DNA of 61,489 nucleotides from Clostridia bacterium (GCA_029007295.1 JAQXHN010000048.1:1-61489), one strand, 5' to 3'. Positions 1-61,489 are shown, numbered from the stretch's first letter. A program made the numbers and translations. Notes: a model not told the origin generated them from the sequence alone.

Positions 1-160
1 GAAGCTGTCCCGAAATGACGAGAATAAGTCCCGTACAGTCACCGCCCGTACGGATAAGGTCGCCTTTATTGCAGTGAAGCTCTCTGACACTTGCAGATAA
101 AGCTTGCTGTTCATTTATGTTTAATTTATTCCAAATCGGAAAATAAGTTGAAATATCCAC
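1..160 (-). CDS. Crp/Fnr family transcriptional regulator, N-terminal part (runs off left edge)
   Basis: The minus strand reads an open frame beginning VDISTYFPIWNKLN and continuing through HCNKGDLIRTGGDCTG to LILVISGQL, which is the start of a cyclic-nucleotide-binding-type beta roll as found in clostridial Crp/Fnr regulators. The start is taken as GTG at 160, because GGAGGT lies seven bases upstream (complement of 168-173) and a good promoter precedes it. Only about 53 codons are inside the window, so the effector pocket and the C-terminal helix-turn-helix cannot be inspected. Such regulators often respond to redox or nitrosative stress in clostridia, but nothing visible here fixes the signal. 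Confidence 0.75.
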   Translation of the reverse strand, partial: MDISTYFPIWNKLNINEQQALSASVRELHCNKGDLIRTGGDCTGLILVISGQL

Positions 161-188
161 AATTTGCACCTCCGAAGGTGATGGAAAC

Positions 189-217
189 AGTATACTATAA
201 TTTAAGGCATGTGTCAA
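189..217 (-). promoter_or_regulatory. Sigma-A promoter of the Crp/Fnr gene
   Basis: On the minus strand TTGACA (217-212) is followed after 17 bases by TATACT (194-189), about 29 bases before the GTG start. This is a near-consensus housekeeping promoter. It overlaps the upstream end of the plus-strand coding remnant, which argues that the remnant has no intact 5' end. Confidence 0.7.
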
Positions 218-219
218 TA

Positions 220-573
220 ACCTCACAGACCATTATTGACGCATACGCTCAGGGACACGGTGCGCTTGCCGATGTTCTTCATGCTTTGAATTTCGGTATT
301 ATAATCTGTGGCAGCCACGGCTGCGGTAATGGGATTTGCCCGACAGTTTCAAATGCTGTTGCAAAATCCTCATAACCGATGGCAGAGGACTTATGCCGCA
401 AAGCAGGCTTCATGTTTCCTAAAAGCGCTAATACAAAGGAGTTTTTAGAGCTTATTAAAACATATCCCGATGTTACCGCAGATGCGGTTGACTCATTACT
501 CAAAACAATAAAATTTAATGAAAAGAAAGAGGTAACGCTTGCAGTTTTTTCCATGTGCCGTGCATATGCTTAA
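220..573 (+). pseudogene. Coding remnant interrupted by an in-frame TAA
   Basis: One plus-strand frame has coding-like codon use from about 220 to the TAA at 571-573 but is cut by another TAA at 373-375. Before the stop it reads AYAQGHGALADVLHALNFG and a Cys-rich stretch GSHGCGNGICPTVSNA. After it comes MAEDLCRKAGFMFP and, at the end, VFSMCRAYA. There is no good ribosome binding site before the apparent restart at 379, and the 5' part runs into the divergent Crp promoter. I do not recognise the family. It is either a decayed gene, a sequencing error, or a short gene starting at 379. It does not look like cotJA or cotJB, which often precede cotJC. Confidence 0.45.
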
Positions 574-673
574 CGCCAAAAAATATTTATTAAAATCGCA
601 TAAATATAAAATTGTTACATATTCGTTTGCGAATCGGTAAAAATAGTTTATAGAAACCAAACGGAGGTAAATT

Positions 674-1339
674 ATGTTTAAACACGAAAAGATGCTTTTT
701 CATCCTGTAGCGGTAGAGAAACCTAATCCTCAATATGCGGCGCTTTTGCAAGAACAGCTCGGCGGCGGTAACGGCGAGCTTAAAGCGGCAATGCAGTATA
801 TGTCGCAGAGCTTTAGAATTAAAGACCCTGAAATTAAGGATTTGTTTCTTGACATTGCCGCCGAGGAACTCGGTCATATGGAAATGGTGGCTCAGACGAT
901 CAATCTATTAAACGGACACGATGTCGACGCCGAAAAGGTGCCGTCCGGTGAGGTTCAGTCCCATGTGCTTTTAGGGCTTAACCCCGGTCTCATTAATGCT
1001 TCCGGCTACTCCTGGACCGGTGATTATGTAACTGTTACCGGTGATTTGTGTGCGGATCTTTTAAGCAATATCGCATCAGAGCAGCGTGCAAAGGTGGTTT
1101 ACGAATATCTATATCGCCAGATTAATGACAAAAAGGTACGTGAAACCATTGACTTCCTTTTGAACCGTGAAGAAGCGCACAATCAGATGTTCCGCAACGC
1201 CTTTAACAAGGTGCAGAACTCCGGCTCTAACCGAGAATTCGGCACAACAAAGGCCGCTAAAATGTATTTTTCAATGTCGGATCCGGGACCTAATGCGTTT
1301 GCAACGAACGATACAAAGCCCGTTTCCTTTGAATATTAA
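674..1339 (+). CDS. cotJC: Manganese catalase family protein (CotJC-like)
   Basis: This 221-residue protein has the ferritin-like four-helix layout of dimanganese catalases. Visible ligand motifs are GNGELKAAMQYM near residue 35, EELGHMEM, ASEQRAKVVYEYL and NREEAHNQMF, i.e. two Glu plus two ExxH-type sets for the Mn pair. The family breaks down hydrogen peroxide. In Bacillus, CotJC is a spore inner-coat protein, and a sporulation role fits the sigF operon elsewhere in the window. It is somewhat longer than B. subtilis CotJC (about 189 residues). The start follows ACGGAGGTAAATT. The gene stands alone, without recognisable cotJA or cotJB, and ends at a strong terminator. Catalase activity is inferred from the family. 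Confidence 0.85.
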   Translation: MFKHEKMLFHPVAVEKPNPQYAALLQEQLGGGNGELKAAMQYMSQSFRIKDPEIKDLFLDIAAEELGHMEMVAQTINLLNGHDVDAEKVPSGEVQSHVLLGLNPGLINASGYSWTGDYVTVTGDLCADLLSNIASEQRAKVVYEYLYRQINDKKVRETIDFLLNREEAHNQMFRNAFNKVQNSGSNREFGTTKAAKMYFSMSDPGPNAFATNDTKPVSFEY

Positions 1340-1356
1340 TAATTAAGGCAAATATT

Positions 1357-1394
1357 AAAGCCGCTGAAAGCTCTTTGTTTTCAGCGGCTTTTTA
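1357..1394 (+). terminator. Rho-independent terminator after the manganese catalase
   Basis: AAAGCCGCTGAAA and TTTCAGCGGCTTT form a long GC-containing stem with an eight-base loop, followed by a T run. It separates the catalase from the nusB operon. Confidence 0.85.
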
Positions 1395-1542
1395 CCGTGA
1401 AATTCTTAATTTGTGACGGCAGTACCGAGTCCGATATTTTTCAATAGAGCTACGGCTGTTAGTTTTTTCTACCGCCGCACGTATCGGTGATTCTTAAGCG
1501 ATGAATAAAAGTGCATTTTTAACCGAAAATATGCAAAAAACA

Positions 1543-1571
1543 TTGACTTTTTCGAATAATTATTATATAAT
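1543..1571 (+). promoter_or_regulatory. Sigma-A promoter of the nusB operon
   Basis: TTGACT (1543-1548) and TATAAT (1566-1571) are separated by exactly 17 bases, about 40 bases before the nusB start. No other strong promoter was seen inside the following tightly packed genes, so it probably drives the transcript through recN. Confidence 0.8.
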
Positions 1572-1609
1572 AATACAATTAAATGTATAATTGCGAGAGG
1601 TATCGTTTA

Positions 1610-2014
1610 ATGAACAGAAGCGAACAAAGAGAAGCCGTATTTAAAATGATTTTTTCACAGGATTATCTTGAAGGCGAAGCTTTGAAGGACGTGTACGAAA
1701 GGCTTTTACAAGAGCAGGAAATAGAAGAAACCGAGTATATAAGATCTGCGTTTTTCGGGGTAATCGAGAATAAATCGGAGCTTGATTCTATGGTTGAACG
1801 GTTCGCAAAGGGATGGAAATTACCGAGACTTTCTAAGGTTTCTCTTTGCATTATGCGTTTATCGATTTACGAAATGAAAAGCATGTCGGACGTACCCTTT
1901 GCGGTGTCAATTAACGAAGCGGTCGAAATGGCAAAAAAATACGATGACGACAAGGCTCCGAAGTTTGTTAACGGCATTCTGAATAACGCCGCCTCGGGTC
2001 TTGGTCTTAAATGA
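1610..2014 (+). CDS. nusB: Transcription antitermination factor NusB
   Basis: The 134-residue product is an all-helical NusB-type RNA-binding protein. It opens MNRSEQREAVFKMIFSQDY and carries the typical LSICIMRLSIYEM-like core (LCIMRLSIYEMKSM) and the C-terminal FVNGILNNA. NusB binds boxA RNA with NusE/S10 and promotes antitermination of rRNA operons. I start at ATG 1610 because GAGAGG lies nine bases upstream; an upstream ATG at 1583 would add an atypical MYNCERYRL extension. It is first in its operon, and its stop overlaps the next start as ATGA. Confidence 0.93.
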   Translation: MNRSEQREAVFKMIFSQDYLEGEALKDVYERLLQEQEIEETEYIRSAFFGVIENKSELDSMVERFAKGWKLPRLSKVSLCIMRLSIYEMKSMSDVPFAVSINEAVEMAKKYDDDKAPKFVNGILNNAASGLGLK

Positions 2015-2922
2015 AATATTTCCTCGGAATAGATACCAGCAACTACACGACCTCATGCGCCGTGACGGATGAAAACGGAAGGGTAGTCGTCAACTCAAAG
2101 CGTCTTTTACCCGTTGCAAAGGGAGAAAAGGGACTTCGGCAGAGCGACGCGGTATTCAACCATATTAAGGCGCTGCCGGAGGTCGTCGGCGCCGTCGGAC
2201 AAAGAGAAATTGCATGCGTGGGCTACAGCGCATATCCGAGAGACACCGAGGACTCTTATATGCCGTGCTTTCTCGTAGGCAAGGCCTTGGCGGAATCGGC
2301 AGCTTCGCTTTTCGGGGTCGACTGTTTTAAATTTTCTCATCAGCGCGGGCATATCAGGGCGGCTCTTTACAGTGCGGGGAAGGAAGATTTAATAGGTAAG
2401 GAATACCTTGCATTTCATGTATCGGGCGGTACAACGGAGCTTTTACACTGCAAAAATCACGAAATCGTGCCGGTCGGAAGAAGCCTTGATATCAGCGCAG
2501 GTCAGGCAATCGACAGAGTGGGCGTTATGCTCGGACTTGATTTTCCGTGCGGAAAATATCTTGAGGAGCGGGCGCTTAAAGCCGAAAAAGCACCAAGGGT
2601 CAAGATTTGCGTAAGAAACGGAGAAAGTAATCTGTCGGGAATAGAGAACCTGGCGGCAAAAATGCTCAAGGACGGGGTTGCGCCCGAGATTATTGCGCTG
2701 TATACGCTTAATTTCGTTAAAGAAACCGTAATCAAAACGGTAAAAGACGCATTTGAAAAAACGGGAGAGCTTCCGGTGATTTTCGCTGGCGGTGTAATGA
2801 GCAACCGCCTTATCAGAGAGGATATCGCAAATTGCTGCGAAGCGTATTTTTCCGAGCCGGAGTTTTCAAGCGATAATGCCGCAGGCGTGTCGCTTTTAGC
2901 TTACGACAAATACGGCAGGTGA
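2011..2922 (+). CDS. TsaD/Kae1-like ASKHA-fold protein (paralogue-type)
   Basis: At 303 residues it has the ATPase-fold pieces of the TsaD/Kae1 family: GIDTSNYTTSCAV at the N-terminus, a metal-site HQRGH at residues 110-114, HVSGGTTELL near 133 and FAGGVMSN near 258. TsaD makes the threonylcarbamoyl modification on tRNA A37. This short form located between nusB and xseA is a clostridial paralogue, often annotated as an O-sialoglycoprotein endopeptidase, whose own substrate is not settled. The canonical TsaD is expected elsewhere in the genome. It overlaps nusB by four bases and xseA by four bases, so translational coupling is likely. Confidence 0.8.
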   Translation: MKYFLGIDTSNYTTSCAVTDENGRVVVNSKRLLPVAKGEKGLRQSDAVFNHIKALPEVVGAVGQREIACVGYSAYPRDTEDSYMPCFLVGKALAESAASLFGVDCFKFSHQRGHIRAALYSAGKEDLIGKEYLAFHVSGGTTELLHCKNHEIVPVGRSLDISAGQAIDRVGVMLGLDFPCGKYLEERALKAEKAPRVKICVRNGESNLSGIENLAAKMLKDGVAPEIIALYTLNFVKETVIKTVKDAFEKTGELPVIFAGGVMSNRLIREDIANCCEAYFSEPEFSSDNAAGVSLLAYDKYGR

Positions 2923-4148
2923 AGAATTTGGCGAATGAAGAAAAGATAATATTGACTGCTTCTGAGCTTAATGCATACTTAAAGGGCAAATTCGAAAACG
3001 ACGCTTTTTTATCTTCGGTAAACATAAGAGCCGAAATTTCGAATTTCACAAATCACAAATCGGGACATCTTTATTTCACGTTAAAGGATGAAACAGGACT
3101 TGTAAAGTGCGTAATGTTCCGTTCTGCGGCGTCAAAGCTTTTATTTGAGCCTGAAAACGGCATTAAAGTTATCTGTCACGGCAGAGTATCGGTTTTTGTC
3201 CGTGACGGACAGTATATTTACTATGTGGACAGAATGGAGCCGGACGGCATTGGGGCGCTGTATTTAGCATATGAACAGTTAAAGCGTAAGCTTGACGCCC
3301 TGGGGCTGTTTGACCCTAATTTGAAAAAGAAGCTGCCGAAGATTCCAATGAGAGTAGGTATTATTACCTCTCCTACAGGGGCCGCTGTAAGAGATATTTT
3401 CAATGTTCTGAAAAGACGGTTTCCGTTTGCCGATGCGGTGCTTTTTCCGGCACAGGTGCAGGGAGCCTCAGCGGAGCCGGAGCTGATAAAGGGAATACGC
3501 ACATTTAACGAGTTAAACAATGTCAATGTTATAATTATCGGCAGAGGCGGAGGCTCGATTGAGGATTTGTGGGCGTTTAATTCCGAAGCGCTTGCAGGAG
3601 AAATCCGCAAATCAAAAATTCCGGTCATCTCGGCGGTAGGGCACGAAACGGACTTTACAATCTGCGACTTTGCCGCTGATTTAAGAGCACCTACTCCGTC
3701 GGCGGCGGCCGAGCTTGCGGTTCCTGAAACCTCCGAATTAAAGCACAAATTTGAAAATATCGTGGCAAGAATGAAAGTATTGCTCGATTCGAATATTAAA
3801 ATGAAGAGAGAGAGAGTATTACAGCTCTCGGACAGAAGAGCTTTAAAAAGCCCCGGTTATATAGTTGACGATAAAAGACTGTCGCTTGAGAATGTATCGT
3901 CAAAGCTTGATTATTCGCTTAATCTCGCATTAAACGCAAGGTCTCAGAGATTCGCAAGGGTTACCGCAAAATTAGAGGCGCTGAATCCTATGTCGGTAAT
4001 TTCGAGAGGCTACAGCGCAGTATTTACCGATAAAGGCAAATTGGTAAAAAGCGTTGATGAAATAAATGTGGGCGATTCGTTCACCTTCAGAACTCTCGAC
4101 GGCACTGTCGACGGCAGAGTAACGGACAAACGAAAGGGAAAAATATAA
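2919..4148 (+). CDS. xseA: Exodeoxyribonuclease VII large subunit
   Basis: The product (409 residues from GTG 2919) starts with an OB-fold nucleic-acid-binding domain (LTASELNAYLKGKF, then SGHLYFTLKD), followed by the nuclease core. Core motifs are TSPTGAAVRDI near 150, GRGGGSIEDLWAFN near 208 and GHETDFTICDFAADLRAPTP near 240. A helical arm and a C-terminal NPMSVISRGYSAVF segment follow. With XseB it degrades single-stranded DNA to oligonucleotides in repair. GTG overlaps the previous stop; TTG at 2928 is an alternative start with AGGTG upstream. Confidence 0.93.
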   Translation: MKNLANEEKIILTASELNAYLKGKFENDAFLSSVNIRAEISNFTNHKSGHLYFTLKDETGLVKCVMFRSAASKLLFEPENGIKVICHGRVSVFVRDGQYIYYVDRMEPDGIGALYLAYEQLKRKLDALGLFDPNLKKKLPKIPMRVGIITSPTGAAVRDIFNVLKRRFPFADAVLFPAQVQGASAEPELIKGIRTFNELNNVNVIIIGRGGGSIEDLWAFNSEALAGEIRKSKIPVISAVGHETDFTICDFAADLRAPTPSAAAELAVPETSELKHKFENIVARMKVLLDSNIKMKRERVLQLSDRRALKSPGYIVDDKRLSLENVSSKLDYSLNLALNARSQRFARVTAKLEALNPMSVISRGYSAVFTDKGKLVKSVDEINVGDSFTFRTLDGTVDGRVTDKRKGKI

Positions 4149-4381
4149 TGGAAAAAGATACAAAAACCTTTGAGGGAGCGCTTTCCCGCCTTGAGGAAAT
4201 TGTCAGACTTCTTGAAAGTCCGAACGCTCCGTTAGACGAGCTTCTTTCGCTCTTCGAGGAGGGAACGGGGCTTGTTAAGCAATGCACAAATCAGCTTGAT
4301 ACGGCCGAACAGAAAATAAAGATTTTAGTGGAAAAGGACGGGGTAATTGATGAGCAACCTTTTAAATCGGCTGAAAGCTGA
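4148..4381 (+). CDS. xseB: Exodeoxyribonuclease VII small subunit
   Basis: This 77-residue helical protein shows the XseB signature: FEGALSRLEEIVRLLES followed by LDELLSLFEEGTGLVKQC. It pairs with the XseA arm. It starts directly at the xseA stop (TAATG), and its last 32 bases overlap the start of ispA, consistent with coupled translation. Confidence 0.93.
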   Translation: MEKDTKTFEGALSRLEEIVRLLESPNAPLDELLSLFEEGTGLVKQCTNQLDTAEQKIKILVEKDGVIDEQPFKSAES

Positions 4382-5234
4382 CGCCGAAGCCGTAGAAAAA
4401 GCGCTGACAGCGTATCTGTCAAGGGAAAACGAAAGGTATCCTGTATTATTTGACGCAATGAGATACGGCGTCCTCGGAGGAGGTAAGCGGGTTCGCCCGT
4501 TCCTTGCAATAGAGGTTTGCCGTATGCTCGGCGGAAAAACAGAGGATGTCATGCCGTATGCCTGCGCGCTTGAGCATATACATTCGTATTCCCTTGTTCA
4601 CGACGACATGCCCTGTATGGATAACGATGTTTTGCGCCGAGGAAAACCTACGATGCATGTAAAATACGGTGAAGCTAATGCGCTGTTATGCGGCGATGCG
4701 CTTTTAACAAAGGCGTTTGAGATTGCGACCGAAAATGAAAACGCAGACCCGAAAATTCAGTCAAGGGCGGTTAAGTCTATTGCGGATTTGTCCGGAGCCT
4801 TCGGTATGATCGGCGGACAGATGCTTGATCTGGCAAGCGAAGGAAAGAATATTTCACCGGAAGATATGAGATATCTGCACTCGTTAAAGACCGGCGCCTT
4901 AATTAAATGTGCGTGCCGTCTCGGCATTATCGCATCGGGATGCACCGATGAAGGTATTACAGCCGATATTGACGAATATGCCCGCTGTATCGGGATAACC
5001 TTTCAGATTATAGACGACATCCTTGACAAAACAGGAGACGAAGCCACCTTCGGTAAGAGTATCGGAAGCGACGAGAAGCAAAATAAAACCACATATCTAT
5101 CCTTCATGAGCGTCGAAGAAGCGTATTCGGAAGCGGACAAGCTGACAAAGAAGGCTGTAGCGGCAATAGAAAAATATGAAAACAGTGAAGTATTAACCGA
5201 ATTTGCCGCTTGGTTATATGCGAGAAAGAAATGA
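4350..5234 (+). CDS. ispA: Polyprenyl (farnesyl/geranyl) diphosphate synthase
   Basis: This is a 294-residue trans-prenyltransferase. The first Asp-rich motif HDDMPCMDND is near residue 84 and the second, IIDDILDKTGD, near 220. GGGKRVRPFL, which binds isopentenyl diphosphate, is near the N-terminus. It condenses isopentenyl diphosphate with allylic diphosphates, most likely to farnesyl diphosphate for undecaprenyl and other isoprenoids; chain length cannot be read with certainty. ATG 4350 is preferred over the TTG just before it. dxs normally follows ispA in related operons, but here tlyA follows directly. Confidence 0.9.
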   Translation: MSNLLNRLKADAEAVEKALTAYLSRENERYPVLFDAMRYGVLGGGKRVRPFLAIEVCRMLGGKTEDVMPYACALEHIHSYSLVHDDMPCMDNDVLRRGKPTMHVKYGEANALLCGDALLTKAFEIATENENADPKIQSRAVKSIADLSGAFGMIGGQMLDLASEGKNISPEDMRYLHSLKTGALIKCACRLGIIASGCTDEGITADIDEYARCIGITFQIIDDILDKTGDEATFGKSIGSDEKQNKTTYLSFMSVEEAYSEADKLTKKAVAAIEKYENSEVLTEFAAWLYARKK

Positions 5235-5971
5235 GGCTTGACTCTTATCTTTGCGAAACCGGATATACAAAAAGCAGAACAAGAGCCCAAAAGCTGATTG
5301 CAAACGGACTTGTCACAATTAACGGGATAAAAGCGAAAAAGGCTTCGCAGGAATATACCGGAGGCGAAATTGTAGTTGCCGAGGGCGACATGCCTTTTGT
5401 GTCGAGAGGCGGACTCAAGCTTGACTCGGCTCTTGCCTGTTTCGGTATCTCCGTTGACGGCTTTGTATGCTGCGATATAGGGGCGTCAACCGGTGGCTTT
5501 ACCGACTGTATGCTGAAGCGGGGAGCGAAAAAGGTTTTTGCCGTTGATTGCGGTTCGGGACAGCTTGACGAATCGCTTTTGAACGATAAAAGAGTTATAA
5601 ACATCGAGAATTTCAACGCACGCTACCTTACGAACAGTGTAATTGATACCAAATGCGACATGGTTACAATGGATGTTTCATTTATTTCGCAGACGCTCAT
5701 TCATCCTGCCGTCGGCAATATTATCAAGACGGGCGGACATTTTTTATCGCTGATTAAGCCCCAGTTTGAGGTGGGAAGACAGGGTATCGGTAAGGGTGGT
5801 ATCGTAAAGAAGCAGAGCTTTTGCGATATGGCGGCGGAAAGAGTAAAGCAAAGCGGTGCGGCGAATGGATTTCGGTATATCGAAATATGCGATTCGCCCA
5901 TACTCGGCGGTGACGGCAATAAAGAATTTATCGCACATTTTATTTATGAGGGAGACGGCGTCCGAAAATGA
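5231..5971 (+). CDS. tlyA: TlyA family rRNA 2'-O-methyltransferase / hemolysin-A-like
   Basis: The product has 246 residues. An N-terminal S4 RNA-binding domain (MRLDSYLCETGYTKSRTRAQ) is followed by an FtsJ-type Rossmann methyltransferase with the SAM loop CDIGASTGGFTDCML near residue 80 and MDVSFISQ further on. TlyA proteins methylate ribose positions of 16S and 23S rRNA; membrane-damaging activity has also been reported for some members. ATG 5231 overlaps the ispA stop as ATGA. It sits in the standard place before nadK. Confidence 0.9.
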   Translation: MRLDSYLCETGYTKSRTRAQKLIANGLVTINGIKAKKASQEYTGGEIVVAEGDMPFVSRGGLKLDSALACFGISVDGFVCCDIGASTGGFTDCMLKRGAKKVFAVDCGSGQLDESLLNDKRVINIENFNARYLTNSVIDTKCDMVTMDVSFISQTLIHPAVGNIIKTGGHFLSLIKPQFEVGRQGIGKGGIVKKQSFCDMAAERVKQSGAANGFRYIEICDSPILGGDGNKEFIAHFIYEGDGVRK

Positions 5972-6765
5972 AAAAAATTGCAATAATAACCAATCCCGAC
6001 AATGACAAGGATTATCGCATTACCGAAAGCTTTGAAAGAGAGCTGTTAAAATATCCGTGCGAATTTGAAAGAATTCCTCTCGGAGCAGAGCTTTCCGAGG
6101 ATATTGATATGGTTCTCGTTTTCGGCGGAGACGGTACGGTAATGAGAGTTTCGCATATGGCGGCTCCCTTGGGATTGCCTATTCTCGGAGTTAACATGGG
6201 CAGAGTAGGTTATACTTTGGAGCTTGAAAAAGACGAAAAATCGATGCTTTCGCTGTATTTTGAAGAGAAATATACCGTAGAGGAACGCATGATGCTGTCT
6301 GCATGCTGTCCGTCGGGAGAAGTCCTTGACGCATTAAACGACGTGGTTGTTTCACTCGGCGAAAGAGCGAGAATGACAAATCTTTCGCTTAAAGCGAACG
6401 ATGAGGAGGTTGCGTCTTATTTCGGAAACGGAGTAATAATATCCACTCCGACAGGCTCAAGCGCATATTCCCTTTCGGCGGGGGGGCCGATTATATCGCC
6501 GACGGTATCCTGTTTGCTTGTTACGCCGATATGCTCTCATTCCCTGTCGGACAGACCGGTTATCTTTGATGACAGCAGTATTTTGACGGTAACGAATAAT
6601 TCGAGAAACGAAACAAAATCCATTTTAAACATAGACGGAATAGATATTGCCGTGATAAACGTCGGCGAGAGTATAACAGTAAAAAAATCGAAATTAAAGA
6701 CAAAATTCATACGCCTGAAAAACGACGGATTTTGCAGTATATTAAGCAAAAAAATGAGAAAATAA
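5968..6765 (+). CDS. nadK: NAD kinase
   Basis: The 265-residue enzyme phosphorylates NAD to NADP using ATP. The GGDGT motif (FGGDGTVMRVSH) is near residue 52, and the NAD-binding stretch ISTPTGSSAYSLSAGGP is near 155. Length matches Gram-positive NadK. It overlaps tlyA by ATGA and is followed 15 bases later by argR. Confidence 0.94.
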   Translation: MKKIAIITNPDNDKDYRITESFERELLKYPCEFERIPLGAELSEDIDMVLVFGGDGTVMRVSHMAAPLGLPILGVNMGRVGYTLELEKDEKSMLSLYFEEKYTVEERMMLSACCPSGEVLDALNDVVVSLGERARMTNLSLKANDEEVASYFGNGVIISTPTGSSAYSLSAGGPIISPTVSCLLVTPICSHSLSDRPVIFDDSSILTVTNNSRNETKSILNIDGIDIAVINVGESITVKKSKLKTKFIRLKNDGFCSILSKKMRK

Positions 6766-6780
6766 CCGAAAGGAACCACT

Positions 6781-7227
6781 ATGAAGAGCTCAAGACATGA
6801 CGCAATAATTGATATTATCAATTCATACAACATTGAAACGCAGGACGATTTGATTCAGCATCTGAACGAGCGAGGCTATAAAGCAACACAGGCGACTATT
6901 TCAAGAGATTTACGGGAGTTAAAGCTTGTTAAGGTTACGGCGGGCAACTCATTTAAGTACGCATTGCCGGAGGTTGATGCGTTTAAATATTCCGGTAAAT
7001 ACCGTACTATTTTCAAGGAAATTATAGAAAAGGTGGATGTTGCCGGCAATTTAATCATCCTAAAAACTCTGGCCGGTATGGCGCAGGCTGCGGCTGCGGC
7101 TGTGGACGGTATCGGCTGGAATGAAATAGTCGGTACGCTTGCAGGCGACGATACTGTTTTTATAGCAATGCGAACGTCTGAAAAAGCAACGGAGTATTCC
7201 GAGGCTATAGAAGAGATGCTCAGATAA
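6781..7227 (+). CDS. argR: Arginine repressor ArgR
   Basis: At 148 residues this is a full-length ArgR/AhrC. An N-terminal winged helix contains TQATISRDLRELKLVKV, and the C-terminal arginine-binding and trimerisation domain contains GTLAGDDTVFIAM. It represses arginine biosynthesis genes with arginine as corepressor. No arginine genes are in this window; the position between nadK and recN is the conserved clostridial arrangement. The ribosome binding site is GAAAGGA ahead of ATG 6781. Confidence 0.94.
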   Translation: MKSSRHDAIIDIINSYNIETQDDLIQHLNERGYKATQATISRDLRELKLVKVTAGNSFKYALPEVDAFKYSGKYRTIFKEIIEKVDVAGNLIILKTLAGMAQAAAAAVDGIGWNEIVGTLAGDDTVFIAMRTSEKATEYSEAIEEMLR

Positions 7228-7242
7228 TACGGAGGTAGTATT

Positions 7243-8919
7243 TTGTTAGCGACACTTCATATAGAAAACGTTGCTGTCGTAAAGGAGCTCGACATAGATT
7301 TTTCCGAGGGCTTTAATGTTCTTACAGGGGAAACCGGATCGGGCAAATCGGTAATTATCTCGTCAATCGGTATGCTTCTGGGTAATCCTTTTCCGAAGGA
7401 TATGATAAGATCCGGCGAGAGAGAAGCGATGATTTCGGGCTATTTTACCGACATCTCCGACAATAACAAACGCATGCTTTCGGAGCTCGGTATTGATACG
7501 GACGGGGACGGGGGTCTTTTCGTACAGCGGAATGTTACCGACCTTGGCAGGTGCGTTTCGAGGATAGGAGGCAGAACGGTGCCGGCGTCGCTTCAAAGGG
7601 AGGCGGTCGGGCTTTTGTGCGATATTCACGGTCAGCAGGACAATCACAAATTGCTCGATGAAAAAAATCATTTGAGACTGCTGGATTCTTACTGTGATAA
7701 TTCCGAGCTTTTAGAAGATTATGACAAACAGTATAAGGCTCTTTGCGAGACGGAAAGAAAGCTGAAGGAGGCAAAAGAGTCGGAGATCGGTAAGCAAGAG
7801 AGGCTTGAATTTCTGAGATACAGAATAGAGGAGCTGTCAAAGGCATCTCTTACGCCGGGTGAGGACGAGGAGCTGGAAGCGAGGCTTCGTTTACTCAGGG
7901 ACGCAGAGAAAACCGTAAAGCAGGTTAACATTATTTACCGCGCCCTTTACTCAAACGAAAAGGGAGCTTCTGCGGTTTCGCTTATTGAAATGGCCAAGAA
8001 AAGTCTTGAAGCTATCGGCGACGTTTTGCCGGAAGCCTCGGAATATATTACAAAGCTGGATAGCTTTGCGTCCGAAATTCAGGACATTGCCGAGGTCAGC
8101 GCAATGCTGACCGAAAACATAGGAAAAGACCCGAAAAGAGAGCTTGACGAAGTTCAGGCAAGGCTTGGTTTTCTTTCACGGCTTCAAAAAAAATACGGCG
8201 GAAATATTTCGGATTTATTACGGATACTCGAACGCTCCGAGGAGGAGCTGGATAAACTGGAAAGCTCGGATTTAACCGTCAAGGAGCTGACGGTAAAAAG
8301 AGAACGGGAATACGATTCTGCAAGGAAAATCGCAAAAAAGCTTCATAACAGAAGATGCGAATATGCAAAGATACTTGAAAAGCTTGTTGTTGAACAGCTT
8401 GAATTTCTCGACATGAAATCCGTTAAATTTATTTGTGAATTTACCGAATGCGAATTAAATTCGTCGGGATTTGACAAGGTGAGATTCCTGCTTTCCGCAA
8501 ATAAGGGCGAGGAGGCAAAATCCCTGTCAAAAACGGCTTCGGGCGGCGAGCTTGCAAGAATAATGCTCGGTATTAAGAGCGTATTCGCCGAAAAGGAGTA
8601 CACTCAGACGCTGATTTATGATGAGATAGATACCGGAATTTCGGGAAAAACCTCACAAAAGCTCGGACTTGTTCTCAAAAAAGCGTCCGAAAACGCACAG
8701 ATAATCTGCATAACGCACTCGGCTCAGATTGCGGCGGCGGCAAATTGCCACTTCCTGATCTCAAAGAGCTTGGAGAACGACAGAGTAATGACGTCTGCCG
8801 CAGTGTTGACCGACAAAGAGAGGGTTTCGGAGATTGCCCGTATTATGGGCGGTAATAAAATATCGGGCGAGCTTCTTTCAAGCGCCGAACAGCTCATTTC
8901 GGAAACACAAAATCAATAA
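7243..8919 (+). CDS. recN: DNA repair protein RecN
   Basis: The 558-residue SMC-like ATPase of double-strand break repair has Walker A GETGSGKSVI near residue 29, long coiled-coil segments in the middle (about 160-350), the ABC signature region KTASGGELARIML and Walker B YDEIDTGISG near 460. TTG 7243 is used as start because GGAGGT lies six bases upstream. In Bacillus and many Clostridia spoIVB and spo0A follow recN; here tyrS follows, so that sporulation block lies elsewhere or has been rearranged. Confidence 0.94.
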   Translation: MLATLHIENVAVVKELDIDFSEGFNVLTGETGSGKSVIISSIGMLLGNPFPKDMIRSGEREAMISGYFTDISDNNKRMLSELGIDTDGDGGLFVQRNVTDLGRCVSRIGGRTVPASLQREAVGLLCDIHGQQDNHKLLDEKNHLRLLDSYCDNSELLEDYDKQYKALCETERKLKEAKESEIGKQERLEFLRYRIEELSKASLTPGEDEELEARLRLLRDAEKTVKQVNIIYRALYSNEKGASAVSLIEMAKKSLEAIGDVLPEASEYITKLDSFASEIQDIAEVSAMLTENIGKDPKRELDEVQARLGFLSRLQKKYGGNISDLLRILERSEEELDKLESSDLTVKELTVKREREYDSARKIAKKLHNRRCEYAKILEKLVVEQLEFLDMKSVKFICEFTECELNSSGFDKVRFLLSANKGEEAKSLSKTASGGELARIMLGIKSVFAEKEYTQTLIYDEIDTGISGKTSQKLGLVLKKASENAQIICITHSAQIAAAANCHFLISKSLENDRVMTSAAVLTDKERVSEIARIMGGNKISGELLSSAEQLISETQNQ

Positions 8920-8950
8920 ACAATAATAAATCGAAAGGATTTTACATAAA

Positions 8951-10174
8951 ATGGGAGTATATCAGGAATTAGTAGACAGAGGACTCATTGCACAGGTAAC
9001 AAACGAAGAGGAAATAAGAGAGCTTGTCGACAACGGCAAGGCTGTTTTCTATATTGGATTTGACCCCACCGCAGACAGTCTCCATGTAGGCCACTTTATG
9101 GCGCTTTGCTTGATGAAGCGGCTTCAAATGGCGGGTAACAAGCCCATAGCGCTTATCGGAGGAGGTACCGCATACATCGGAGATCCCTCCGGAAGGACGG
9201 ATATGAGAAGCATGATGACGCCCGAGACCATTCAGCATAACTGCGATTGCTTCAAAAAACAGATGTCTCGCTTTATCGACTTTTCCGACGGCAAGGCTCT
9301 TATGGTTAACAATGCGGATTGGCTTCTCGGTTTAAATTACGTTGATGTTTTAAGGGAGGTAGGAGCCTGCTTTTCCGTAAATAACATGCTCCGCGCAGAA
9401 TGCTATAAGCAGAGAATGGAAAAGGGACTATCCTTCCTTGAGTTTAATTATATGATTATGCAGTCCTATGACTTCTATGCGCTTTATCAGAAGTACGGTT
9501 GTAACATGCAATTCGGCGGCGACGACCAGTGGTCCAATATGCTCGGCGGTACGGAGCTGATAAGAAAGAAGCTCGGTCGCGACGCTTATGCCATGACAAT
9601 AAACCTGCTTCTCAATTCCGAGGGCAAAAAGATGGGTAAAACACAGTCCGGAGCCGTTTGGCTTGACGAGAAAAAAAAATATCCCTACGATTTCTTCCAA
9701 TATTGGAGAAATGTGGACGACGCCGATGTTATTAAGTGCCTGAAAATGCTCACCTTCCTGCCCTTAGACGAGATTGCGCAGTACGAGAGGTTGGAGGGCA
9801 GCGAAATCAACAGGGCAAAGGAAATACTTGCCTTTGAAGTTACAAAGCTGATTCACGGCGAGCAGGAGGCCGCTAAATGTCTTGACGCCGCAAGAGCGGT
9901 ATTTGCAGGCGGCGGAGTTTCCGGCGATATGCCGACGACAATTCTTACCGAAGACGCCTTCACCGACGAAAAAATTTCCGTTATCGAGCTTTTGGTTGCA
10001 GGAGCTCTTGCTCCTTCAAGAGGGGAGGCAAGAAGACTGATACAGCAGGGCGGTATAAGTATTGACGATGTAAAGATTACCGATTTCAACACGTATTATG
10101 AAAAAGACGCTTTTGCCGACGGAATTGTGGTTCGCAAGGGAAAAAAGGTATTTCACCGCTACATTATCAAATAA
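8951..10174 (+). CDS. tyrS: Tyrosyl-tRNA synthetase
   Basis: This 407-residue class I synthetase has the HIGH-type signature HVGH in [13 protein letters not shown] near residue 45 and the KMSKS-type loop [12 protein letters not shown] near 227. A C-terminal S4-like RNA-binding domain ([19 protein letters not shown]) completes it. It charges tRNA-Tyr. Only 31 bases separate it from recN, so there is no room for the T-box leader that often controls tyrS in Bacillota, and it probably follows operon expression. Confidence 0.95.
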
Positions 10175-10190
10175 TTTATCGGAGAGTAAA

Positions 10191-11111
10191 ATGACAGAAT
10201 ATCCGATTTTAAACGAATATCTGGAAACGGCTGAAAAAGAGGGAGCATTGTCTTATGAAAAGAATGCTCCCCTTAGCAAATATTCCTCATTTAAAATAGG
10301 CGGAGAATGCTCCTTTGCCGTTATTCCTAAAACAAAAGAAGCGCTTTGCGCTCTCCTGGATTTTAATAAAAAAAACGCCGTTCGCACGCTTGTTTTCGGC
10401 AACGCAAGCAATGTGCTCTTTGCCGACGAAGGCATTGACGGCTGTGTGGTTTTTACCGCCGGACTGAAAAATATCGAAGAAAAAGACGGTACCGTCACAG
10501 CCGATGCAGGGGTAACCTTAACCGAGCTTTCGAGATTTATGCAAAAGCGTGGATACGAGGGGGCGGAATTTCTTTGCGGTATTCCGGGAAACATAGGCGG
10601 CGGTGTTTTTATGAACGCCGGCGCTTACGAGCATTCGGTTTCGGAAATATTGGTTGACAGCACATATTATGACCGAACGGACGGCAAAATAAAGACTATA
10701 GCTAATTCAGAGCATGATTTTTCATACAGACACAGCGTATATGAGGACAACGGCGGAGTGATTTTGCAGGCAAGCTTCAAATGCCGTAAGGCAGAAAATC
10801 CCGAAAAAGTTAAGGCCTTAATGGACGATCATCTTAAAACCAGGAGCGAAAAACAGCCCCTTGAGTATCCCAGCGCAGGAAGCGTTTTTAAGCGTTACCC
10901 CGGATATTTCACCTCAAAGCTGATAGATGAAGCCGGCTTAAAGGGGTATACCGTAGGGGGGGCGCAAATATCCGAAAAGCACGCAGGCTTTATAGTAAAC
11001 AGGGGCAATGCGAGAGCAAAGGACGTTATGGAATTGGTTAAAATCGTGCAGGAGAGAATTTTTGCCCTTCACGGTATTCATATCGAATGCGAAATAAGGA
11101 TGATAAAATGA
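10191..11111 (+). CDS. murB: UDP-N-acetylenolpyruvoylglucosamine reductase
   Basis: This 306-residue FAD enzyme reduces UDP-GlcNAc-enolpyruvate to UDP-MurNAc with NADPH in the cytoplasmic stage of peptidoglycan synthesis. Visible motifs are KYSSFKIGG, the FAD-binding FLCGIPGNIGGGVFMNAGAY, YRHSVY, and EYPSAGSVFKR with the active-site Ser. ATG 10191 follows GGAGAG; a longer reading into tyrS has no support. It overlaps whiA by ATGA. rapZ and yvcK, commonly between murB and whiA, are absent. Confidence 0.94.
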   Translation: MTEYPILNEYLETAEKEGALSYEKNAPLSKYSSFKIGGECSFAVIPKTKEALCALLDFNKKNAVRTLVFGNASNVLFADEGIDGCVVFTAGLKNIEEKDGTVTADAGVTLTELSRFMQKRGYEGAEFLCGIPGNIGGGVFMNAGAYEHSVSEILVDSTYYDRTDGKIKTIANSEHDFSYRHSVYEDNGGVILQASFKCRKAENPEKVKALMDDHLKTRSEKQPLEYPSAGSVFKRYPGYFTSKLIDEAGLKGYTVGGAQISEKHAGFIVNRGNARAKDVMELVKIVQERIFALHGIHIECEIRMIK

Positions 11112-11995
11112 AAAACTCATTTTCCTCATCTGTAAAGGACGCCCTTGCCGAGCTTGAGATTAAAAAAGAGTGCTGTAAAATTTCTCTGCTGTACGGTATG
11201 CTGCGTACGTCTAAGTCGAGAGACTCAAACGGTATCACATTAGCCTTTGATACAGAAAATACGCTTGCCATGTGCGAAAGAGTAATTTGCGAAACTCTCG
11301 GCTTTGATTACGACATAGAGTATCACGGCTCGGGATATTATCTTGTGATTAGCGACCCTTTTGTCCTAGGCGGTATAATCGAACGTTTCGGAAATCTTTC
11401 TTGGCTGAACAAGAAGGTGTTCAAGTGCGAAGGCTGTATTCCGCATTTTCTGCGGGGAGCGTTTATCTCATGCGGCAGTGTAAATTCCCCGTCCTCGGAA
11501 TATCATCTCGAGCTTCATTCCAAATATCCGATAAACGAGCTTATCCCTCCATTTTCCGTGCCGGGGATAACTCCATTGTACTCGAAACGGGGAAACAGCA
11601 ATATTCTGTATTTGAAAAACGGTGAGGAAATCAGCGATTTTCTGCAATATATCGGAGCGAGAAACGCCTCCTTTGCGCTGATAAACGAGAAAATTCGCCG
11701 TGAAATCCGTTCCAATGCCAACAGACAGAAAAATTTCGATACGGCAAATATTCAGAAAACCATAAAGGCAAATGAGGAGCAGGTCGAAACGGCAAGGTTT
11801 TTGATAGAGGGAAATCACCTCGGGCAATTAAATAAGTCATTGGCTCAGACGGTCGTTCTGAGATATGAAAATCCGGCTCTTTCGCTGTCGGAGCTTGCGT
11901 TAATGCATAATCCTCCGATTACAAAGTCGGGACTTACAAACAGACTGAAAAAAATAAGAGAAACGGCAAATAAGATAAGGGAAAGTAAAAATTAA
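11108..11995 (+). CDS. whiA: Sporulation/cell-division regulator WhiA
   Basis: The 295-residue protein has the bipartite WhiA form: an N-terminal LAGLIDADG-homing-endonuclease-like fold (LRGAFISCGSVNSPSSEYHLEL) and a C-terminal helix-turn-helix ending PPITKSGLTNRLKKIRE. WhiA is a DNA-binding protein linked to chromosome segregation and division in Bacillus and to sporulation in Streptomyces. ATG 11108 is supported by AAGGA seven bases upstream and the ATGA overlap with murB. Its stop is fused with the dnaE start (TAATG). Confidence 0.92.
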   Translation: MKNSFSSSVKDALAELEIKKECCKISLLYGMLRTSKSRDSNGITLAFDTENTLAMCERVICETLGFDYDIEYHGSGYYLVISDPFVLGGIIERFGNLSWLNKKVFKCEGCIPHFLRGAFISCGSVNSPSSEYHLELHSKYPINELIPPFSVPGITPLYSKRGNSNILYLKNGEEISDFLQYIGARNASFALINEKIRREIRSNANRQKNFDTANIQKTIKANEEQVETARFLIEGNHLGQLNKSLAQTVVLRYENPALSLSELALMHNPPITKSGLTNRLKKIRETANKIRESKN

Positions 11996-14900
11996 TGTCA
12001 TTTGCACATCTGCATTTACACACGGAATACAGCCTTCAAAACGGTGTTTGTCGGATAAGCGAGATACCGAAGGCGGTAAAAGCGATAGGACAAAGCTCGG
12101 TGGCGATAACCGACCACGGGGTTTTGTTCGGAGCGCTTAATTTTTATGACGCCTGCATAAAAGAGGGCGTTAAGCCGATTATCGGATGCGAGATGTGCAT
12201 TTGCGACGGGGATATTTCAGACAGAGCTTTGCCGAACAGTGACGGCTGCTCCCATATTACCCTGCTTTGTAAAAACAACGACGGTTACCGCAGCTTGACG
12301 AATCTTGTATCACTCAGCTATACCGAGGGAAGCTCCTGCATGCCGAGGATAAGCTACGACATGCTCAGGGAGTATTCCGACGGTCTTATTTGTTTAACGG
12401 GCTGTATTAAGGGAGCGATTCCCGACGCAATAATTAAGGGCGATACGGAGACTGCGGAAAACACCGCATTTGAGCTTTTTGATATTTTCGGAGACGACGT
12501 ATACTTGGAGGTTCAGGATCACGGGGACGAGCTTGAAAAGAAAGTTAAGCTCGGTATGCGGGAGCTTTCCGAGATGACCGGCATTCCTTTGGTTGCGACA
12601 AACAACGTCCATTATCTTAAGCGAAGCGACGCATATACAAAAAGAATAATGGACGCATTACACGACGGTACAACCGTTGACGGCGGACCCGATGATAATT
12701 CTTACTGTGCGGAATATTATCTTAAAAGCGAGGACGAGATGTCCCGGCTTTTCGAGGATATGCCGGAGGCTGTTGAAAACGCAGGTTATATTGCCGAGGA
12801 TTGCAACGTAACATTCGACTTTTCGCAAAAGCATTTACCGAAGGCGAAGCTTAAAAAAGGGGAAAATGCCGACGAAGTTCTGAAAAACAACGCCGTTCGG
12901 GGCTTTGAGAGGCTGATAAAATGCAATAAGATAGATTTTAAAACCAAATCTAAGCAAGAATACGAAAATCGCATGGAATATGAATTATCCGTGATATGCT
13001 CTATGGGCTTTTCGGATTATTTCCTTATAGTCGCCGATTTTGTGGGCTATGCAAAGGCAAACGGTATTCCGGTGGGTCCCGGCAGGGGCTCAGGCGCAGG
13101 AAGCCTGATTGCATATCTTATCGGGATTACGGAGATTGACGCTCTTCAATATGATTTGGTATTTGAAACCTTCCTAAATCCCGAGAGGGTAAGTATGCCG
13201 GATTTTGACATCGATTTCTGTGCCGAAAGACGAGGAGAGGTTATCAAATATGTCAGCGAAAAATATTCGAGCGAGTGCGTCGCCCATATTGTGGCGTTCA
13301 ACACCTTTGCCGCAAAGCAGGCTATCCGCGATGTTGCCAGAGTCATAGGAATGAGCTATGCCGAGGCAGACGCCGTTGTCAGGGCGTTCCCCGGCGAAGC
13401 GGATACCATAGCTCAGGCGCTGGACAAATCAAAGGAATTTCGCGATATGCGATATACGAATCCGAGAGTCTCTCATTTATTGAGTCTTGCGCTCGCCGTC
13501 GAGGGTATGCCGAAGAATATTACAATCCACGCCGCGGGTATTGTGATTTTTGACAGACCTCTTCGGGATTATATTCCGCTTTGCACCTCGGGCGAAGAGG
13601 TATTAACGCAGTACGATATGAACGGGGTGTCGAGGCTGGGTCTTCTTAAATTTGATTTTCTCGGCATCAGGTATCTCACGGTTATTGCAAAGGCGCAAAG
13701 AATAATAAGAGAAAAGGTTCCCGATTTTGATATAGGTAATATTCCGTCGAACGATAAAAACGCCTTTGACCTTCTTTCAAAGGGACAAAGCGTCGGACTT
13801 TTTCAGATAGAGTCTCCCGGAATGCAGAAATTGCTTGCAAGAATGAAGCCGAAGAGCGTCGTTGACATTATGGACGCTATCGCCTTGTACAGACCGGGAC
13901 CTGCCAAATTTATAGATAAGTATATAGAAAACAGAAATTCGGGCACGCATATCGGATACAAGAATCCGATACTTGAGGATATTCTTGCAAAGACCTACGG
14001 CTGTATAGTATATTCCGAACAGGTCACTATGATTTTCCGAGCCGTAGCGGGCTATTCTTTCGGCAAGGCGGACGTTGTCAGCCGTGCGATAAAAAAGAAA
14101 AATCTCGAGGTTATCGAAAACGAGCGAAGGGGCTTTATAGAGGGAGCTGTAGCAAAAGGAGAAAGCAGGGAAGCGGCAACCGAGCTGTTTGAGGATATGG
14201 TAGGCTTTGCGAATTACGGCTTTAAGAAGAGCCACGCCGCGGCGTACGGTATCGTGTCATATCAAACTGCTTACCTTAAGGCAAATTATGCCTGCGAATA
14301 TTTTTCGGCGTTGCTTTCCTCCGTTCTCGGCGATTTGGGCAAGACTGCTCTTTATATTGAAGACGCCAAACGAATGGGATTGAAAATATTACCCCCGAAC
14401 GTCAATTTAAGTAAATGCGAATTTACCCCGGAGAAGGGCGGTATTCGGTTCGGCTTAGGAGCATTAAAGAACACAGGCACCCTGTTTTGCGAATTTATAG
14501 AGCGGGAACAAAGGGAACGTCCTTTCACCTCCTTCGTGGATTTTGTTCGGAGAACGGCAAAACGGGAAAATGTGAAAAAACCGCTTGAATCGTTGATCAA
14601 ATGCGGTGCCTTTGACTCTTTTTCTCACACAAGGGCGTCGCTTCTTGCTTCGATTGACGAAGTGGTGAACAAGGTGATTATAAGCGAAAAATATTCCGTT
14701 GAAGGACAAATCGACATGTTCGGCTCCAACAATGATAAATTCGGGGATGAAATAATAAAAAAACTGCCCGAGCTTGACAGAGCCGAGCTTATAAACTATG
14801 AAAAAGAAGTATCGGGAGCGGTAATATCTTCGGTAGATAATGTAAATGCCGAGAACGACCGAACAAAGCAGGGTGAGGATAAGGGCGGTTTGTCCGCTTC

Positions 14901-15114
14901 AAAAATGTATCTTCGCTTTGAACGCTTTGACGGTCCCCTTTATAAAAGGGCGATGGCGCTGATTTCTATTTTTTCGGGCGGCGTAAAGGTCGTTTTATAC
15001 TCAAAGAGCGAAAATAAATATGTGGGCGTCGACGGTATGGGCGTTGCCGATACGGACTTTATCAGAAAAGAGCTTGCCGAGCTTTTGGGTGAGGAAAATG
15101 TGGTTATGAAATAG
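11995..15114 (+). CDS. dnaE: DNA polymerase III alpha subunit DnaE (short form)
   Basis: This family C polymerase starts with a PHP domain (HLHLHTEYSLQNGV). The palm has PGRGSGAGSL and the catalytic acidic triplet PDFDIDF at residues 403-407. Fingers and the HhH region follow (KKSHAAAYGIVSYQTAYLKA, then LIKCGAFDSF). It is 1039 residues, about 100 shorter than usual DnaE1. The usual OB-fold after the KEVSG element seems missing: about 25 polar residues lead straight to the C-terminal LYLRFERFDGPLYKRA piece. Bacillota often carry PolC as main replicase; if PolC exists elsewhere, DnaE may be accessory. Confidence 0.93.
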   Translation: MSFAHLHLHTEYSLQNGVCRISEIPKAVKAIGQSSVAITDHGVLFGALNFYDACIKEGVKPIIGCEMCICDGDISDRALPNSDGCSHITLLCKNNDGYRSLTNLVSLSYTEGSSCMPRISYDMLREYSDGLICLTGCIKGAIPDAIIKGDTETAENTAFELFDIFGDDVYLEVQDHGDELEKKVKLGMRELSEMTGIPLVATNNVHYLKRSDAYTKRIMDALHDGTTVDGGPDDNSYCAEYYLKSEDEMSRLFEDMPEAVENAGYIAEDCNVTFDFSQKHLPKAKLKKGENADEVLKNNAVRGFERLIKCNKIDFKTKSKQEYENRMEYELSVICSMGFSDYFLIVADFVGYAKANGIPVGPGRGSGAGSLIAYLIGITEIDALQYDLVFETFLNPERVSMPDFDIDFCAERRGEVIKYVSEKYSSECVAHIVAFNTFAAKQAIRDVARVIGMSYAEADAVVRAFPGEADTIAQALDKSKEFRDMRYTNPRVSHLLSLALAVEGMPKNITIHAAGIVIFDRPLRDYIPLCTSGEEVLTQYDMNGVSRLGLLKFDFLGIRYLTVIAKAQRIIREKVPDFDIGNIPSNDKNAFDLLSKGQSVGLFQIESPGMQKLLARMKPKSVVDIMDAIALYRPGPAKFIDKYIENRNSGTHIGYKNPILEDILAKTYGCIVYSEQVTMIFRAVAGYSFGKADVVSRAIKKKNLEVIENERRGFIEGAVAKGESREAATELFEDMVGFANYGFKKSHAAAYGIVSYQTAYLKANYACEYFSALLSSVLGDLGKTALYIEDAKRMGLKILPPNVNLSKCEFTPEKGGIRFGLGALKNTGTLFCEFIEREQRERPFTSFVDFVRRTAKRENVKKPLESLIKCGAFDSFSHTRASLLASIDEVVNKVIISEKYSVEGQIDMFGSNNDKFGDEIIKKLPELDRAELINYEKEVSGAVISSVDNVNAENDRTKQGEDKGGLSASKMYLRFERFDGPLYKRAMALISIFSGGVKVVLYSKSENKYVGVDGMGVADTDFIRKELAELLGEENVVMK

Positions 15115-15219
15115 CGCATTTTGATTTAACGAAAGGCTTTTTTCGTGAATTCACATCGTGTTCACAAACTCGGTGTAAAATACAGTAATACCATTGAAAT
15201 AAAAATGAGGGTTAATTTA

Positions 15220-17601
15220 ATGGGAAACAAAACTAATAATAAAACTGATTGGGGTAAGGAGACTCGCAAAAGTGCGGCCTTGGCAGGAAAAGTGACAGGC
15301 AAAATATTAACTTATATTTTGAACGCGCTAATGACAATTCTTCTTATCGGGCTTATTACCGGTACTATTGTCGGTATTGTTTTCGTTGTTTATATCAATA
15401 ACTACATTAAAGTCGATATGAGCGGATTTGCCGACCTTACTACGGAGCAATCCATGACGACGAGAATATATTATATGGATTATCAGGACAGGGCGGCCAG
15501 AATAGGAACTCCCGTTGAAATAGAGGATCAGCAGCTGTTTTCAAACGAAAACAGAACCTGGGTTTCATATTCCGAAATACCCGAAAACTTAATAAAGGCG
15601 TTCGTTTCAATAGAGGACGAGCGTTTTTACGAGCATAACGGCGTTGACTGGAAAAGAACCATCGGCGCAACCTTATCGTTTGTTACGGGAACGGGAAGCT
15701 ACGGAGGCTCCACAATAACTCAGCAGCTGATTAAGAATATTACAGGGGAAGACGATGTTACCATTCAGAGAAAGATAAAAGAAATTTTCTCGGCTTTGGA
15801 GCTTGAAAAGCTTTTATCAAAAGAGGAAATTCTCGAAATGTATCTGAACACCATTTACCTTTCGGAGCATTGCTACGGTATTCAGGCGGCGGCTACCGCA
15901 TATTTCGGCAAGGATGTTTGCGACTTATCGCTTGTTGAGTGTGCGGCTCTTGCGGCAATACCGAAATATCCGACAAAATACGACCCCTACTTAAATCCCG
16001 AAAACAACTATAAACGCAGACGGGACGTTCTTTATAAAATGCACGAGCTTGAGCGTATCAGCGATTCCGAATACGAGCAGGCGCTTGACGCGGAGCTTGT
16101 GATAAACGATAAAATCGAAACCGCAACAAAAAGCGCAACCACCTCTTGGTATACCGACGCCGTAATTGAAGACGCAATAGAGCTTTTGACCGAAAGCGGT
16201 ATGCCGGAGGCGCTGGCGTCAAAGAAAATTTATACCGGCGGATACCAGATCTGGACCGTAATGGACCCCGAGGTTCAAGGAGTCCTTGACGACTATTTCA
16301 GGAACGACGCAAATTTTGCAAAAATTAACGACGGTGTTCAGCCGGAAGCGTCTATGGTGATTATCGACCCGGAAACCGGTGATATTTTGGGCATTGCAGG
16401 CGGCCGGGGGGAGAAGACTTCAAGCAGAGTTTTGAATTTTGCAACGCAGACAACACGTTCTCCCGGTTCTTCGATTAAGCCGGTTGCTGTTTACGGACCC
16501 GCCCTCGAATACGGAATTATCAATTATTCGTCAATTATTGAGGACAGCCCCGTAAAGGGCAGATGGCCTGTAAACTATCCTGCGGGATATAGGGGACCCA
16601 CCACAGTCAACGATGCCGTTACAAGATCGGTCAATACCGTTGCCGTTAAGGTTTTGCAGAAGCTCGGATTAGAAAATTCGTACGACTTTGCGCACAATAA
16701 GCTCGGTATGGAGAGCATTATTTACTCAACCAAACTGTCCAACGGAACCGAGCTGTCCGACCTTAACCTGTCCGCTCTGGGTCTGGGAGGTATGAACTAC
16801 GGCGTTACCGTCCGTGAAATCACGTCTGCATACCAGGTATTTGCAAACAAGGGTGTTTACAGCGGAAACAGAACGATAATAAAAATTCTTGACAGTCAGG
16901 GAAATGTTATTATCGATAATTCCGGCTCATCGGAAATCGTAATGAGCGAGCAAAATGCCGATATTATGACGAGAATGCTTGAAAATGTTGTGGACTACGG
17001 TACTGCTTCGAAAATGACTCTTAAATCAAAGGTTGACGTTGCGGGAAAAACAGGTACTACCTCATCGGATAACGACCGTTGGTTTATCGGATATACTCCA
17101 TACTATCTTGGTGGGGTATGGTTCGGCTACGAAATGCCTATGTCTCTGACGGGCTTCTCGGAAACCAAGTCTCCCGCTCTTATGGTGTGGGATGACGTTA
17201 TGACCATATTGAACGATAAGATAAACGAAAAGATTAATAACGGGCTGATGGAGAAGAAATCCTTTGAGAGGGCTTCAGGCGTTATCAGCGCAAAGGTATG
17301 CTCTAAATCCGGACTTCTTATGACCCCGGGCTGTGAGGGACACGGCACGGTAGGTTATTTTACATCGTCCTCGATTCCCAAGAAATACTGCGAAATACAC
17401 GCTCAGGCTGAGACAACGGCGGAAACGACTGTTACACCGGTCACCGAAAAAAATCCGGATGAAACAACTAAGCATGTTACCGAAACCACTAAGCCCGGAG
17501 TGGAAACGAGCACTGTTATTATTGACGAATCGACCGATACCGAAAAGCCTATTGAGACAAGTGAAACAACAAGCCCCGACAGCGAAATAGTTATAGATTA
17601 A
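15220..17601 (+). CDS. Class A penicillin-binding protein (PBP1A/1B-like)
   Basis: This bifunctional peptidoglycan synthase has 793 residues. A basic cytoplasmic tail and one membrane segment (LIGLITGTIVGIVFVVYI) lead to a GT51 glycosyltransferase (EDERFYEHNGVDW near 132, GGSTITQQLIKN). The transpeptidase follows with SxxK in SPGSSIKP near 411, SVN in RSVNTVAVK and KTGTT near 610. The last 70 or so residues are a Thr/Glu-rich extracellular tail that is probably disordered. ATG 15220 follows TGAGGG; an in-frame ATG at 15205 is an alternative. It is probably transcribed separately from dnaE or by read-through. Confidence 0.93.
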   Translation: MGNKTNNKTDWGKETRKSAALAGKVTGKILTYILNALMTILLIGLITGTIVGIVFVVYINNYIKVDMSGFADLTTEQSMTTRIYYMDYQDRAARIGTPVEIEDQQLFSNENRTWVSYSEIPENLIKAFVSIEDERFYEHNGVDWKRTIGATLSFVTGTGSYGGSTITQQLIKNITGEDDVTIQRKIKEIFSALELEKLLSKEEILEMYLNTIYLSEHCYGIQAAATAYFGKDVCDLSLVECAALAAIPKYPTKYDPYLNPENNYKRRRDVLYKMHELERISDSEYEQALDAELVINDKIETATKSATTSWYTDAVIEDAIELLTESGMPEALASKKIYTGGYQIWTVMDPEVQGVLDDYFRNDANFAKINDGVQPEASMVIIDPETGDILGIAGGRGEKTSSRVLNFATQTTRSPGSSIKPVAVYGPALEYGIINYSSIIEDSPVKGRWPVNYPAGYRGPTTVNDAVTRSVNTVAVKVLQKLGLENSYDFAHNKLGMESIIYSTKLSNGTELSDLNLSALGLGGMNYGVTVREITSAYQVFANKGVYSGNRTIIKILDSQGNVIIDNSGSSEIVMSEQNADIMTRMLENVVDYGTASKMTLKSKVDVAGKTGTTSSDNDRWFIGYTPYYLGGVWFGYEMPMSLTGFSETKSPALMVWDDVMTILNDKINEKINNGLMEKKSFERASGVISAKVCSKSGLLMTPGCEGHGTVGYFTSSSIPKKYCEIHAQAETTAETTVTPVTEKNPDETTKHVTETTKPGVETSTVIIDESTDTEKPIETSETTSPDSEIVID

Positions 17602-17730
17602 CGCAAGTTCACGGACGGTTCTTTTTACCCCAAGGCTTTTATGAATTAATTATTGCCGAAAGCCTTCTTCAATTAAGGTTGTAATAATATCATTCCTTAA
17701 TATTGAAAAAACGGATTTGTCTTCAATTTG

Positions 17731-17758
17731 ACGCCGAAGCGAAAGCTTCGGCGTTTTG
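17731..17758 (+). terminator. Terminator after the class A PBP
   Basis: ACGCCGAAGC and GCTTCGGCGT form a perfect ten-base stem with a GAAA tetraloop followed by TTTGTCATTTT. The rest of 17602-17824 shows only AT-rich sequence and possible promoter elements before the next gene. Confidence 0.85.
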
Positions 17759-17824
17759 TCATTTTCATAGGTTTATTTCATATAAATGGTATAAAATAAA
17801 CCGAAAGGTGGGGATGAACGGATT

Positions 17825-18217
17825 ATGGAATACGGAAAGCTGATAGTCAATGTATTGACAGGCGGCGGAACACTTGCCGTTGAAGACGCAGCTATAACGG
17901 TATTCGAGAGAAAAACTAACGATATTTCAATTGTCGCCGATGTTTTCAGCGGCAGTGACGGCGCCAGCCCCGAAATATCGCTTGAGGCTCCTCCGAGGGA
18001 GGATTCTCTGAATGAGGGCTTATCGGATAAGCCGTTTTCGCTTTATATTATCCAAGTGATAAAGGACGGTTACTATTCCGTCACGGGAAACGGAGTCGCT
18101 ATATTTTCCGGAATAACGTCCATTCAGCAGATAAATCTGATACCGAAGGCTTCCGGTGGCTTGGAATTGCCTATATCCGGTATTACATACGACGAAACGC
18201 CGAATTACGATTTATAG
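17825..18217 (+). CDS. Hypothetical protein, first gene of the SpoIID-like cluster
   Basis: I do not recognise this 130-residue protein with certainty. It opens MEYGKLIVNVLTGGGTLAVEDA and is predicted mainly beta-stranded. An acidic, proline-containing middle (about residues 45-65) is followed by IIQVIKDGYYSVTGNGVAIF, which resembles small beta-sandwich modules of the carboxypeptidase-regulatory type. There is no signal peptide or membrane segment. GGTGGGG precedes the ATG. It ends nine bases before the SpoIID-like gene, so the two are almost certainly co-transcribed and may form one complex. Confidence 0.75.
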   Translation: MEYGKLIVNVLTGGGTLAVEDAAITVFERKTNDISIVADVFSGSDGASPEISLEAPPREDSLNEGLSDKPFSLYIIQVIKDGYYSVTGNGVAIFSGITSIQQINLIPKASGGLELPISGITYDETPNYDL

Positions 18218-18226
18218 GGAGGTATT

Positions 18227-19618
18227 ATGGCAGAAGTTTTTATTCCGGAAAAAATAACGGTGCATTTGGGAGCGCCGGATTCGTACGCTTCCAATGTATC
18301 GGTTACTTTTCCGGACTATATTAAAAATGTTGCGTCGAGTGAAATATATCCTACATGGAGCGACAACGCAATCAGAGCGAATGTCTATGCTCAGATTTCC
18401 TTTGCGCTGAACCGTGTTTACACGGAGTATTACAGAACGTTAGGGTATGATTTTGATATTACGAATGTAACTGCTTTTGATCAGGCATTTATTAACGGCA
18501 GGGAAATTTTTGAAAATATTTCCCAAACCGTTGACGAAATTTTCAACGAGTATATAAGAAGGATAGGAAGCGTGGAGCCCCTTTTCGCCCAGTACTGCAA
18601 CGGCGTCGGCTCCACGTGCGAGGGTATGTCTCAATGGGGAAGCGAGGAGCTCGGTAAATCGGGTACGCCTCCTATTGAAATTTTAAAAACCTATTACGGA
18701 AGCAATATTGAGATTGTCAGAAACACTCCGGTCAGGGGAATCAGAGCGAGCTATCCGTACCGCACGCTGACTGTCGGCAGCGTAGGAGACGCGGTAGTGT
18801 CAATACAAAACAGGCTTAACAGGATATCCGTTAATTTTCCTGATATTCCGAAGATAGCCAATCCGAACGGCTTTTTCGGGGAAGATACCCGAGACAGCGT
18901 AAAAACGTTTCAAAAGATTTTTAACCTTGAACAGGACGGCAAGGTAGGAAAAGCCACATGGTACAGAATACAGTATGTATATAACGGAATAAAGCAATTG
19001 AACAGCATCTTTTCGGAGGGAATTTCACCCGGGGAAATTGAAAAACAGTTTCCCGAATATCTTGCTCTGGGCAGTGAGGGCTCGGGGGTATATACGGTTC
19101 AGTATTTTCTGTCCGTTGTTTCCGAATATGTTGATACCGTGTTAAGACCGCCGATAGACGGGTACTATAATGAGGTGACCGCAGAGAGCGTTCGAAGCTT
19201 TCAGCAGACTTACGGACTTGTCGTTGACGGAATAGTGGGAGAACAGACGTATTCGGCTTTGTTTGATGCTTATGAGGGTATAATAAATTCCGACAGCTAT
19301 ATTTATCTTTCTCCGCACACCAAGCCGTATCCCGGTTATAATATAATTTTCGGTTCAACCGACCCGAACGTAAGTGAGATTCAGAAATATCTTTTGGAGC
19401 TGTCAAAGGCTTACGATGCTATACCGGAGGTTGAGCAGACCGGGGTGTTCGGTGTATCAACGAGAGACGCTCTGATTGCCGCCCAGGAGCTGTTCGGCTT
19501 AGAGCCAAACGGAATAATAGGTGCGCTTACCTGGAATACAATTGCAAATGAATATAACGATATCATTGACGGCAAGCTTGTAAACGACATGCAATATCCC
19601 GGTTATGTAATCGGTTAG
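18227..19618 (+). CDS. SpoIID/LytB-like domain protein with peptidoglycan-binding repeats
   Basis: The protein has 463 residues. Residues about 37-165 resemble the SpoIID/LytB fold: SEIYPTWSDNAIRANVYAQI at the start and GMSQWGSEELGKSGTPPIEI then LKTYYG at the end, the usual closing signature. Three peptidoglycan-binding (PG_binding_1) repeats follow, near 170-250 (FGEDTRDSVKTFQKIFNL), 280-350 (VTAESVRSFQQTYGLVVDG) and 370-455. SpoIID is a lytic transglycosylase acting on denuded glycan during engulfment. Here there is no signal peptide, so mother-cell cytoplasmic localisation, export by an unusual route or lysis release are all open. Activity is inferred. Confidence 0.8.
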   Translation: MAEVFIPEKITVHLGAPDSYASNVSVTFPDYIKNVASSEIYPTWSDNAIRANVYAQISFALNRVYTEYYRTLGYDFDITNVTAFDQAFINGREIFENISQTVDEIFNEYIRRIGSVEPLFAQYCNGVGSTCEGMSQWGSEELGKSGTPPIEILKTYYGSNIEIVRNTPVRGIRASYPYRTLTVGSVGDAVVSIQNRLNRISVNFPDIPKIANPNGFFGEDTRDSVKTFQKIFNLEQDGKVGKATWYRIQYVYNGIKQLNSIFSEGISPGEIEKQFPEYLALGSEGSGVYTVQYFLSVVSEYVDTVLRPPIDGYYNEVTAESVRSFQQTYGLVVDGIVGEQTYSALFDAYEGIINSDSYIYLSPHTKPYPGYNIIFGSTDPNVSEIQKYLLELSKAYDAIPEVEQTGVFGVSTRDALIAAQELFGLEPNGIIGALTWNTIANEYNDIIDGKLVNDMQYPGYVIG

Positions 19619-19626
19619 GAGAATGT

Positions 19627-20193
19627 ATGAATACTATTTCACCGAAATGCTCGTGCAGCTTTTACGATATTAATTCAAAAGAGAGGGCGATATACGACGT
19701 GCAAACCATGCTGTCGGCAATCTCAAGATACGATTCGTCTGTTCCGCTGATTGTGCCCGACGGCATATATTCCGCAGAAACGGCAAACGCCGTTCGACAG
19801 TTTTGCATAACAAGAGGTCTTGAGGTCAGAGACACGGTTGATAATACCGTATTCTATGCGATAGCGGGGGAATACCGTGCCATACTGAACAATCATTCGG
19901 GCAATCCCATAAGGGTTGATGTTTTCCCCGAGGTGTTAAAAAAAGGAACATTGCAAATGGGCGACGCCCAGACGGACATTACCATTATTCAAAGCATGTT
20001 TGCGGATATGGCGGATATATGCGAAGAATATTCCGCCGTGGAAATTAACGGAGTTTACGATGAAAAAACCGAAAATGCGCTCTCAAGAGTAAGGGCTGTA
20101 TACAAAGTCGGAAGCGAAGAATTAATAGATATCGAAACATGGAACGCCGTTGCAAGAGAATATAACGACAGAAAATTGAGAATTATTGAGTAA
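19627..20193 (+). CDS. Peptidoglycan-binding-repeat protein
   Basis: This 188-residue protein carries two PG_binding_1-like units. The first, about residues 20-85, includes VQTMLSAISRYD and YSAETANAVRQFC. The second, about 115-180, includes DITIIQSMFADMAD and YDEKTENALSRVR. It matches the repeats in the gene before it (eight-base gap) and has no catalytic domain or signal peptide. It is probably a partner or scaffold of the SpoIID-like protein, binding cell-wall glycan or stem peptide. The operon ends at a terminator before ctsR. Confidence 0.75.
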   Translation: MNTISPKCSCSFYDINSKERAIYDVQTMLSAISRYDSSVPLIVPDGIYSAETANAVRQFCITRGLEVRDTVDNTVFYAIAGEYRAILNNHSGNPIRVDVFPEVLKKGTLQMGDAQTDITIIQSMFADMADICEEYSAVEINGVYDEKTENALSRVRAVYKVGSEELIDIETWNAVAREYNDRKLRIIE

Positions 20194-20267
20194 AACGGGG
20201 AAAAGTACGGGTACGTATTTTAAAGAGCCGAAATTCATTATATTTAACGAATGACAGTATTATCGGC

Positions 20268-20312
20268 AAACGGTTACCGTGTTTCAAGGCGAAATTCGGT
20301 AACCGTTTTTCT
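20268..20312 (+). terminator. Terminator between the SpoIID-like cluster and ctsR
   Basis: AAACGGTTACCG (20268-20279) pairs with CGGTAACCGTTT (20297-20308) and is followed by a T run. The 17-base loop is long but the 12-base stem is perfect. Confidence 0.8.
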
Positions 20313-20365
20313 TAAGCAAAACAAACCACTTCATATTTACAATTTGTTCATAAAAATATTTGAAT

Positions 20366-20387
20366 TTGACCTTGACTATCTTTGACC
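20366..20387 (-). promoter_or_regulatory. CtsR operator 1 (upstream)
   Basis: Read on the minus strand, GGTCAAA-GAT-AGTCAAG (20387-20371) fits the CtsR heptad repeat consensus of two GGTCAAA-like halves separated by three bases. A third half, GGTCAAA, overlaps at 20372-20366. The site covers the -35 element of the ctsR promoter, so binding should block RNA polymerase. Confidence 0.8.
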
Positions 20388-20400
20388 TTTGTGATATTAT
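20372..20400 (+). promoter_or_regulatory. Sigma-A promoter of the ctsR operon
   Basis: TTGACT (20372-20377) and TATTAT (20395-20400) are spaced by 17 bases. Both flanks carry CtsR-type repeats, giving a classic autorepressed heat-shock promoter. Confidence 0.7.
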
Positions 20401-20415
20401 GTACTCAGAAATAAA

Positions 20416-20439
20416 AGTCAAAGAAAGTCAAAGTCAAAA
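20416..20439 (+). promoter_or_regulatory. CtsR operator 2 (downstream)
   Basis: AGTCAAA-GAA-AGTCAAA (20416-20432) is a direct heptad repeat with three-base spacing, followed immediately by another GTCAAAA. It lies just after the promoter and before the ctsR ribosome binding site. Confidence 0.8.
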
Positions 20440-20451
20440 GGTGGAGTGAAA

Positions 20452-20880
20452 ATGCTTATATCGGATTCAATAGCAAGAATGATTGAGGAGATGCTTTCGG
20501 ACGCCGACGGAAATCTCGAAATCAGAAGAAATGACTTAGCGGATAAGGTGGGGTGTGTGCCGAGCCAGATAAATTATGTTATAACCTCACGCTTTACACC
20601 TGAGAGGGGATATATTATCGAAAGCAGGCGGGGAGGCGGAGGTTATATTCGGATAACAAAGGTAAAAATGCAAAAAAGCGAATATTTGATGCATTTTTTT
20701 CATGCTATCGGCGAAAAGCTGGATTTGCGAAACGCAAAGCATTATGTTACGGCGTTATTCGACAACAAGCTGATAACATCCAGAGAAAAGGCCATGCTCG
20801 ATATGCTTTTACCACATTTTGAAAACGACAGTGAAAGAGCCGACGTCTTACGGCAAATTATTCTGTTACTGTTGAAGTAA
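20452..20880 (+). CDS. ctsR: Transcriptional repressor of class III stress genes CtsR
   Basis: The 142-residue repressor has an N-terminal winged helix. It includes LEIRRNDLADKVGCVPSQIN and RFTPERGYIIESRRGGGGYI, the latter being the DNA-contacting wing with the glycine-rich GRGGGG-type loop that senses heat in Bacillus. The C-terminal helical part is the dimerisation and McsB/ClpC contact region. CtsR represses clpC-type operons until heat or protein stress. The repeats upstream show autoregulation. ATG 20452 follows GGTGGAG. Confidence 0.93.
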   Translation: MLISDSIARMIEEMLSDADGNLEIRRNDLADKVGCVPSQINYVITSRFTPERGYIIESRRGGGGYIRITKVKMQKSEYLMHFFHAIGEKLDLRNAKHYVTALFDNKLITSREKAMLDMLLPHFENDSERADVLRQIILLLLK

Positions 20881-20912
20881 AATATAAAAGAAAATCAAAG
20901 GGGTGATTTTTT

Positions 20913-21434
20913 ATGAAATGTATTAAGTGCAATAAAAACGAAGCAAGTGTATTTTTAGAGAGGAATATCAACGGCAAGGTTACAAAGACCGCACTTTGCT
21001 CAAAATGTGCAAAGGAGAGCGGAATTACGCAGAACGACTTGTTCGGAGGCTTTAACATGCTCGGAGGATTTTTCGATTTTCCGCTTGTCAGTGATTTGAG
21101 AAACGAAAAAGCAAAAAAATGCCCCGTATGCGGTGAAATTTTCGATAATATCGTTAACAGCGGTATGGTGGGATGCGCAAAATGCTACGAAACTTTTGAA
21201 AACGAGCTTTCACCTACAATAAAGCGCTTGCACGGAAATGTTCGTCACGTAGCTTCAAGAGCAAAAAAGGCAAAGAGAAACGAAGAGAGCAACGTAAATG
21301 ACAAAAACGTTAAAAAGGATGAATTATCCGAGCTTAAAGACAGATTGAAAAAAGCCGTCAAGAACGAGGAATATGAACAGGCGGCCAAGCTTCGCGACGA
21401 AATACGTGCAATGGAGGAAAGAAAAGATGGATGA
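20913..21434 (+). CDS. mcsA: McsA, activator of the protein arginine kinase
   Basis: The 173-residue protein has paired zinc motifs: CIKCNKNEAS with CSKCAKES, then CPVCGEIF with CAKCYETF. A C-terminal UVR-type coiled segment (LKDRLKKAVKNEEYEQAAKL) follows. McsA activates McsB and helps recruit substrates to ClpC. AAAGGGGTG lies upstream of ATG 20913. The gene overlaps mcsB by eight bases. Confidence 0.92.
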   Translation: MKCIKCNKNEASVFLERNINGKVTKTALCSKCAKESGITQNDLFGGFNMLGGFFDFPLVSDLRNEKAKKCPVCGEIFDNIVNSGMVGCAKCYETFENELSPTIKRLHGNVRHVASRAKKAKRNEESNVNDKNVKKDELSELKDRLKKAVKNEEYEQAAKLRDEIRAMEERKDG

Positions 21435-22410
21435 CATCAGATACGAGGACGTATGCATATCTTCAAGAATAAGATTTGCGAGAAATATAGCGGAAATACC
21501 GTTTCCGAATGCGTCAAAGGAGGATAACAATAAGGTTATTTCAAAGGTTAGGGAGGCGCTCGGAAATAAATACCTCGAATGCGATTTTGATTCCTTCAAC
21601 GACGCCGAAAAGCAAAGCTACGTGGAAAAGCATATTGTAAGCCGGGAATTTGCCGAGAGCAAACTGCCTCATGCGCTTTTCTCCGATAAGGACGGCGACG
21701 TCAGAATAATGGTATGTGAGGAGGATCATATCAGAATTCAGTCGATCACAAGAGGATTGTCTCTTACCGAGGCATATAATTCCGCATGCCGCGCCGACGA
21801 AATATTATCCGAAGGGCTGAATATTGCATACGACGACAATCTCGGATACTTGACAAAATGTCCTACCAACCTCGGCAGCGCAATGAGAGCGTCGGTCATG
21901 CTGTTTCTTCCCGGACTTTCGCTGACGAAGCGGATAAGGTCTATTCTGTCACAGCTTTCAAAGCTCGGGGTCGCTGTTAGAGGAATATACGGCGAGGGCT
22001 CAGAGGCCTTGGGATACATCTATCAAATATCTAACAGAGAAACAATGGGATTGACAGAGTCGGATATTTTGGAGAAAATAGATGAAATTTCGAAACAGAT
22101 TATCCAGCTTGAAAGAAAAGCGAGAGCGGACTTGAGCGATTCGCTCGGCGATGATCTTATCGACAGGGTAATGCGTTCTCTCGGTACCGCAAAATATGCT
22201 CATTTGCTGTCCCTGACGGAATTCATGAACGCATATGCAGATATACGGATGGGCATTTCGCTGGGAATTATCCGTGATATCGACTATGTTACCGTAGATA
22301 AGCTGTTCAGCGACGTTATGCCGGGGGCGATTATAGCGAAGAGCGCCTGTGAGAGAACGGAAAGTGCTCTGTCGAAGGAAAGAGCAAAGCGAATTAAGGA
22401 ATATTTATAA
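21427..22410 (+). CDS. mcsB: Protein arginine kinase McsB
   Basis: A guanido-phosphotransferase-fold kinase of 327 residues, slightly shorter than Bacillus McsB (about 363). It shows ISSRIRFARNIAEIPFPN at the N-terminus, CPTNLGSAMRASVMLFLPG as the central catalytic Cys and anion-hole region, and RGIYGEGSEALGYIYQISN near the nucleotide-binding end. McsB phosphorylates arginines on CtsR and misfolded proteins to mark them for ClpCP. The start at 21427 uses GGAGG inside mcsA, giving coupled translation with its activator. Confidence 0.93.
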   Translation: MDDIRYEDVCISSRIRFARNIAEIPFPNASKEDNNKVISKVREALGNKYLECDFDSFNDAEKQSYVEKHIVSREFAESKLPHALFSDKDGDVRIMVCEEDHIRIQSITRGLSLTEAYNSACRADEILSEGLNIAYDDNLGYLTKCPTNLGSAMRASVMLFLPGLSLTKRIRSILSQLSKLGVAVRGIYGEGSEALGYIYQISNRETMGLTESDILEKIDEISKQIIQLERKARADLSDSLGDDLIDRVMRSLGTAKYAHLLSLTEFMNAYADIRMGISLGIIRDIDYVTVDKLFSDVMPGAIIAKSACERTESALSKERAKRIKEYL

Positions 22411-22428
22411 TGATTCGGAAGTGATAAT

Positions 22429-24882
22429 ATGACAAACAGATTTACTATGGGAGCGCAGAACGCTTTGGAAAAAGCGCTTGAATGCGCATCTGAAATGGGG
22501 CATACTTACATTGGTTCGGAGCATATTCTGCTGGGACTGCTGTGCGTTTCGGATTGTGTTGCGGCAAGGATTCTGTCAAAGCACGGCATAACGGACGCCA
22601 ATGTCCGTGAAAGCGTCGGAGAGTTTGCGGGAATAGGTCAGAAAACAGTTGTTTCTGCGTCGGATATGACTCCGAGGACGAAAAGAATTATAGAGAATTC
22701 TTCATACAGTGCCGCAAGATTCGGACAGAATTATATAGGCACGGAGCATATTCTGCTTGCTCTGCTGGCGGAAAACGACTGTGTGGCGGTTAAGCTTTTG
22801 TCGGGCAGCGGAGTATCCGTCAAAGCGCTTGCCGAGGATGTTGTCGCATACCTTGCGGGAGAGGAGGCTTCAAACGGCGAGATAGAAAGAGACGCCGTAA
22901 AGGACTCAAAGAAAAAGAGCGTCAGCAAAGCGTTAAAGGATTGTCCCACGCTTTCGCAGTATGCAAAGGACTTAACCGAAATGGCAAGGCAGGGAAAGCT
23001 GGATCCGATTATCGGCAGAGAAACGGAAACGCAAAGGGTAATTCAGATCTTATCAAGGAGACAGAAAAATAATCCCTGTCTTATAGGCGAGCCGGGCGTA
23101 GGCAAGACTGCGGTTGTTGAAGGGCTTGCCGAAAAAATTGCGTCCGGTGATGTGCCGGAGACGCTTGAAAACAAGTCGGTTGTCACTCTTGATATCTCAT
23201 CAATGATAGCGGGCGCCAAATACAGGGGCGAATTTGAGGAGAGAATGAAATCGGTAATGGAGGAGCTGTCAAATAATCCCAACATTATCGTATTTATTGA
23301 CGAAATTCACACGATCGTCGGCGCAGGCGCCGCAGAGGGAGCTGTAGATGCGGCGAATATCATTAAACCCGCTCTTTCAAGGGGCGAAATGCAGATTATC
23401 GGAGCTACTACAATCTCCGAATACAGAAAGCATATTGAGAAGGACGCAGCGCTTGAAAGAAGATTTCAGTCGGTTACGGTTAAAGAGCCGACCCCGGAAG
23501 AGGCGGTAGAGATATTAAAGGGGCTTCGAGACAGATACGAGGCGCATCATAAGCTGAAAATAACCGACGAGGCGATAGAGAGCGCAGTAAAGCTTTCCGT
23601 TAGATATATTTCGGACAGATATTTGCCCGATAAGGCTATAGACTTAATCGACGAGGCGGCGTCAAAAAAGAGAATAGGCTCTCTGACTCCCACCGGTGAG
23701 ATTGCCGAGCTTGAAGAAAAATGCAAGAGCCTTGCCCGTGAGAAGGAAAGTGCGATTAAATCGCAGAATTTTGAAGATGCGGCAAAGCTTCGCGACGAGG
23801 AAAAGGAAGCTAAGGAGCTTCTCAAACAAAAGCGAAGCGAATGGGACGAAGCGAAAAAGGGAAGTCAACTCTCGATAGGAGAAGAAGAAATTGCCGACAT
23901 CGTCTCGCAGTGGACTCATATTCCCGTAAAAAAGCTCGAGGAGGAAGAGGAAGAAAAGCTCCTGAAATTGGGCGAGATTTTACACGAGAGGATTATCGGT
24001 CAAAATGATGCGGTAGACGCAGTGGCACGTGCGATTCGCCGCGGAAGAATAGGTCTGAAGGACCCCAAACGCCCGATGGGCAGCTTCATTTTCTTAGGTC
24101 CTACCGGAGTAGGAAAAACAGAACTGTCAAAGGCCCTTTCCGAGGTTCTTTTCGGAGATGAAAATTCGATGATACGAATTGATATGTCCGAATATATGGA
24201 AAAACACAGCGTTTCAAAGCTTATCGGCTCGCCTCCCGGATATGTCGGATATGACGAGGCAGGACAGCTTACCGAAAAGGTCAGAAGAAAACCGTATTCG
24301 GTATTGCTTTTTGATGAAATTGAAAAAGCCCATCCTGACGTTTTCAATATCCTTTTGCAGATATTGGAGGACGGAGTGTTAACCGACTCACAGGGCAGAA
24401 AAGTGGATTTCAGAAACACCATAATCATTATGACCTCAAATGCGGGCGCCGGCGCCTTGACGAATACATCGAGAACGCTCGGATTTACGGGAAGCGAGTC
24501 CGATGACAAGGACAAAAAGCAAAAGGCGCTTGGGGCGTTGCGAGATATTTTCCGTCCGGAATTTCTCAACCGAGTCGATGAAATTATCGTCTTTAATTCT
24601 TTGAACGAGGAAGATATAGAGAAAATCGCAAAGCTTATGCTCTCAAATGTGTCAAAGAGGATAAAAGCAATCGGCGTAGATATTTCCTTTACAAAGGAAG
24701 CTGTTAAGCTGATTTCCGAAAAGGGAACCGACAAGGTTTACGGAGCAAGACCGCTTCGTAGGGAGATTCAGCGAATCGTCGAGGATGCGTTTGCTGAAAA
24801 AATGCTCTTGGGAGAAATTAAAACCGGCGATAAGGTCGTAGTTGACGACAGCGACGGCACGCTTGTTTTCAAGACAGAATAA
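22429..24882 (+). CDS. clpC: ATP-dependent Clp protease ATP-binding subunit ClpC
   Basis: The 817-residue HSP100 unfoldase has two N-terminal Clp repeats (about 1-145: TYIGSEHILLGLL, NYIGTEHILLALL). AAA+ module 1 has Walker A GEPGVGKTAVVE and Walker B FIDEIHTIVG. A UVR-type middle domain (NFEDAAKLRDEEKEAKELL) comes next, then module 2 with GPTGVGKTELSK and LLFDEIEKAHPDV, and a sensor-2 C-terminus. It unfolds arginine-phosphorylated proteins for ClpP. It is last in the ctsR operon, 18 bases after mcsB. Confidence 0.95.
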   Translation: MTNRFTMGAQNALEKALECASEMGHTYIGSEHILLGLLCVSDCVAARILSKHGITDANVRESVGEFAGIGQKTVVSASDMTPRTKRIIENSSYSAARFGQNYIGTEHILLALLAENDCVAVKLLSGSGVSVKALAEDVVAYLAGEEASNGEIERDAVKDSKKKSVSKALKDCPTLSQYAKDLTEMARQGKLDPIIGRETETQRVIQILSRRQKNNPCLIGEPGVGKTAVVEGLAEKIASGDVPETLENKSVVTLDISSMIAGAKYRGEFEERMKSVMEELSNNPNIIVFIDEIHTIVGAGAAEGAVDAANIIKPALSRGEMQIIGATTISEYRKHIEKDAALERRFQSVTVKEPTPEEAVEILKGLRDRYEAHHKLKITDEAIESAVKLSVRYISDRYLPDKAIDLIDEAASKKRIGSLTPTGEIAELEEKCKSLAREKESAIKSQNFEDAAKLRDEEKEAKELLKQKRSEWDEAKKGSQLSIGEEEIADIVSQWTHIPVKKLEEEEEEKLLKLGEILHERIIGQNDAVDAVARAIRRGRIGLKDPKRPMGSFIFLGPTGVGKTELSKALSEVLFGDENSMIRIDMSEYMEKHSVSKLIGSPPGYVGYDEAGQLTEKVRRKPYSVLLFDEIEKAHPDVFNILLQILEDGVLTDSQGRKVDFRNTIIIMTSNAGAGALTNTSRTLGFTGSESDDKDKKQKALGALRDIFRPEFLNRVDEIIVFNSLNEEDIEKIAKLMLSNVSKRIKAIGVDISFTKEAVKLISEKGTDKVYGARPLRREIQRIVEDAFAEKMLLGEIKTGDKVVVDDSDGTLVFKTE

Positions 24883-24919
24883 GGCCGAAAATAATTCTCG
24901 AAAGACATACAGAAATTAT

Positions 24920-24961
24920 GCCGCCGCAAAATGCAAATACGCCGATTGCGGCGGCTGTTTT
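24920..24961 (+). terminator. Terminator after clpC
   Basis: GCCGCCGCAA (24920-24929) pairs with TTGCGGCGGC (24946-24955), followed by TGTTTTAT. It ends the stress operon. The rest of the 313-base gap 24883-25195 holds a second hairpin, a promoter and a palindrome, listed separately. Confidence 0.75.
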
Positions 24962-25077
24962 ATCGGTCGCTTCAGGCGTTAATTAAAAATGCGGAGAAAA
25001 AAGCATTATTCGACTTCATTTTCCGTTGACACTTACCGCCGTAAAAAAATATAACGGGATTTTTCGGTAAAACATTT

Positions 25078-25117
25078 AAAAACCGTCCTTTGTCTTATTG
25101 ACAAAGGACGGTTTTTT
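25078..25117 (+). terminator. Second hairpin terminator overlapping the next promoter
   Basis: AAACCGTCCTTTGTC and GACAAAGGACGGTTT form a 15-base perfect stem with a TTATT loop followed by T residues. Its right arm and loop contain the TTGACA of the downstream promoter, so one sequence serves both ends of neighbouring transcription units. Confidence 0.8.
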
Positions 25118-25126
25118 ATTTATAAT
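25098..25126 (+). promoter_or_regulatory. Consensus sigma-A promoter of the glycosidase island
   Basis: TTGACA (25098-25103) and TATAAT (25121-25126) are perfect consensus hexamers with a 17-base spacer. Transcription should begin near 25133, leaving about 60 bases of leader before ATG 25196. Confidence 0.75.
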
Positions 25127-25157
25127 TTACAGTGGTATATTATAGTAAAAAAATTAT

Positions 25158-25172
25158 TCGCATATTATGCGA
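25158..25172. promoter_or_regulatory. Perfect 15-bp palindrome in the glycosidase leader (putative operator)
   Basis: TCGCATA-T-TATGCGA is a perfect inverted repeat located about 25-40 bases after the predicted transcription start and before the ribosome binding site. It could bind a repressor sensing the glycoside substrate, or form a small RNA hairpin. No regulator gene is adjacent. Confidence 0.5.
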
Positions 25173-25195
25173 TTAAATACACATTAGGAGAAATT

Positions 25196-27754
25196 ATGCG
25201 TTACGAAGGAAAGAAAACTACCGAAATATCCTTTCCCCTGGGAGGGATAGGTTCGGGATGCATAGGTATTGACGGAAGCGGCAGATTTGTGGATTGGGAG
25301 ATATACAACCGACCTGCAAAGGGCTCGCAGAACGGTTATTCGCACTTTGCCGTAAAGGCTGAGGCCGACGGTGAGGTTTTGGATGCAAGGGTTTTGCACG
25401 GCGATGTTCGGGGAAGCTTTATGGGTCCTCACATGAAAGCTTCGTATATGGGCTACGGACACGGTCCGACCACATATACAATGGCGGGACTTCCGCATTT
25501 TAAAAACTGCGTCTTTGACGGAGAATTTCCGTTTGCCGAACTAACCTTTAACGATGAGCATTTTCCGGGGCAGGTAAAATTAACCGCCTTTAATCCCTTC
25601 ATTCCTCTGAACGAAGACGATTCGAGTATTCCGGGTGCGTTTTTTGAAATCGAGTTTACTAACTATTCCGGACTTGACCTGACGTATACATGCGCTCTTT
25701 CCTGTAAAAATCCTTTTGAGAAAAAGGCGCTTAACAAGTGCGAGGTCATTGACGGAAAGCCGTATATTCATATGCTTCAAGAGGAATATGCGGACACTGA
25801 CAAGGAATATGCGGACTTGTGTATTGCAAGCGACTGTGAGGATTTTTCATGGCAGGAGTCGTGGTACCGTGCCGGCTGGAAGGATGACTTCATTACTTTT
25901 TGGCGTAATTTTAACGAGTACGGCGGATTAAAGCAAAGGCAGTACAGTGATTACAGCGAAAGAGGCGGAGACCACTGCACCATCGCCGCAAGGCTGCACG
26001 CAAAGCCGGGCGAAAAGGTAAAATGTCGCTTTGTTCTGACATGGAATGTACCGAACAATTACAATTACTGGTTGCCTTATAAGGACGGAGAGGGAGAGGA
26101 CGCAAAGGACGTAACGTGGAAGAATTACTATGCAGTTCTCTTTAAGGATTCAAAGGCGAGCGCAAAATATTCTCTTGACAACTATACAAGACTTTACGGT
26201 AAAACGCTTGATTTTAAGTCCCTGCTTTTCTCGCAGACCCTGCCCGGAAAGATTATCGAAGCAATCTCGGCAACGATTTGCGTATTAAAGACTCCGACTG
26301 TTCTCCGTTTGGAAAACGGAGAATTGTACGGCTGGGAGGGCTGTCAGGAAATTGAAGGAGCGTGCGAGGGTACATGTACCCACGTATGGAATTATGCATA
26401 CGCCGTGCCGTTTCTGTTCCCACGCCTTGAGCGTTCGATACGCGACCTCGATTACAAATACAATTGGAGAGACGACGGTAAGCTGGAATTTCGAATGGCA
26501 CTGCCCCTCGGCAGGAAGGGCGAGCCGTTCCATGCCTGCGTCGACGGACAAATGGGCGGTGTAATCAAATCCTACCGTGACTGGAAAATATGCGGCGACG
26601 ATGAATGGCTCAAAAAGAATTGGGAGCGCATAAAGGGCGCTATTGCATACGCATGGGCTCCCACAAACCCGGATAAATGGGATTTGAATCGGGACGGAAT
26701 TCTTGAGGGCAGACAGCACAACACACTCGACACGGAGCTGTTTTCCGCTTCGTCGTGGCTTGAGGGCTTCTATATTGCGGCGCTAAAAGCCGCAGCGGAA
26801 ATTGCGGAGCATTTCGGCGAAACTGAGCAGGCAGAGGAGTACAGAAGACTATTTGCAAACGGTAAAAAATATATTGAGGAAAATCTCTGGAACGGTGAGT
26901 ACTACTTCCAGAAAATCGACCTTAACGACTATAATCTCGTAAAGGATTATGACGACGCTGCGGGCGTTTGGAACGAAGAAACAAAGGAAATCAAATATCA
27001 AATAGGCGAGGGCTGTGAAATTGATCAAATTGTTGCGCAGTGGCACTCGGATATTATCGGGCTCGGAGACATTTTTGACCCTGAAAGGGTTAAGAAGGCG
27101 TCTCTTGCCATGTACAATCACAATTTCAAAAAGTCAATTCGAGAGCATTACAATCCGTGGAGATTATATTGCTTAAACGATGAAGCGGGAGCAGTTATCT
27201 GCGAATATCCGAAGAACAGGAGAAAACCGACTATTCCCCTTTCATACGCTGAGGAAACAATGCACGGATTTGAATATCAGCTTGCTGCGCTTCTGATTAA
27301 GAACGGCATGATTGATAAGGGACTCGAGGTAATAGCCGGCGTGCGCGACCGCTATGACGGCGAAAAGAGGAATCCGTTTAACGAAATGGAATGCGGAAAC
27401 AACTATGCCCGTAACATGGCAACATTCTCATTTATACCGATTATTTCCGGCTTCACATTTGACATGGTAAAGGGACACATAGGCTTCGATCCTATTTTGA
27501 AGGGCGAATTCAAGGCTCTTTGGTCGCTTGACAGCGCATGGGGTGAAGTAAATACCGACGGCGACGGGTATATTTCGATAAAGGCGCACGACGGTTCACT
27601 GAAATTGAACGAGTTTGCGACAAATCTTAAAGAGGGAATAGGAAAGGTATTTGTTAACGGTAAGGAGCTTGACAGGAGCGAATACACGGTCTGCGGCAGA
27701 GTTGTAAAATTCAATTCATCACAGAATGTGGAATCGTTTAAAGCGGTTAAATAA
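25196..27754 (+). CDS. GH116 family glycosidase (glucosylceramidase/beta-glucosidase-like, DUF608)
   Basis: This 852-residue protein opens GGIGSGCIGIDGSGRFVDW, typical of the GH116/DUF608 N-terminal beta-sandwich. An alpha/alpha toroid follows. EGTCTHVWNYAYA near residue 389 lies in the segment that carries the catalytic Glu in this family, and RQHNTLDTELFSASSWLEGF near 508 holds the probable acid/base Asp. GH116 enzymes remove beta-linked glucose or xylose from lipids and small glycosides. There is no signal peptide, so it should act in the cytoplasm on imported substrate. It starts after a consensus promoter and a palindrome, and its stop touches the next ATG. Confidence 0.85.
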   Translation: MRYEGKKTTEISFPLGGIGSGCIGIDGSGRFVDWEIYNRPAKGSQNGYSHFAVKAEADGEVLDARVLHGDVRGSFMGPHMKASYMGYGHGPTTYTMAGLPHFKNCVFDGEFPFAELTFNDEHFPGQVKLTAFNPFIPLNEDDSSIPGAFFEIEFTNYSGLDLTYTCALSCKNPFEKKALNKCEVIDGKPYIHMLQEEYADTDKEYADLCIASDCEDFSWQESWYRAGWKDDFITFWRNFNEYGGLKQRQYSDYSERGGDHCTIAARLHAKPGEKVKCRFVLTWNVPNNYNYWLPYKDGEGEDAKDVTWKNYYAVLFKDSKASAKYSLDNYTRLYGKTLDFKSLLFSQTLPGKIIEAISATICVLKTPTVLRLENGELYGWEGCQEIEGACEGTCTHVWNYAYAVPFLFPRLERSIRDLDYKYNWRDDGKLEFRMALPLGRKGEPFHACVDGQMGGVIKSYRDWKICGDDEWLKKNWERIKGAIAYAWAPTNPDKWDLNRDGILEGRQHNTLDTELFSASSWLEGFYIAALKAAAEIAEHFGETEQAEEYRRLFANGKKYIEENLWNGEYYFQKIDLNDYNLVKDYDDAAGVWNEETKEIKYQIGEGCEIDQIVAQWHSDIIGLGDIFDPERVKKASLAMYNHNFKKSIREHYNPWRLYCLNDEAGAVICEYPKNRRKPTIPLSYAEETMHGFEYQLAALLIKNGMIDKGLEVIAGVRDRYDGEKRNPFNEMECGNNYARNMATFSFIPIISGFTFDMVKGHIGFDPILKGEFKALWSLDSAWGEVNTDGDGYISIKAHDGSLKLNEFATNLKEGIGKVFVNGKELDRSEYTVCGRVVKFNSSQNVESFKAVK

Positions 27755-28486
27755 ATGAGTCTGCCGAGGAAAATTGAAAAAAGCAAACGTCCCTACAGAT
27801 TTCTTGTGTTTTCCTTTGACGACAGCGTCACGCAGGATATCCGTTTTACGAAATTGCTTGAAAAGCACGGCTTCAGGGGAACATTTCACTTGAATTCCGG
27901 GCTGTTTGGAATAAAGAACACGATAGGACCTCCCGAAAAGAGAGTACCCCATGACAGACTTGAAGCTTCTTTGATAAGGGAGGTTTACAAAAATCACGAA
28001 TCGGCAGGACATACGAAAACGCATCCGGCGCTCGACATGCTCTCAAAAGAGGAAATAATAGACGAGGTCGAGGCAGATATACGGGCAATTGAAGCATTGA
28101 CCGGCGAGAAGGTTATCGGCATGGCATATCCTGGAGATAACCGATTTAACGATTTTGTTGCCGAGACGATAGGGGAAAATACTGTCTGCATTTATGCGAG
28201 AACCGCAAGATTTACCCACGGTGTAAGAATGCCGGACGCTAATACTCTTTTGACTCTCGACCCGAGCGTTCATATATTTGACGGCGATTTGCTGCCTTTG
28301 GCGGAAAAAATGTCGAAAAGCGGCTCCGAGGAGGATTTGTGCCTGATTATTGCAGGGCATTCATATGAATTGGACATAACGGAAAAATGGGACGAAATCG
28401 ACGTGCTTTTCGGGAAATTGGCTTCGCTTGCCAACATCACGAATATAACAATGGGAGAGCTTGCGCTGTATTTGAAAGGAGAATAA
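27755..28486 (+). CDS. CE4-like polysaccharide deacetylase family protein (copy 1)
   Basis: The 243-residue NodB-fold protein retains FSFDDSVTQDIRF (motif 1, Asp pair, near residue 20), AGHTKTHPALDML (HxxxH metal motif near 87) and IIAGHSYELD (late His motif). The usual RPP-type motif 3 is replaced by GMAYPGDNRFND, so substrate contacts probably differ from chitin or peptidoglycan deacetylases. It has no signal peptide. It starts immediately after the GH116 stop and is paralogous to the next gene, with matching motifs throughout. A deacetylase or related hydrolase on small acylated glycosides is a plausible inference. Confidence 0.8.
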   Translation: MSLPRKIEKSKRPYRFLVFSFDDSVTQDIRFTKLLEKHGFRGTFHLNSGLFGIKNTIGPPEKRVPHDRLEASLIREVYKNHESAGHTKTHPALDMLSKEEIIDEVEADIRAIEALTGEKVIGMAYPGDNRFNDFVAETIGENTVCIYARTARFTHGVRMPDANTLLTLDPSVHIFDGDLLPLAEKMSKSGSEEDLCLIIAGHSYELDITEKWDEIDVLFGKLASLANITNITMGELALYLKGE

Positions 28487-28488
28487 AA

Positions 28489-29223
28489 ATGTATAATATG
28501 CGTCATTTCAAAAAAGAGAATAAGCCGTATAAATTTGTTACGCTTTCGTTTGACGACTGCGTAACTCAGGACATACGTTTTGCAGAGCTTTTACGAAAAT
28601 ATGACATTGCCTGCACCTTCAATTTGAACTCTGCTCAGTTCGGCTGGACGGATATTCTGCCGGTGGGAGATACACAGGTAAACCATTTCCATGTAAAAGC
28701 CGAAGACGTAAAAAAGGTGTATGACGGATTTGAGGCGGCCGCTCATTCAAAAACTCATCCGAGACTCGATATGCTGACGAAGCAGCAGTTGATCGACGAG
28801 ATAAAAGGAGATGCGCAGGCAATAGAAGAATTGACCGGTCAGCATGTTATCGGTATGGCGTATCCGGGAGGACCTTACTACAACGATTTTGTAATAGAAA
28901 CGATAAAGGAAACCACCGATATAGTGTATTCGAGAGATACAAAATCCACTCATAGCCTTGATTTGCCCAAAAAAGAAGAATTGATGACATGGCAGCCGAC
29001 GGGACATTTTCTCGACGAACGTATTCCCGACATTATAGAAGAGCTTAAAAAGGACGATTCCGGCGAGGACAGACTGCTTTATATTTGGGGACATACGTAC
29101 GAATTTGATTTGCACGATAAGTGGGATTATGCCGAAGAATTACTGTCGAAGCTGTCAGGACTTGACGGAGTAACCTATGCGACAAACGGCGAGATTGCCG
29201 AATATATTATAAATGAGAGATAA
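28489..29223 (+). CDS. CE4-like polysaccharide deacetylase family protein (copy 2)
   Basis: This 244-residue paralogue of the previous gene shows LSFDDCVTQDIRFAELL near residue 20, AAHSKTHPRLDML near 85, GMAYPGGPYYNDF in place of the Arg-containing motif 3, and IWGHTYEFDLHDKWD near the end. Both copies keep the metal-binding Asp and His set, so neither appears inactive. ATG 28489 follows GAAAGGAG two bases after the first copy. The tail NER and its stop are duplicated into the start of the next gene. Confidence 0.8.
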   Translation: MYNMRHFKKENKPYKFVTLSFDDCVTQDIRFAELLRKYDIACTFNLNSAQFGWTDILPVGDTQVNHFHVKAEDVKKVYDGFEAAAHSKTHPRLDMLTKQQLIDEIKGDAQAIEELTGQHVIGMAYPGGPYYNDFVIETIKETTDIVYSRDTKSTHSLDLPKKEELMTWQPTGHFLDERIPDIIEELKKDDSGEDRLLYIWGHTYEFDLHDKWDYAEELLSKLSGLDGVTYATNGEIAEYIINER

Positions 29224-29257
29224 GGGAGCAAAAAATGAGAGATAAGGGTATAAAAAT
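29213..29257 (+). repeat. 22-bp imperfect tandem duplication at a gene junction
   Basis: ATGAGAGATAAGGG occurs at 29213 and again at 29235, each followed by an A-rich spacer and an ATG. In the first copy it encodes the end of the deacetylase (AGA TAA is the Arg codon and stop). In the second it supplies the ATG of the GH78-like gene. Each copy contains AAGGG placed correctly for the next ATG. Confidence 0.75.
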
Positions 29258-31280
29258 GGATGTAGCGGATTTTAGCAAAGCCCGATGGATATGGGCGTCT
29301 GAGAACACCGTACCCGACTGTAAATTGGTAATCAGGCATCACTTCGAGCTTGACGAAGTGCCGAACGAAGCCGAGGCGTTTATTGCCGCAGAGACAAAGT
29401 ATTGGCTCTGGATAAACGGCAAAACCGTCGTTTTCGAGGGCGGAGTGTTCCGTGAAAGCAAACCCGGCTGCGGTTGGGCGGATAAGCTTGATTTGGCACC
29501 TTATCTCAAAAAAGGAAACAACACTCTTGCCGTTCTATGTTGGTTTTACGGCAACGGCGGCAGAAACAACAGTGCATGTTCCGAGGGAGGCTTTATTCTC
29601 TCCTGCGACGCAATTAAGCTGTACTCGTCAAAGGAATTCCTTTGCGCCGTTCATCCGGCATATGTTAAGAGCAACGAGCCTTATCCGGCATATCTTTACG
29701 GCGGATACAACACGGCGTTTGACATGCACCTTGACTTCGGAGATTTCACCCAAGAGAGCTTTGACGAGATAGAATTTTCTCCCGCCACAGAGTATGAAAA
29801 CAGGGTGTGGGGAGATATGGTTGTTTCGCCGTTACCCCTTTTGTTCCTCGACGAAGAGAAGGAGCTGGATTTTGAAAGGACCGATACAGGCGCAAAAGCG
29901 AAATTACCCTACGCTATGACCGCAACGTTTAAGCTGGTCTTTGAAGACTGCGTCGGCGGAGAGGTAGTGGATATCCGTACAGACCGGTACAATGTCAACG
30001 GCGGTCCCGGCGATGAATTTCATAACTATAACGGACATAGAATAGAATTAACGCTCAAGGAGGGCAGAAACGAATTTGAATCGCTTTTCTATCTTTACGG
30101 AGAGAGTGTTATTATTACTTTTCCCGACAGCGTGACATTGGATGAGCTTTCTTACAGAGAAAGCGGATACAACAGCAAAACAGTCGCAAGCATTGATACG
30201 GACAATGAGCTTTTTAATGCTCTTATCAAAAAAAGCATCCGTACGCTGTATGTATGTATGCGTAACAACTTTATGGACTGTCCCGACCGTGAAAGAGGGC
30301 AGTGGATAGGCGATGTTTCCGTCCAGGCTCCTCAGGTGTTCTTTGTTTTTGACGAGGAAGCAAAAAAACTGCTTAAGAAATCTATAACGGACTTTATCGG
30401 ACTTCGAAAGGGAGATGTTTTAGTCGGCAATGTTCCGGGCGATCATTTCTCCGAATTGCCCTCGCAGAGCCTTGTCGCAATATCCGAATTCGGACTTTTG
30501 GCAGAGTATTATTCTATGTCGCTCGACGAGGAAATACCGAGCATGGTATTGGAGCCGTGTGTAAATTATTTAAAGCTTTGGCAGATAAACGATAAAGGGC
30601 TGCTTACGGCAAGAAGCGGAAACTGGAGGTGGTTTGACCATCTTTGGAATACCGACTGCGATGTGCTGGAAAACTGTTTGTATGTTTCGGCTTGCCGTTT
30701 TGCGCTGAGTATGGCTGAAAAGACGGGAAATCACTCGTTCGATGCTTTTCTTAATGAAAGGGTCGAGCTTCTTTCGGCAAATATTGAAAAATACTACTGG
30801 AAAGAGGATCACTATGCTTCGGGAGAGTTTGTCGACGACAGAGCAAACGCTGTTGCTATGCTGTCGGGTATTTGTCCCGAGGAAAGATACCCGAATATAA
30901 GAAAGGTGCTTTTGACGGTATTCAATTCGACGCCTTATATGGAGCGCTTTGTGCTTACGGCTCTTTGTAAAATGGGATATATCGACGACGCCTTTGACCG
31001 AATGATGTCAAGATACTATAAGCTGGCAAAGAACGAAAATTCAACGCTGTGGGAGGATTTCTATATTCTCGGTACAAGAAATCATGCATGGAGCGGTTCT
31101 CCCGTTGAGATTGCTTTCCGATATTTACTCGGAATTTCAAGCGACGACGGTTTTAAAACATTTAACGTAAATCCGCACAAGGGTATATTCGGTTATATAA
31201 ACGCAACCTTTAATGCCAACGGAAAAACCGTTAAAATACAGGTAGATAAAAACGGCGAATACACTATTGAAAATAATTAA
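29235..31280 (+). CDS. GH78-like alpha-L-rhamnosidase family protein
   Basis: The 681-residue protein begins with a beta-sandwich typical of bacterial rhamnosidases (WIWASENTVPDCKLVIRHHF, FIAAETKYWLWINGK). It continues with an alpha/alpha-barrel whose NNFMDCPDRERGQWIGD, near residue 350, is the GH78 catalytic-loop signature. A C-terminal beta module ends NATFNANGKTVKIQVDKNGE. GH78 enzymes release terminal L-rhamnose from plant glycosides and polysaccharides. No signal peptide is visible, so it is probably cytoplasmic. The true start may be ATG 29256 (MDVADFSKARWIWA), which also has AAGGG upstream. Substrate specificity is inference. Confidence 0.83.
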   Translation: MRDKGIKMDVADFSKARWIWASENTVPDCKLVIRHHFELDEVPNEAEAFIAAETKYWLWINGKTVVFEGGVFRESKPGCGWADKLDLAPYLKKGNNTLAVLCWFYGNGGRNNSACSEGGFILSCDAIKLYSSKEFLCAVHPAYVKSNEPYPAYLYGGYNTAFDMHLDFGDFTQESFDEIEFSPATEYENRVWGDMVVSPLPLLFLDEEKELDFERTDTGAKAKLPYAMTATFKLVFEDCVGGEVVDIRTDRYNVNGGPGDEFHNYNGHRIELTLKEGRNEFESLFYLYGESVIITFPDSVTLDELSYRESGYNSKTVASIDTDNELFNALIKKSIRTLYVCMRNNFMDCPDRERGQWIGDVSVQAPQVFFVFDEEAKKLLKKSITDFIGLRKGDVLVGNVPGDHFSELPSQSLVAISEFGLLAEYYSMSLDEEIPSMVLEPCVNYLKLWQINDKGLLTARSGNWRWFDHLWNTDCDVLENCLYVSACRFALSMAEKTGNHSFDAFLNERVELLSANIEKYYWKEDHYASGEFVDDRANAVAMLSGICPEERYPNIRKVLLTVFNSTPYMERFVLTALCKMGYIDDAFDRMMSRYYKLAKNENSTLWEDFYILGTRNHAWSGSPVEIAFRYLLGISSDDGFKTFNVNPHKGIFGYINATFNANGKTVKIQVDKNGEYTIENN

Positions 31281-31304
31281 TTTTATAAAAAGAAGGCGTT
31301 AATT

Positions 31305-33026
31305 TTGACTGTAAAAAGAATATTGTCGCATCTTCTGTGCACGTTAATAATTGCTTCGGCGTTTGTATATACTGCGAGTGCTCAAAAGACCTATTCCGAT
31401 GTAAAATACGGCGATTGGTATTATCAGAGCGTTTACGATATGACAAACAAAGGTTATATGAAAGGCACGTCCGATACGGCTTTTTCCCCTAAAGCTCCTA
31501 TGACGAGAGGAATGTTTGTAACCGTGATCGCTGCTATCGCAAATGCCGAGACCGATAACGAAAAAACCGGTGATTTTTATGATGTCGCCCGGGGAAAATA
31601 TTATACCGGCGCCGTAGTTTGGGCTACTGAAAACGGTATTATTTCGGGTACGTCGAAAAATTATTTCTCACCCGATTCTTATATCACGAGAGAGCAATGC
31701 GCCGTGATTTTAAGGAGCTTCGGCTTGTGGCTCAATTACGATGTAACATACGAGGATGAAACTCTGCTGTCGCTGTGTTATGATAATGCATGCGTTGGAA
31801 AATATGCGCTTGAGGCTGTTCGCTGGGCGTTGAATTACGGTCTTATGAGCAACAGAGGAGACATGGACTTCTGTCCGAAAAGCTCGCTTACAAGAGCTGA
31901 ATGCGCCGTAATTCTGTCAAATTTTCTGAAATACGAGGAAACTCCTCCTATTGTTCCGCCGAAGACGCACACCGTAAGGTTTGTAAATCATGATAATTCG
32001 CTTTTGTATTCTTGTATTGTCGAGGACGGCAAGAGTGCAAAATATCGCGGTGTAACCCCTACGAAGACTGCGGATTACTATTACACATATACCTTCGGCG
32101 GGTGGAGCGCTCCGTTCGATAAAGTTACAACCGATTTGACCGTTAAAGCGCAGTTTACTGCGGCGCAGGTTTATCATGAGCCCCCAAAGCCTCAGGAAAT
32201 TGATATTCGCAACGATAAATTCGGCCCCGGAATTACGGTTAACAACTCAACTTTCCAAATGAGTCCCTCTCTCTGCGCAAGGTTAAACAGTGCGCTTGCC
32301 GGGTCTAACGGCAGAACCGTCGGATTTTATGTTGTCGACCTTCAGTCAAAGATGACCCTCGGATACAATGCGACAACCGAATTCTGGACTGCATGTACGG
32401 TTAAAGCCGGAATGGCGCTGTATGCATATAAAAAATGCGAGTGGGGAGCGGCGTCGCTCAGTGATATTTGGACCTATCAGAAAAGGCATTACTGCGACCG
32501 TTCGGGAACAATCCAGTATTCGGCATTCGGAACAAGATATACCGCAGAGTATGTTTTGTACAATATGATTCATATCAGCGACAACGCAGCATATTATATG
32601 GCTCAGGACTATCTCGGATATCAGGGCTACAACGCCTATATCAAATCCTTAGGCGTAAAGCATACGCACTGGTCATACAATTCCTGGGGCTACTTAACTC
32701 CTCAGGAGCTTGGTCTTATCTGGCAGGAAATTTACAATTACCGCACACAGAGCTGGTACGGTGCAAAGCTGTTTGATATTTTCCTGAACGCCAAGTATAA
32801 CTTTATTAAGCAGGGCCTTTATAACAGATACGACGTAGCTCATAAATCCGGCTGGAACGATAAGAGCTACAACGACGCAGGCGTTGTGTTCGGAAAAAGA
32901 CCCTATGTTATGGTAATAATGACTACTCCCGGAAATCTTAACGGAAACGAAGCGTATTTAGGTTCTATTGCAAGGCTTCTTAACGAGTATATGGATGAAT
33001 ACAGCGCATGGATTGTTAATCAATAA
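31305..33026 (+). CDS. SLH-domain surface protein with class A beta-lactamase/penicillin-recognising domain
   Basis: The product has 573 residues from TTG 31305 (GAAGG upstream). A signal peptide (about 1-26, ending VYTASAQ) precedes three SLH domains (about 28-75, 87-135, 150-205) for S-layer-like anchoring. A proline-rich linker and a Listeria/Bacteroides-type repeat (TVRFVNHDNS, FGGWSAP, about 220-285) lead to a serine-hydrolase-like domain (about 310-570). In that domain the STxK box reads ACTVKAG, with Cys364 where Ser is expected and Lys367 conserved. SDN (HISDNAAYYM) and a KSG triad (AHKSGWND) are kept. It may be a modified D,D-peptidase or a peptidoglycan sensor. Confidence 0.85.
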   Translation: MTVKRILSHLLCTLIIASAFVYTASAQKTYSDVKYGDWYYQSVYDMTNKGYMKGTSDTAFSPKAPMTRGMFVTVIAAIANAETDNEKTGDFYDVARGKYYTGAVVWATENGIISGTSKNYFSPDSYITREQCAVILRSFGLWLNYDVTYEDETLLSLCYDNACVGKYALEAVRWALNYGLMSNRGDMDFCPKSSLTRAECAVILSNFLKYEETPPIVPPKTHTVRFVNHDNSLLYSCIVEDGKSAKYRGVTPTKTADYYYTYTFGGWSAPFDKVTTDLTVKAQFTAAQVYHEPPKPQEIDIRNDKFGPGITVNNSTFQMSPSLCARLNSALAGSNGRTVGFYVVDLQSKMTLGYNATTEFWTACTVKAGMALYAYKKCEWGAASLSDIWTYQKRHYCDRSGTIQYSAFGTRYTAEYVLYNMIHISDNAAYYMAQDYLGYQGYNAYIKSLGVKHTHWSYNSWGYLTPQELGLIWQEIYNYRTQSWYGAKLFDIFLNAKYNFIKQGLYNRYDVAHKSGWNDKSYNDAGVVFGKRPYVMVIMTTPGNLNGNEAYLGSIARLLNEYMDEYSAWIVNQ

Positions 33027-33067
33027 ACGGGAACGATTTGCGCATAAGTCAAAATGCCCTTATCCCC

Positions 33068-33097
33068 TTGACAAATATTCTTTCAATATAATATAAT
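33068..33097 (+). promoter_or_regulatory. Sigma-A promoter of glnN
   Basis: TTGACA (33068-33073) and TATAAT (33092-33097) are separated by 18 bases. The -10 element lies in the left arm of a hairpin. The predicted leader is about 50 bases. Confidence 0.65.
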
Positions 33098-33137
33098 AAA
33101 GTGAGGCTTTTTTGCTTCACTTTATTTTCTTTTTTTT
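33095..33137 (+). terminator. Hairpin with T tract between the SLH gene and glnN
   Basis: AATAAAGTGA (33095-33104) pairs perfectly with TCACTTTATT (33117-33126) and is followed by TTCTTTTTTTT. It may terminate the SLH gene. Because the glnN promoter -10 overlaps its left arm, it is less likely to work as a glnN attenuator, but that cannot be excluded if transcription starts within the arm. Confidence 0.65.
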
Positions 33138-33152
33138 GGAACGGAGTAAGAT

Positions 33153-35237
33153 ATGACAGATATTCCGGAATTATTCGGCAGCCTCGTTTTTAACGACGAG
33201 GTAATGAAAGAGCGACTTGACTTAAATATCTATAATTCTTTGCACGATACAATCGAGGAGGGCAGACCTCTCGACATTACCGTCGCAAATTCGGTTGCCG
33301 CCGCAATGAAGAATTGGGCTATAGAAAAGGGTGCTACGCATTTTACACATTGGTTTCAGCCCATGACAGGCATCACGGCTGAAAAGCATGACAGCTTTAT
33401 TTCACCCACAAAAAACGGCGGCGTTATTATGGAGTTTTCCGGCAAGGAGCTGATTAAGGGCGAATCCGACGCTTCTTCATTTCCGTCGGGGGGACTTCGT
33501 GCGACGTTTGAGGCAAGAGGATATACCGCATGGGACCCAACCTCCTACGCTTTTATTAAGGGCACATCTTTATATATACCTACTGTGTTCTGTTCATGGG
33601 GAGGAGAGGCGCTTGATAAAAAAACTCCGCTTTTGCGTTCCATGGAGCGTCTTTGCACGGAGTCTTTGCGTATACTTAAGCTTTTCGGAAATACAAGCGT
33701 AAAAAGAGTTATCGCAACCGTCGGCGCAGAGCAGGAATATTTCCTTATTGACCGTGAAATGTACGACAAGAGAAAGGATTTAATTTTCACGGGAAGAACG
33801 CTGTTCGGAGCAAAACCACCGAAGGGACAGAGCGTCGAGCATCATTATTACGGTGCGATTAAGCCGAGAATTGCGGCTTTCATGAATGAACTCGACAAAG
33901 AGCTGTGGAAATTGGGGGTTTTGGCAAAAACAAAGCATAACGAAGCGGCTCCCGCACAGCATGAGCTGGCGCCGATATTTACTATAGTCAATACAGCGAC
34001 AGACCACAATCAGCTTATCATGGAAACGATGAAAACCGTTGCAGACAGACACGGACTTGTTTGTCTGCTGCATGAAAAGCCTTTTGAGGGCATGAACGGC
34101 TCGGGTAAGCATATAAACTGGTCTCTTTCAACGGACAAAGGCGAAAACTTATTTGCGCCCGGCGACTCTCCCGAAAGCAACGCTCAGTTTTTACTGTTTC
34201 TTTGCGCAGTTATAAGTGCGGTCGACGAATATCAGGATGTTCTCCGCGCATCGGTCGCAAGCGCCGGAAACGACAACAGATTGGGCTCCAGCGAGGCGCC
34301 TCCCGCCATAGTTTCGATATTTCTCGGCGATGAGCTTACCGATATTTTAGACGCTCTTGAAAAGAAGGAAACATACGGGGGTAAGGAAAAGTCCGAGGTT
34401 GAAATAGGCGTTGATATATTGCCGCATTTTACAAAGGACGTTTCTGACAGAAACCGTACCTCGCCTTTTGCATTTACGGGAAACAAATGGGAATTTCGCA
34501 TGCCCGGCTCGTCGCTGTCTATTGCCGGCCCGAGCACCGTGATCAATACCATAGTTGCCGAAGAATTAAGTATAATCGCAAGTGAGCTTGAAAAAGCCGA
34601 GGATTTTAATTATTCTCTCGGACACATTATCCGACGGGCAATCCGCCGTCACAGAAGAATAATCTTCAACGGGGACGGATACTCCGATGAATGGAAGACG
34701 GAAGCAAAGAAAAGAGGGCTGACGGATAATGCGAGCGCCGTCGATGCGCTGCCCGCTTTTGTAAATGATAAAAATATAGCTCTGTTTACAAAGCACAGAA
34801 TTTATTCAGAGAAGGAAGTGCATTCAAGACTGGATATCCTTCTCGGTACATATACGGATACCGTGCTGATAGAGGCGCAAACTATGCTCGAAATGGTTCG
34901 AAAGGATATTTACCCGTCGGTAACGAAGTATCTTAAGGAGCTTTGCGAAACGGTGAAGCTCGCCGAAAATTATACGGCGATGCTGAAAAGCGAAAAGGAT
35001 ATGATTTCAATGTATTCCTGCGGTGCGGATTCGATATATGAAGGAGCTTGCGAGCTGGAAACAAAGATCAACACGTTAAAGTCGATAAGCGACGCATACG
35101 GCAGAGCCGAATTTACCGCAAACAGCATTTTACCCACGATGAAGAAACTCCGCATTGTTGCCGACTCGCTTGAAGCGCACTGTCCGAAAAATTTATGGCC
35201 TTATCCGGATTACGGTGATATTCTGTTTAATTTCTGA
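33153..35237 (+). CDS. glnN: Glutamine synthetase type III
   Basis: The 694-residue size and motifs [28 protein letters not shown] and [12 protein letters not shown] identify GSIII, the large dodecameric form common in anaerobes and cyanobacteria. It makes glutamine from glutamate, ammonia and ATP. It is monocistronic, with its own promoter and a terminator shared with the convergent U32 gene. No P-II or nitrogen regulator is nearby. ATG 33153 is preceded by GGAACGGAG. Confidence 0.94.
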
Positions 35238-35244
35238 AAATAAA

Positions 35245-35268
35245 GAAATCCGCCTTTGGCGGATTTCG
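35245..35268. terminator. Bidirectional terminator between glnN and the U32 gene
   Basis: GAAATCCGCC and GGCGGATTTC pair perfectly around a TTTG-like loop between two converging genes. It can serve both strands, though T tracts are short on either side. Confidence 0.65.
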
Positions 35269-35278
35269 TGTTATAAAA

Positions 35279-36508
35279 TTACATTCTCAAAATATCGCCC
35301 TCTTTAACCTCGAAGGGAACTTTAACGCAAAAGATCATATTCGGATGGGGGGCGGATTTAATAGGCGTTCCTTTTTCGTCTGTCATATCGGTTAACGTAA
35401 ACGCTCTTCCTACCTTACCGGGGGTGATAAGCTCGACGGTATCGTTTACGCTTACCTTATTTCGCTGAATGAAGGTTGCTGTTTTTGACTCGGCGTCATA
35501 GCCCAGGGCAACTGCAATGTACGCTTTTTCCCTAAGGTAGCCGTCTTTTGTGCAAATCTGCGCCCTGTCCATGGGATTAGTAAAGAAATAACCTGTTGAA
35601 TACTCTCGGTGACTGACGCTTTCAAGCTCACGTAAAAGCAAAGGATCGTTTTCATAAGCCACGGGATTTTGCAAATATCGGTCAAAGGCCATTCTGTAAG
35701 CGTTTGCCGTTACGGCGGTATAATATGCGCTCTTCATTCTGCCTTCTATTTTGAAGGAAGTAATTCCGGAATTCAAAAGCTCCGGGATATGCTCAATCAT
35801 ACATAAATCCTTTGAGCTCATAACAAAAGTACCTTCATCGGACTGAATTATCGGCAAAGGCATGTCCGGGCGTTTTTCTTCCGTTATATTGTACAAATGA
35901 TAATTCCAACGGCACGGCTGAGTGCATTTTCCGTTGTTTGCGTCTCTTCCCGTGAAATGCTCGGAGAGCAGGCATCTGCCGCTGTAGGAGACGCACATTG
36001 AACCGTGAATAAAGGCTTCAAGCTCCAAGCTATCCGGGATATTTCGCTTAATTTCGATTATTTCGGCAAGAGACAGCTCTCTTGCAAGTACAATTCTGCA
36101 AATACCCATTTCGGAATAAGCTCGACAGGCGGCTGAGGAGAGAACGCTTGACTGAGTTGACAGATGAAGAGGAATTTCCGGCAAAAGCTCTTTTGCAAGC
36201 GCAATAACACCGACGTCGGCTACAATCAAGGCGTCTAGGTCGCTTCCCTTGAGAGAAGAAAGAAAGCGCTTTAATTCGGGATAATCCGATTCTCTGGGCA
36301 TGGTATTTACCGTAAGATACGCCTTGACATTATGTTCATGACAGTATTTTACGGCGTCGAAAATACCTTCCGTGTCGAAATTATCCGCAGCGGCGCGCAT
36401 ACCGAACATATTCCCTGCAAAGTACACTGCATCGGCACCGTAGCGAACGGCGCTTTCCATTTTTTCGCGGTTTCCTGCAGGAGAGAGCAATTCTATATTT
36501 TTATTCAT
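35279..36508 (-). CDS. U32 family peptidase / tRNA hydroxylation-type protein
   Basis: The 409-residue protein starts ELLSPAGNREKMESAVRYGA, the standard opening of the U32 family, and has a four-Cys set around residues 170-205 (HGSMCVSYSGRCLL, then GKCTQPCRWNY) that binds an iron-sulfur cluster in relatives. The family signature ITSFKIEGRMKSAYY follows. Related proteins (TrhP, RlhA) hydroxylate tRNA U34 or rRNA using prephenate; older names call them collagenase-like proteases. I infer the TrhP-like role. It is divergent from tadA, another tRNA wobble-modifying enzyme. Confidence 0.88.
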   Translation of the reverse strand: MNKNIELLSPAGNREKMESAVRYGADAVYFAGNMFGMRAAADNFDTEGIFDAVKYCHEHNVKAYLTVNTMPRESDYPELKRFLSSLKGSDLDALIVADVGVIALAKELLPEIPLHLSTQSSVLSSAACRAYSEMGICRIVLARELSLAEIIEIKRNIPDSLELEAFIHGSMCVSYSGRCLLSEHFTGRDANNGKCTQPCRWNYHLYNITEEKRPDMPLPIIQSDEGTFVMSSKDLCMIEHIPELLNSGITSFKIEGRMKSAYYTAVTANAYRMAFDRYLQNPVAYENDPLLLRELESVSHREYSTGYFFTNPMDRAQICTKDGYLREKAYIAVALGYDAESKTATFIQRNKVSVNDTVELITPGKVGRAFTLTDMTDEKGTPIKSAPHPNMIFCVKVPFEVKEGDILRM

Positions 36509-36598
36509 AACAACAATTCCAATCTGAAAACTTCCTATATTATAACCTGAATATTAATTAATTTCAAGTATATTTTCCGAATGAGGTGATATTTCTTT

Positions 36599-37063
36599 AT
36601 GGAAGAAGATATATATTTTATGAGAGAATGCATAGCGCAGGCACAAAAAGCAACCGAAGCAGGTGACGTGCCGATAGGGTGCGTGATTGTGAAGGACGGA
36701 GAAATTATCGCCAAGGCGCATAACGTGAGGGAAAAAAACAAAAAGGCCACCGGGCATGCGGAAATAGAGGCAATAGAGCAGGCGTCGCAAAAGCTCGGAA
36801 GATGGAGACTTTCGGACTGTACGCTTTACGTTACTCTGGAGCCCTGCTGTATGTGTGCGGGAGCAATAATTAATTCCAGAATTTCGAGAGTGGTTTTTGC
36901 TTTGAAGGATGCAAAGAGCGGAGCCTTCGGCAGTGTGGTGAATTTAAATTTCTACCCCCTTGGTCACAGACCGAAAATACAATCCGGGGTGCTTGAAGAG
37001 GAAGCGGATAAAATGATGAAAAAATTCTTTCAAGAGCTTAGAAATAATAAAAAAGGTAAGTAG
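36599..37063 (+). CDS. tadA: tRNA-specific adenosine deaminase TadA
   Basis: The 154-residue zinc deaminase converts A34 to inosine in the tRNA-Arg(ACG) anticodon. Motifs are GHAEIEAIEQA (zinc His and catalytic Glu) and TLEPCCMCAGAIINSRI (two zinc Cys). GAGGTGAT precedes ATG 36599. The intergenic space to the divergent U32 gene is 90 bases and must hold both promoters. Confidence 0.94.
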   Translation: MEEDIYFMRECIAQAQKATEAGDVPIGCVIVKDGEIIAKAHNVREKNKKATGHAEIEAIEQASQKLGRWRLSDCTLYVTLEPCCMCAGAIINSRISRVVFALKDAKSGAFGSVVNLNFYPLGHRPKIQSGVLEEEADKMMKKFFQELRNNKKGK

Positions 37064-37126
37064 AGATATGCATTATGCACAAAATAGCAATTTTATTTTT
37101 GTGTACTATTTTTTAATTGAATGTAC

Positions 37127-37154
37127 TTGTAAAAAAGAAAAAAATATGTAAAAT
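37127..37154 (+). promoter_or_regulatory. Probable promoter of the first solute-binding lipoprotein
   Basis: TTGTAA (37127-37132) and TAAAAT (37149-37154), spaced 16 bases, lie in an AT-rich gap upstream of AGGAGG and ATG 37195. The match is moderate. Confidence 0.4.
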
Positions 37155-37194
37155 ATATAGTGACGAGTTATATTAAATTTAGGAGGCATTATTA

Positions 37195-39474
37195 ATGAAA
37201 AAGACTCAAATCTTTAAGCTTTTTCTTTGCGTTTTTTGCATTGCGGCTGTGATTTTTGTATTTGCATCCTGCGGTGAAGAAACGGGCGGTAAAAAGGCTT
37301 CTGGATATGACGGAGAGATAATAGACAATCTTCCCACGGATCTCGATTTTAAAGGCGAACAGGTTAATCTTTTCTATTGGGGTTCCGAATTTGTTGACTG
37401 GGAGCTTACGTCGGACGGTACGACGGGCGATATTGTCGATAAGTCAATAAACGCACGTAACGATACCGTTGAGGCGCGTTTAGGCGTTAAGATGAATTAT
37501 ATTAAGGGCGAAGTTCCGGCAGAGGTATTTATGCCCACCGTTCGTGATGAAATCACGTCCGGCTCCACCGACTATGACCTTATTGCGGGCGTACAGTGTA
37601 CGGCCGGTCCGGTTGCGGCGGCAGGCGTATTCCTTGATTTACAGGACGCAAAGTATATTGATTATAACCAGCCCTATTGGAGCGACGATTACAATCAGGC
37701 GCTTTCCGTTAACTCAAAGCGTTTTATGATCGGCGGAGATATTTCCTTAACAACAACCGGCTGGGCGTCGTGCATGACGTTTGACTTAGAGCTTTTCAGA
37801 AGCTTGTTCGGCAGTGAAGACGATTTCTATCAGGAAGTTGCCGACGGCAAATGGACTCTTGACAGATTCGCCGAGAAGTGTAAGCTCTGCTACTCTGACC
37901 TTAACGGTAACGGTCAGAAGGATGCAAGCGACCGATACGGCTTCGGTATAGGAGGTACGACCTCGACTATCGACCAGTTCAACTTCTCTGCAGGCGTTAC
38001 ATATTCAAAACGTGACGAAAACAATGTTCCCGTTCTTGACGTAAAGAACGAAAGAACAATAGAGTTTGTTGAGAAATTCTATAACATTGTTTATAATAAT
38101 GAAGGCGTTCTTCATTATACGAATGACACTGCCGAAACCGTAACGGATAATATGAGCTCCGTATTTGAGGGCGCAACGCTTGACTCTATCAAAGAAAAAC
38201 GCGGAGAAGAGAACGATTTCGGCGTAATTCCCATGCCTAAGCTCAACGATAATCAGAGCAAGTATCATTCATGGATTTCCGATAACACCGTTGTATACTC
38301 TGTTCCGATATCGGAGCCCGCCGACAGGGTTGATATGGCGACTGCGGTTCTTGAGTGCATGGCAAGCGAAACATACCGTCAATGCTTACCTCAGTATTAT
38401 GAGAAAGCCTTGAAGAGCAAGTATGTACGCGACTCTTGGTCTGCAAAGATGCTTGATCTTATCCATGACGGTGAAACAACCGACTTTGTTGTATGCTACA
38501 GCCTTTCACTGGGTGAAATCGGCGGTATGATGAGATCTATTATCGGATATGGCGAGCCTAATATCGTATCCTGGTATGACGCAAAATCCTCAATGGTTGA
38601 AACCAAGCTTAAGGAGCTGTTTGAGGTATTTGAAGAGAATACCGATAAGCCCTTTGTAGCTGAAACTACAACTCAGCCTTCAAGCAGCGAGCTTGAAGAC
38701 CTTGATATTGCAGACAATCAGATTTCTTCCTCGTGGATTACTTTAGGCTCTAAATACAAGAAATCGGGCGTGCTCGTCAGCCAAGATTTGAGCGATAAGT
38801 TTGCATATGTTATAAACGATAATAACGAGATAGAAGTACGTTCTCCCGACATCAAGGTTTGCGGCGGTTACTATCCTACTGCGGCTATTGAATCGAGGGA
38901 AACACTTCCTATCAAAGACCTTTCCGTTACGTTCCATATCGACGACGGATTTACCTTCTCAACAAAGGGCTGGGCTTCCAGCTTTACTGTTCTTTGGACA
39001 GATACCGTAATTACTTCGCTTTCACAGTATCTTGAATCTCCCGGTACAAACGGATTGCGCGAAATCGTTCCCGATGAAACTAAGGGCGTCAGCGTTGGAT
39101 TTATCGGTTCACAGGCTGCAAGCGGATCCGTATCCGATTACCTTTATATCGTACTTTATGACGGCGAGGGCACAAGACCTGAGATTGACAATCGTATCGG
39201 CTACAGATTTACTAATCAAATTAACTACGATATAGCGGCGCCTACAACTATTGAATTCAAAGAGGACGATACCCTCGGCTACGTTGTTGTGATCAACGGC
39301 AACGAAATCAGAACGGGTACCAGAGGCAGCGATCTTTATGATATCGACCTCAATATCCTTAAGGACATTGAGGAGGGCTACCTCACTGTGGGCGGCGAAT
39401 CAAATGAAGATACCTTCTGTAACTTCACCTTATCTAAGATCAACGGTAAGGACGCCGGCACCTACTTCGATTGA
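37195..39474 (+). CDS. Solute-binding lipoprotein with extra C-terminal domain (copy 1)
   Basis: This lipoprotein of 759 residues has a signal peptide with lipobox FASC (lipidated Cys26). Residues about 45-488 form a family-1 extracellular solute-binding protein (QVNLFYWGSEFVDWELTSDG; FGVIPMPKLND; CMASETYRQCLPQYYEKALK). A calcium-loop-like DLNGNGQKDASDRYGFG is near 240. A Thr/Ser linker at about 489 leads to a beta-rich domain of about 260 residues (PDIKVCGGYYPTAAIESRET, NCFTLSKING-like end CNFTLSKINGKDAG). Such proteins normally deliver oligosaccharides to ABC permeases, but no permease gene is next to it. The C-terminal domain may be a concanavalin-like lectin fold; this is inference. Confidence 0.87.
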   Translation: MKKTQIFKLFLCVFCIAAVIFVFASCGEETGGKKASGYDGEIIDNLPTDLDFKGEQVNLFYWGSEFVDWELTSDGTTGDIVDKSINARNDTVEARLGVKMNYIKGEVPAEVFMPTVRDEITSGSTDYDLIAGVQCTAGPVAAAGVFLDLQDAKYIDYNQPYWSDDYNQALSVNSKRFMIGGDISLTTTGWASCMTFDLELFRSLFGSEDDFYQEVADGKWTLDRFAEKCKLCYSDLNGNGQKDASDRYGFGIGGTTSTIDQFNFSAGVTYSKRDENNVPVLDVKNERTIEFVEKFYNIVYNNEGVLHYTNDTAETVTDNMSSVFEGATLDSIKEKRGEENDFGVIPMPKLNDNQSKYHSWISDNTVVYSVPISEPADRVDMATAVLECMASETYRQCLPQYYEKALKSKYVRDSWSAKMLDLIHDGETTDFVVCYSLSLGEIGGMMRSIIGYGEPNIVSWYDAKSSMVETKLKELFEVFEENTDKPFVAETTTQPSSSELEDLDIADNQISSSWITLGSKYKKSGVLVSQDLSDKFAYVINDNNEIEVRSPDIKVCGGYYPTAAIESRETLPIKDLSVTFHIDDGFTFSTKGWASSFTVLWTDTVITSLSQYLESPGTNGLREIVPDETKGVSVGFIGSQAASGSVSDYLYIVLYDGEGTRPEIDNRIGYRFTNQINYDIAAPTTIEFKEDDTLGYVVVINGNEIRTGTRGSDLYDIDLNILKDIEEGYLTVGGESNEDTFCNFTLSKINGKDAGTYFD

Positions 39475-39495
39475 TTAATACCGAGCGCTATACTC

Positions 39496-39531
39496 AAAGG
39501 CATCGAAGCCAATACTTCGATGCCTTTTTTT
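39496..39531 (+). terminator. Terminator between the two binding-protein paralogues
   Basis: AAAGGCATCGAAG and CTTCGATGCCTTT make a 13-base perfect stem followed by T residues. The two paralogues are therefore probably expressed from separate promoters. Confidence 0.88.
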
Positions 39532-39671
39532 ATTTAATATATATTGCTTGAATTGTTCATAATTCTGTTGTACAATTTAACCAGCGTTCATTATATGTGG
39601 CAGTATATTTTTAGAAAAAATATCAAATATATTTCTAATATAATGAAAAATTTTGAGAAGGCGGTGGCACC

Positions 39672-41930
39672 GTGAAAAAAACAAATTATTTGAAAATTGT
39701 TTCTGCGTTGTTAGCCTTGACGGCGGCAATATTCGTGTTTGCGTCGTGCGGCAAAAACGAAACAAGCAATACGAAGGAAGCAAGTGACGAGGAGCACCTT
39801 GACAATCTTCCGGACGATCTTGACTTCGGCGGCGAACAGGTCAATATCTTTTATTGGGGACACTCACTTGTTACGTGGGAGCTTACCTCTGACGGTACAA
39901 CGGGAGATATTGTTGAGAAGGCCGTAGATCAAAGAAATACCCAGGTGCAAAAGAGACTTGGCGTTACTTTAAATTACATTCAGGGCGACCCAGGCGTTTT
40001 TATGCCGATTGTACGTGACGAGATTATGTCGGGCTCAACTGACTACGATCTTGTTGTCGGAGCGCAGTGCGAAGCAGTTAGCGTTGCGGCTGCAGGCGCC
40101 TTTAGAGATCTTAGCCAGTCTAAATATTTGGATCTTACGAAGGAATATTGGAACCAGGAATACAACGAGGCTCTTTCCGTAAACGAAAAGAGATTCCTTG
40201 TAGGCGGAGACGCTTCTCTTACAACAACGGCATGGGCTTCCTGCCTGTTCTTCGATAAGAAGAATTATTCAAGCTTTTTCGGAGATGAGGAAGAATTTTA
40301 TCAATTTATCTACGACGGCAATTGGACATTGGATGAATATGCCGAAAGATGCAAACAGTGCTATAAGGACTTAAACGGTAACGGTGTAAGCGATTCAAGC
40401 GACCAGTACGGAATGGGAATGAATATCTCCTCCTCCAATACCGACCAGTACATGTTTTCATCCGGTGTAAACTTGTCATACAGAGACGAGAACAACATTC
40501 CCGTAGTTGATATGAAAAATGACAAAGCATTAGAATTCTGTGATAAATTCTATAATCTTATATACAATAATGAAGGCGTTCTCAACTATAAAAACGACGA
40601 AGCTGCCGAGGTTGAGGGCAATATGAAGTATGTCTTTATGGCGGGAACACTTCAGGCAATAGTTGAAATGAGAGGCGACGAAGACGATTTCGGCGTTATT
40701 CCCATGCCTAAGCTGAATGCTAATGAGACGGAATACCATTCATGGATTTCCGATATAACCGGAATTTGGGGCGTTCCGATTACTATTGATAATGATAGAG
40801 CCGAAAGAGCGTGCGCTGTTCTTGAATGTATGGCGAGCGAAACAAGAAGACTGGTTCTTCCCCAATATTATGAAAGAGCATTAAAGAATAAATATGTTCG
40901 TGACTCCTGGTCTGCGAAGATGCTGGATCTTATTCACGACGGAGAAACAACAGACTTTATTGCGGCGATGTTTAATTTCAACTTTATGCGCAGTCTTATT
41001 AGCGGCGGAGATCCGAACTATGTATCAAACTATGACGCAAAAGAAGCGCTGCTTTTGAAGGATGTTCAAAGCATGTTTGACGCCTTCGAGCAGAACACCA
41101 CACATTCGTTTGTTCCGGAAACAACCACTCAGGCGTCGAGCAAGGAAATTGAGGATTTAACTATTTCCGACAACCAGATCTCCAATTCATGGTTAACGTT
41201 CGGTTCAAAATATAAGAAATCCGGCATTTTGGTAAAAGAGGATATGAGCGATAAATTCGCTTACGTTATCAACGATAAGGATGAAATCGAGGTTCGCTCT
41301 CCCGACATCAAGGTTGCGGGAGGATATTACCCGACGGCGGCTATAACCTCAAGAGAAACCTTGCCTCTTGCAGACCTGAGCGTTACATTCCGTATTGACG
41401 AGGGCTTCCAATTCAATAATAACGGTTGGTCTTCAGCTATGTCGGTGCTCTGGACAGATAAGCCTATGGAATCCTTGCCGTATTATCTTGAATGCCCCGG
41501 AACAAACGGACTCCGTGAGAGCGTTGTTGAAGATACAACCGGACTTTGTGTAAGCTTTATGGGTACGGGTTATACGTCCGGAAGCGTTGCAGACCTTATC
41601 TATATAATTGTGTATGACGGCAACGGAACAAGACCTGAGGGAGACAACCGTCTTGGTTACCGCTATACTAACTGGGTTAACACAGACCTCGGAACAGATT
41701 GCACGATAGAAGTCAAGGAAGACGAGACTCTCGGTTATGTTGTATCCATAAACGGAACGGAGTACCGTACCGGACTTCGCGGAGAAAATGCAATCGATAT
41801 TGACTTAACACCGCTTAAGGATATCGAAGAGGGATATATTACGGTCGGCGGCGAGTCAACCGATGAAAGCTTCTCGAACTTTACATTGTCAAAGATAAAC
41901 GGCAAAACGGCAGGAAGCTTCTTTGATTAA
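39672..41930 (+). CDS. Solute-binding lipoprotein with extra C-terminal domain (copy 2)
   Basis: The 752-residue tandem paralogue of the preceding lipoprotein starts at GTG 39672 after GGCGGTGG. Lipobox FASC gives Cys26 again. The binding domain (about 40-483) and C-terminal domain (about 485-752) align along their length with copy 1, including DLNGNGVSDSSDQYGMG, FGVIPMPKLNANE, SPDIKVAGGYYPTAAI and FTLSKINGKTAG. Differences cluster around the putative ligand pocket, e.g. near the segment after GETTDF, hinting at different ligands. It is followed by a terminator and no permease. Confidence 0.87.
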   Translation: MKKTNYLKIVSALLALTAAIFVFASCGKNETSNTKEASDEEHLDNLPDDLDFGGEQVNIFYWGHSLVTWELTSDGTTGDIVEKAVDQRNTQVQKRLGVTLNYIQGDPGVFMPIVRDEIMSGSTDYDLVVGAQCEAVSVAAAGAFRDLSQSKYLDLTKEYWNQEYNEALSVNEKRFLVGGDASLTTTAWASCLFFDKKNYSSFFGDEEEFYQFIYDGNWTLDEYAERCKQCYKDLNGNGVSDSSDQYGMGMNISSSNTDQYMFSSGVNLSYRDENNIPVVDMKNDKALEFCDKFYNLIYNNEGVLNYKNDEAAEVEGNMKYVFMAGTLQAIVEMRGDEDDFGVIPMPKLNANETEYHSWISDITGIWGVPITIDNDRAERACAVLECMASETRRLVLPQYYERALKNKYVRDSWSAKMLDLIHDGETTDFIAAMFNFNFMRSLISGGDPNYVSNYDAKEALLLKDVQSMFDAFEQNTTHSFVPETTTQASSKEIEDLTISDNQISNSWLTFGSKYKKSGILVKEDMSDKFAYVINDKDEIEVRSPDIKVAGGYYPTAAITSRETLPLADLSVTFRIDEGFQFNNNGWSSAMSVLWTDKPMESLPYYLECPGTNGLRESVVEDTTGLCVSFMGTGYTSGSVADLIYIIVYDGNGTRPEGDNRLGYRYTNWVNTDLGTDCTIEVKEDETLGYVVSINGTEYRTGLRGENAIDIDLTPLKDIEEGYITVGGESTDESFSNFTLSKINGKTAGSFFD

Positions 41931-41948
41931 TAATTCTTCACAAACAGT

Positions 41949-41983
41949 AATTCCACAGTGAAAATAAATTTCACTGTGGAATT
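41949..41983. terminator. Bidirectional terminator between the lipoprotein and the P-ATPase
   Basis: AATTCCACAGTGAAA and TTTCACTGTGGAATT form a perfect 15-base stem around ATAAA, between the convergent ends of the two genes. Confidence 0.85.
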
Positions 41984-41985
41984 AT

Positions 41986-44556
41986 TTATTTGCCGTTAAG
42001 CTTTGAAAAGATTCTTCTTACAAATTCGATGGGAATAACCGAAAATGCGATGTAAAAACACAACCTCATCTCGTACACCGAAAGCGGAACGCACCTAAAA
42101 GCGTAACCTCCGAAGCGCATAATGACAATCTGTGACACTGTAACGGCGCTCATAATGTAAATGAAAACACGGTTTCTGCGGAGTCCGGACAGCATATTGA
42201 TTCTGTCACAGCGGGCGTTGAACGCATTTGCAACGGAAGCAAACACAAAAAAGCAAAAAAATCCGCACATAAATGCCGCTTCACCGGAGAATACGGCCCG
42301 TATTTTCGGAAATGACAGAAACAAAACCGCACAAAAGAGGCTTGATACGGTCATAAAGACAATTTTCAAAACCATTTTTGACGTGATAATGCTCTCACTG
42401 CGAGAAACGGGCGGCATTTTCATATACATCTTCAGCGCAGGCTCTCCCGCAAATGCAAGACCGCCGAGAGAATCCATAATTAAATTAAGCCACAGCATCT
42501 GGGTAACGGTTACGGGATTTTCTATACCGAGAAAGGGGGCGATCACGCACAGTCCCATGGCGCACAAATTTGTTGTGAGCTGAAATACTATAAATTTTCT
42601 GATAGAGGAAAGAATTGTTCTGCCGAACAGAACCGCTTTCTCAATGGAGGAGATATTATCGTCGAGAATAACAATGTCTCCCGCCTGCTTTGCACATTCC
42701 GTGCCCGAGCCCATTGCAAAACCGACGTCGGAAATATGAAGCGCAGGAGCGTCATTCACACCGTCCCCGGTCATACCGCAGATATGTCCTTTTGATTTTG
42801 CAATCCTGACAAGGCGGCTTTTGTCGGAGGGAACGGCTCTTGCAACAATGCAAATATCTTCAATAATCTCACTTAACCGGCTGTCGCTCATTTTTGAGAG
42901 ATCGTTTCCCGTTATTATTCTTTTTGCAGTATCAAGGCGACATTCCTTTGCCACGGCAAGGGCAGTCTTCGGGCTGTCTCCCGTCACCATGCATATATTT
43001 ACTCCGGCGCGGCGAAGAACCTCCACGGATTCCTTAGCTTCGGTTCTCGGAACATCGCGGATATGTATCATTCCGAGAAAAACTACGCTGTCTCCGTTTT
43101 TACAGGAAAACGAAATCAGCCTTCCGGCATTATTTGTTATTTCATCCGTAATCTCCGAAATTCTGCGTCCGGGCGGCGTTTTTGAAATTATTCCGTTTTC
43201 CTGTAATATGCAGTTGCATTCCGGAACAATAACTTCGGGTGCTCCTTTTTTTACTTCCGTGTTAAGTGCTCCGGAAATGACTGCGGAAGAGTATTTATTT
43301 TGAGAGCAAAACGGAACTCTTGACAAAACTCGGATATTTGACACAATCCCTTTATTTCTTTTTCCTACATATTTTAATATAGCTCGCTCCGTTGAATTTC
43401 CGCCTGTAATTCCCGAGACGGAAAATTCGGCGTCGCTTGTTAAAAGCATTGAAGCGCAAACGGGCGTTTTAATTGCTTCGGGAAGGGAATCAAAGGTTCG
43501 GTATGTATTGCCTGCGGGAGTAATAAAAGATACTGCGTCCATCTTGCCTTTGGTCAGAGTGCCTGTTTTATCGCAAAAAAGCATATCAATGCTGCCTGCC
43601 GTTTCTATTCCCACAAGTCTTCTGACAAGAACACCGCTTTTGCTCATTTTTTTCATATTCGAGGCAAGCACTACGGTAATCATCATAGGAAGCCCCTCCG
43701 GAACGGCAACAACCAAAAGAGAAATGCCGAGCATTGCGGAATCAAAAAGCAGCCTGGGAGAAAAACCACCGGTAATAAGCTTTGGGAAGAAGGTGAATGA
43801 GAAAACTATTAAAGCGGCGCAAAAGCCGATTCTTGAAATCTGCTTGGATAAAACGTTAAGTCGAACCTTCAAGGGACTGTCTTCGCTCTCGTTTGTCAGC
43901 TCTGACGCCATAGAACCGTAAAGCGTGTTCTCTCCGACTCGGCAAACATGCATTTTTCCCGCACCTTTTGTTACGGTGCTTCCTCGGAATAATGAATAGC
44001 TGTCTTCGGGGGTTCCTATATTTCCGCCCGGATAGGCGGTTTTATCTGCCTCGGCGCTTTCTCCGTTGAGTGCGGATTGATCGACCGAAATATTGCCCTC
44101 TATGATAATACCGTCGGCAGGAACGCTATCTCCGTTTGAAAGGAGTACGATATCGCCGACGACAAGCTCTCCAATAGGAACATTGCGTATACCGAACGAA
44201 CGTTGGCAGCGCACCGTAATTCCTGCGTTCTCCTCACTGATTTTCGCAAAAGCACGGTCACTTCCGATTTCGGAAATTACCGCAACCACCGTTGAAATTA
44301 AAATAGAAATACCTATACCGACGGTTTCTATAACGCTTCCGCCGTAAAAAATCATTCCGATATTGACAAAAAGCGCAAATATTAAAATTCTTGTAATCGG
44401 ATTTTTGGTTTCATCAAAAAATCTCGGAAGGAATCCTCTTATTTTATTGCCCTTAAGATTGTTGTCGCCGAATTTATTGCGTTGAAGTACAACCGCCTTT
44501 TCGTCAAGTGCCGAAAATGAATTCGGAGAATAGCTTTTTATTTCCTTATTCCGCAT
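41986..44556 (-). CDS. Calcium-transporting P-type ATPase (type II, PMCA/SERCA-like)
   Basis: The 856-residue ion pump contains the phosphorylation loop FCDKTGTLTKG near residue 328, NGESAEADK in the actuator region, and MTGDGVNDAPALHISDVG in the hinge. Ca2+-site helices are visible: VVAVPEGLPMMITVVL (M4) and LWLNLIMDSLGGLAFAGEP (M6). The NLIMDSLG form is typical of calcium pumps. It should export Ca2+ using ATP. ATG 44556 (MRNKEIKSYS) follows AAGGAG; the in-frame ATG at 44673 would add a hydrophobic extension and reach into the queT promoter. It is divergent from queT. Confidence 0.88.
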   Translation of the reverse strand: MRNKEIKSYSPNSFSALDEKAVVLQRNKFGDNNLKGNKIRGFLPRFFDETKNPITRILIFALFVNIGMIFYGGSVIETVGIGISILISTVVAVISEIGSDRAFAKISEENAGITVRCQRSFGIRNVPIGELVVGDIVLLSNGDSVPADGIIIEGNISVDQSALNGESAEADKTAYPGGNIGTPEDSYSLFRGSTVTKGAGKMHVCRVGENTLYGSMASELTNESEDSPLKVRLNVLSKQISRIGFCAALIVFSFTFFPKLITGGFSPRLLFDSAMLGISLLVVAVPEGLPMMITVVLASNMKKMSKSGVLVRRLVGIETAGSIDMLFCDKTGTLTKGKMDAVSFITPAGNTYRTFDSLPEAIKTPVCASMLLTSDAEFSVSGITGGNSTERAILKYVGKRNKGIVSNIRVLSRVPFCSQNKYSSAVISGALNTEVKKGAPEVIVPECNCILQENGIISKTPPGRRISEITDEITNNAGRLISFSCKNGDSVVFLGMIHIRDVPRTEAKESVEVLRRAGVNICMVTGDSPKTALAVAKECRLDTAKRIITGNDLSKMSDSRLSEIIEDICIVARAVPSDKSRLVRIAKSKGHICGMTGDGVNDAPALHISDVGFAMGSGTECAKQAGDIVILDDNISSIEKAVLFGRTILSSIRKFIVFQLTTNLCAMGLCVIAPFLGIENPVTVTQMLWLNLIMDSLGGLAFAGEPALKMYMKMPPVSRSESIITSKMVLKIVFMTVSSLFCAVLFLSFPKIRAVFSGEAAFMCGFFCFFVFASVANAFNARCDRINMLSGLRRNRVFIYIMSAVTVSQIVIMRFGGYAFRCVPLSVYEMRLCFYIAFSVIPIEFVRRIFSKLNGK

Positions 44557-44644
44557 ACCGTACTCCTTATGTGTTATAAGCCAATTATATGCAAAAACAA
44601 AAAGATAATAGTACAAAAGCATCAGATAATTTAACAAAATGTTC

Positions 44645-44673
44645 TTGATTATTGCCGTGAAAAATACTATCAT
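44645..44673 (+). promoter_or_regulatory. Probable queT promoter
   Basis: TTGATT (44645-44650) and TATCAT (44668-44673) have a 17-base spacer and end just before the riboswitch aptamer, so the transcript would begin at the aptamer's first stem. Confidence 0.5.
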
Positions 44674-44678
44674 TATAT

Positions 44679-44718
44679 CAGTGAGTTCGTAACCATCCTC
44701 ACTATAATAAAAACTAAG
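44679..44718 (+). ncRNA. preQ1-I riboswitch aptamer
   Basis: GTGAG at 44681 pairs with CTCAC at 44698-44702. The hairpin loop carries TTCGTAACCATC, and it is followed by an A-rich single strand TATAATAAAAACTAAGGA. This matches the compact H-type pseudoknot of the class I preQ1 aptamer, including the conserved AAAACTAAGG tail. The tail runs directly into the Shine-Dalgarno AAGGAAG, eight bases before ATG 44731, so ligand binding should hide the ribosome site. The downstream gene is queT, a known target of this class. Confidence 0.88.
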
Positions 44719-44730
44719 GAAGTAAAAAAA

Positions 44731-45231
44731 ATGAAAAAAGAACGCAAAGACTTAAGAATGATCGCTGTCGGCGGCATTATCGCCGCATTGTACGTCCTGC
44801 TTACGCTGTTGAGCATGTCGGTAGGCTTGGCATCCGGGATGATACAGGTTCGCCTGTCGGAAATGCTCTGCATTTTGCCGATGTTTACGGTTTCCTCGGT
44901 TCCGGGGCTGTTTTGCGGATGTATTGTTTCGAATCTGATAGGCGGAATGGGAGTTTTCGATGTTTTGCTCGGCAGTCTTGCGACCTTGCTCGGAGCCGTA
45001 GGAACGAGATTGCTCCGCAAAAGACCGATATTGGCTATTGCGTGCCCGATTCTTTCGAATACTGTAATTGTACCCGTTGTGCTTTGCATTTACGGCGTCG
45101 ACCAGGCGTTCCCGTTAATGATGCTCACGGTTTGCATAGGGGAGGTTATCTCCTGCGGAATATGCGGGGGAATAATGTATTCCGTGTTGAAAAAAAGGTG
45201 GAATAAGATATTCGCAAAAAAATCCGTTTAA
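44731..45231 (+). CDS. queT: Queuosine precursor ECF transporter substrate-binding subunit QueT
   Basis: This 166-residue membrane protein has about five or six hydrophobic segments and the family motif MIQVRLSEMLCILPMF. QueT is the S-component that captures queuine or preQ1 and works with a shared ECF energising module (EcfA/A'/T) encoded elsewhere. The preQ1-I riboswitch in its leader gives independent support for the substrate. It implies salvage of queuosine precursors, which modify tRNA wobble G34. A terminator overlaps its stop. Confidence 0.92.
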   Translation: MKKERKDLRMIAVGGIIAALYVLLTLLSMSVGLASGMIQVRLSEMLCILPMFTVSSVPGLFCGCIVSNLIGGMGVFDVLLGSLATLLGAVGTRLLRKRPILAIACPILSNTVIVPVVLCIYGVDQAFPLMMLTVCIGEVISCGICGGIMYSVLKKRWNKIFAKKSV

Positions 45232-45243
45232 CCGGATTTTTTT
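45216..45243 (+). terminator. Terminator overlapping the queT stop
   Basis: AAAAAATCCG and CGGATTTTTT pair around TTTAAC, with further T-rich sequence after. The stop codon lies in the loop. Confidence 0.75.
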
Positions 45244-45366
45244 GCTTTATTTTTTTTCATACATTATCCGTCCATTAAATATGTTAAGTAAATGCACTGT
45301 TAACACAAAATGAGAATTTTGTGCAAAATAAATAAAAAAACAAGCAAAAAATTGTAGGGTTAGATA

Positions 45367-45395
45367 TTGATTTTTTGTAAACGATATGCTATACT
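45367..45395 (+). promoter_or_regulatory. Promoter and leader of the giant repeat protein
   Basis: TTGATT (45367-45372) and TATACT (45390-45395) are spaced 17 bases. The leader to ATG 45493 is about 90 bases. It contains GGCAG/CTGCC and GGTT/AACC small inverted repeats and a strong TAGGAGGT ribosome binding site, which together suggest high expression and a stabilised 5' end. The rest of 45244-45366 is AT-rich with nothing recognised. Confidence 0.6.
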
Positions 45396-45492
45396 TTATT
45401 CAAGAATTAGTCAGCGGCAGTAGTGGTTCTGCCACGAATAATTCAAATGCTTTAAGGTTTTCTAACCAAAAACAAATATTAGGAGGTATTTT

Positions 45493-48400
45493 ATGAAAAC
45501 ATTTAAGCGCATACTTGCTGTAGCTCTTTCTGCTTTTCTCATTGTTCCGACAATGTTGACCGGACTTTCCGTTTCGGCTGCTGATGTTGGTTATGAAAGA
45601 AGCTGGGATGTAGTTACATCCGGTGGCACTGTATCTGTAGATAACGGCGCGCTTGTCGCAGAAAACACAGGTGCATATGCGACCACAAAATTCATCACCA
45701 AGTCCGCAAGCACGATGGACGGCTTCAAGGCAAATGTATTGACCAATTCCGATACAATTACTTTTGCTCTTACCACCGCCCGTGACAACTATGACGAGCT
45801 CAGCGAGTTCGCATGTGCTTCGGATAAGACTCAGGGTATGGAGAGATTTGGTATTGTTAGAGCAACAAACTTAGCTGCAGGTGAGCATACCTTCAACGTA
45901 ACTCTCTCTGAATTCCTTGATCTCGGTTGGTATACATATCCCGGCACGCTCGGTGACGGTATATACGACCAGGCAGTTTTCTCGGTTGTTCATAACGGTG
46001 AACACTGGGATTCCTCAAACAACGAAATCATCAGTCTCGGCATTAAGCAGGGCGAAGCATTTGACTTCGAAATGATTAACCACTATGACGAAGACGAAGC
46101 TGCCAACATATTCGGTTACAGCCTTAACGGCACACCTGTATGGCCGAGAACCGGCGGCTTTGACAATTACAACGATCTCGACTACTACTTTGTTGTAATG
46201 GCTTATTCAATTAACGCAAGCAGCGGAAACGCAGATCTTACTGTTAATACTGTATGCGGAGTACCCGCTGCAGAGTTTAAGCCTGAGCTTCCCAAGGTTG
46301 CGGTTATAGGCGATGCTGCTTATACTTCTCTTGCAGAAGCTTATGAAGCAGCTGTAGCAGGTGATACAATCACTCTTATCGGTGATGTAGCTCTTGACAG
46401 CGTTCTTAACGTTGAAAAGGATCTCACACTCGACCTCGGTAACTACACAATCACAGCGGCAGGCAACGCTCTTCGTGTAAGCGGCGCTAATGTTGTAATC
46501 AACGCTGTAAACGGCGGTATTACTGCAGGCGAAGGCGGTTCATATTACGCAGTATGTGCCGTAGCCGACGCTCTTGTTACAATCAACGGCGGTAACTATA
46601 CAGTCGGAGCTGACGAAAACGGTGAAGGAAACAACACCATTTACGCAGCTGCATCCAACGGTGTTGCCGGCCACATTGTAATCAACGGCGGTACATTCTC
46701 AAGCGCTGCAACATATGCAGGAAAATATTGGGTACTTAACGGTCAGGACAGAACAGGCGCTACAATCACAGTTAACGGCGGTAAGTTTGTTAACTTTGAG
46801 CCCGGCGTAACTGTTGTTGCTCCCGAAGGAACAGAAGAAATCATTCTTAACCCGAAGGCTACCGTTACAGAGGCAGACGGTGTTTATACTGTAAAAGTAG
46901 TTGTTGCAAAGATCGGCGATGTTGAATATAAGTCACTCGCAGAAGCTTACGAAGCAGCAGTAGCAGGTGATACAATCACTCTCGTTGCTAACGAAGATTT
47001 AACAGACGTTCTTCTCATTGAAAAGAACCTCACACTCGACCTCGGTAATTACACAATCACAGCAGCAGGCAACGCTCTCCGCGTAAGAGGTGCTAATGTT
47101 ACAATCAACGCAGTTAACGGCGGCGTTACCGGCGGCGAAGGCGGTTCATATTGCGCAGTAAGATCCGAAGCCGGCGCGCTCGTTACAATCAATGGCGGTA
47201 ACTACACAGTTGGCGCTGACGAAAACGGCGAAGGAAACAACACAATTTATGCTGCAACATACAGCGAGGATCCCGATAAGGTTCCCGGTCATGTTGTAAT
47301 CAACGACGGTACATTCTCAACCGCTGCTACATATGATGAAAAGTATTGGGTACTTAACTGTCAGGACAGAACAGGCGCAACAATCACTGTTAACGGCGGT
47401 AAGTTCGTTAACTTTGAGCCCGGCGTAACTGTTGTTGCTCCCGAAGGAACAGAAGAAATCCTTCTCGGCGCATGCGCTGCTGTTACTGCTGAAGAAAATG
47501 TATACACAGTAGCTATCAAGCATACAAATACAGGTGCTTTGACTGTTGTTAACCATGCTATCGTATCGGATGTTTGTTCCGTATGCGGTACTGTAATCCA
47601 GGAAGCTCCCGCATATGACAAGTTCATTATTGACGGTAACCCCGGCACAACAGCTGCATTTGACGAAAACGGCGATGTAACCCTTACCGGTACTATCACT
47701 AAGTTCGTTTCAAAGAATACCTATGAAATGAACGGAATCACAATCAAGGCTAACTCAACAGCTCCGAATGCTGCATTCACCATTACAACAACTCCTTCAT
47801 CCTACGATGATTGGGCAGAGTGGTCACAGCTCACAATCGGTGCAGGCTACGGCTACTACGGTAACCTCACTGGTAACTGGACTGCAGGTGAATACTCCTT
47901 GAACATTACACTTTCCGATTTTCTTGACCTCGGCTGGACCGTACTCGGCACAAAAGACGATAACACCTACAACGTAGGTACCGCTACAATTTGTTCAAAC
48001 GGTAACTTCTGGGGTGACAAGTCCAAGACAGACTTCGCAGTTCCGATGGGTGAAGACTTCACTCTCACAGTTCACAACTACTACAACGAAGACGACGCAG
48101 GTTGGGAACTCTCCTACGATGTAAACGGCGTATATCACTATCCCGACGGAATGGCAAATGCATACAAAGATGCCAACTTCAAGGATTACACGATAATCGC
48201 AGGCGCTAACTTCACAACTCTTTGCGTTAAGGAAATGACAGGCTTGAATCACGAATGTGATCTCACTCCTAAGCTTGTTAACCATGTAATCGTTTCCGAG
48301 TGCTCCGTATGCGGTGCAAAGGGCGATATCCCCGCTTACGACAAGTTCATTCTTGACGGTAACCCCGGCACAACAGCTGCATTTGACGAAAACGGCGACG

Positions 48401-49851
48401 TAACCCTTACCGGTACTATCACAAAGTTCATTACAAAGAATACATTTGAAATGAACGGCCTCACAATCAAGGCTAACTCAACAGCTCCGAACGCTGCATT
48501 CACCATTACAACAACTCCTTCATCCTACGATGATTGGGCAGAGTGGTCACAGCTCAAGATCGGTGCAGGCTACGGCTATTACGGTAACCTCACTGGTAAC
48601 TGGACTGCAGGTGAATACTCCTTGAACATTACACTTTCCGATGCTCTTGACCTCGGCTGGACCGTACTCGGCACAGCAAACGATAACATCTACAACGTAG
48701 GTACCGCTACAGTTTGTTCAAACGGTAACTTCTGGGGCGACAAGTCCAAGACAGACTTCGCAATTCCGATGGGTGAAGACTTCACTCTCACAGTTCACAA
48801 CTACTACAACGAAGACGATGCAGGTTGGGAGCTCTCCTACGATGTAAACGGCGTATATCACTATCCCGACGGAATGGCAAATGCATTCAAAGATGCCAAC
48901 TTCAAGGATTACACAGTAATCGCAGGCGCTAACTTCACTACACTTAGCGTTAAGGAAGTTACCGGCTTGAAGCATACATGCGTAGGCGCTGAAAATACAG
49001 CTTACAATTCTGAAGTTGTATGTACAATCTGCGGTAAGGTAATCGGATATACTCCTTCTCTTGCAGCAGACGAAAAGCTCATCACAGTATCTACTGCAGA
49101 TGAAATCAAGGATATCTTCTTCATTGAAGGTACATACGCTGATTATGCTGAAATCAAGGCAGCTCACGCTTCCGATGCTTCGCTGTTCTATACTCGTAGA
49201 GTAGGCGGAACAGACAAGATTGTTGACGGTACAACAGTTGTTAATACAACTAAGTACGGAACATTCACAGTTCTTACACGTCTTGCTGACGGCAGATCCT
49301 TCATCGATACAGTTGAAATGGTAGCTCCCGCAGCTGCTGAAAACACAATCGTTGTTGAAGGCTCTAACGCAAACGTTACAAACAACTACGGCGCAAACTT
49401 CGTAATGGTATTTGAAGGACATTATGATACCTATGCAGAAGCTAAGGCTGCAAAGACTACAGCTCCTTACTTCAAGAGCTACAGCGCAACCAAGGTTAAT
49501 GCAGACGGTTCTTATGATGTTGTACTTCCCGCTTACGGAACAGAATACACCGTTGTTGTAAGAACACTTACAGGCGAGTATGTTCTCAGCTATGTTCAGA
49601 CAGAAGCTAAACCCGCAGTAGTATTTGACGGTCTTACATTCACAGGTCTTGAGAATGTTACAACCGTTCGTTACGCTAAGGGTACATATACAAATGTAAG
49701 CGATATGAAGACATCCACTGAATACAGAGGTATCGCATCCAGATTGTTTGTTGACAATACATTCACATTGAAGACAGCTCTTAAAGGCGAATACACCATT
49801 GTATATCAGTATGCTAACGGCGCAATGGATATCTTCACATTGACCTTCTAA
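45493..49851 (+). CDS. Large secreted multi-repeat surface protein
   Basis: This 1452-residue protein has a signal peptide (about 1-30, ending LSVSAAD). It is a mosaic. Residues about 33-265 form a beta-sandwich-like module. Two 202-residue beta-helix-type repeats start at about 273 and 475 (SLAEAYEAAVAGDTITL, then NGGKFVNFEPG). Two nearly identical 241-residue modules start at 708 and 949 (DGNPGTTAAFDENGDVTLTG). C-terminal units of about 85 residues include IEGTYADYAEIKAA and FEGHYDTYAEAKAA. Short CxxC pieces (CSVCGTVI, CSVCGAKG, CTICGKVI) separate modules. No SLH or LPXTG anchor is visible. Codon use is strongly biased (gct, aca, gta) unlike neighbours, suggesting abundance. Function is unknown; adhesion or glycan binding is a guess. 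Confidence 0.88.
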   Translation: MKTFKRILAVALSAFLIVPTMLTGLSVSAADVGYERSWDVVTSGGTVSVDNGALVAENTGAYATTKFITKSASTMDGFKANVLTNSDTITFALTTARDNYDELSEFACASDKTQGMERFGIVRATNLAAGEHTFNVTLSEFLDLGWYTYPGTLGDGIYDQAVFSVVHNGEHWDSSNNEIISLGIKQGEAFDFEMINHYDEDEAANIFGYSLNGTPVWPRTGGFDNYNDLDYYFVVMAYSINASSGNADLTVNTVCGVPAAEFKPELPKVAVIGDAAYTSLAEAYEAAVAGDTITLIGDVALDSVLNVEKDLTLDLGNYTITAAGNALRVSGANVVINAVNGGITAGEGGSYYAVCAVADALVTINGGNYTVGADENGEGNNTIYAAASNGVAGHIVINGGTFSSAATYAGKYWVLNGQDRTGATITVNGGKFVNFEPGVTVVAPEGTEEIILNPKATVTEADGVYTVKVVVAKIGDVEYKSLAEAYEAAVAGDTITLVANEDLTDVLLIEKNLTLDLGNYTITAAGNALRVRGANVTINAVNGGVTGGEGGSYCAVRSEAGALVTINGGNYTVGADENGEGNNTIYAATYSEDPDKVPGHVVINDGTFSTAATYDEKYWVLNCQDRTGATITVNGGKFVNFEPGVTVVAPEGTEEILLGACAAVTAEENVYTVAIKHTNTGALTVVNHAIVSDVCSVCGTVIQEAPAYDKFIIDGNPGTTAAFDENGDVTLTGTITKFVSKNTYEMNGITIKANSTAPNAAFTITTTPSSYDDWAEWSQLTIGAGYGYYGNLTGNWTAGEYSLNITLSDFLDLGWTVLGTKDDNTYNVGTATICSNGNFWGDKSKTDFAVPMGEDFTLTVHNYYNEDDAGWELSYDVNGVYHYPDGMANAYKDANFKDYTIIAGANFTTLCVKEMTGLNHECDLTPKLVNHVIVSECSVCGAKGDIPAYDKFILDGNPGTTAAFDENGDVTLTGTITKFITKNTFEMNGLTIKANSTAPNAAFTITTTPSSYDDWAEWSQLKIGAGYGYYGNLTGNWTAGEYSLNITLSDALDLGWTVLGTANDNIYNVGTATVCSNGNFWGDKSKTDFAIPMGEDFTLTVHNYYNEDDAGWELSYDVNGVYHYPDGMANAFKDANFKDYTVIAGANFTTLSVKEVTGLKHTCVGAENTAYNSEVVCTICGKVIGYTPSLAADEKLITVSTADEIKDIFFIEGTYADYAEIKAAHASDASLFYTRRVGGTDKIVDGTTVVNTTKYGTFTVLTRLADGRSFIDTVEMVAPAAAENTIVVEGSNANVTNNYGANFVMVFEGHYDTYAEAKAAKTTAPYFKSYSATKVNADGSYDVVLPAYGTEYTVVVRTLTGEYVLSYVQTEAKPAVVFDGLTFTGLENVTTVRYAKGTYTNVSDMKTSTEYRGIASRLFVDNTFTLKTALKGEYTIVYQYANGAMDIFTLTF
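46309..47520 (+). repeat. Tandem 606-bp coding repeat (two copies)
   Basis: Copy 1 starts at 46309 and copy 2 at 46915. They share long runs such as GAAGCTTA(T/C)GAAGCAGC and AACTTTGAGCCCGGCGTAAC. Each encodes a 202-residue beta-helix-type module of the giant secreted protein. Confidence 0.85.
47614..49060 (+). repeat. Tandem 723-bp coding repeat (two copies, near-identical DNA)
   Basis: Copy 1 starts at 47614 and copy 2 at 48337. Long blocks differ only at scattered bases, including synonymous positions, for example around 47811-47930 versus 48534-48653. This points to recent duplication or ongoing gene conversion. Assemblies of this region may vary in copy number. Confidence 0.88.
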
Positions 49852-49900
49852 TTGAAAACTGAATAGCATTTGAGTTCGGGTTTTTCCCGGATAAATGAAT

Positions 49901-49933
49901 CACCGCAGACAGCAATGTCTGCGGTGTTTTTTT
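49901..49933 (+). terminator. Terminator after the giant repeat protein
   Basis: CACCGCAGACA and TGTCTGCGGTG form a perfect 11-base stem with a GCAA tetraloop and a T run. It is among the strongest terminators in the window, matching a highly expressed gene. Confidence 0.92.
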
Positions 49934-49992
49934 ATTATATTTCATTTTATATATGATATTATCTTTATCAGTAATGCTTTTTCGAAAATAAT

Positions 49993-50037
49993 AAAAAAGC
50001 CCCGATAACACTTGCAAATACGCAGTATTATCAGGGC
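49993..50037 (-). terminator. Terminator of the carD-like gene
   Basis: On the minus strand GCCCTGATAA pairs with TTATCGGGGC (one wobble) and is followed by TTTTTTATTATT. The loop is 19 bases. Confidence 0.75.
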
Positions 50038-50059
50038 AGGCTTACAATATTTACCGAAG

Positions 50060-50590
50060 TTAAAAATTTTTTGAAATATCTTCGATATATTGAATAATTT
50101 TATCTCTTGAAATTCCGAGAACGTACGAAAATTCTTCTGTAATCATCTTTTCCGATTTTGAAAGAATTCGGGCGTCGTTAGTATTAATATGTTTATTTTC
50201 AGCTTCAAGCTCGGCTTTCTTCTTTTTAATTAGCAAATAAACCGATAAAATCAGCTGTCTGTCACAGGACATCAGAGCCTTTGAGAAAAAAGAATTTCTT
50301 TCCTTATCGTTCGGATTCCACATAAGCGGAGCAGAATATGCCTTGCAGATAGCTTCTTTAATTTGATCAATGTTTGAAACGTAGGAAATTTTTTCGGATA
50401 GCTTGGATTTCGTCGGAACAAACACCTGCATGCGCGGATCGTAAACAGAACGGAGTATATAAAAATCTCGGATTCCCTTTTCGTCAAAATTTTCTCGCCT
50501 AATGTCTATAATTTCACAAATTCCGTTTGTTTTGTATACTACTATATCTCCCTTTTTGAAATTTGCATTTTCTTGGATACTGTTACTCAC
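50060..50590 (-). CDS. CarD family transcriptional regulator
   Basis: The 176-residue protein has the RNA-polymerase-interacting Tudor-like domain of CarD/CdnL (FKKGDIVVYKTNGICEIIDI, VFVPTKSKLSEKI) followed by a helical C-terminal domain (about 75-176). CarD proteins bind the RNAP beta subunit and adjust open-complex stability at many promoters. Its start lies 174 bases from spoIIAA, transcribed in the opposite direction. A link to sporulation is suggested only by position. Confidence 0.88.
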   Translation of the reverse strand: MSNSIQENANFKKGDIVVYKTNGICEIIDIRRENFDEKGIRDFYILRSVYDPRMQVFVPTKSKLSEKISYVSNIDQIKEAICKAYSAPLMWNPNDKERNSFFSKALMSCDRQLILSVYLLIKKKKAELEAENKHINTNDARILSKSEKMITEEFSYVLGISRDKIIQYIEDISKNF

Positions 50591-50764
50591 TTAACACCTC
50601 ATATAATTACATAACTCTCATAATAATTATAATAATTTTCACTTTAATAATTCATTTGTTTTTTTTGAACAAATAAAAAAAGATTTTTATTTACGATGAC
50701 AGCATATGACATTATTTTTTTTACGCCGGGTATAAAATGATTAAAAAAGAGTAAGGGGAATTAA

Positions 50765-51097
50765 ATGAAAAAAACAGGCTGTGAAATAGAAAACGAAAAC
50801 GGTACCTTAAGGGTCAAATTACTTGGAGAAATTGACCATCATTCATGCGCTTATTTAAGAGAAGAAATAGATAAAGCCATGTTTCGTTCAAGATGTGACA
50901 CGGTGGTTATGGATTTATGCGCCGTAACCTTTATGGACAGCGCAGGACTCGGACTTATACTCGGAAGATATGCAAAAATTACGGAGCTCGGCGGACGACT
51001 TGTGTGCGTTAATCCGAGCCTGGATATTGATAAAATATTGAGAATAGCCGGTGTTAGAAAGCTGATAACGGTTAAGGAGGAAAGAAAAATAATATGA
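50765..51097 (+). CDS. spoIIAA: Anti-sigma-F factor antagonist SpoIIAA
   Basis: The 110-residue STAS protein carries the phosphorylation site DSAGLGLILGRY with Ser59. When unphosphorylated it binds SpoIIAB and releases sigma F in the forespore. It is first of three genes in the classic order, with ATGA overlap into spoIIAB, and is preceded by AGTAAGGGG. I could not see a convincing sigma-H promoter or Spo0A box in 50591-50764, which is simply AT-rich. Confidence 0.93.
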   Translation: MKKTGCEIENENGTLRVKLLGEIDHHSCAYLREEIDKAMFRSRCDTVVMDLCAVTFMDSAGLGLILGRYAKITELGGRLVCVNPSLDIDKILRIAGVRKLITVKEERKII

Positions 51098-51525
51098 TAA
51101 AAAAACCGAGAAACACAATGAGTCTTGTAATTGATTCAAACAGCGTTAACGAATCCTTTGCAAGATATGCAGTGTCGTCATTCGCCGCCCAGCTTGACCC
51201 GTCGGTCTCGGAGATTACAGACCTCAGAACCGTTGTATCCGAGGCGGTGACAAATTGTATTATTCACGGTTACAAAGGAACGCAGGGAAAAATATTTATA
51301 TATGCTACATATTACGACGATAGGAGCATAAAAGTGAAAATAAGAGACAAAGGGTGCGGCATGGAGGACCTTGAGCTTTGCATGAAGCCTTTTTATTCCG
51401 GGGATACATCCGGAGAGCGGGGAGGCATGGGATTTACCATTATGGATTCGTTTACCGACAAAATGACGGTTACAACCAAAAAGGGAAAGGGAACAACCGT
51501 TACTATGACAAAGCGTTTCAGATAG
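51094..51525 (+). CDS. spoIIAB: Anti-sigma-F factor SpoIIAB
   Basis: This is a 143-residue GHKL serine kinase and anti-sigma factor. The N box is VSEAVTNCIIHGYKG, G1 is DKGCGMEDL, and the G2 region reads ERGGMGFTIMDSF. It holds sigma F inactive and phosphorylates SpoIIAA. The ten bases after its stop lead to sigF. Confidence 0.94.
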   Translation: MIKKPRNTMSLVIDSNSVNESFARYAVSSFAAQLDPSVSEITDLRTVVSEAVTNCIIHGYKGTQGKIFIYATYYDDRSIKVKIRDKGCGMEDLELCMKPFYSGDTSGERGGMGFTIMDSFTDKMTVTTKKGKGTTVTMTKRFR

Positions 51526-51534
51526 AGGAAAAGC

Positions 51535-52254
51535 TTGAATAACAGTACCGAAACAAACAATATGCTTATAAGACGGCTTCAGGGCGGCGACGAAAAGGCG
51601 TTGACTGAGCTGTGCTTATACAATGCAGGGTTGGTAAAAAGCATAGCCTTAAGATATGTCGGAACGGGAAATGAGCTTGAGGATTTAATTCAGATAGGAA
51701 ACATAGGACTGATTAAGGCAAGCAGAGGGTTTGATTTTTCCTATAACACCGTTTTTTCCACCTATGCCGTAGTTCATATTATCGGAGAAATAAAGCGGTT
51801 TCTGCGTGATGACGGAAGCATTAAAATAGCAAGAGAAACAAGGAAGAATGCATTTATAATTTCAAAAGCAAGACAAGCCTTTGAAAATGAAAATATGCGC
51901 GAGCCTACCGTAAAAGAGCTTGCCGAGCTATGCCGCATGCACGAGGAAGAGGTTACACAGGCGTTATGCGCTTCCTACGGGGTTAGGTCTTTGGCGGAAA
52001 AAATCGGTGACAGCGACGATATTACTCTTGAAAGCATGATAGAGGATTCAAACGACAAAATTAAACTGTTGACGGATAATATAGCGCTTGCCGAGGCCGT
52101 TTCAAAGCTGGACAAATTGCAAAGGGCTATAGTCCATTTGCGTTATACTAAGGAGCTGACGCAGGCTCAGACGGGTAAAATCCTCGGCATTTCACAGGTA
52201 AAGGTATCAAGAGAGGAAAAGAAATTACTGTTACAGCTCAAAACCGCTTTGTAG
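51535..52254 (+). CDS. sigF: RNA polymerase sigma-F factor
   Basis: The 239-residue sigma-70-type factor has region 2 ELEDLIQIGNIGLIKASRGF, region 3 REPTVKELAELCRMHEEEV and a region 4 helix-turn-helix LTQAQTGKILGISQVKVSRE. Its place after spoIIAB identifies sigma F rather than sigma G. It directs early forespore transcription. The TTG start at 51535 is supported by GAGGA upstream. A short inverted repeat CCGCT/AGCGG spans the stop region and may weakly terminate. Confidence 0.93.
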   Translation: MNNSTETNNMLIRRLQGGDEKALTELCLYNAGLVKSIALRYVGTGNELEDLIQIGNIGLIKASRGFDFSYNTVFSTYAVVHIIGEIKRFLRDDGSIKIARETRKNAFIISKARQAFENENMREPTVKELAELCRMHEEEVTQALCASYGVRSLAEKIGDSDDITLESMIEDSNDKIKLLTDNIALAEAVSKLDKLQRAIVHLRYTKELTQAQTGKILGISQVKVSREEKKLLLQLKTAL

Positions 52255-52310
52255 CGGATTTTAAAGCAGATTTTTGGAGCAGATAACGAAAAGTTTACAA
52301 ATTTAAGGTC

Positions 52311-52339
52311 TTGACAAATCACGCCTCCTAATATATAAT
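52311..52339 (+). promoter_or_regulatory. Consensus sigma-A promoter of yceD-rpmF
   Basis: TTGACA (52311-52316) and TATAAT (52334-52339) with 17 bases between them form a perfect housekeeping promoter, about 49 bases before the yceD start. Confidence 0.85.
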
Positions 52340-52387
52340 ATAATGTGCCTGTTTATACAGTGTATAATTCGTAAAGGAAACCCTGCA

Positions 52388-52912
52388 ATGGATGACAAGC
52401 TTGATCTCACCGCCCTTCTCTGCGGAGAGACAGACAGAGTCGATTTTGAAATAGAATTTCAAATAGACCCGTCGGACGCGCCGTACGGTGTTGTTTTTCC
52501 CGACCCCGTAAGGGCAAAGGGAACGGTTAGCAATTACGGCGGATATATGCAGCTTTGTTCCGAAGAAAGCGTGCATTATATATCGGAATGCTCTAGATGC
52601 CTTAGCGAAATTGATGACACTCTATTAATTTCGTTTGAAAAAAATGTCGCCGTAGCGGGAAAAATCGAGAATGAGGAAACCGATGATTACTTATTCATCG
52701 AAAATTCGCATCTCGATGTTAAATCTCCGTTACTTGAACAAGTGATTCTTGAGTTTCCGTCAAAGCTTTTGTGCAAAGAGGATTGTAAAGGGTTGTGTCA
52801 GCACTGTGGGGCAGATTTGAATAAAGAAATTTGTAAATGCTCGGAAAGAAAACCGGATTCGCCGTTTGCGTTGGCATTGGCAAAGTTCCGTGAACAAATG
52901 GACGAGCAGTAA
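52388..52912 (+). CDS. YceD/DUF177 family protein
   Basis: The 174-residue protein carries [10 protein letters not shown] in the middle and a C-terminal Cys cluster ([18 protein letters not shown], then ICKCSE) typical of DUF177. The family lies upstream of rpmF in most bacteria and is linked to 23S rRNA accumulation and ribosome assembly. ATG 52388 with AAAGGAAA upstream is chosen; an in-frame ATG at 52343 would sit at the predicted transcription start. rpmF begins 19 bases after it. Confidence 0.88.
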
Positions 52913-52931
52913 ATTACGGGAGGATAGTAAA

Positions 52932-53114
52932 ATGGCAGTACCGAAGAGAAAAGTGTCCGGAGCAAGAAGAGATAAGAGACGTTCAAGTGTATGGAAGCTT
53001 GATGCTCCTACAATGGTTAAGTGCCCTAAGTGCGGCGAATTCAAGCTTGCGCACAGGGTTTGTAAGACCTGCGGAAGCTACGCCGGCAAGGAAATCGTCA
53101 AGACCGAAGCGTAA
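52932..53114 (+). CDS. rpmF: 50S ribosomal protein L32
   Basis: The 60-residue protein reads [20 protein letters not shown] at its start and has two zinc-type pairs (CPKCGEF and CKTCGSY), so it is the Cys-containing, zinc-dependent form. GGGAGG lies upstream of ATG 52932. It is co-transcribed with yceD. Confidence 0.96.
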
Positions 53115-53199
53115 TTTCTTACTATCGTTTTTTGGGGCGTGGGTTATACGCATGGCGTATACTGCGCCCGATTTTTTTAAGACGAAAAGAGGTGTGATT

Positions 53200-54507
53200 T
53201 TGGTTACCGTTGACGGTGTTGAGGCAGGCTCTTTGGCAGACAAAGCCGGAATAACAGACGGCGATATACTGATTTCCGTAAATGGACATGATATTTCGGA
53301 TGTTCTTGATTACAGATTTTATATTGCAAGCAGGAAGGTTACTTTAAAAATTCACAGGGGACCGGAGCTGTTTGATATAACCGTCAAAAAGGGCGAGTAT
53401 GATGACATAGGACTCGAATTCAAGAACGAGCTGATGGATGAATGTCAAACCTGTCGGAATAAATGTATTTTTTGTTTTATCGACCAAATGCCCAAGGGAA
53501 TGAGAGAATCGCTTTATTTAAAGGACGACGATTCGAGAATGTCATTTCTGACAGGCAGTTATATTACTCTCACAAACTTATCCGAAAGAGACATAGAGAG
53601 AGTTATCGAAATGAAGCTCTCACCGATAAATGTTTCGGTACATACGACTAATCCCGAGCTTCGGAAAATGATGATGCAAAACCGCTTTGCCGGGGAAAGC
53701 CTGAAAACGCTGAAGAAATTTGCAAAAGCCGGAATAGAGCTTCACTGTCAGATAGTAGTGTGCCGCGGAATAAACGACGGCGAGGAGCTTGAGCGTACCA
53801 TGAGCGATCTTTGCGAGCTTTATCCTGCGGTACAGAGCGTTTCCGTCGTTCCGTGCGGACTTACAAAATTCCGCGAAGGCTTGTATCCGCTGGAGCCCTT
53901 TACGCAAGAGGACTGCAGGGATATAATAGAACGCGTTGACAGGGTACGGGCAAAGAGCAAGAGAGAGCACGGAAAAGCTGTTTTTTGCTGTGCGGACGAG
54001 CTTTATTTAAAAGCGAGACTTCCTCTTCCGGATGAAGATTATTATGAAGGCTATCCCCAATTTGAAAACGGCGTAGGCATGATAACCTCAATGAGAGCAG
54101 AGGTTAAAGAGGAACTTGAACATCTTTTTGAGGATTTTGACGTTAAGGCGGTTAACAAGAAAATGAGCATTGCAACCGGAGAGGCGGCATACGGAATAAT
54201 CAGCGAAAGCGTAAAAGCCGTTTGCGAAAAAGTGCCGGGGCTCGAATGCAGGGTTTATAAAATAGTAAACGACTATTTCGGCGAAAGCATTACGGTTGCC
54301 GGACTGATTACGGGTACGGATCTGATAAAGCAGCTAAAAGGTAAGGAGCTGGGAGACGTTTTATTGCTTCCGTCCGTTATGCTTAGGTACGAAAAAGATT
54401 TGTTCCTAGACGGAGTGAGCATTGACGAGGTCGAGGAGGCGCTCGGTGTTGAAATTCGTTTGAATGAAAACAGCGGTTATTCGCTTATTGACGCTCTCTT
54501 AGAGTAA
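53200..54507 (+). CDS. DUF512 family radical SAM/PDZ protein
   Basis: The product has about 435 residues. An N-terminal PDZ-like domain (GSLADKAGITDGDILISVNG) is followed by a radical-SAM-type cluster motif CRNKCIFCFIDQMP near residues 85-98, then DSRMSFLTGSYITLTNL and the DUF512 C-terminal domain (GLITGTDLIKQLKG). The family is conserved upstream of der in Clostridia; its reaction is not known. TTG 53200 with AGAGGTG upstream is preferred; ATG 53152 would add 16 residues. It leads directly to der. Confidence 0.83.
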   Translation: MVTVDGVEAGSLADKAGITDGDILISVNGHDISDVLDYRFYIASRKVTLKIHRGPELFDITVKKGEYDDIGLEFKNELMDECQTCRNKCIFCFIDQMPKGMRESLYLKDDDSRMSFLTGSYITLTNLSERDIERVIEMKLSPINVSVHTTNPELRKMMMQNRFAGESLKTLKKFAKAGIELHCQIVVCRGINDGEELERTMSDLCELYPAVQSVSVVPCGLTKFREGLYPLEPFTQEDCRDIIERVDRVRAKSKREHGKAVFCCADELYLKARLPLPDEDYYEGYPQFENGVGMITSMRAEVKEELEHLFEDFDVKAVNKKMSIATGEAAYGIISESVKAVCEKVPGLECRVYKIVNDYFGESITVAGLITGTDLIKQLKGKELGDVLLLPSVMLRYEKDLFLDGVSIDEVEEALGVEIRLNENSGYSLIDALLE

Positions 54508-54523
54508 AGAAAGGATGTAAAGT

Positions 54524-55858
54524 ATGTCAAAGCCAATAGTAGCTATTGTCGGCAGACCCAACGTCGGCAAAAGCACACTTTTTAATAAGCTGACAGGCAA
54601 GAGACTTGCTATCGTAGAAGATACGCCGGGCGTTACGAGAGACAGAATTTACTGCGACGCAGAGTGGTGCGGCAAACAGCTTTTGCTCGTCGATACCGGC
54701 GGAATAGAGCCGAAAACGGATGACGCAATGCTTCGGCACATGAGAAGACAGGCCGAGATCGCCATAGAAACAGCGGATGTTATAATTTTTATGTGCGACG
54801 TTACAACGGGGCTTACGGCGGACGACAGGGAGGTTTCCTCCATGCTCAGAAAAAGCACGAAGCCGATTGTCTTGGCCGTTAATAAGTGCGACCGGATTGG
54901 CGAACCTCCGCTCGAATTTTACGAATTTTATGAACTCGGAATAGACGGGGGACCGATTGCCGTTTCGTCTGCACACGGCTCAGGCACGGGCGATTTGCTC
55001 GACAGAGTTTTGGAGCTTTGCCCCGAAGAGGAAGACATCGACTCGGAAGAGGACGATACGATTAAGGTTGCGTTTATCGGTAAACCCAATGCAGGAAAAA
55101 GCTCAATTATTAACCGTTATCTCGGTGAAGAGCGACTTATTGTATCGGATATTGCGGGAACGACCCGGGATTCCATAGATACGTATGTCGAAAACGAATT
55201 CGGCAAGTATACATTTATAGATACTGCCGGAATAAGAAGACAAAGCAAAATAAATTCAAAAATCGAGCATTACAGCGTGCTTCGCGCAAAATTAGCTGTT
55301 GACAGAGCAGATGTATGCGTAATTATGGTGGACGCCACAGAGGGCGTTACCGAGCAGGATTCCAAAATTGCCGGTATCGCCCATGACGCAGGCAAGCCCT
55401 CGATTATTTGTATCAACAAATGGGATTTGGTTGAAAAGGAGAACGGAACGGCTGAAAAATTCGTGCTTGACGCCTACGATGCTCTTCCGTTTATGACATA
55501 TGCGCCTGTACTTCTTATTTCCGCAAAGACGGGGCAGAGAACCGGCAAGCTGTTTGAGCTGATTAACAGCGTTCGTGAAAATTCCGTTATGCGAATTACA
55601 ACCGGAGTTTTGAACGATGTACTGAACGAGGCCACAACGAGAGTCCAGCCTCCGTCGGATAAGGGAAAACGGCTTAAGATTTATTATATGACTCAAAATT
55701 CGATAGTTCCGCCGACCTTTGTTATTTTCTGCAATAATGCGGAGCTGTTCCACTTTTCATATCAAAGATACATAGAAAATCAGCTTCGGGAGGTTTTCGG
55801 CTTTAAAGGCACACCGATAAAGCTGATTATCAGAGCGAAGGGAGATGCAGAGGTATAA
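54524..55858 (+). CDS. der: Ribosome-assembly GTPase Der (EngA)
   Basis: This 444-residue protein has two GTPase domains in tandem. The first has GRPNVGKSTLFNKL and NKCD. The second has GKPNAGKSSIINRY, DTAGIRR and NKWD. A C-terminal KH-like domain follows. Der is essential for 50S maturation. GAAAGGATG precedes the start. Its stop overlaps the plsY ribosome binding region. Confidence 0.95.
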   Translation: MSKPIVAIVGRPNVGKSTLFNKLTGKRLAIVEDTPGVTRDRIYCDAEWCGKQLLLVDTGGIEPKTDDAMLRHMRRQAEIAIETADVIIFMCDVTTGLTADDREVSSMLRKSTKPIVLAVNKCDRIGEPPLEFYEFYELGIDGGPIAVSSAHGSGTGDLLDRVLELCPEEEDIDSEEDDTIKVAFIGKPNAGKSSIINRYLGEERLIVSDIAGTTRDSIDTYVENEFGKYTFIDTAGIRRQSKINSKIEHYSVLRAKLAVDRADVCVIMVDATEGVTEQDSKIAGIAHDAGKPSIICINKWDLVEKENGTAEKFVLDAYDALPFMTYAPVLLISAKTGQRTGKLFELINSVRENSVMRITTGVLNDVLNEATTRVQPPSDKGKRLKIYYMTQNSIVPPTFVIFCNNAELFHFSYQRYIENQLREVFGFKGTPIKLIIRAKGDAEV

Positions 55859-55859
55859 A

Positions 55860-56603
55860 ATGAGTTATTTTACATTGGTTAAGTTTTACGGACTTGTAGT
55901 CTTAAAAATTAACGGTATAAATTCTCTTGAGGATATCGGAGATTATTTGCACTATCCCTCATGGGTTTTGCTTGCTGTCGCAGCCTTAGGCGCTTTGGCA
56001 TACTTAATGGGAAGCATAAATACCGCAATAATATACTCCAAGCTCAAATATAAAGACGACATTCGCAAGTACGGTTCGGGCAATGCCGGAATGACAAATA
56101 TGATGCGTGTTTACGGAAAAGGTGCGGGTATTGTTACCATCGTAGGGGATTTGTTCAAAGCGGTTATTCCCGTTTTTGTGTCAATGCTTCTTTTCGGCGA
56201 GGTAGTTGCATATTTTGCCGGACTGTGCTGTATCATAGGTCATGCGTATCCCTGCTACTACGGCTTTAAGGGAGGCAAGGGAGTTATGGTTACGGCGGCA
56301 ACGATTTTGACGGTGGAGCCGATTCTTTTCGCAATTTTATTTGTTGTATTTCTTGTAATTGTTCTCTTTACAAAATATGTTTCGCTGGGCTCAATTATCA
56401 GCGCTCTGTTAATTCCGGTGTTTATGCCTCAGGTTCATAAGCTGATATACGGAGAGGGAGCAAACGAGCTTCTCTCGTTCGCAATGGTAATTTGTCTGGT
56501 GATGGCTATGTTCATTTTGTTTTTGCACAAAGAAAATATAAGAAGACTGTTAAATCATGAAGAAAATCATATCGAATTTAAGAAAAAGAAGAAAAAAGAG
56601 TAA
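55860..56603 (+). CDS. plsY: Acyl-phosphate glycerol-3-phosphate acyltransferase PlsY
   Basis: This integral membrane enzyme has 247 residues and five or more hydrophobic segments. The PlsY active-site loops are GSINTAIIYSKL, YGSGNAGMTNMMRVYG and GHAYPCYYGFKGGKGVM. It transfers an acyl group from acyl-phosphate to glycerol-3-phosphate, the first step of phospholipid synthesis. It carries a longer N-terminus (about 45 residues before the first conserved loop) and a lysine-rich tail. ATG 55860 follows AGAGGT. Confidence 0.92.
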   Translation: MSYFTLVKFYGLVVLKINGINSLEDIGDYLHYPSWVLLAVAALGALAYLMGSINTAIIYSKLKYKDDIRKYGSGNAGMTNMMRVYGKGAGIVTIVGDLFKAVIPVFVSMLLFGEVVAYFAGLCCIIGHAYPCYYGFKGGKGVMVTAATILTVEPILFAILFVVFLVIVLFTKYVSLGSIISALLIPVFMPQVHKLIYGEGANELLSFAMVICLVMAMFILFLHKENIRRLLNHEENHIEFKKKKKKE

Positions 56604-56621
56604 AAATTATCGTTAAAAGTA

Positions 56622-56650
56622 TTGCATTTCTTTTAATTGTATGATATAAT
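56622..56650 (+). promoter_or_regulatory. Sigma-A promoter of rpmB
   Basis: TTGCAT (56622-56627) and TATAAT (56645-56650), 17-base spacer, about 44 bases before the L28 start. Confidence 0.75.
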
Positions 56651-56693
56651 ACTCGTTGCTTTATGCAAGGTTTATGATGGAGGTGTAAATAGA

Positions 56694-56882
56694 ATGGCTA
56701 AATGTGATGTATGCGGTAAGGGTGTTGTTTTCGGTCTTAATGTATCCCACTCCAACCGTAAAACCGCTAGAACCTGGAAGCCCAACATTAGAAAAGTTAA
56801 GGCTGATGTTAACGGTACCGTTAAGACGGTAAAGGTTTGTTCCCGTTGCCTTCGCTCCAACAAGGTAACCAGAGCGAACTGA
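56694..56882 (+). CDS. rpmB: 50S ribosomal protein L28
   Basis: The 62-residue protein starts MAKCDVCGKGVVFGLNVSHS and ends VCSRCLRSNKVTRAN, with two CxxC pairs marking the zinc-binding form. The ribosome binding site GGAGGTG is well placed. An imperfect hairpin (AAGGGCGG/CCGCCCTT at 56905-56928) follows, with a weak T tract. Confidence 0.96.
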   Translation: MAKCDVCGKGVVFGLNVSHSNRKTARTWKPNIRKVKADVNGTVKTVKVCSRCLRSNKVTRAN

Positions 56883-56943
56883 TCTTATTTAATATTGGAT
56901 TTTCAAGGGCGGGTGGGTATCCGCCCTTAGTTCGTTGCTTGAT

Positions 56944-57639
56944 ATGAAAAAAACTGTTATTCACTCATTGAATCTTTCCGAAAAATGCAAATCGGCGCTA
57001 AAAAGATACGCCGAGCGTTCAATCGAAACTGCCGTATCTCCGTTTCTTCATCAAAGCGTAAATACACATCCCGACACGCTGTTTTTTTATTATGAGGACA
57101 AGCTTTTTACGGGTGCGCGATACCGTGAGCTTATGCCTGAGCTGTCCATGTGCCCCTGTGAGATAATTGAAACGTCAGACGCAGTCAGTCCTTATCCGGG
57201 AGAAGCGTTGCTGAATTGCTTTTATTTAACGGTGGCGGGAAAAAATATTCTTTTCGGAAATTTAAAGCATATTGATAAAACCCTTGCGTCATATTTTGAT
57301 TATGCAGTTTCGGTAAATCAGGGCTACGCCCACTGTTCAAGCGCAAAAATTTCTGACAGTGCAGTGATTACCTCGGATAAAGGAATTGCCGATGCCGTAT
57401 GCTCTGCGGGAGCAAACGCCCTTCTTATTGAAAGCGGATACATAGAGCTTCCCGGCTTTGATTACGGATTTATCGGCGGTGCTTCGGTACTGTGCGAAAA
57501 TGAGCTTTTGTTTTTCGGCGACGTAAAACAGCATCCCGACTATTTAAAAATGAAGAAATTTGCAAAAGACTTCGATGTAACGCTGCGTTCTCTGTCAGAT
57601 GAAAAATTGTGCGATTTCGGAGGAGGATTGTTCATATAA
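56944..57639 (+). CDS. DUF6873-like GME-fold family protein
   Basis: This 231-residue protein resembles the clostridial DUF6873 family, whose fold is related to guanidino-modifying enzymes. Visible stretches are AHCSSAKISDSAVITSDKGI near residue 122 and GFIGGASVLCENELLFFGDV near 175. No catalytic assignment can be made. The start at 56944 (MKKTVIHSLNLSE) has no clear Shine-Dalgarno; a TTG nine bases upstream is an alternative. It precedes azlC by two bases. Confidence 0.7.
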   Translation: MKKTVIHSLNLSEKCKSALKRYAERSIETAVSPFLHQSVNTHPDTLFFYYEDKLFTGARYRELMPELSMCPCEIIETSDAVSPYPGEALLNCFYLTVAGKNILFGNLKHIDKTLASYFDYAVSVNQGYAHCSSAKISDSAVITSDKGIADAVCSAGANALLIESGYIELPGFDYGFIGGASVLCENELLFFGDVKQHPDYLKMKKFAKDFDVTLRSLSDEKLCDFGGGLFI

Positions 57640-57641
57640 CT

Positions 57642-58385
57642 ATGAAAACACGGTCAAATTTAAGATATTCGTTTAAACAGACTGTTCCGGTGCTTTTCGG
57701 TTATTTATGTCTGGGCGGCGCCTTCGGTATTATGCTTGCTGATAAGGGCTACTCCTTTGTGTGGGCTTTTTTTATTGCGCTTACCTGCTATTCCGGCTCG
57801 ATGCAGTTTGTGCTTGTATCTCTTTTGTCTGCCAATCCTCCCGTTACGCTTATTTATACGGCGGTTATGACATTGATTGTTAATTCCAGACACATTTTTT
57901 ACGGCTTGTCATTCATACAGCGATTTAAGGAAATGGGAATCAGAGGCTTATATATGATTTTTTCCCTAACCGACGAAACCTATTCGCTTCTTTGTGCGCA
58001 GACGAGCATTCCTTCGAATTTGGACGAGCGGAGCGTATTTTTTAATATCGCATGGCTTAACCAGCTTTATTGGATTTGCGGCTGTGTGATAGGCACGCTT
58101 ATCGGAACGCTTATTCCGTTTGATTTTACCGGGGTTGATTTTACGATGACAGCGCTTTTTGTCGTAATTTTTATAGAACAATGGAAAACCGTAAAATCAC
58201 ACATTCCCGCAATGACGGGACTGGTTGTCGCGGTGCTGTGTCTTATTTGTATCGGTTCTGACAATTTTATGTTTTTCGCATTGGCATTTACTTCGCTCAT
58301 TCTTGTATTGATGAGAAGCTATTTTGAAAAGAACGGAAAAACAGGAGAAAAGGCTGAGGAGGATTGCAATGATAACAACGCTTAA
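57642..58385 (+). CDS. azlC: Branched-chain amino acid exporter large subunit AzlC
   Basis: The 247-residue membrane protein has several hydrophobic segments and the AzlC hallmark YSGSMQFVLVSLL plus VNSRHIFYGLSFI. With AzlD it exports branched-chain amino acids or analogues such as 4-azaleucine. GGAGGA is somewhat far upstream of ATG 57642. It overlaps azlD by 17 bases. Confidence 0.9.
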   Translation: MKTRSNLRYSFKQTVPVLFGYLCLGGAFGIMLADKGYSFVWAFFIALTCYSGSMQFVLVSLLSANPPVTLIYTAVMTLIVNSRHIFYGLSFIQRFKEMGIRGLYMIFSLTDETYSLLCAQTSIPSNLDERSVFFNIAWLNQLYWICGCVIGTLIGTLIPFDFTGVDFTMTALFVVIFIEQWKTVKSHIPAMTGLVVAVLCLICIGSDNFMFFALAFTSLILVLMRSYFEKNGKTGEKAEEDCNDNNA

Positions 58386-58701
58386 AGCCATTGAAATAAT
58401 TGCGGTTGTCGCTGTTGTAACATTCTTTACAAGGGGTGCGCCTTTTGTGTTCTTTTCGGGTAAGAATGGTGTTGCCAAGATTGTTCGGTATCTCGGAAAT
58501 GTCTTACCGAGCGCCATTATCACTGCGTTGATTGTTTTTTGCGTTAAGGACGTGACGTTTACAGAGTCTCCGTACGGTGCGCCGTACTTGGCGGCAATAG
58601 CAATAACTGCGCTGCTTCATATATTATTTAAGAAAACCTTGGTGTCAATTTTGGGCGGAACAGTTGCGTTTATGCTGCTTTCCAGGGTGATTTTTGCATA
58701 A
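58369..58701 (+). CDS. azlD: Branched-chain amino acid exporter small subunit AzlD
   Basis: The 110-residue membrane protein has VVTFFTRGAPFVFF near the start and GNVLPSAIITALIVF in the middle, both typical of AzlD. It partners AzlC. ATG 58369 is preceded by GAGGAGG inside azlC. Confidence 0.9.
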   Translation: MITTLKAIEIIAVVAVVTFFTRGAPFVFFSGKNGVAKIVRYLGNVLPSAIITALIVFCVKDVTFTESPYGAPYLAAIAITALLHILFKKTLVSILGGTVAFMLLSRVIFA

Positions 58702-58746
58702 AAGTAAATATTTTCATCAATAATATAACAGTTAATAAAAAAACAC

Positions 58747-58776
58747 TTGACAAGTTACAATTTTTGGTGATATAAT
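58747..58776 (+). promoter_or_regulatory. Sigma-A promoter of the rpsL-rpsG-fusA operon
   Basis: TTGACA (58747-58752) and TATAAT (58771-58776) have an 18-base spacer. The leader of about 50 bases contains a small TATACT/AGTATA inverted repeat. Confidence 0.8.
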
Positions 58777-58831
58777 AATCATCGGTTTATACTGCAAAAA
58801 GTATAGATAATACTCATGAAAGGAGAAAATA

Positions 58832-59251
58832 ATGCCAACCTTTAACCAGCTTGTAAGACACGGTCGTCAGACAAGAGATTACAAATCAAAGGCACCCGTA
58901 CTTCAGAAGGGCTTTAACACAATCAAGAATACAGCGATTGATCAGAGTGCGCCTCAGAAGCGCGGTGTTTGCACAAAGGTTACGACAACCAGCCCGAAGA
59001 AGCCGAACTCGGCTTTGCGTAAGATTGCAAGGGTACGTTTGACTAACGGCCTTGAAGCGACCACTTACATTCCGGGTATCGGACATAACCTCCAGGAGCA
59101 CTCGGTTGTTCTTATCAGAGGCGGAAGAGTTCGTGACTTGCCCGGTGTGCGTTACCATATTATCCGCGGTACACTCGATGCCCAGGGCGTTGACGCACGC
59201 AGACAGAGCCGTTCTAAATACGGCGCAAAGAGACCTAAAGCAGGAAAGTAA
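58832..59251 (+). CDS. rpsL: 30S ribosomal protein S12
   Basis: The 139-residue S12 starts [20 protein letters not shown] and contains the decoding-centre loop [19 protein letters not shown] and [14 protein letters not shown]. The Lys in the PKKPNSA loop is the usual streptomycin-sensitive residue. It is the first gene of the str operon. AAAGGAG precedes the start. Confidence 0.97.
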
Positions 59252-59398
59252 TACAATAGTTCTGTTTTTGCTTAAAGGTCGGAATATGATTTAATAATAA
59301 TTAGCTTTATATAGATTATATTTCTGACTCTGAGGAGCATTTACGAGATACTAATTTCGAGTACCTGTGATATCATTATTATGAAGGAGGGAAGAACA

Positions 59399-59869
59399 GT
59401 GCCTAGAAGAGGTCAGATTTCCAAGAGAGACATTCTGCCGGATCCTATGTACAACTCAAAGCTTGTAACAAAGCTCATTAACAACATGATGTACGACGGC
59501 AAGAAGGGTGTAGCTCAGAAAATTGTATACGATGCATTTGCAATCGTAGAGCAAAAATCAGGCAAGAATGCGCTTGACGCATTTAATGAAGCGTTGAATA
59601 ACGTTATGCCTGAGCTCGAAGTTAAGGCGAGAAGAATCGGCGGTTCGACATATCAGGTTCCGATGGAAGTTCGTGCAGAGCGTAAGCAGACTCTCGGACT
59701 CCGTTGGATAAGAACCTACAGCCGTACCAGAAGCGAGCGTACAATGGCTGAAAAGCTTGCCGGTGAAATCCTTGACGCTTTAAATCAGACAGGCGGTGCG
59801 TTTAAGAAGAAAGAAGAAACGCACAGAATGGCTGAAGCAAACAAAGCGTTTGCACATTACAGATATTAA
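59399..59869 (+). CDS. rpsG: 30S ribosomal protein S7
   Basis: A 156-residue S7 starting at GTG 59399 ([20 protein letters not shown]), with AAGGAGGGAAG upstream; the ATG at 59381 lies before this site and is rejected. It binds the 3' domain of 16S rRNA and nucleates the head of the small subunit. The 147-base gap after rpsL holds AT-rich sequence and no clear terminator, so the genes are probably co-transcribed. Confidence 0.96.
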
Positions 59870-59931
59870 TAAGAATAATACCGATTGTAGCTTACAATCC
59901 GTTTGGAAAGTAGTATTAAGGAGAATAATTA

Positions 59932-61489
59932 ATGCCAAGAGAATATTCTTTACAGAATACAAGAAATATCGGTATTATGGCACATATCGATGCCGGAAAG
60001 ACAACCACAACCGAGCGTATCCTGTTCTATACGGGAAAGACTCACAGACTCGGTGAAACTCATGACGGCGCAGCAACGATGGACTGGATGGAGCAGGAGC
60101 AGGAAAGAGGTATTACAATTACCTCCGCCGCTACAACCTGCTACTGGAAGGGAAATCGTATTAACATTATTGATACCCCCGGACACGTTGACTTTACTGT
60201 AGAAGTACAGAGATCACTTCGTGTATTGGACGGTTCTGTAACGGTCTTTTGTGCCAAAGGAGGCGTTGAGCCTCAGTCGGAGACCGTTTGGCGTCAGGCG
60301 GACCAGTACGGCGTACCGCGTATGGCGTATGTAAATAAAATGGATATTACGGGCGCTGACTTCTATCGTGTTGTAAGCATGATGAAGGAAAGACTTAAAT
60401 CAAATGCAGTGCCGATTCAGCTCCCTATCGGTAAGGAAGAGGATTTCAAGGGAATTATCGACCTTATGAATATGGAAGCGGATATCTATTACGATGATCT
60501 CGGTAAGGACATGCGTGTAGAGCCCATTCCGGAGGATATGCGCGAGCTTGCCGAAGAATATCGTTCCGCAATGGTTGAATCCATTGCAGAGCAGGATGAG
60601 GTGCTTTTTGAAAAGTACTGCGCAGGTGAAGACATCAGCGTAGATGAACTCAAGGCAGCTCTTCGTAAGGCTACAATAGCAAATAAGATAGTTCCCGTTA
60701 CCTGCGGTACTTCTTACAAAAATAAGGGCGTACAGAAGCTTCTTGACGCTATCATCGACTTTATGCCGTCTCCTGTAGACATTCCTTCAATCAAGGGCGT
60801 AAACCCCGATACAGATGAGGAAATGGAAAGACATGCGTCCGATGACGAGCCTTTCTCGGCATTGGCGTTCAAGATTATGACTGACCCGTATGTCGGAAAG
60901 CTTTGCTTCTTCCGCGTATATTCAGGTAAGGTTGAAACAGGTACAACCGTATATAACTCGTCTAAGGGACAAAGAGAAAGATGCGGACGTATTCTGCAGA
61001 TGCACTCCAATGACCGTAAGGACATTGACGTATGCTACGCAGGCGATATTGCCGCTATGGTTGGCGTTAAGAACACCACGACAGGCGATACTCTCTGTGA
61101 CGAGAATCATCCTGTTAGTCTCGAATCCATGGAAGTCCCGGAACCGGTTATCCGCGTAGCCATCGAGCCTAAGACCAAAGCAGGTCAGGAAAAGATGGGC
61201 ATCGCACTTTCCAAGTTGGCTGAGGAAGACCCGACATTCCGCACCTATACGGATGATGAAACAGGTCAGACAATTATCGCCGGAATGGGCGAGTTGCACC
61301 TTGAAATTATCGTTGACAGACTCCTTCGCGAGTTCAAGGTTGAAGCAAACGTCGGTGCTCCTCAGGTTGCATACAAGGAAACAGTCACAAAGTCTGCCGA
61401 CGTCGACTGCAAGTATGCAAGACAGTCCGGAGGTAAGGGTCAGTGCGGTCATGTTAAAATCATACTTGAGCCTAACGAACCCGGTAAGG
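59932..61489 (+). CDS. fusA: Elongation factor G (3' end outside window)
   Basis: About 519 codons are present. The GTPase domain shows [15 protein letters not shown] (P loop), [10 protein letters not shown] (switch I), DTPGHVD and NKMD. Domain II and part of domains III-IV follow, including [22 protein letters not shown] drives translocation. Gene order rpsL-rpsG-fusA is the normal str operon. AAGGAG lies upstream of ATG 59932. Confidence 0.96.

Follow-up and report, generated by a model that had tools for sequence, protein, structure and literature searches.

P0001, a protein of 1452 residues, may best be explained as a very highly expressed, non-enzymatic surface protein of a small clade of gut Clostridia that is held non-covalently on the cell envelope by its C-terminal repeats; we assign this reading a probability of about 0.5. 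Its gene lies in a stretch of 61,489 nucleotides from Clostridia bacterium (GCA_029007295.1 JAQXHN010000048.1:1-61489), which is called the window below. The modules, their order, distribution and partners, the absence of SLH repeats and the codon adaptation were computed here.

The open reading frame at positions 45493 to 49851 is intact over 1452 codons, and the encoded protein starts with a signal peptide of the sequence MKTFKRILAVALSAFLIVPTMLTGLSVSA. According to profile and pairwise comparisons, the order of its parts is signal peptide, A0, B1, B2, CxxC, A1, CxxC, A2, CxxC, C1, C2, and C3. The view of P0001 as a 1452-residue secreted mosaic of three module families built by duplication, which had been put forward by a sequence-only reading, is borne out by these features:

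45367..45395, + strand: promoter-like site TTGATT-17-TATACT with extended TG -10 (pattern match)
45402..45480, + strand: structured 5' leader with hairpin GGCAG...CTGCC (-20.8 kcal/mol, z -2.4)
45481..45487, + strand: ribosome-binding site AGGAGGT (sequence)
45493..49851, + strand: P0001 gene (open reading frame)
45493..45582, + strand: signal peptide, residues 1-30, boundary VSA/AD (sequence; first 31 residues 55% identical to the relative L047)
45586..46278, + strand: A0 module, residues 32-262 (profile/pairwise comparison)
46303..46926, + strand: B1 module, residues 271-478, beta-helix-like (comparison; first half confident in model)
46924..47553, + strand: B2 module, residues about 474/478-687 (comparison)
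47575..47586, + strand: CxxC motif 1, residue 695, between B2 and A1 (motif)
47614..48261, + strand: A1 module, residues 708-923 (comparison)
48301..48312, + strand: CxxC motif 2, residue 937, between A1 and A2 (motif)
48340..48978, + strand: A2 module, residues 950-1162 (comparison)
49021..49032, + strand: CxxC motif 3, residue 1177, between A2 and the C repeats (motif)
49054..49323, + strand: C repeat 1, residues 1188-1277, R1-like (comparison, type models)
49342..49605, + strand: C repeat 2, residues 1284-1371, R2-like, weak (comparison, type models)
49612..49848, + strand: C repeat 3, residues 1374-1452, R4-like (comparison, type models; Ig-like model)
49901..49933, + strand: intrinsic terminator (perfect 11-bp stem, then T7)

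Two of the module families had been described as near-identical tandem copies, which holds for A1 and A2 (86% identity in protein, 90% in DNA), whereas B1 and B2 are moderately diverged (75% and 80%, respectively). A0 shares 30% identity with A1 and represents a third, diverged A copy at the N-terminus, and the C repeats of P0001 are mutually alike at about 20 to 28%. Conserved W, Y, G, and D residues mark the A modules. The CxxC mini-motifs were correctly noted to separate modules, and they look like worn copies of a repeat, H-x-W-x5-PTC-x3-G-x3-R-x-C-x2-C-G, by which modules are separated across the family.

Of the strong promoter, leader, and terminator claimed for the gene, the terminator is clear and the leader folds better than its shuffles (z -2.4), but promoter-like sites such as the one listed are not enriched in the region compared to shuffled sequence. 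An Rfam search of the P0001 region, leader included, gave only matches below gathering scores. P0001 is acidic (pI 4.3) and rich in Ala, Gly, Thr, and Asn. An antisense open reading frame of 383 amino acids at 48718-49869 was rejected as a gene candidate, since it most likely just results from the way codons are used in the repeats; nothing supporting it was found.

The codon adaptation index (CAI) was calculated with EF-Tu of the genome of P0001 as the reference. At 0.679, P0001 has the highest value among the 43 window genes, the other 42 of which range from 0.28 to 0.55; the observation that its codon use stands apart from that of its neighbors is therefore upheld. Lysine is encoded by AAG in 85% of cases in P0001, 88% in EF-Tu, and 47% in the other window genes, and asparagine by AAC in 79, 88, and 49%, respectively. 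Since P0001 exceeds rpsL (0.550), rpsG (0.538), and the part of fusA within the window (0.557), high expression is likely, with the CAI serving as a proxy for abundance that is possibly affected by the Ala/Gly/Thr/Asn-rich composition. The suggestion that P0001 may be one of the most abundant exported proteins is in line with this proxy and is probably correct. With the EF-Tu of the window genome also used as the reference for g4, a sister genus, the A-module proteins of g4 reach values of 0.59 to 0.75, on a level with the ribosomal proteins uL3 (0.665) and uL4 (0.709); the median for genes lacking these modules is 0.41. The other A-module proteins of the window genome show values of 0.42 and 0.58 (two GH18 proteins) and 0.47 (SLH-tailed), and an SLH-tailed protein of genus g45 has 0.48.

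Searches of P0001 against Pfam, NCBIfam, and PDB sequences gave no significant match, so that none of its modules was assigned to a well-characterized family, and the full-length query found no relative in the genome contigs. Specifically, P0001 contains neither SLH (PF00395) nor CWB2 (PF04122) repeats, the A modules match no carbohydrate-binding module family in sequence, and no catalytic motif was seen in the B module. When the A and C profiles were searched against PDB, nothing credible came up, the best match (E 0.007) being an unrelated 'ORF2' protein chain. Fold prediction, which had been proposed for each module, was carried out with shallow alignments of window sequences and two related loci only. 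One C repeat, modeled from seven sequences, reached a pLDDT of 86 and has seven strands of at least three residues; in a Foldseek search, its matches were mostly Ig-like, with E values above 0.06 throughout (best Ig-like ones at a TM of about 0.6 and E of about 0.08 to 0.2), and Pfam indicated weak similarity of C arrays to Y_Y_Y and filamin. The A0-B1 model, calculated from six rows, was confident only for the first half of B1 (pLDDT 76 to 94) but poor for A (mean pLDDT 52), and its fold search was uninformative, with all matches at E > 1. We regard A as a predicted orphan beta-rich family and B as probably a beta-helix. Right-handed beta-helices of the pectate-lyase-like kind resemble the B modules in their repeated short strands and GG turns, but the B modules lack a significant sequence or fold match as well as catalytic motifs.

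Beyond what had been noted before, the modules of P0001 also occur elsewhere: A modules are found on GH18 and SLH proteins encoded in the same genome, and the C tail is a reduced copy of an array present on dozens of exported proteins of the clade. One GH18 protein (L015:7527-14027) carries four A copies and four C repeats, with a canonical C array at residues 1816-2166, another (L015:3245-7336) one A module and three C repeats, and an SLH protein (L016:4979-8350) also contains an A module. Within the family, the A profile matched 8 of 295 genomes, belonging to 3 of 71 genera; among 391 genomes drawn from the class, the window genome alone was matched. The B module is weakly related to sequences in 10 of the 71 family genera, its own included. 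The g4 genomes include 'Clostridia bacterium RGIG7300' (water buffalo cecum) and 'Oscillospiraceae bacterium SIG630'. At five g4 loci, an A-plus-beta-helix protein, cut by the contig end in two cases, is encoded a few kb after a type III glutamine synthetase gene; the window homologue of the latter, identified as type III by Pfam, is located at 33153-35237, about 10 kb upstream of P0001. Based on this shared neighborhood and on the match of L047 to P0001 across A0-B1 plus the signal peptide, P0001 is probably the counterpart of the g4 A-plus-beta-helix proteins, differing from them by an expansion of B and a further duplication of A.

C repeats were found on at least 72 exported proteins in stretches taken from the window genome, from two genomes of g4, and from a small number of other relatives. 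The genomes are all draft or metagenomic assemblies, and the count for the window genome, which consists of 60 contigs, is a lower bound because several contigs end inside C repeats. Among the 53 complete C proteins, 35 possess four repeats, 13 three, and 5 two. The array is C-terminal in 32 of them, N-terminal in 8, and internal in 13, and a C-terminal sorting signal of the T9SS-CTD or PEP-CTERM type was rejected on the grounds of the 21 N-terminal or internal arrays. The C profile was positive in 6 of 196 family genomes, which belong to the same three genera as those found with the A profile; outside the family, one weak match came from another family of the same order, and the class sample yielded nothing further. 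No g4 genome was among the class-sample matches, and g4 is therefore probably absent from that sample. In the genomes sampled, the occurrence of C repeats is essentially limited to three genera, all belonging to one family. A phage lysin with a C array would directly hint at wall binding; collections of phages, plasmids, and viral contigs contained no C array and hence no such lysin.

The four C repeats are distinct types, R1 to R4, and the array is ordered. Models of the repeat types were trained on the arrays of one genome and applied to other genomes, where four-repeat arrays were called in the order 1-2-3-4 in 22 of 23 and 21 of 22 cases; in the lone exception, the third repeat was called type 1. 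The three diverged repeats of P0001 were typed 1-2-4 with low scores, whereas a multiple alignment placed them over R1-R3, so it is uncertain which repeat P0001 lacks. Its whole array scored 199 bits versus 401 to 439 bits for the four canonical arrays of the same genome.

The partners of the C array comprise GH18 domains, SASA esterases, BspA-type LRR (LRR_5) proteins, papain-type peptidases, polysaccharide deacetylases, a metallophosphatase, an M23 peptidase with a C-type lectin domain, and CHAP and lysozyme wall hydrolases; a 524-residue protein combines a signal peptide, a C array, and a cohesin domain. In recurring as one tandem unit on varied, unrelated exported proteins, free in its position, the C array conforms to what is expected of non-covalent wall-anchor modules in the functional sense. 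None of the 72 C-array proteins carries SLH repeats, as scored with a small SLH profile, while 25 SLH proteins are encoded in the same stretches, which were chosen for holding C repeats and are not random. SLH repeats are abundant in the three genomes searched: about 35 open frames carry them in the window genome, and two g4 genomes each gave 150 repeat matches or more. That the C array takes over the role of SLH is suggested most strongly by a body type found with either three SLH or four C repeats as its tail: the SLH-tailed A proteins L016, L054, L057, and L059 and the C4-tailed A proteins L055, L056, and L058 align over about 800 residues, up to the tail, with 27 to 32% identity. From the fan-out over partners, the fixed order, the absence of SLH, and the tail swap, we infer that the C array retains proteins at the surface non-covalently and would act like SLH or CWB2 while belonging to neither family. 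The clade probably fixes dozens of secreted enzymes to the cell surface via this four-part module. The sequence-only reading had seen no known anchor or enzyme motif; indeed no curated family was recognized, but 'no anchor' is probably wrong in substance, as the C tail behaves like an anchor module.

Like SLH tandems (PF00395), the C array consists of a fixed number of tandem repeats present at either end of many exported proteins, and one body type takes either tail; it differs in lacking a sequence match, in its predicted beta-sandwich of about 80 residues, in having four ordered repeats instead of three, and in never occurring together with SLH. In C. difficile, wall proteins are anchored by three non-identical CWB2 repeats (PF04122), which are all needed and not interchangeable, and proteins with altered repeat patterns are secreted into the medium (PMC4973711). 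The C array similarly is one tandem unit of non-identical repeats, carried by a presumed major surface protein as well as by enzymes, but it shows no sequence match to CWB2, which is also absent from the families listed for C arrays, has a different predicted fold and four repeats, and is known from essentially three sampled genera. Y_Y_Y (PF07495) was weakly matched by 20 of 26 arrays at E ≤ 1, the best value being 2e-8, and the predicted fold is of a similar kind; unlike this Ig-like accessory domain of sensor kinases, however, the C array forms an ordered unit of four repeats and is found on exported proteins. With S-layer and S-layer-associated proteins, P0001 shares large size, acidity, apparently very high expression, and a tandem-repeat tail of a type found on many enzymes, just as minor proteins share the tail of the S-layer protein in Bacillus and C. 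difficile (PMC8056022). It differs in lacking the known anchor families, and a lattice such as S-layer proteins form is hypothetical for P0001.

In the proposed mechanism, P0001 would be exported by its predicted Sec signal peptide and would display its tandem A modules and its B modules outside the cell, where they may form a coat, bind glycans, or both. The C-terminal repeats would keep it on the envelope non-covalently, in the manner of SLH or CWB2 tandems; what we infer here concerns its abundance, its location at the surface, the binding, and the ligand. The full tail would comprise four non-identical Ig-like repeats, R1-R2-R3-R4, moved between proteins as one unit, and the tail of P0001 would be a reduced, diverged R1-R2-R4-like version; given this reduction, P0001 may be held more loosely than its relatives or released. 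More tentatively, and at somewhat less than even odds, each cell of the clade could possess two parallel surface-display systems: alongside classical SLH there would be a new ordered anchor of four repeats, binding a wall ligand of its own. This anchor would carry an abundant coat-like protein and dozens of enzymes, among them the cohesin protein, whose position resembles that of an anchoring scaffoldin. An anchoring role of the C array would account for the way in which a group of uncultured ruminant-gut Clostridia exposes dozens of enzymes together with a dominant coat-like protein, and would add a new class to the few non-covalent wall anchors (SLH, CWB2, and the like).

Among the points against the preferred reading, two bear on alternatives that we consider unlikely. 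The array of P0001 is strongly diverged, one repeat short, and low in score (199 versus 401 to 439 bits), and P0001 might therefore be mainly released as an abundant glycan-binding or matrix protein whose A modules bind carbohydrate and whose reduced C array no longer anchors. The conserved aromatic residues of the A modules and their presence on GH18 enzymes, one with four A copies, fit such a role, but A modules also occur on the SLH-anchored L016, L054, L057, and L059, i.e., on proteins working at the surface, and lack a sequence match to carbohydrate-binding module families. The other point is that many partners of the C array are glycan-active (GH18, SASA, polysaccharide deacetylase), so that the array could be a substrate- or host-binding module common to exported enzymes; its repeat looks Ig-like, and the Ig-like fold is frequent in accessory domains. 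This equally doubtful explanation has to account for partners that are peptidases, phosphatases, LRR proteins, wall hydrolases, and a cohesin protein, for the fact that SLH and C never occur together, and for the body type that swaps one for the other.

As a special case of the preferred envelope-held reading, P0001 could be the subunit of a regular S-layer lattice. Its very high codon adaptation, its pI of 4.3, its large size, the absence of an enzyme domain, and the SLH-tailed A-module protein in the same genome would suit a lattice protein; several A-module proteins of g4 score high, however, and none stands out as the sole lattice protein. We regard this special case as rather improbable. 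That P0001 is an ordinary or artefactual repeat protein, arising from duplication noise or a misassembled metagenome contig, is very improbable. The genome is split into 60 contigs, several of which end exactly in C repeats, indicating that repeats disturb the assembly, but the frame is intact across 4.4 kb, the copies differ at 10 to 20% of DNA positions, and the same modules are found in independent genomes, with a related gene near the same glutamine synthetase gene.

Within the genome to which the window belongs, consecutive genes at L015:1205-18726 encode an SLH-GH18 protein, a GH18-A-C3 protein, a GH18-A4-C4 protein and a C4-SASA esterase, A being the beta-rich module family of P0001, C the repeat inferred to mediate surface retention, and the numerals giving copies. 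The adjacency of the first three thus places one enzyme type with either SLH, a known surface anchor, or a C array side by side. The 524-residue protein at L137:4625-6199 (minus strand), in which a cohesin domain is combined with a signal peptide and four C repeats, resembles an anchoring scaffoldin in layout, but carries C where SLH would stand.

Four contigs of the window's own genome (C7, C9, C26 and C52; L017-L020) all end within their last C repeat, in each case of type R4 and almost the same sequence in two of the four. The C repeat seems to break the assembly at these contigs, concealing more C proteins.

In one genome of the sister genus, a C4-tailed A protein (L055:3673-9994) is encoded directly upstream of the uL3 and uL4 ribosomal protein genes. 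An exported protein of ~400 residues, with high codon adaptation (0.61-0.67, relative to EF-Tu of the window genome), occurs at L054:7247-8449, L057:7193-8188 and L052:3251-4471; at the L054 and L057 loci, its neighbour is the A protein with the SLH tail.

Window positions 37195-39474 and 39672-41930 encode adjoining exported proteins of ~750 residues each, with elevated codon adaptation (0.50 and 0.45, respectively); one of the two matches a solute-binding protein family. At 31440-33026, a beta-lactamase-like domain (PF13354) is found on an SLH protein, an uncommon pairing for a surface-anchored protein.

One further reading frame overlaps P0001:

Window 48718-49869, minus strand, antisense ORF of 383 residues, rich in cysteine

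Most likely, it is a side effect of codon usage in the P0001 repeats.
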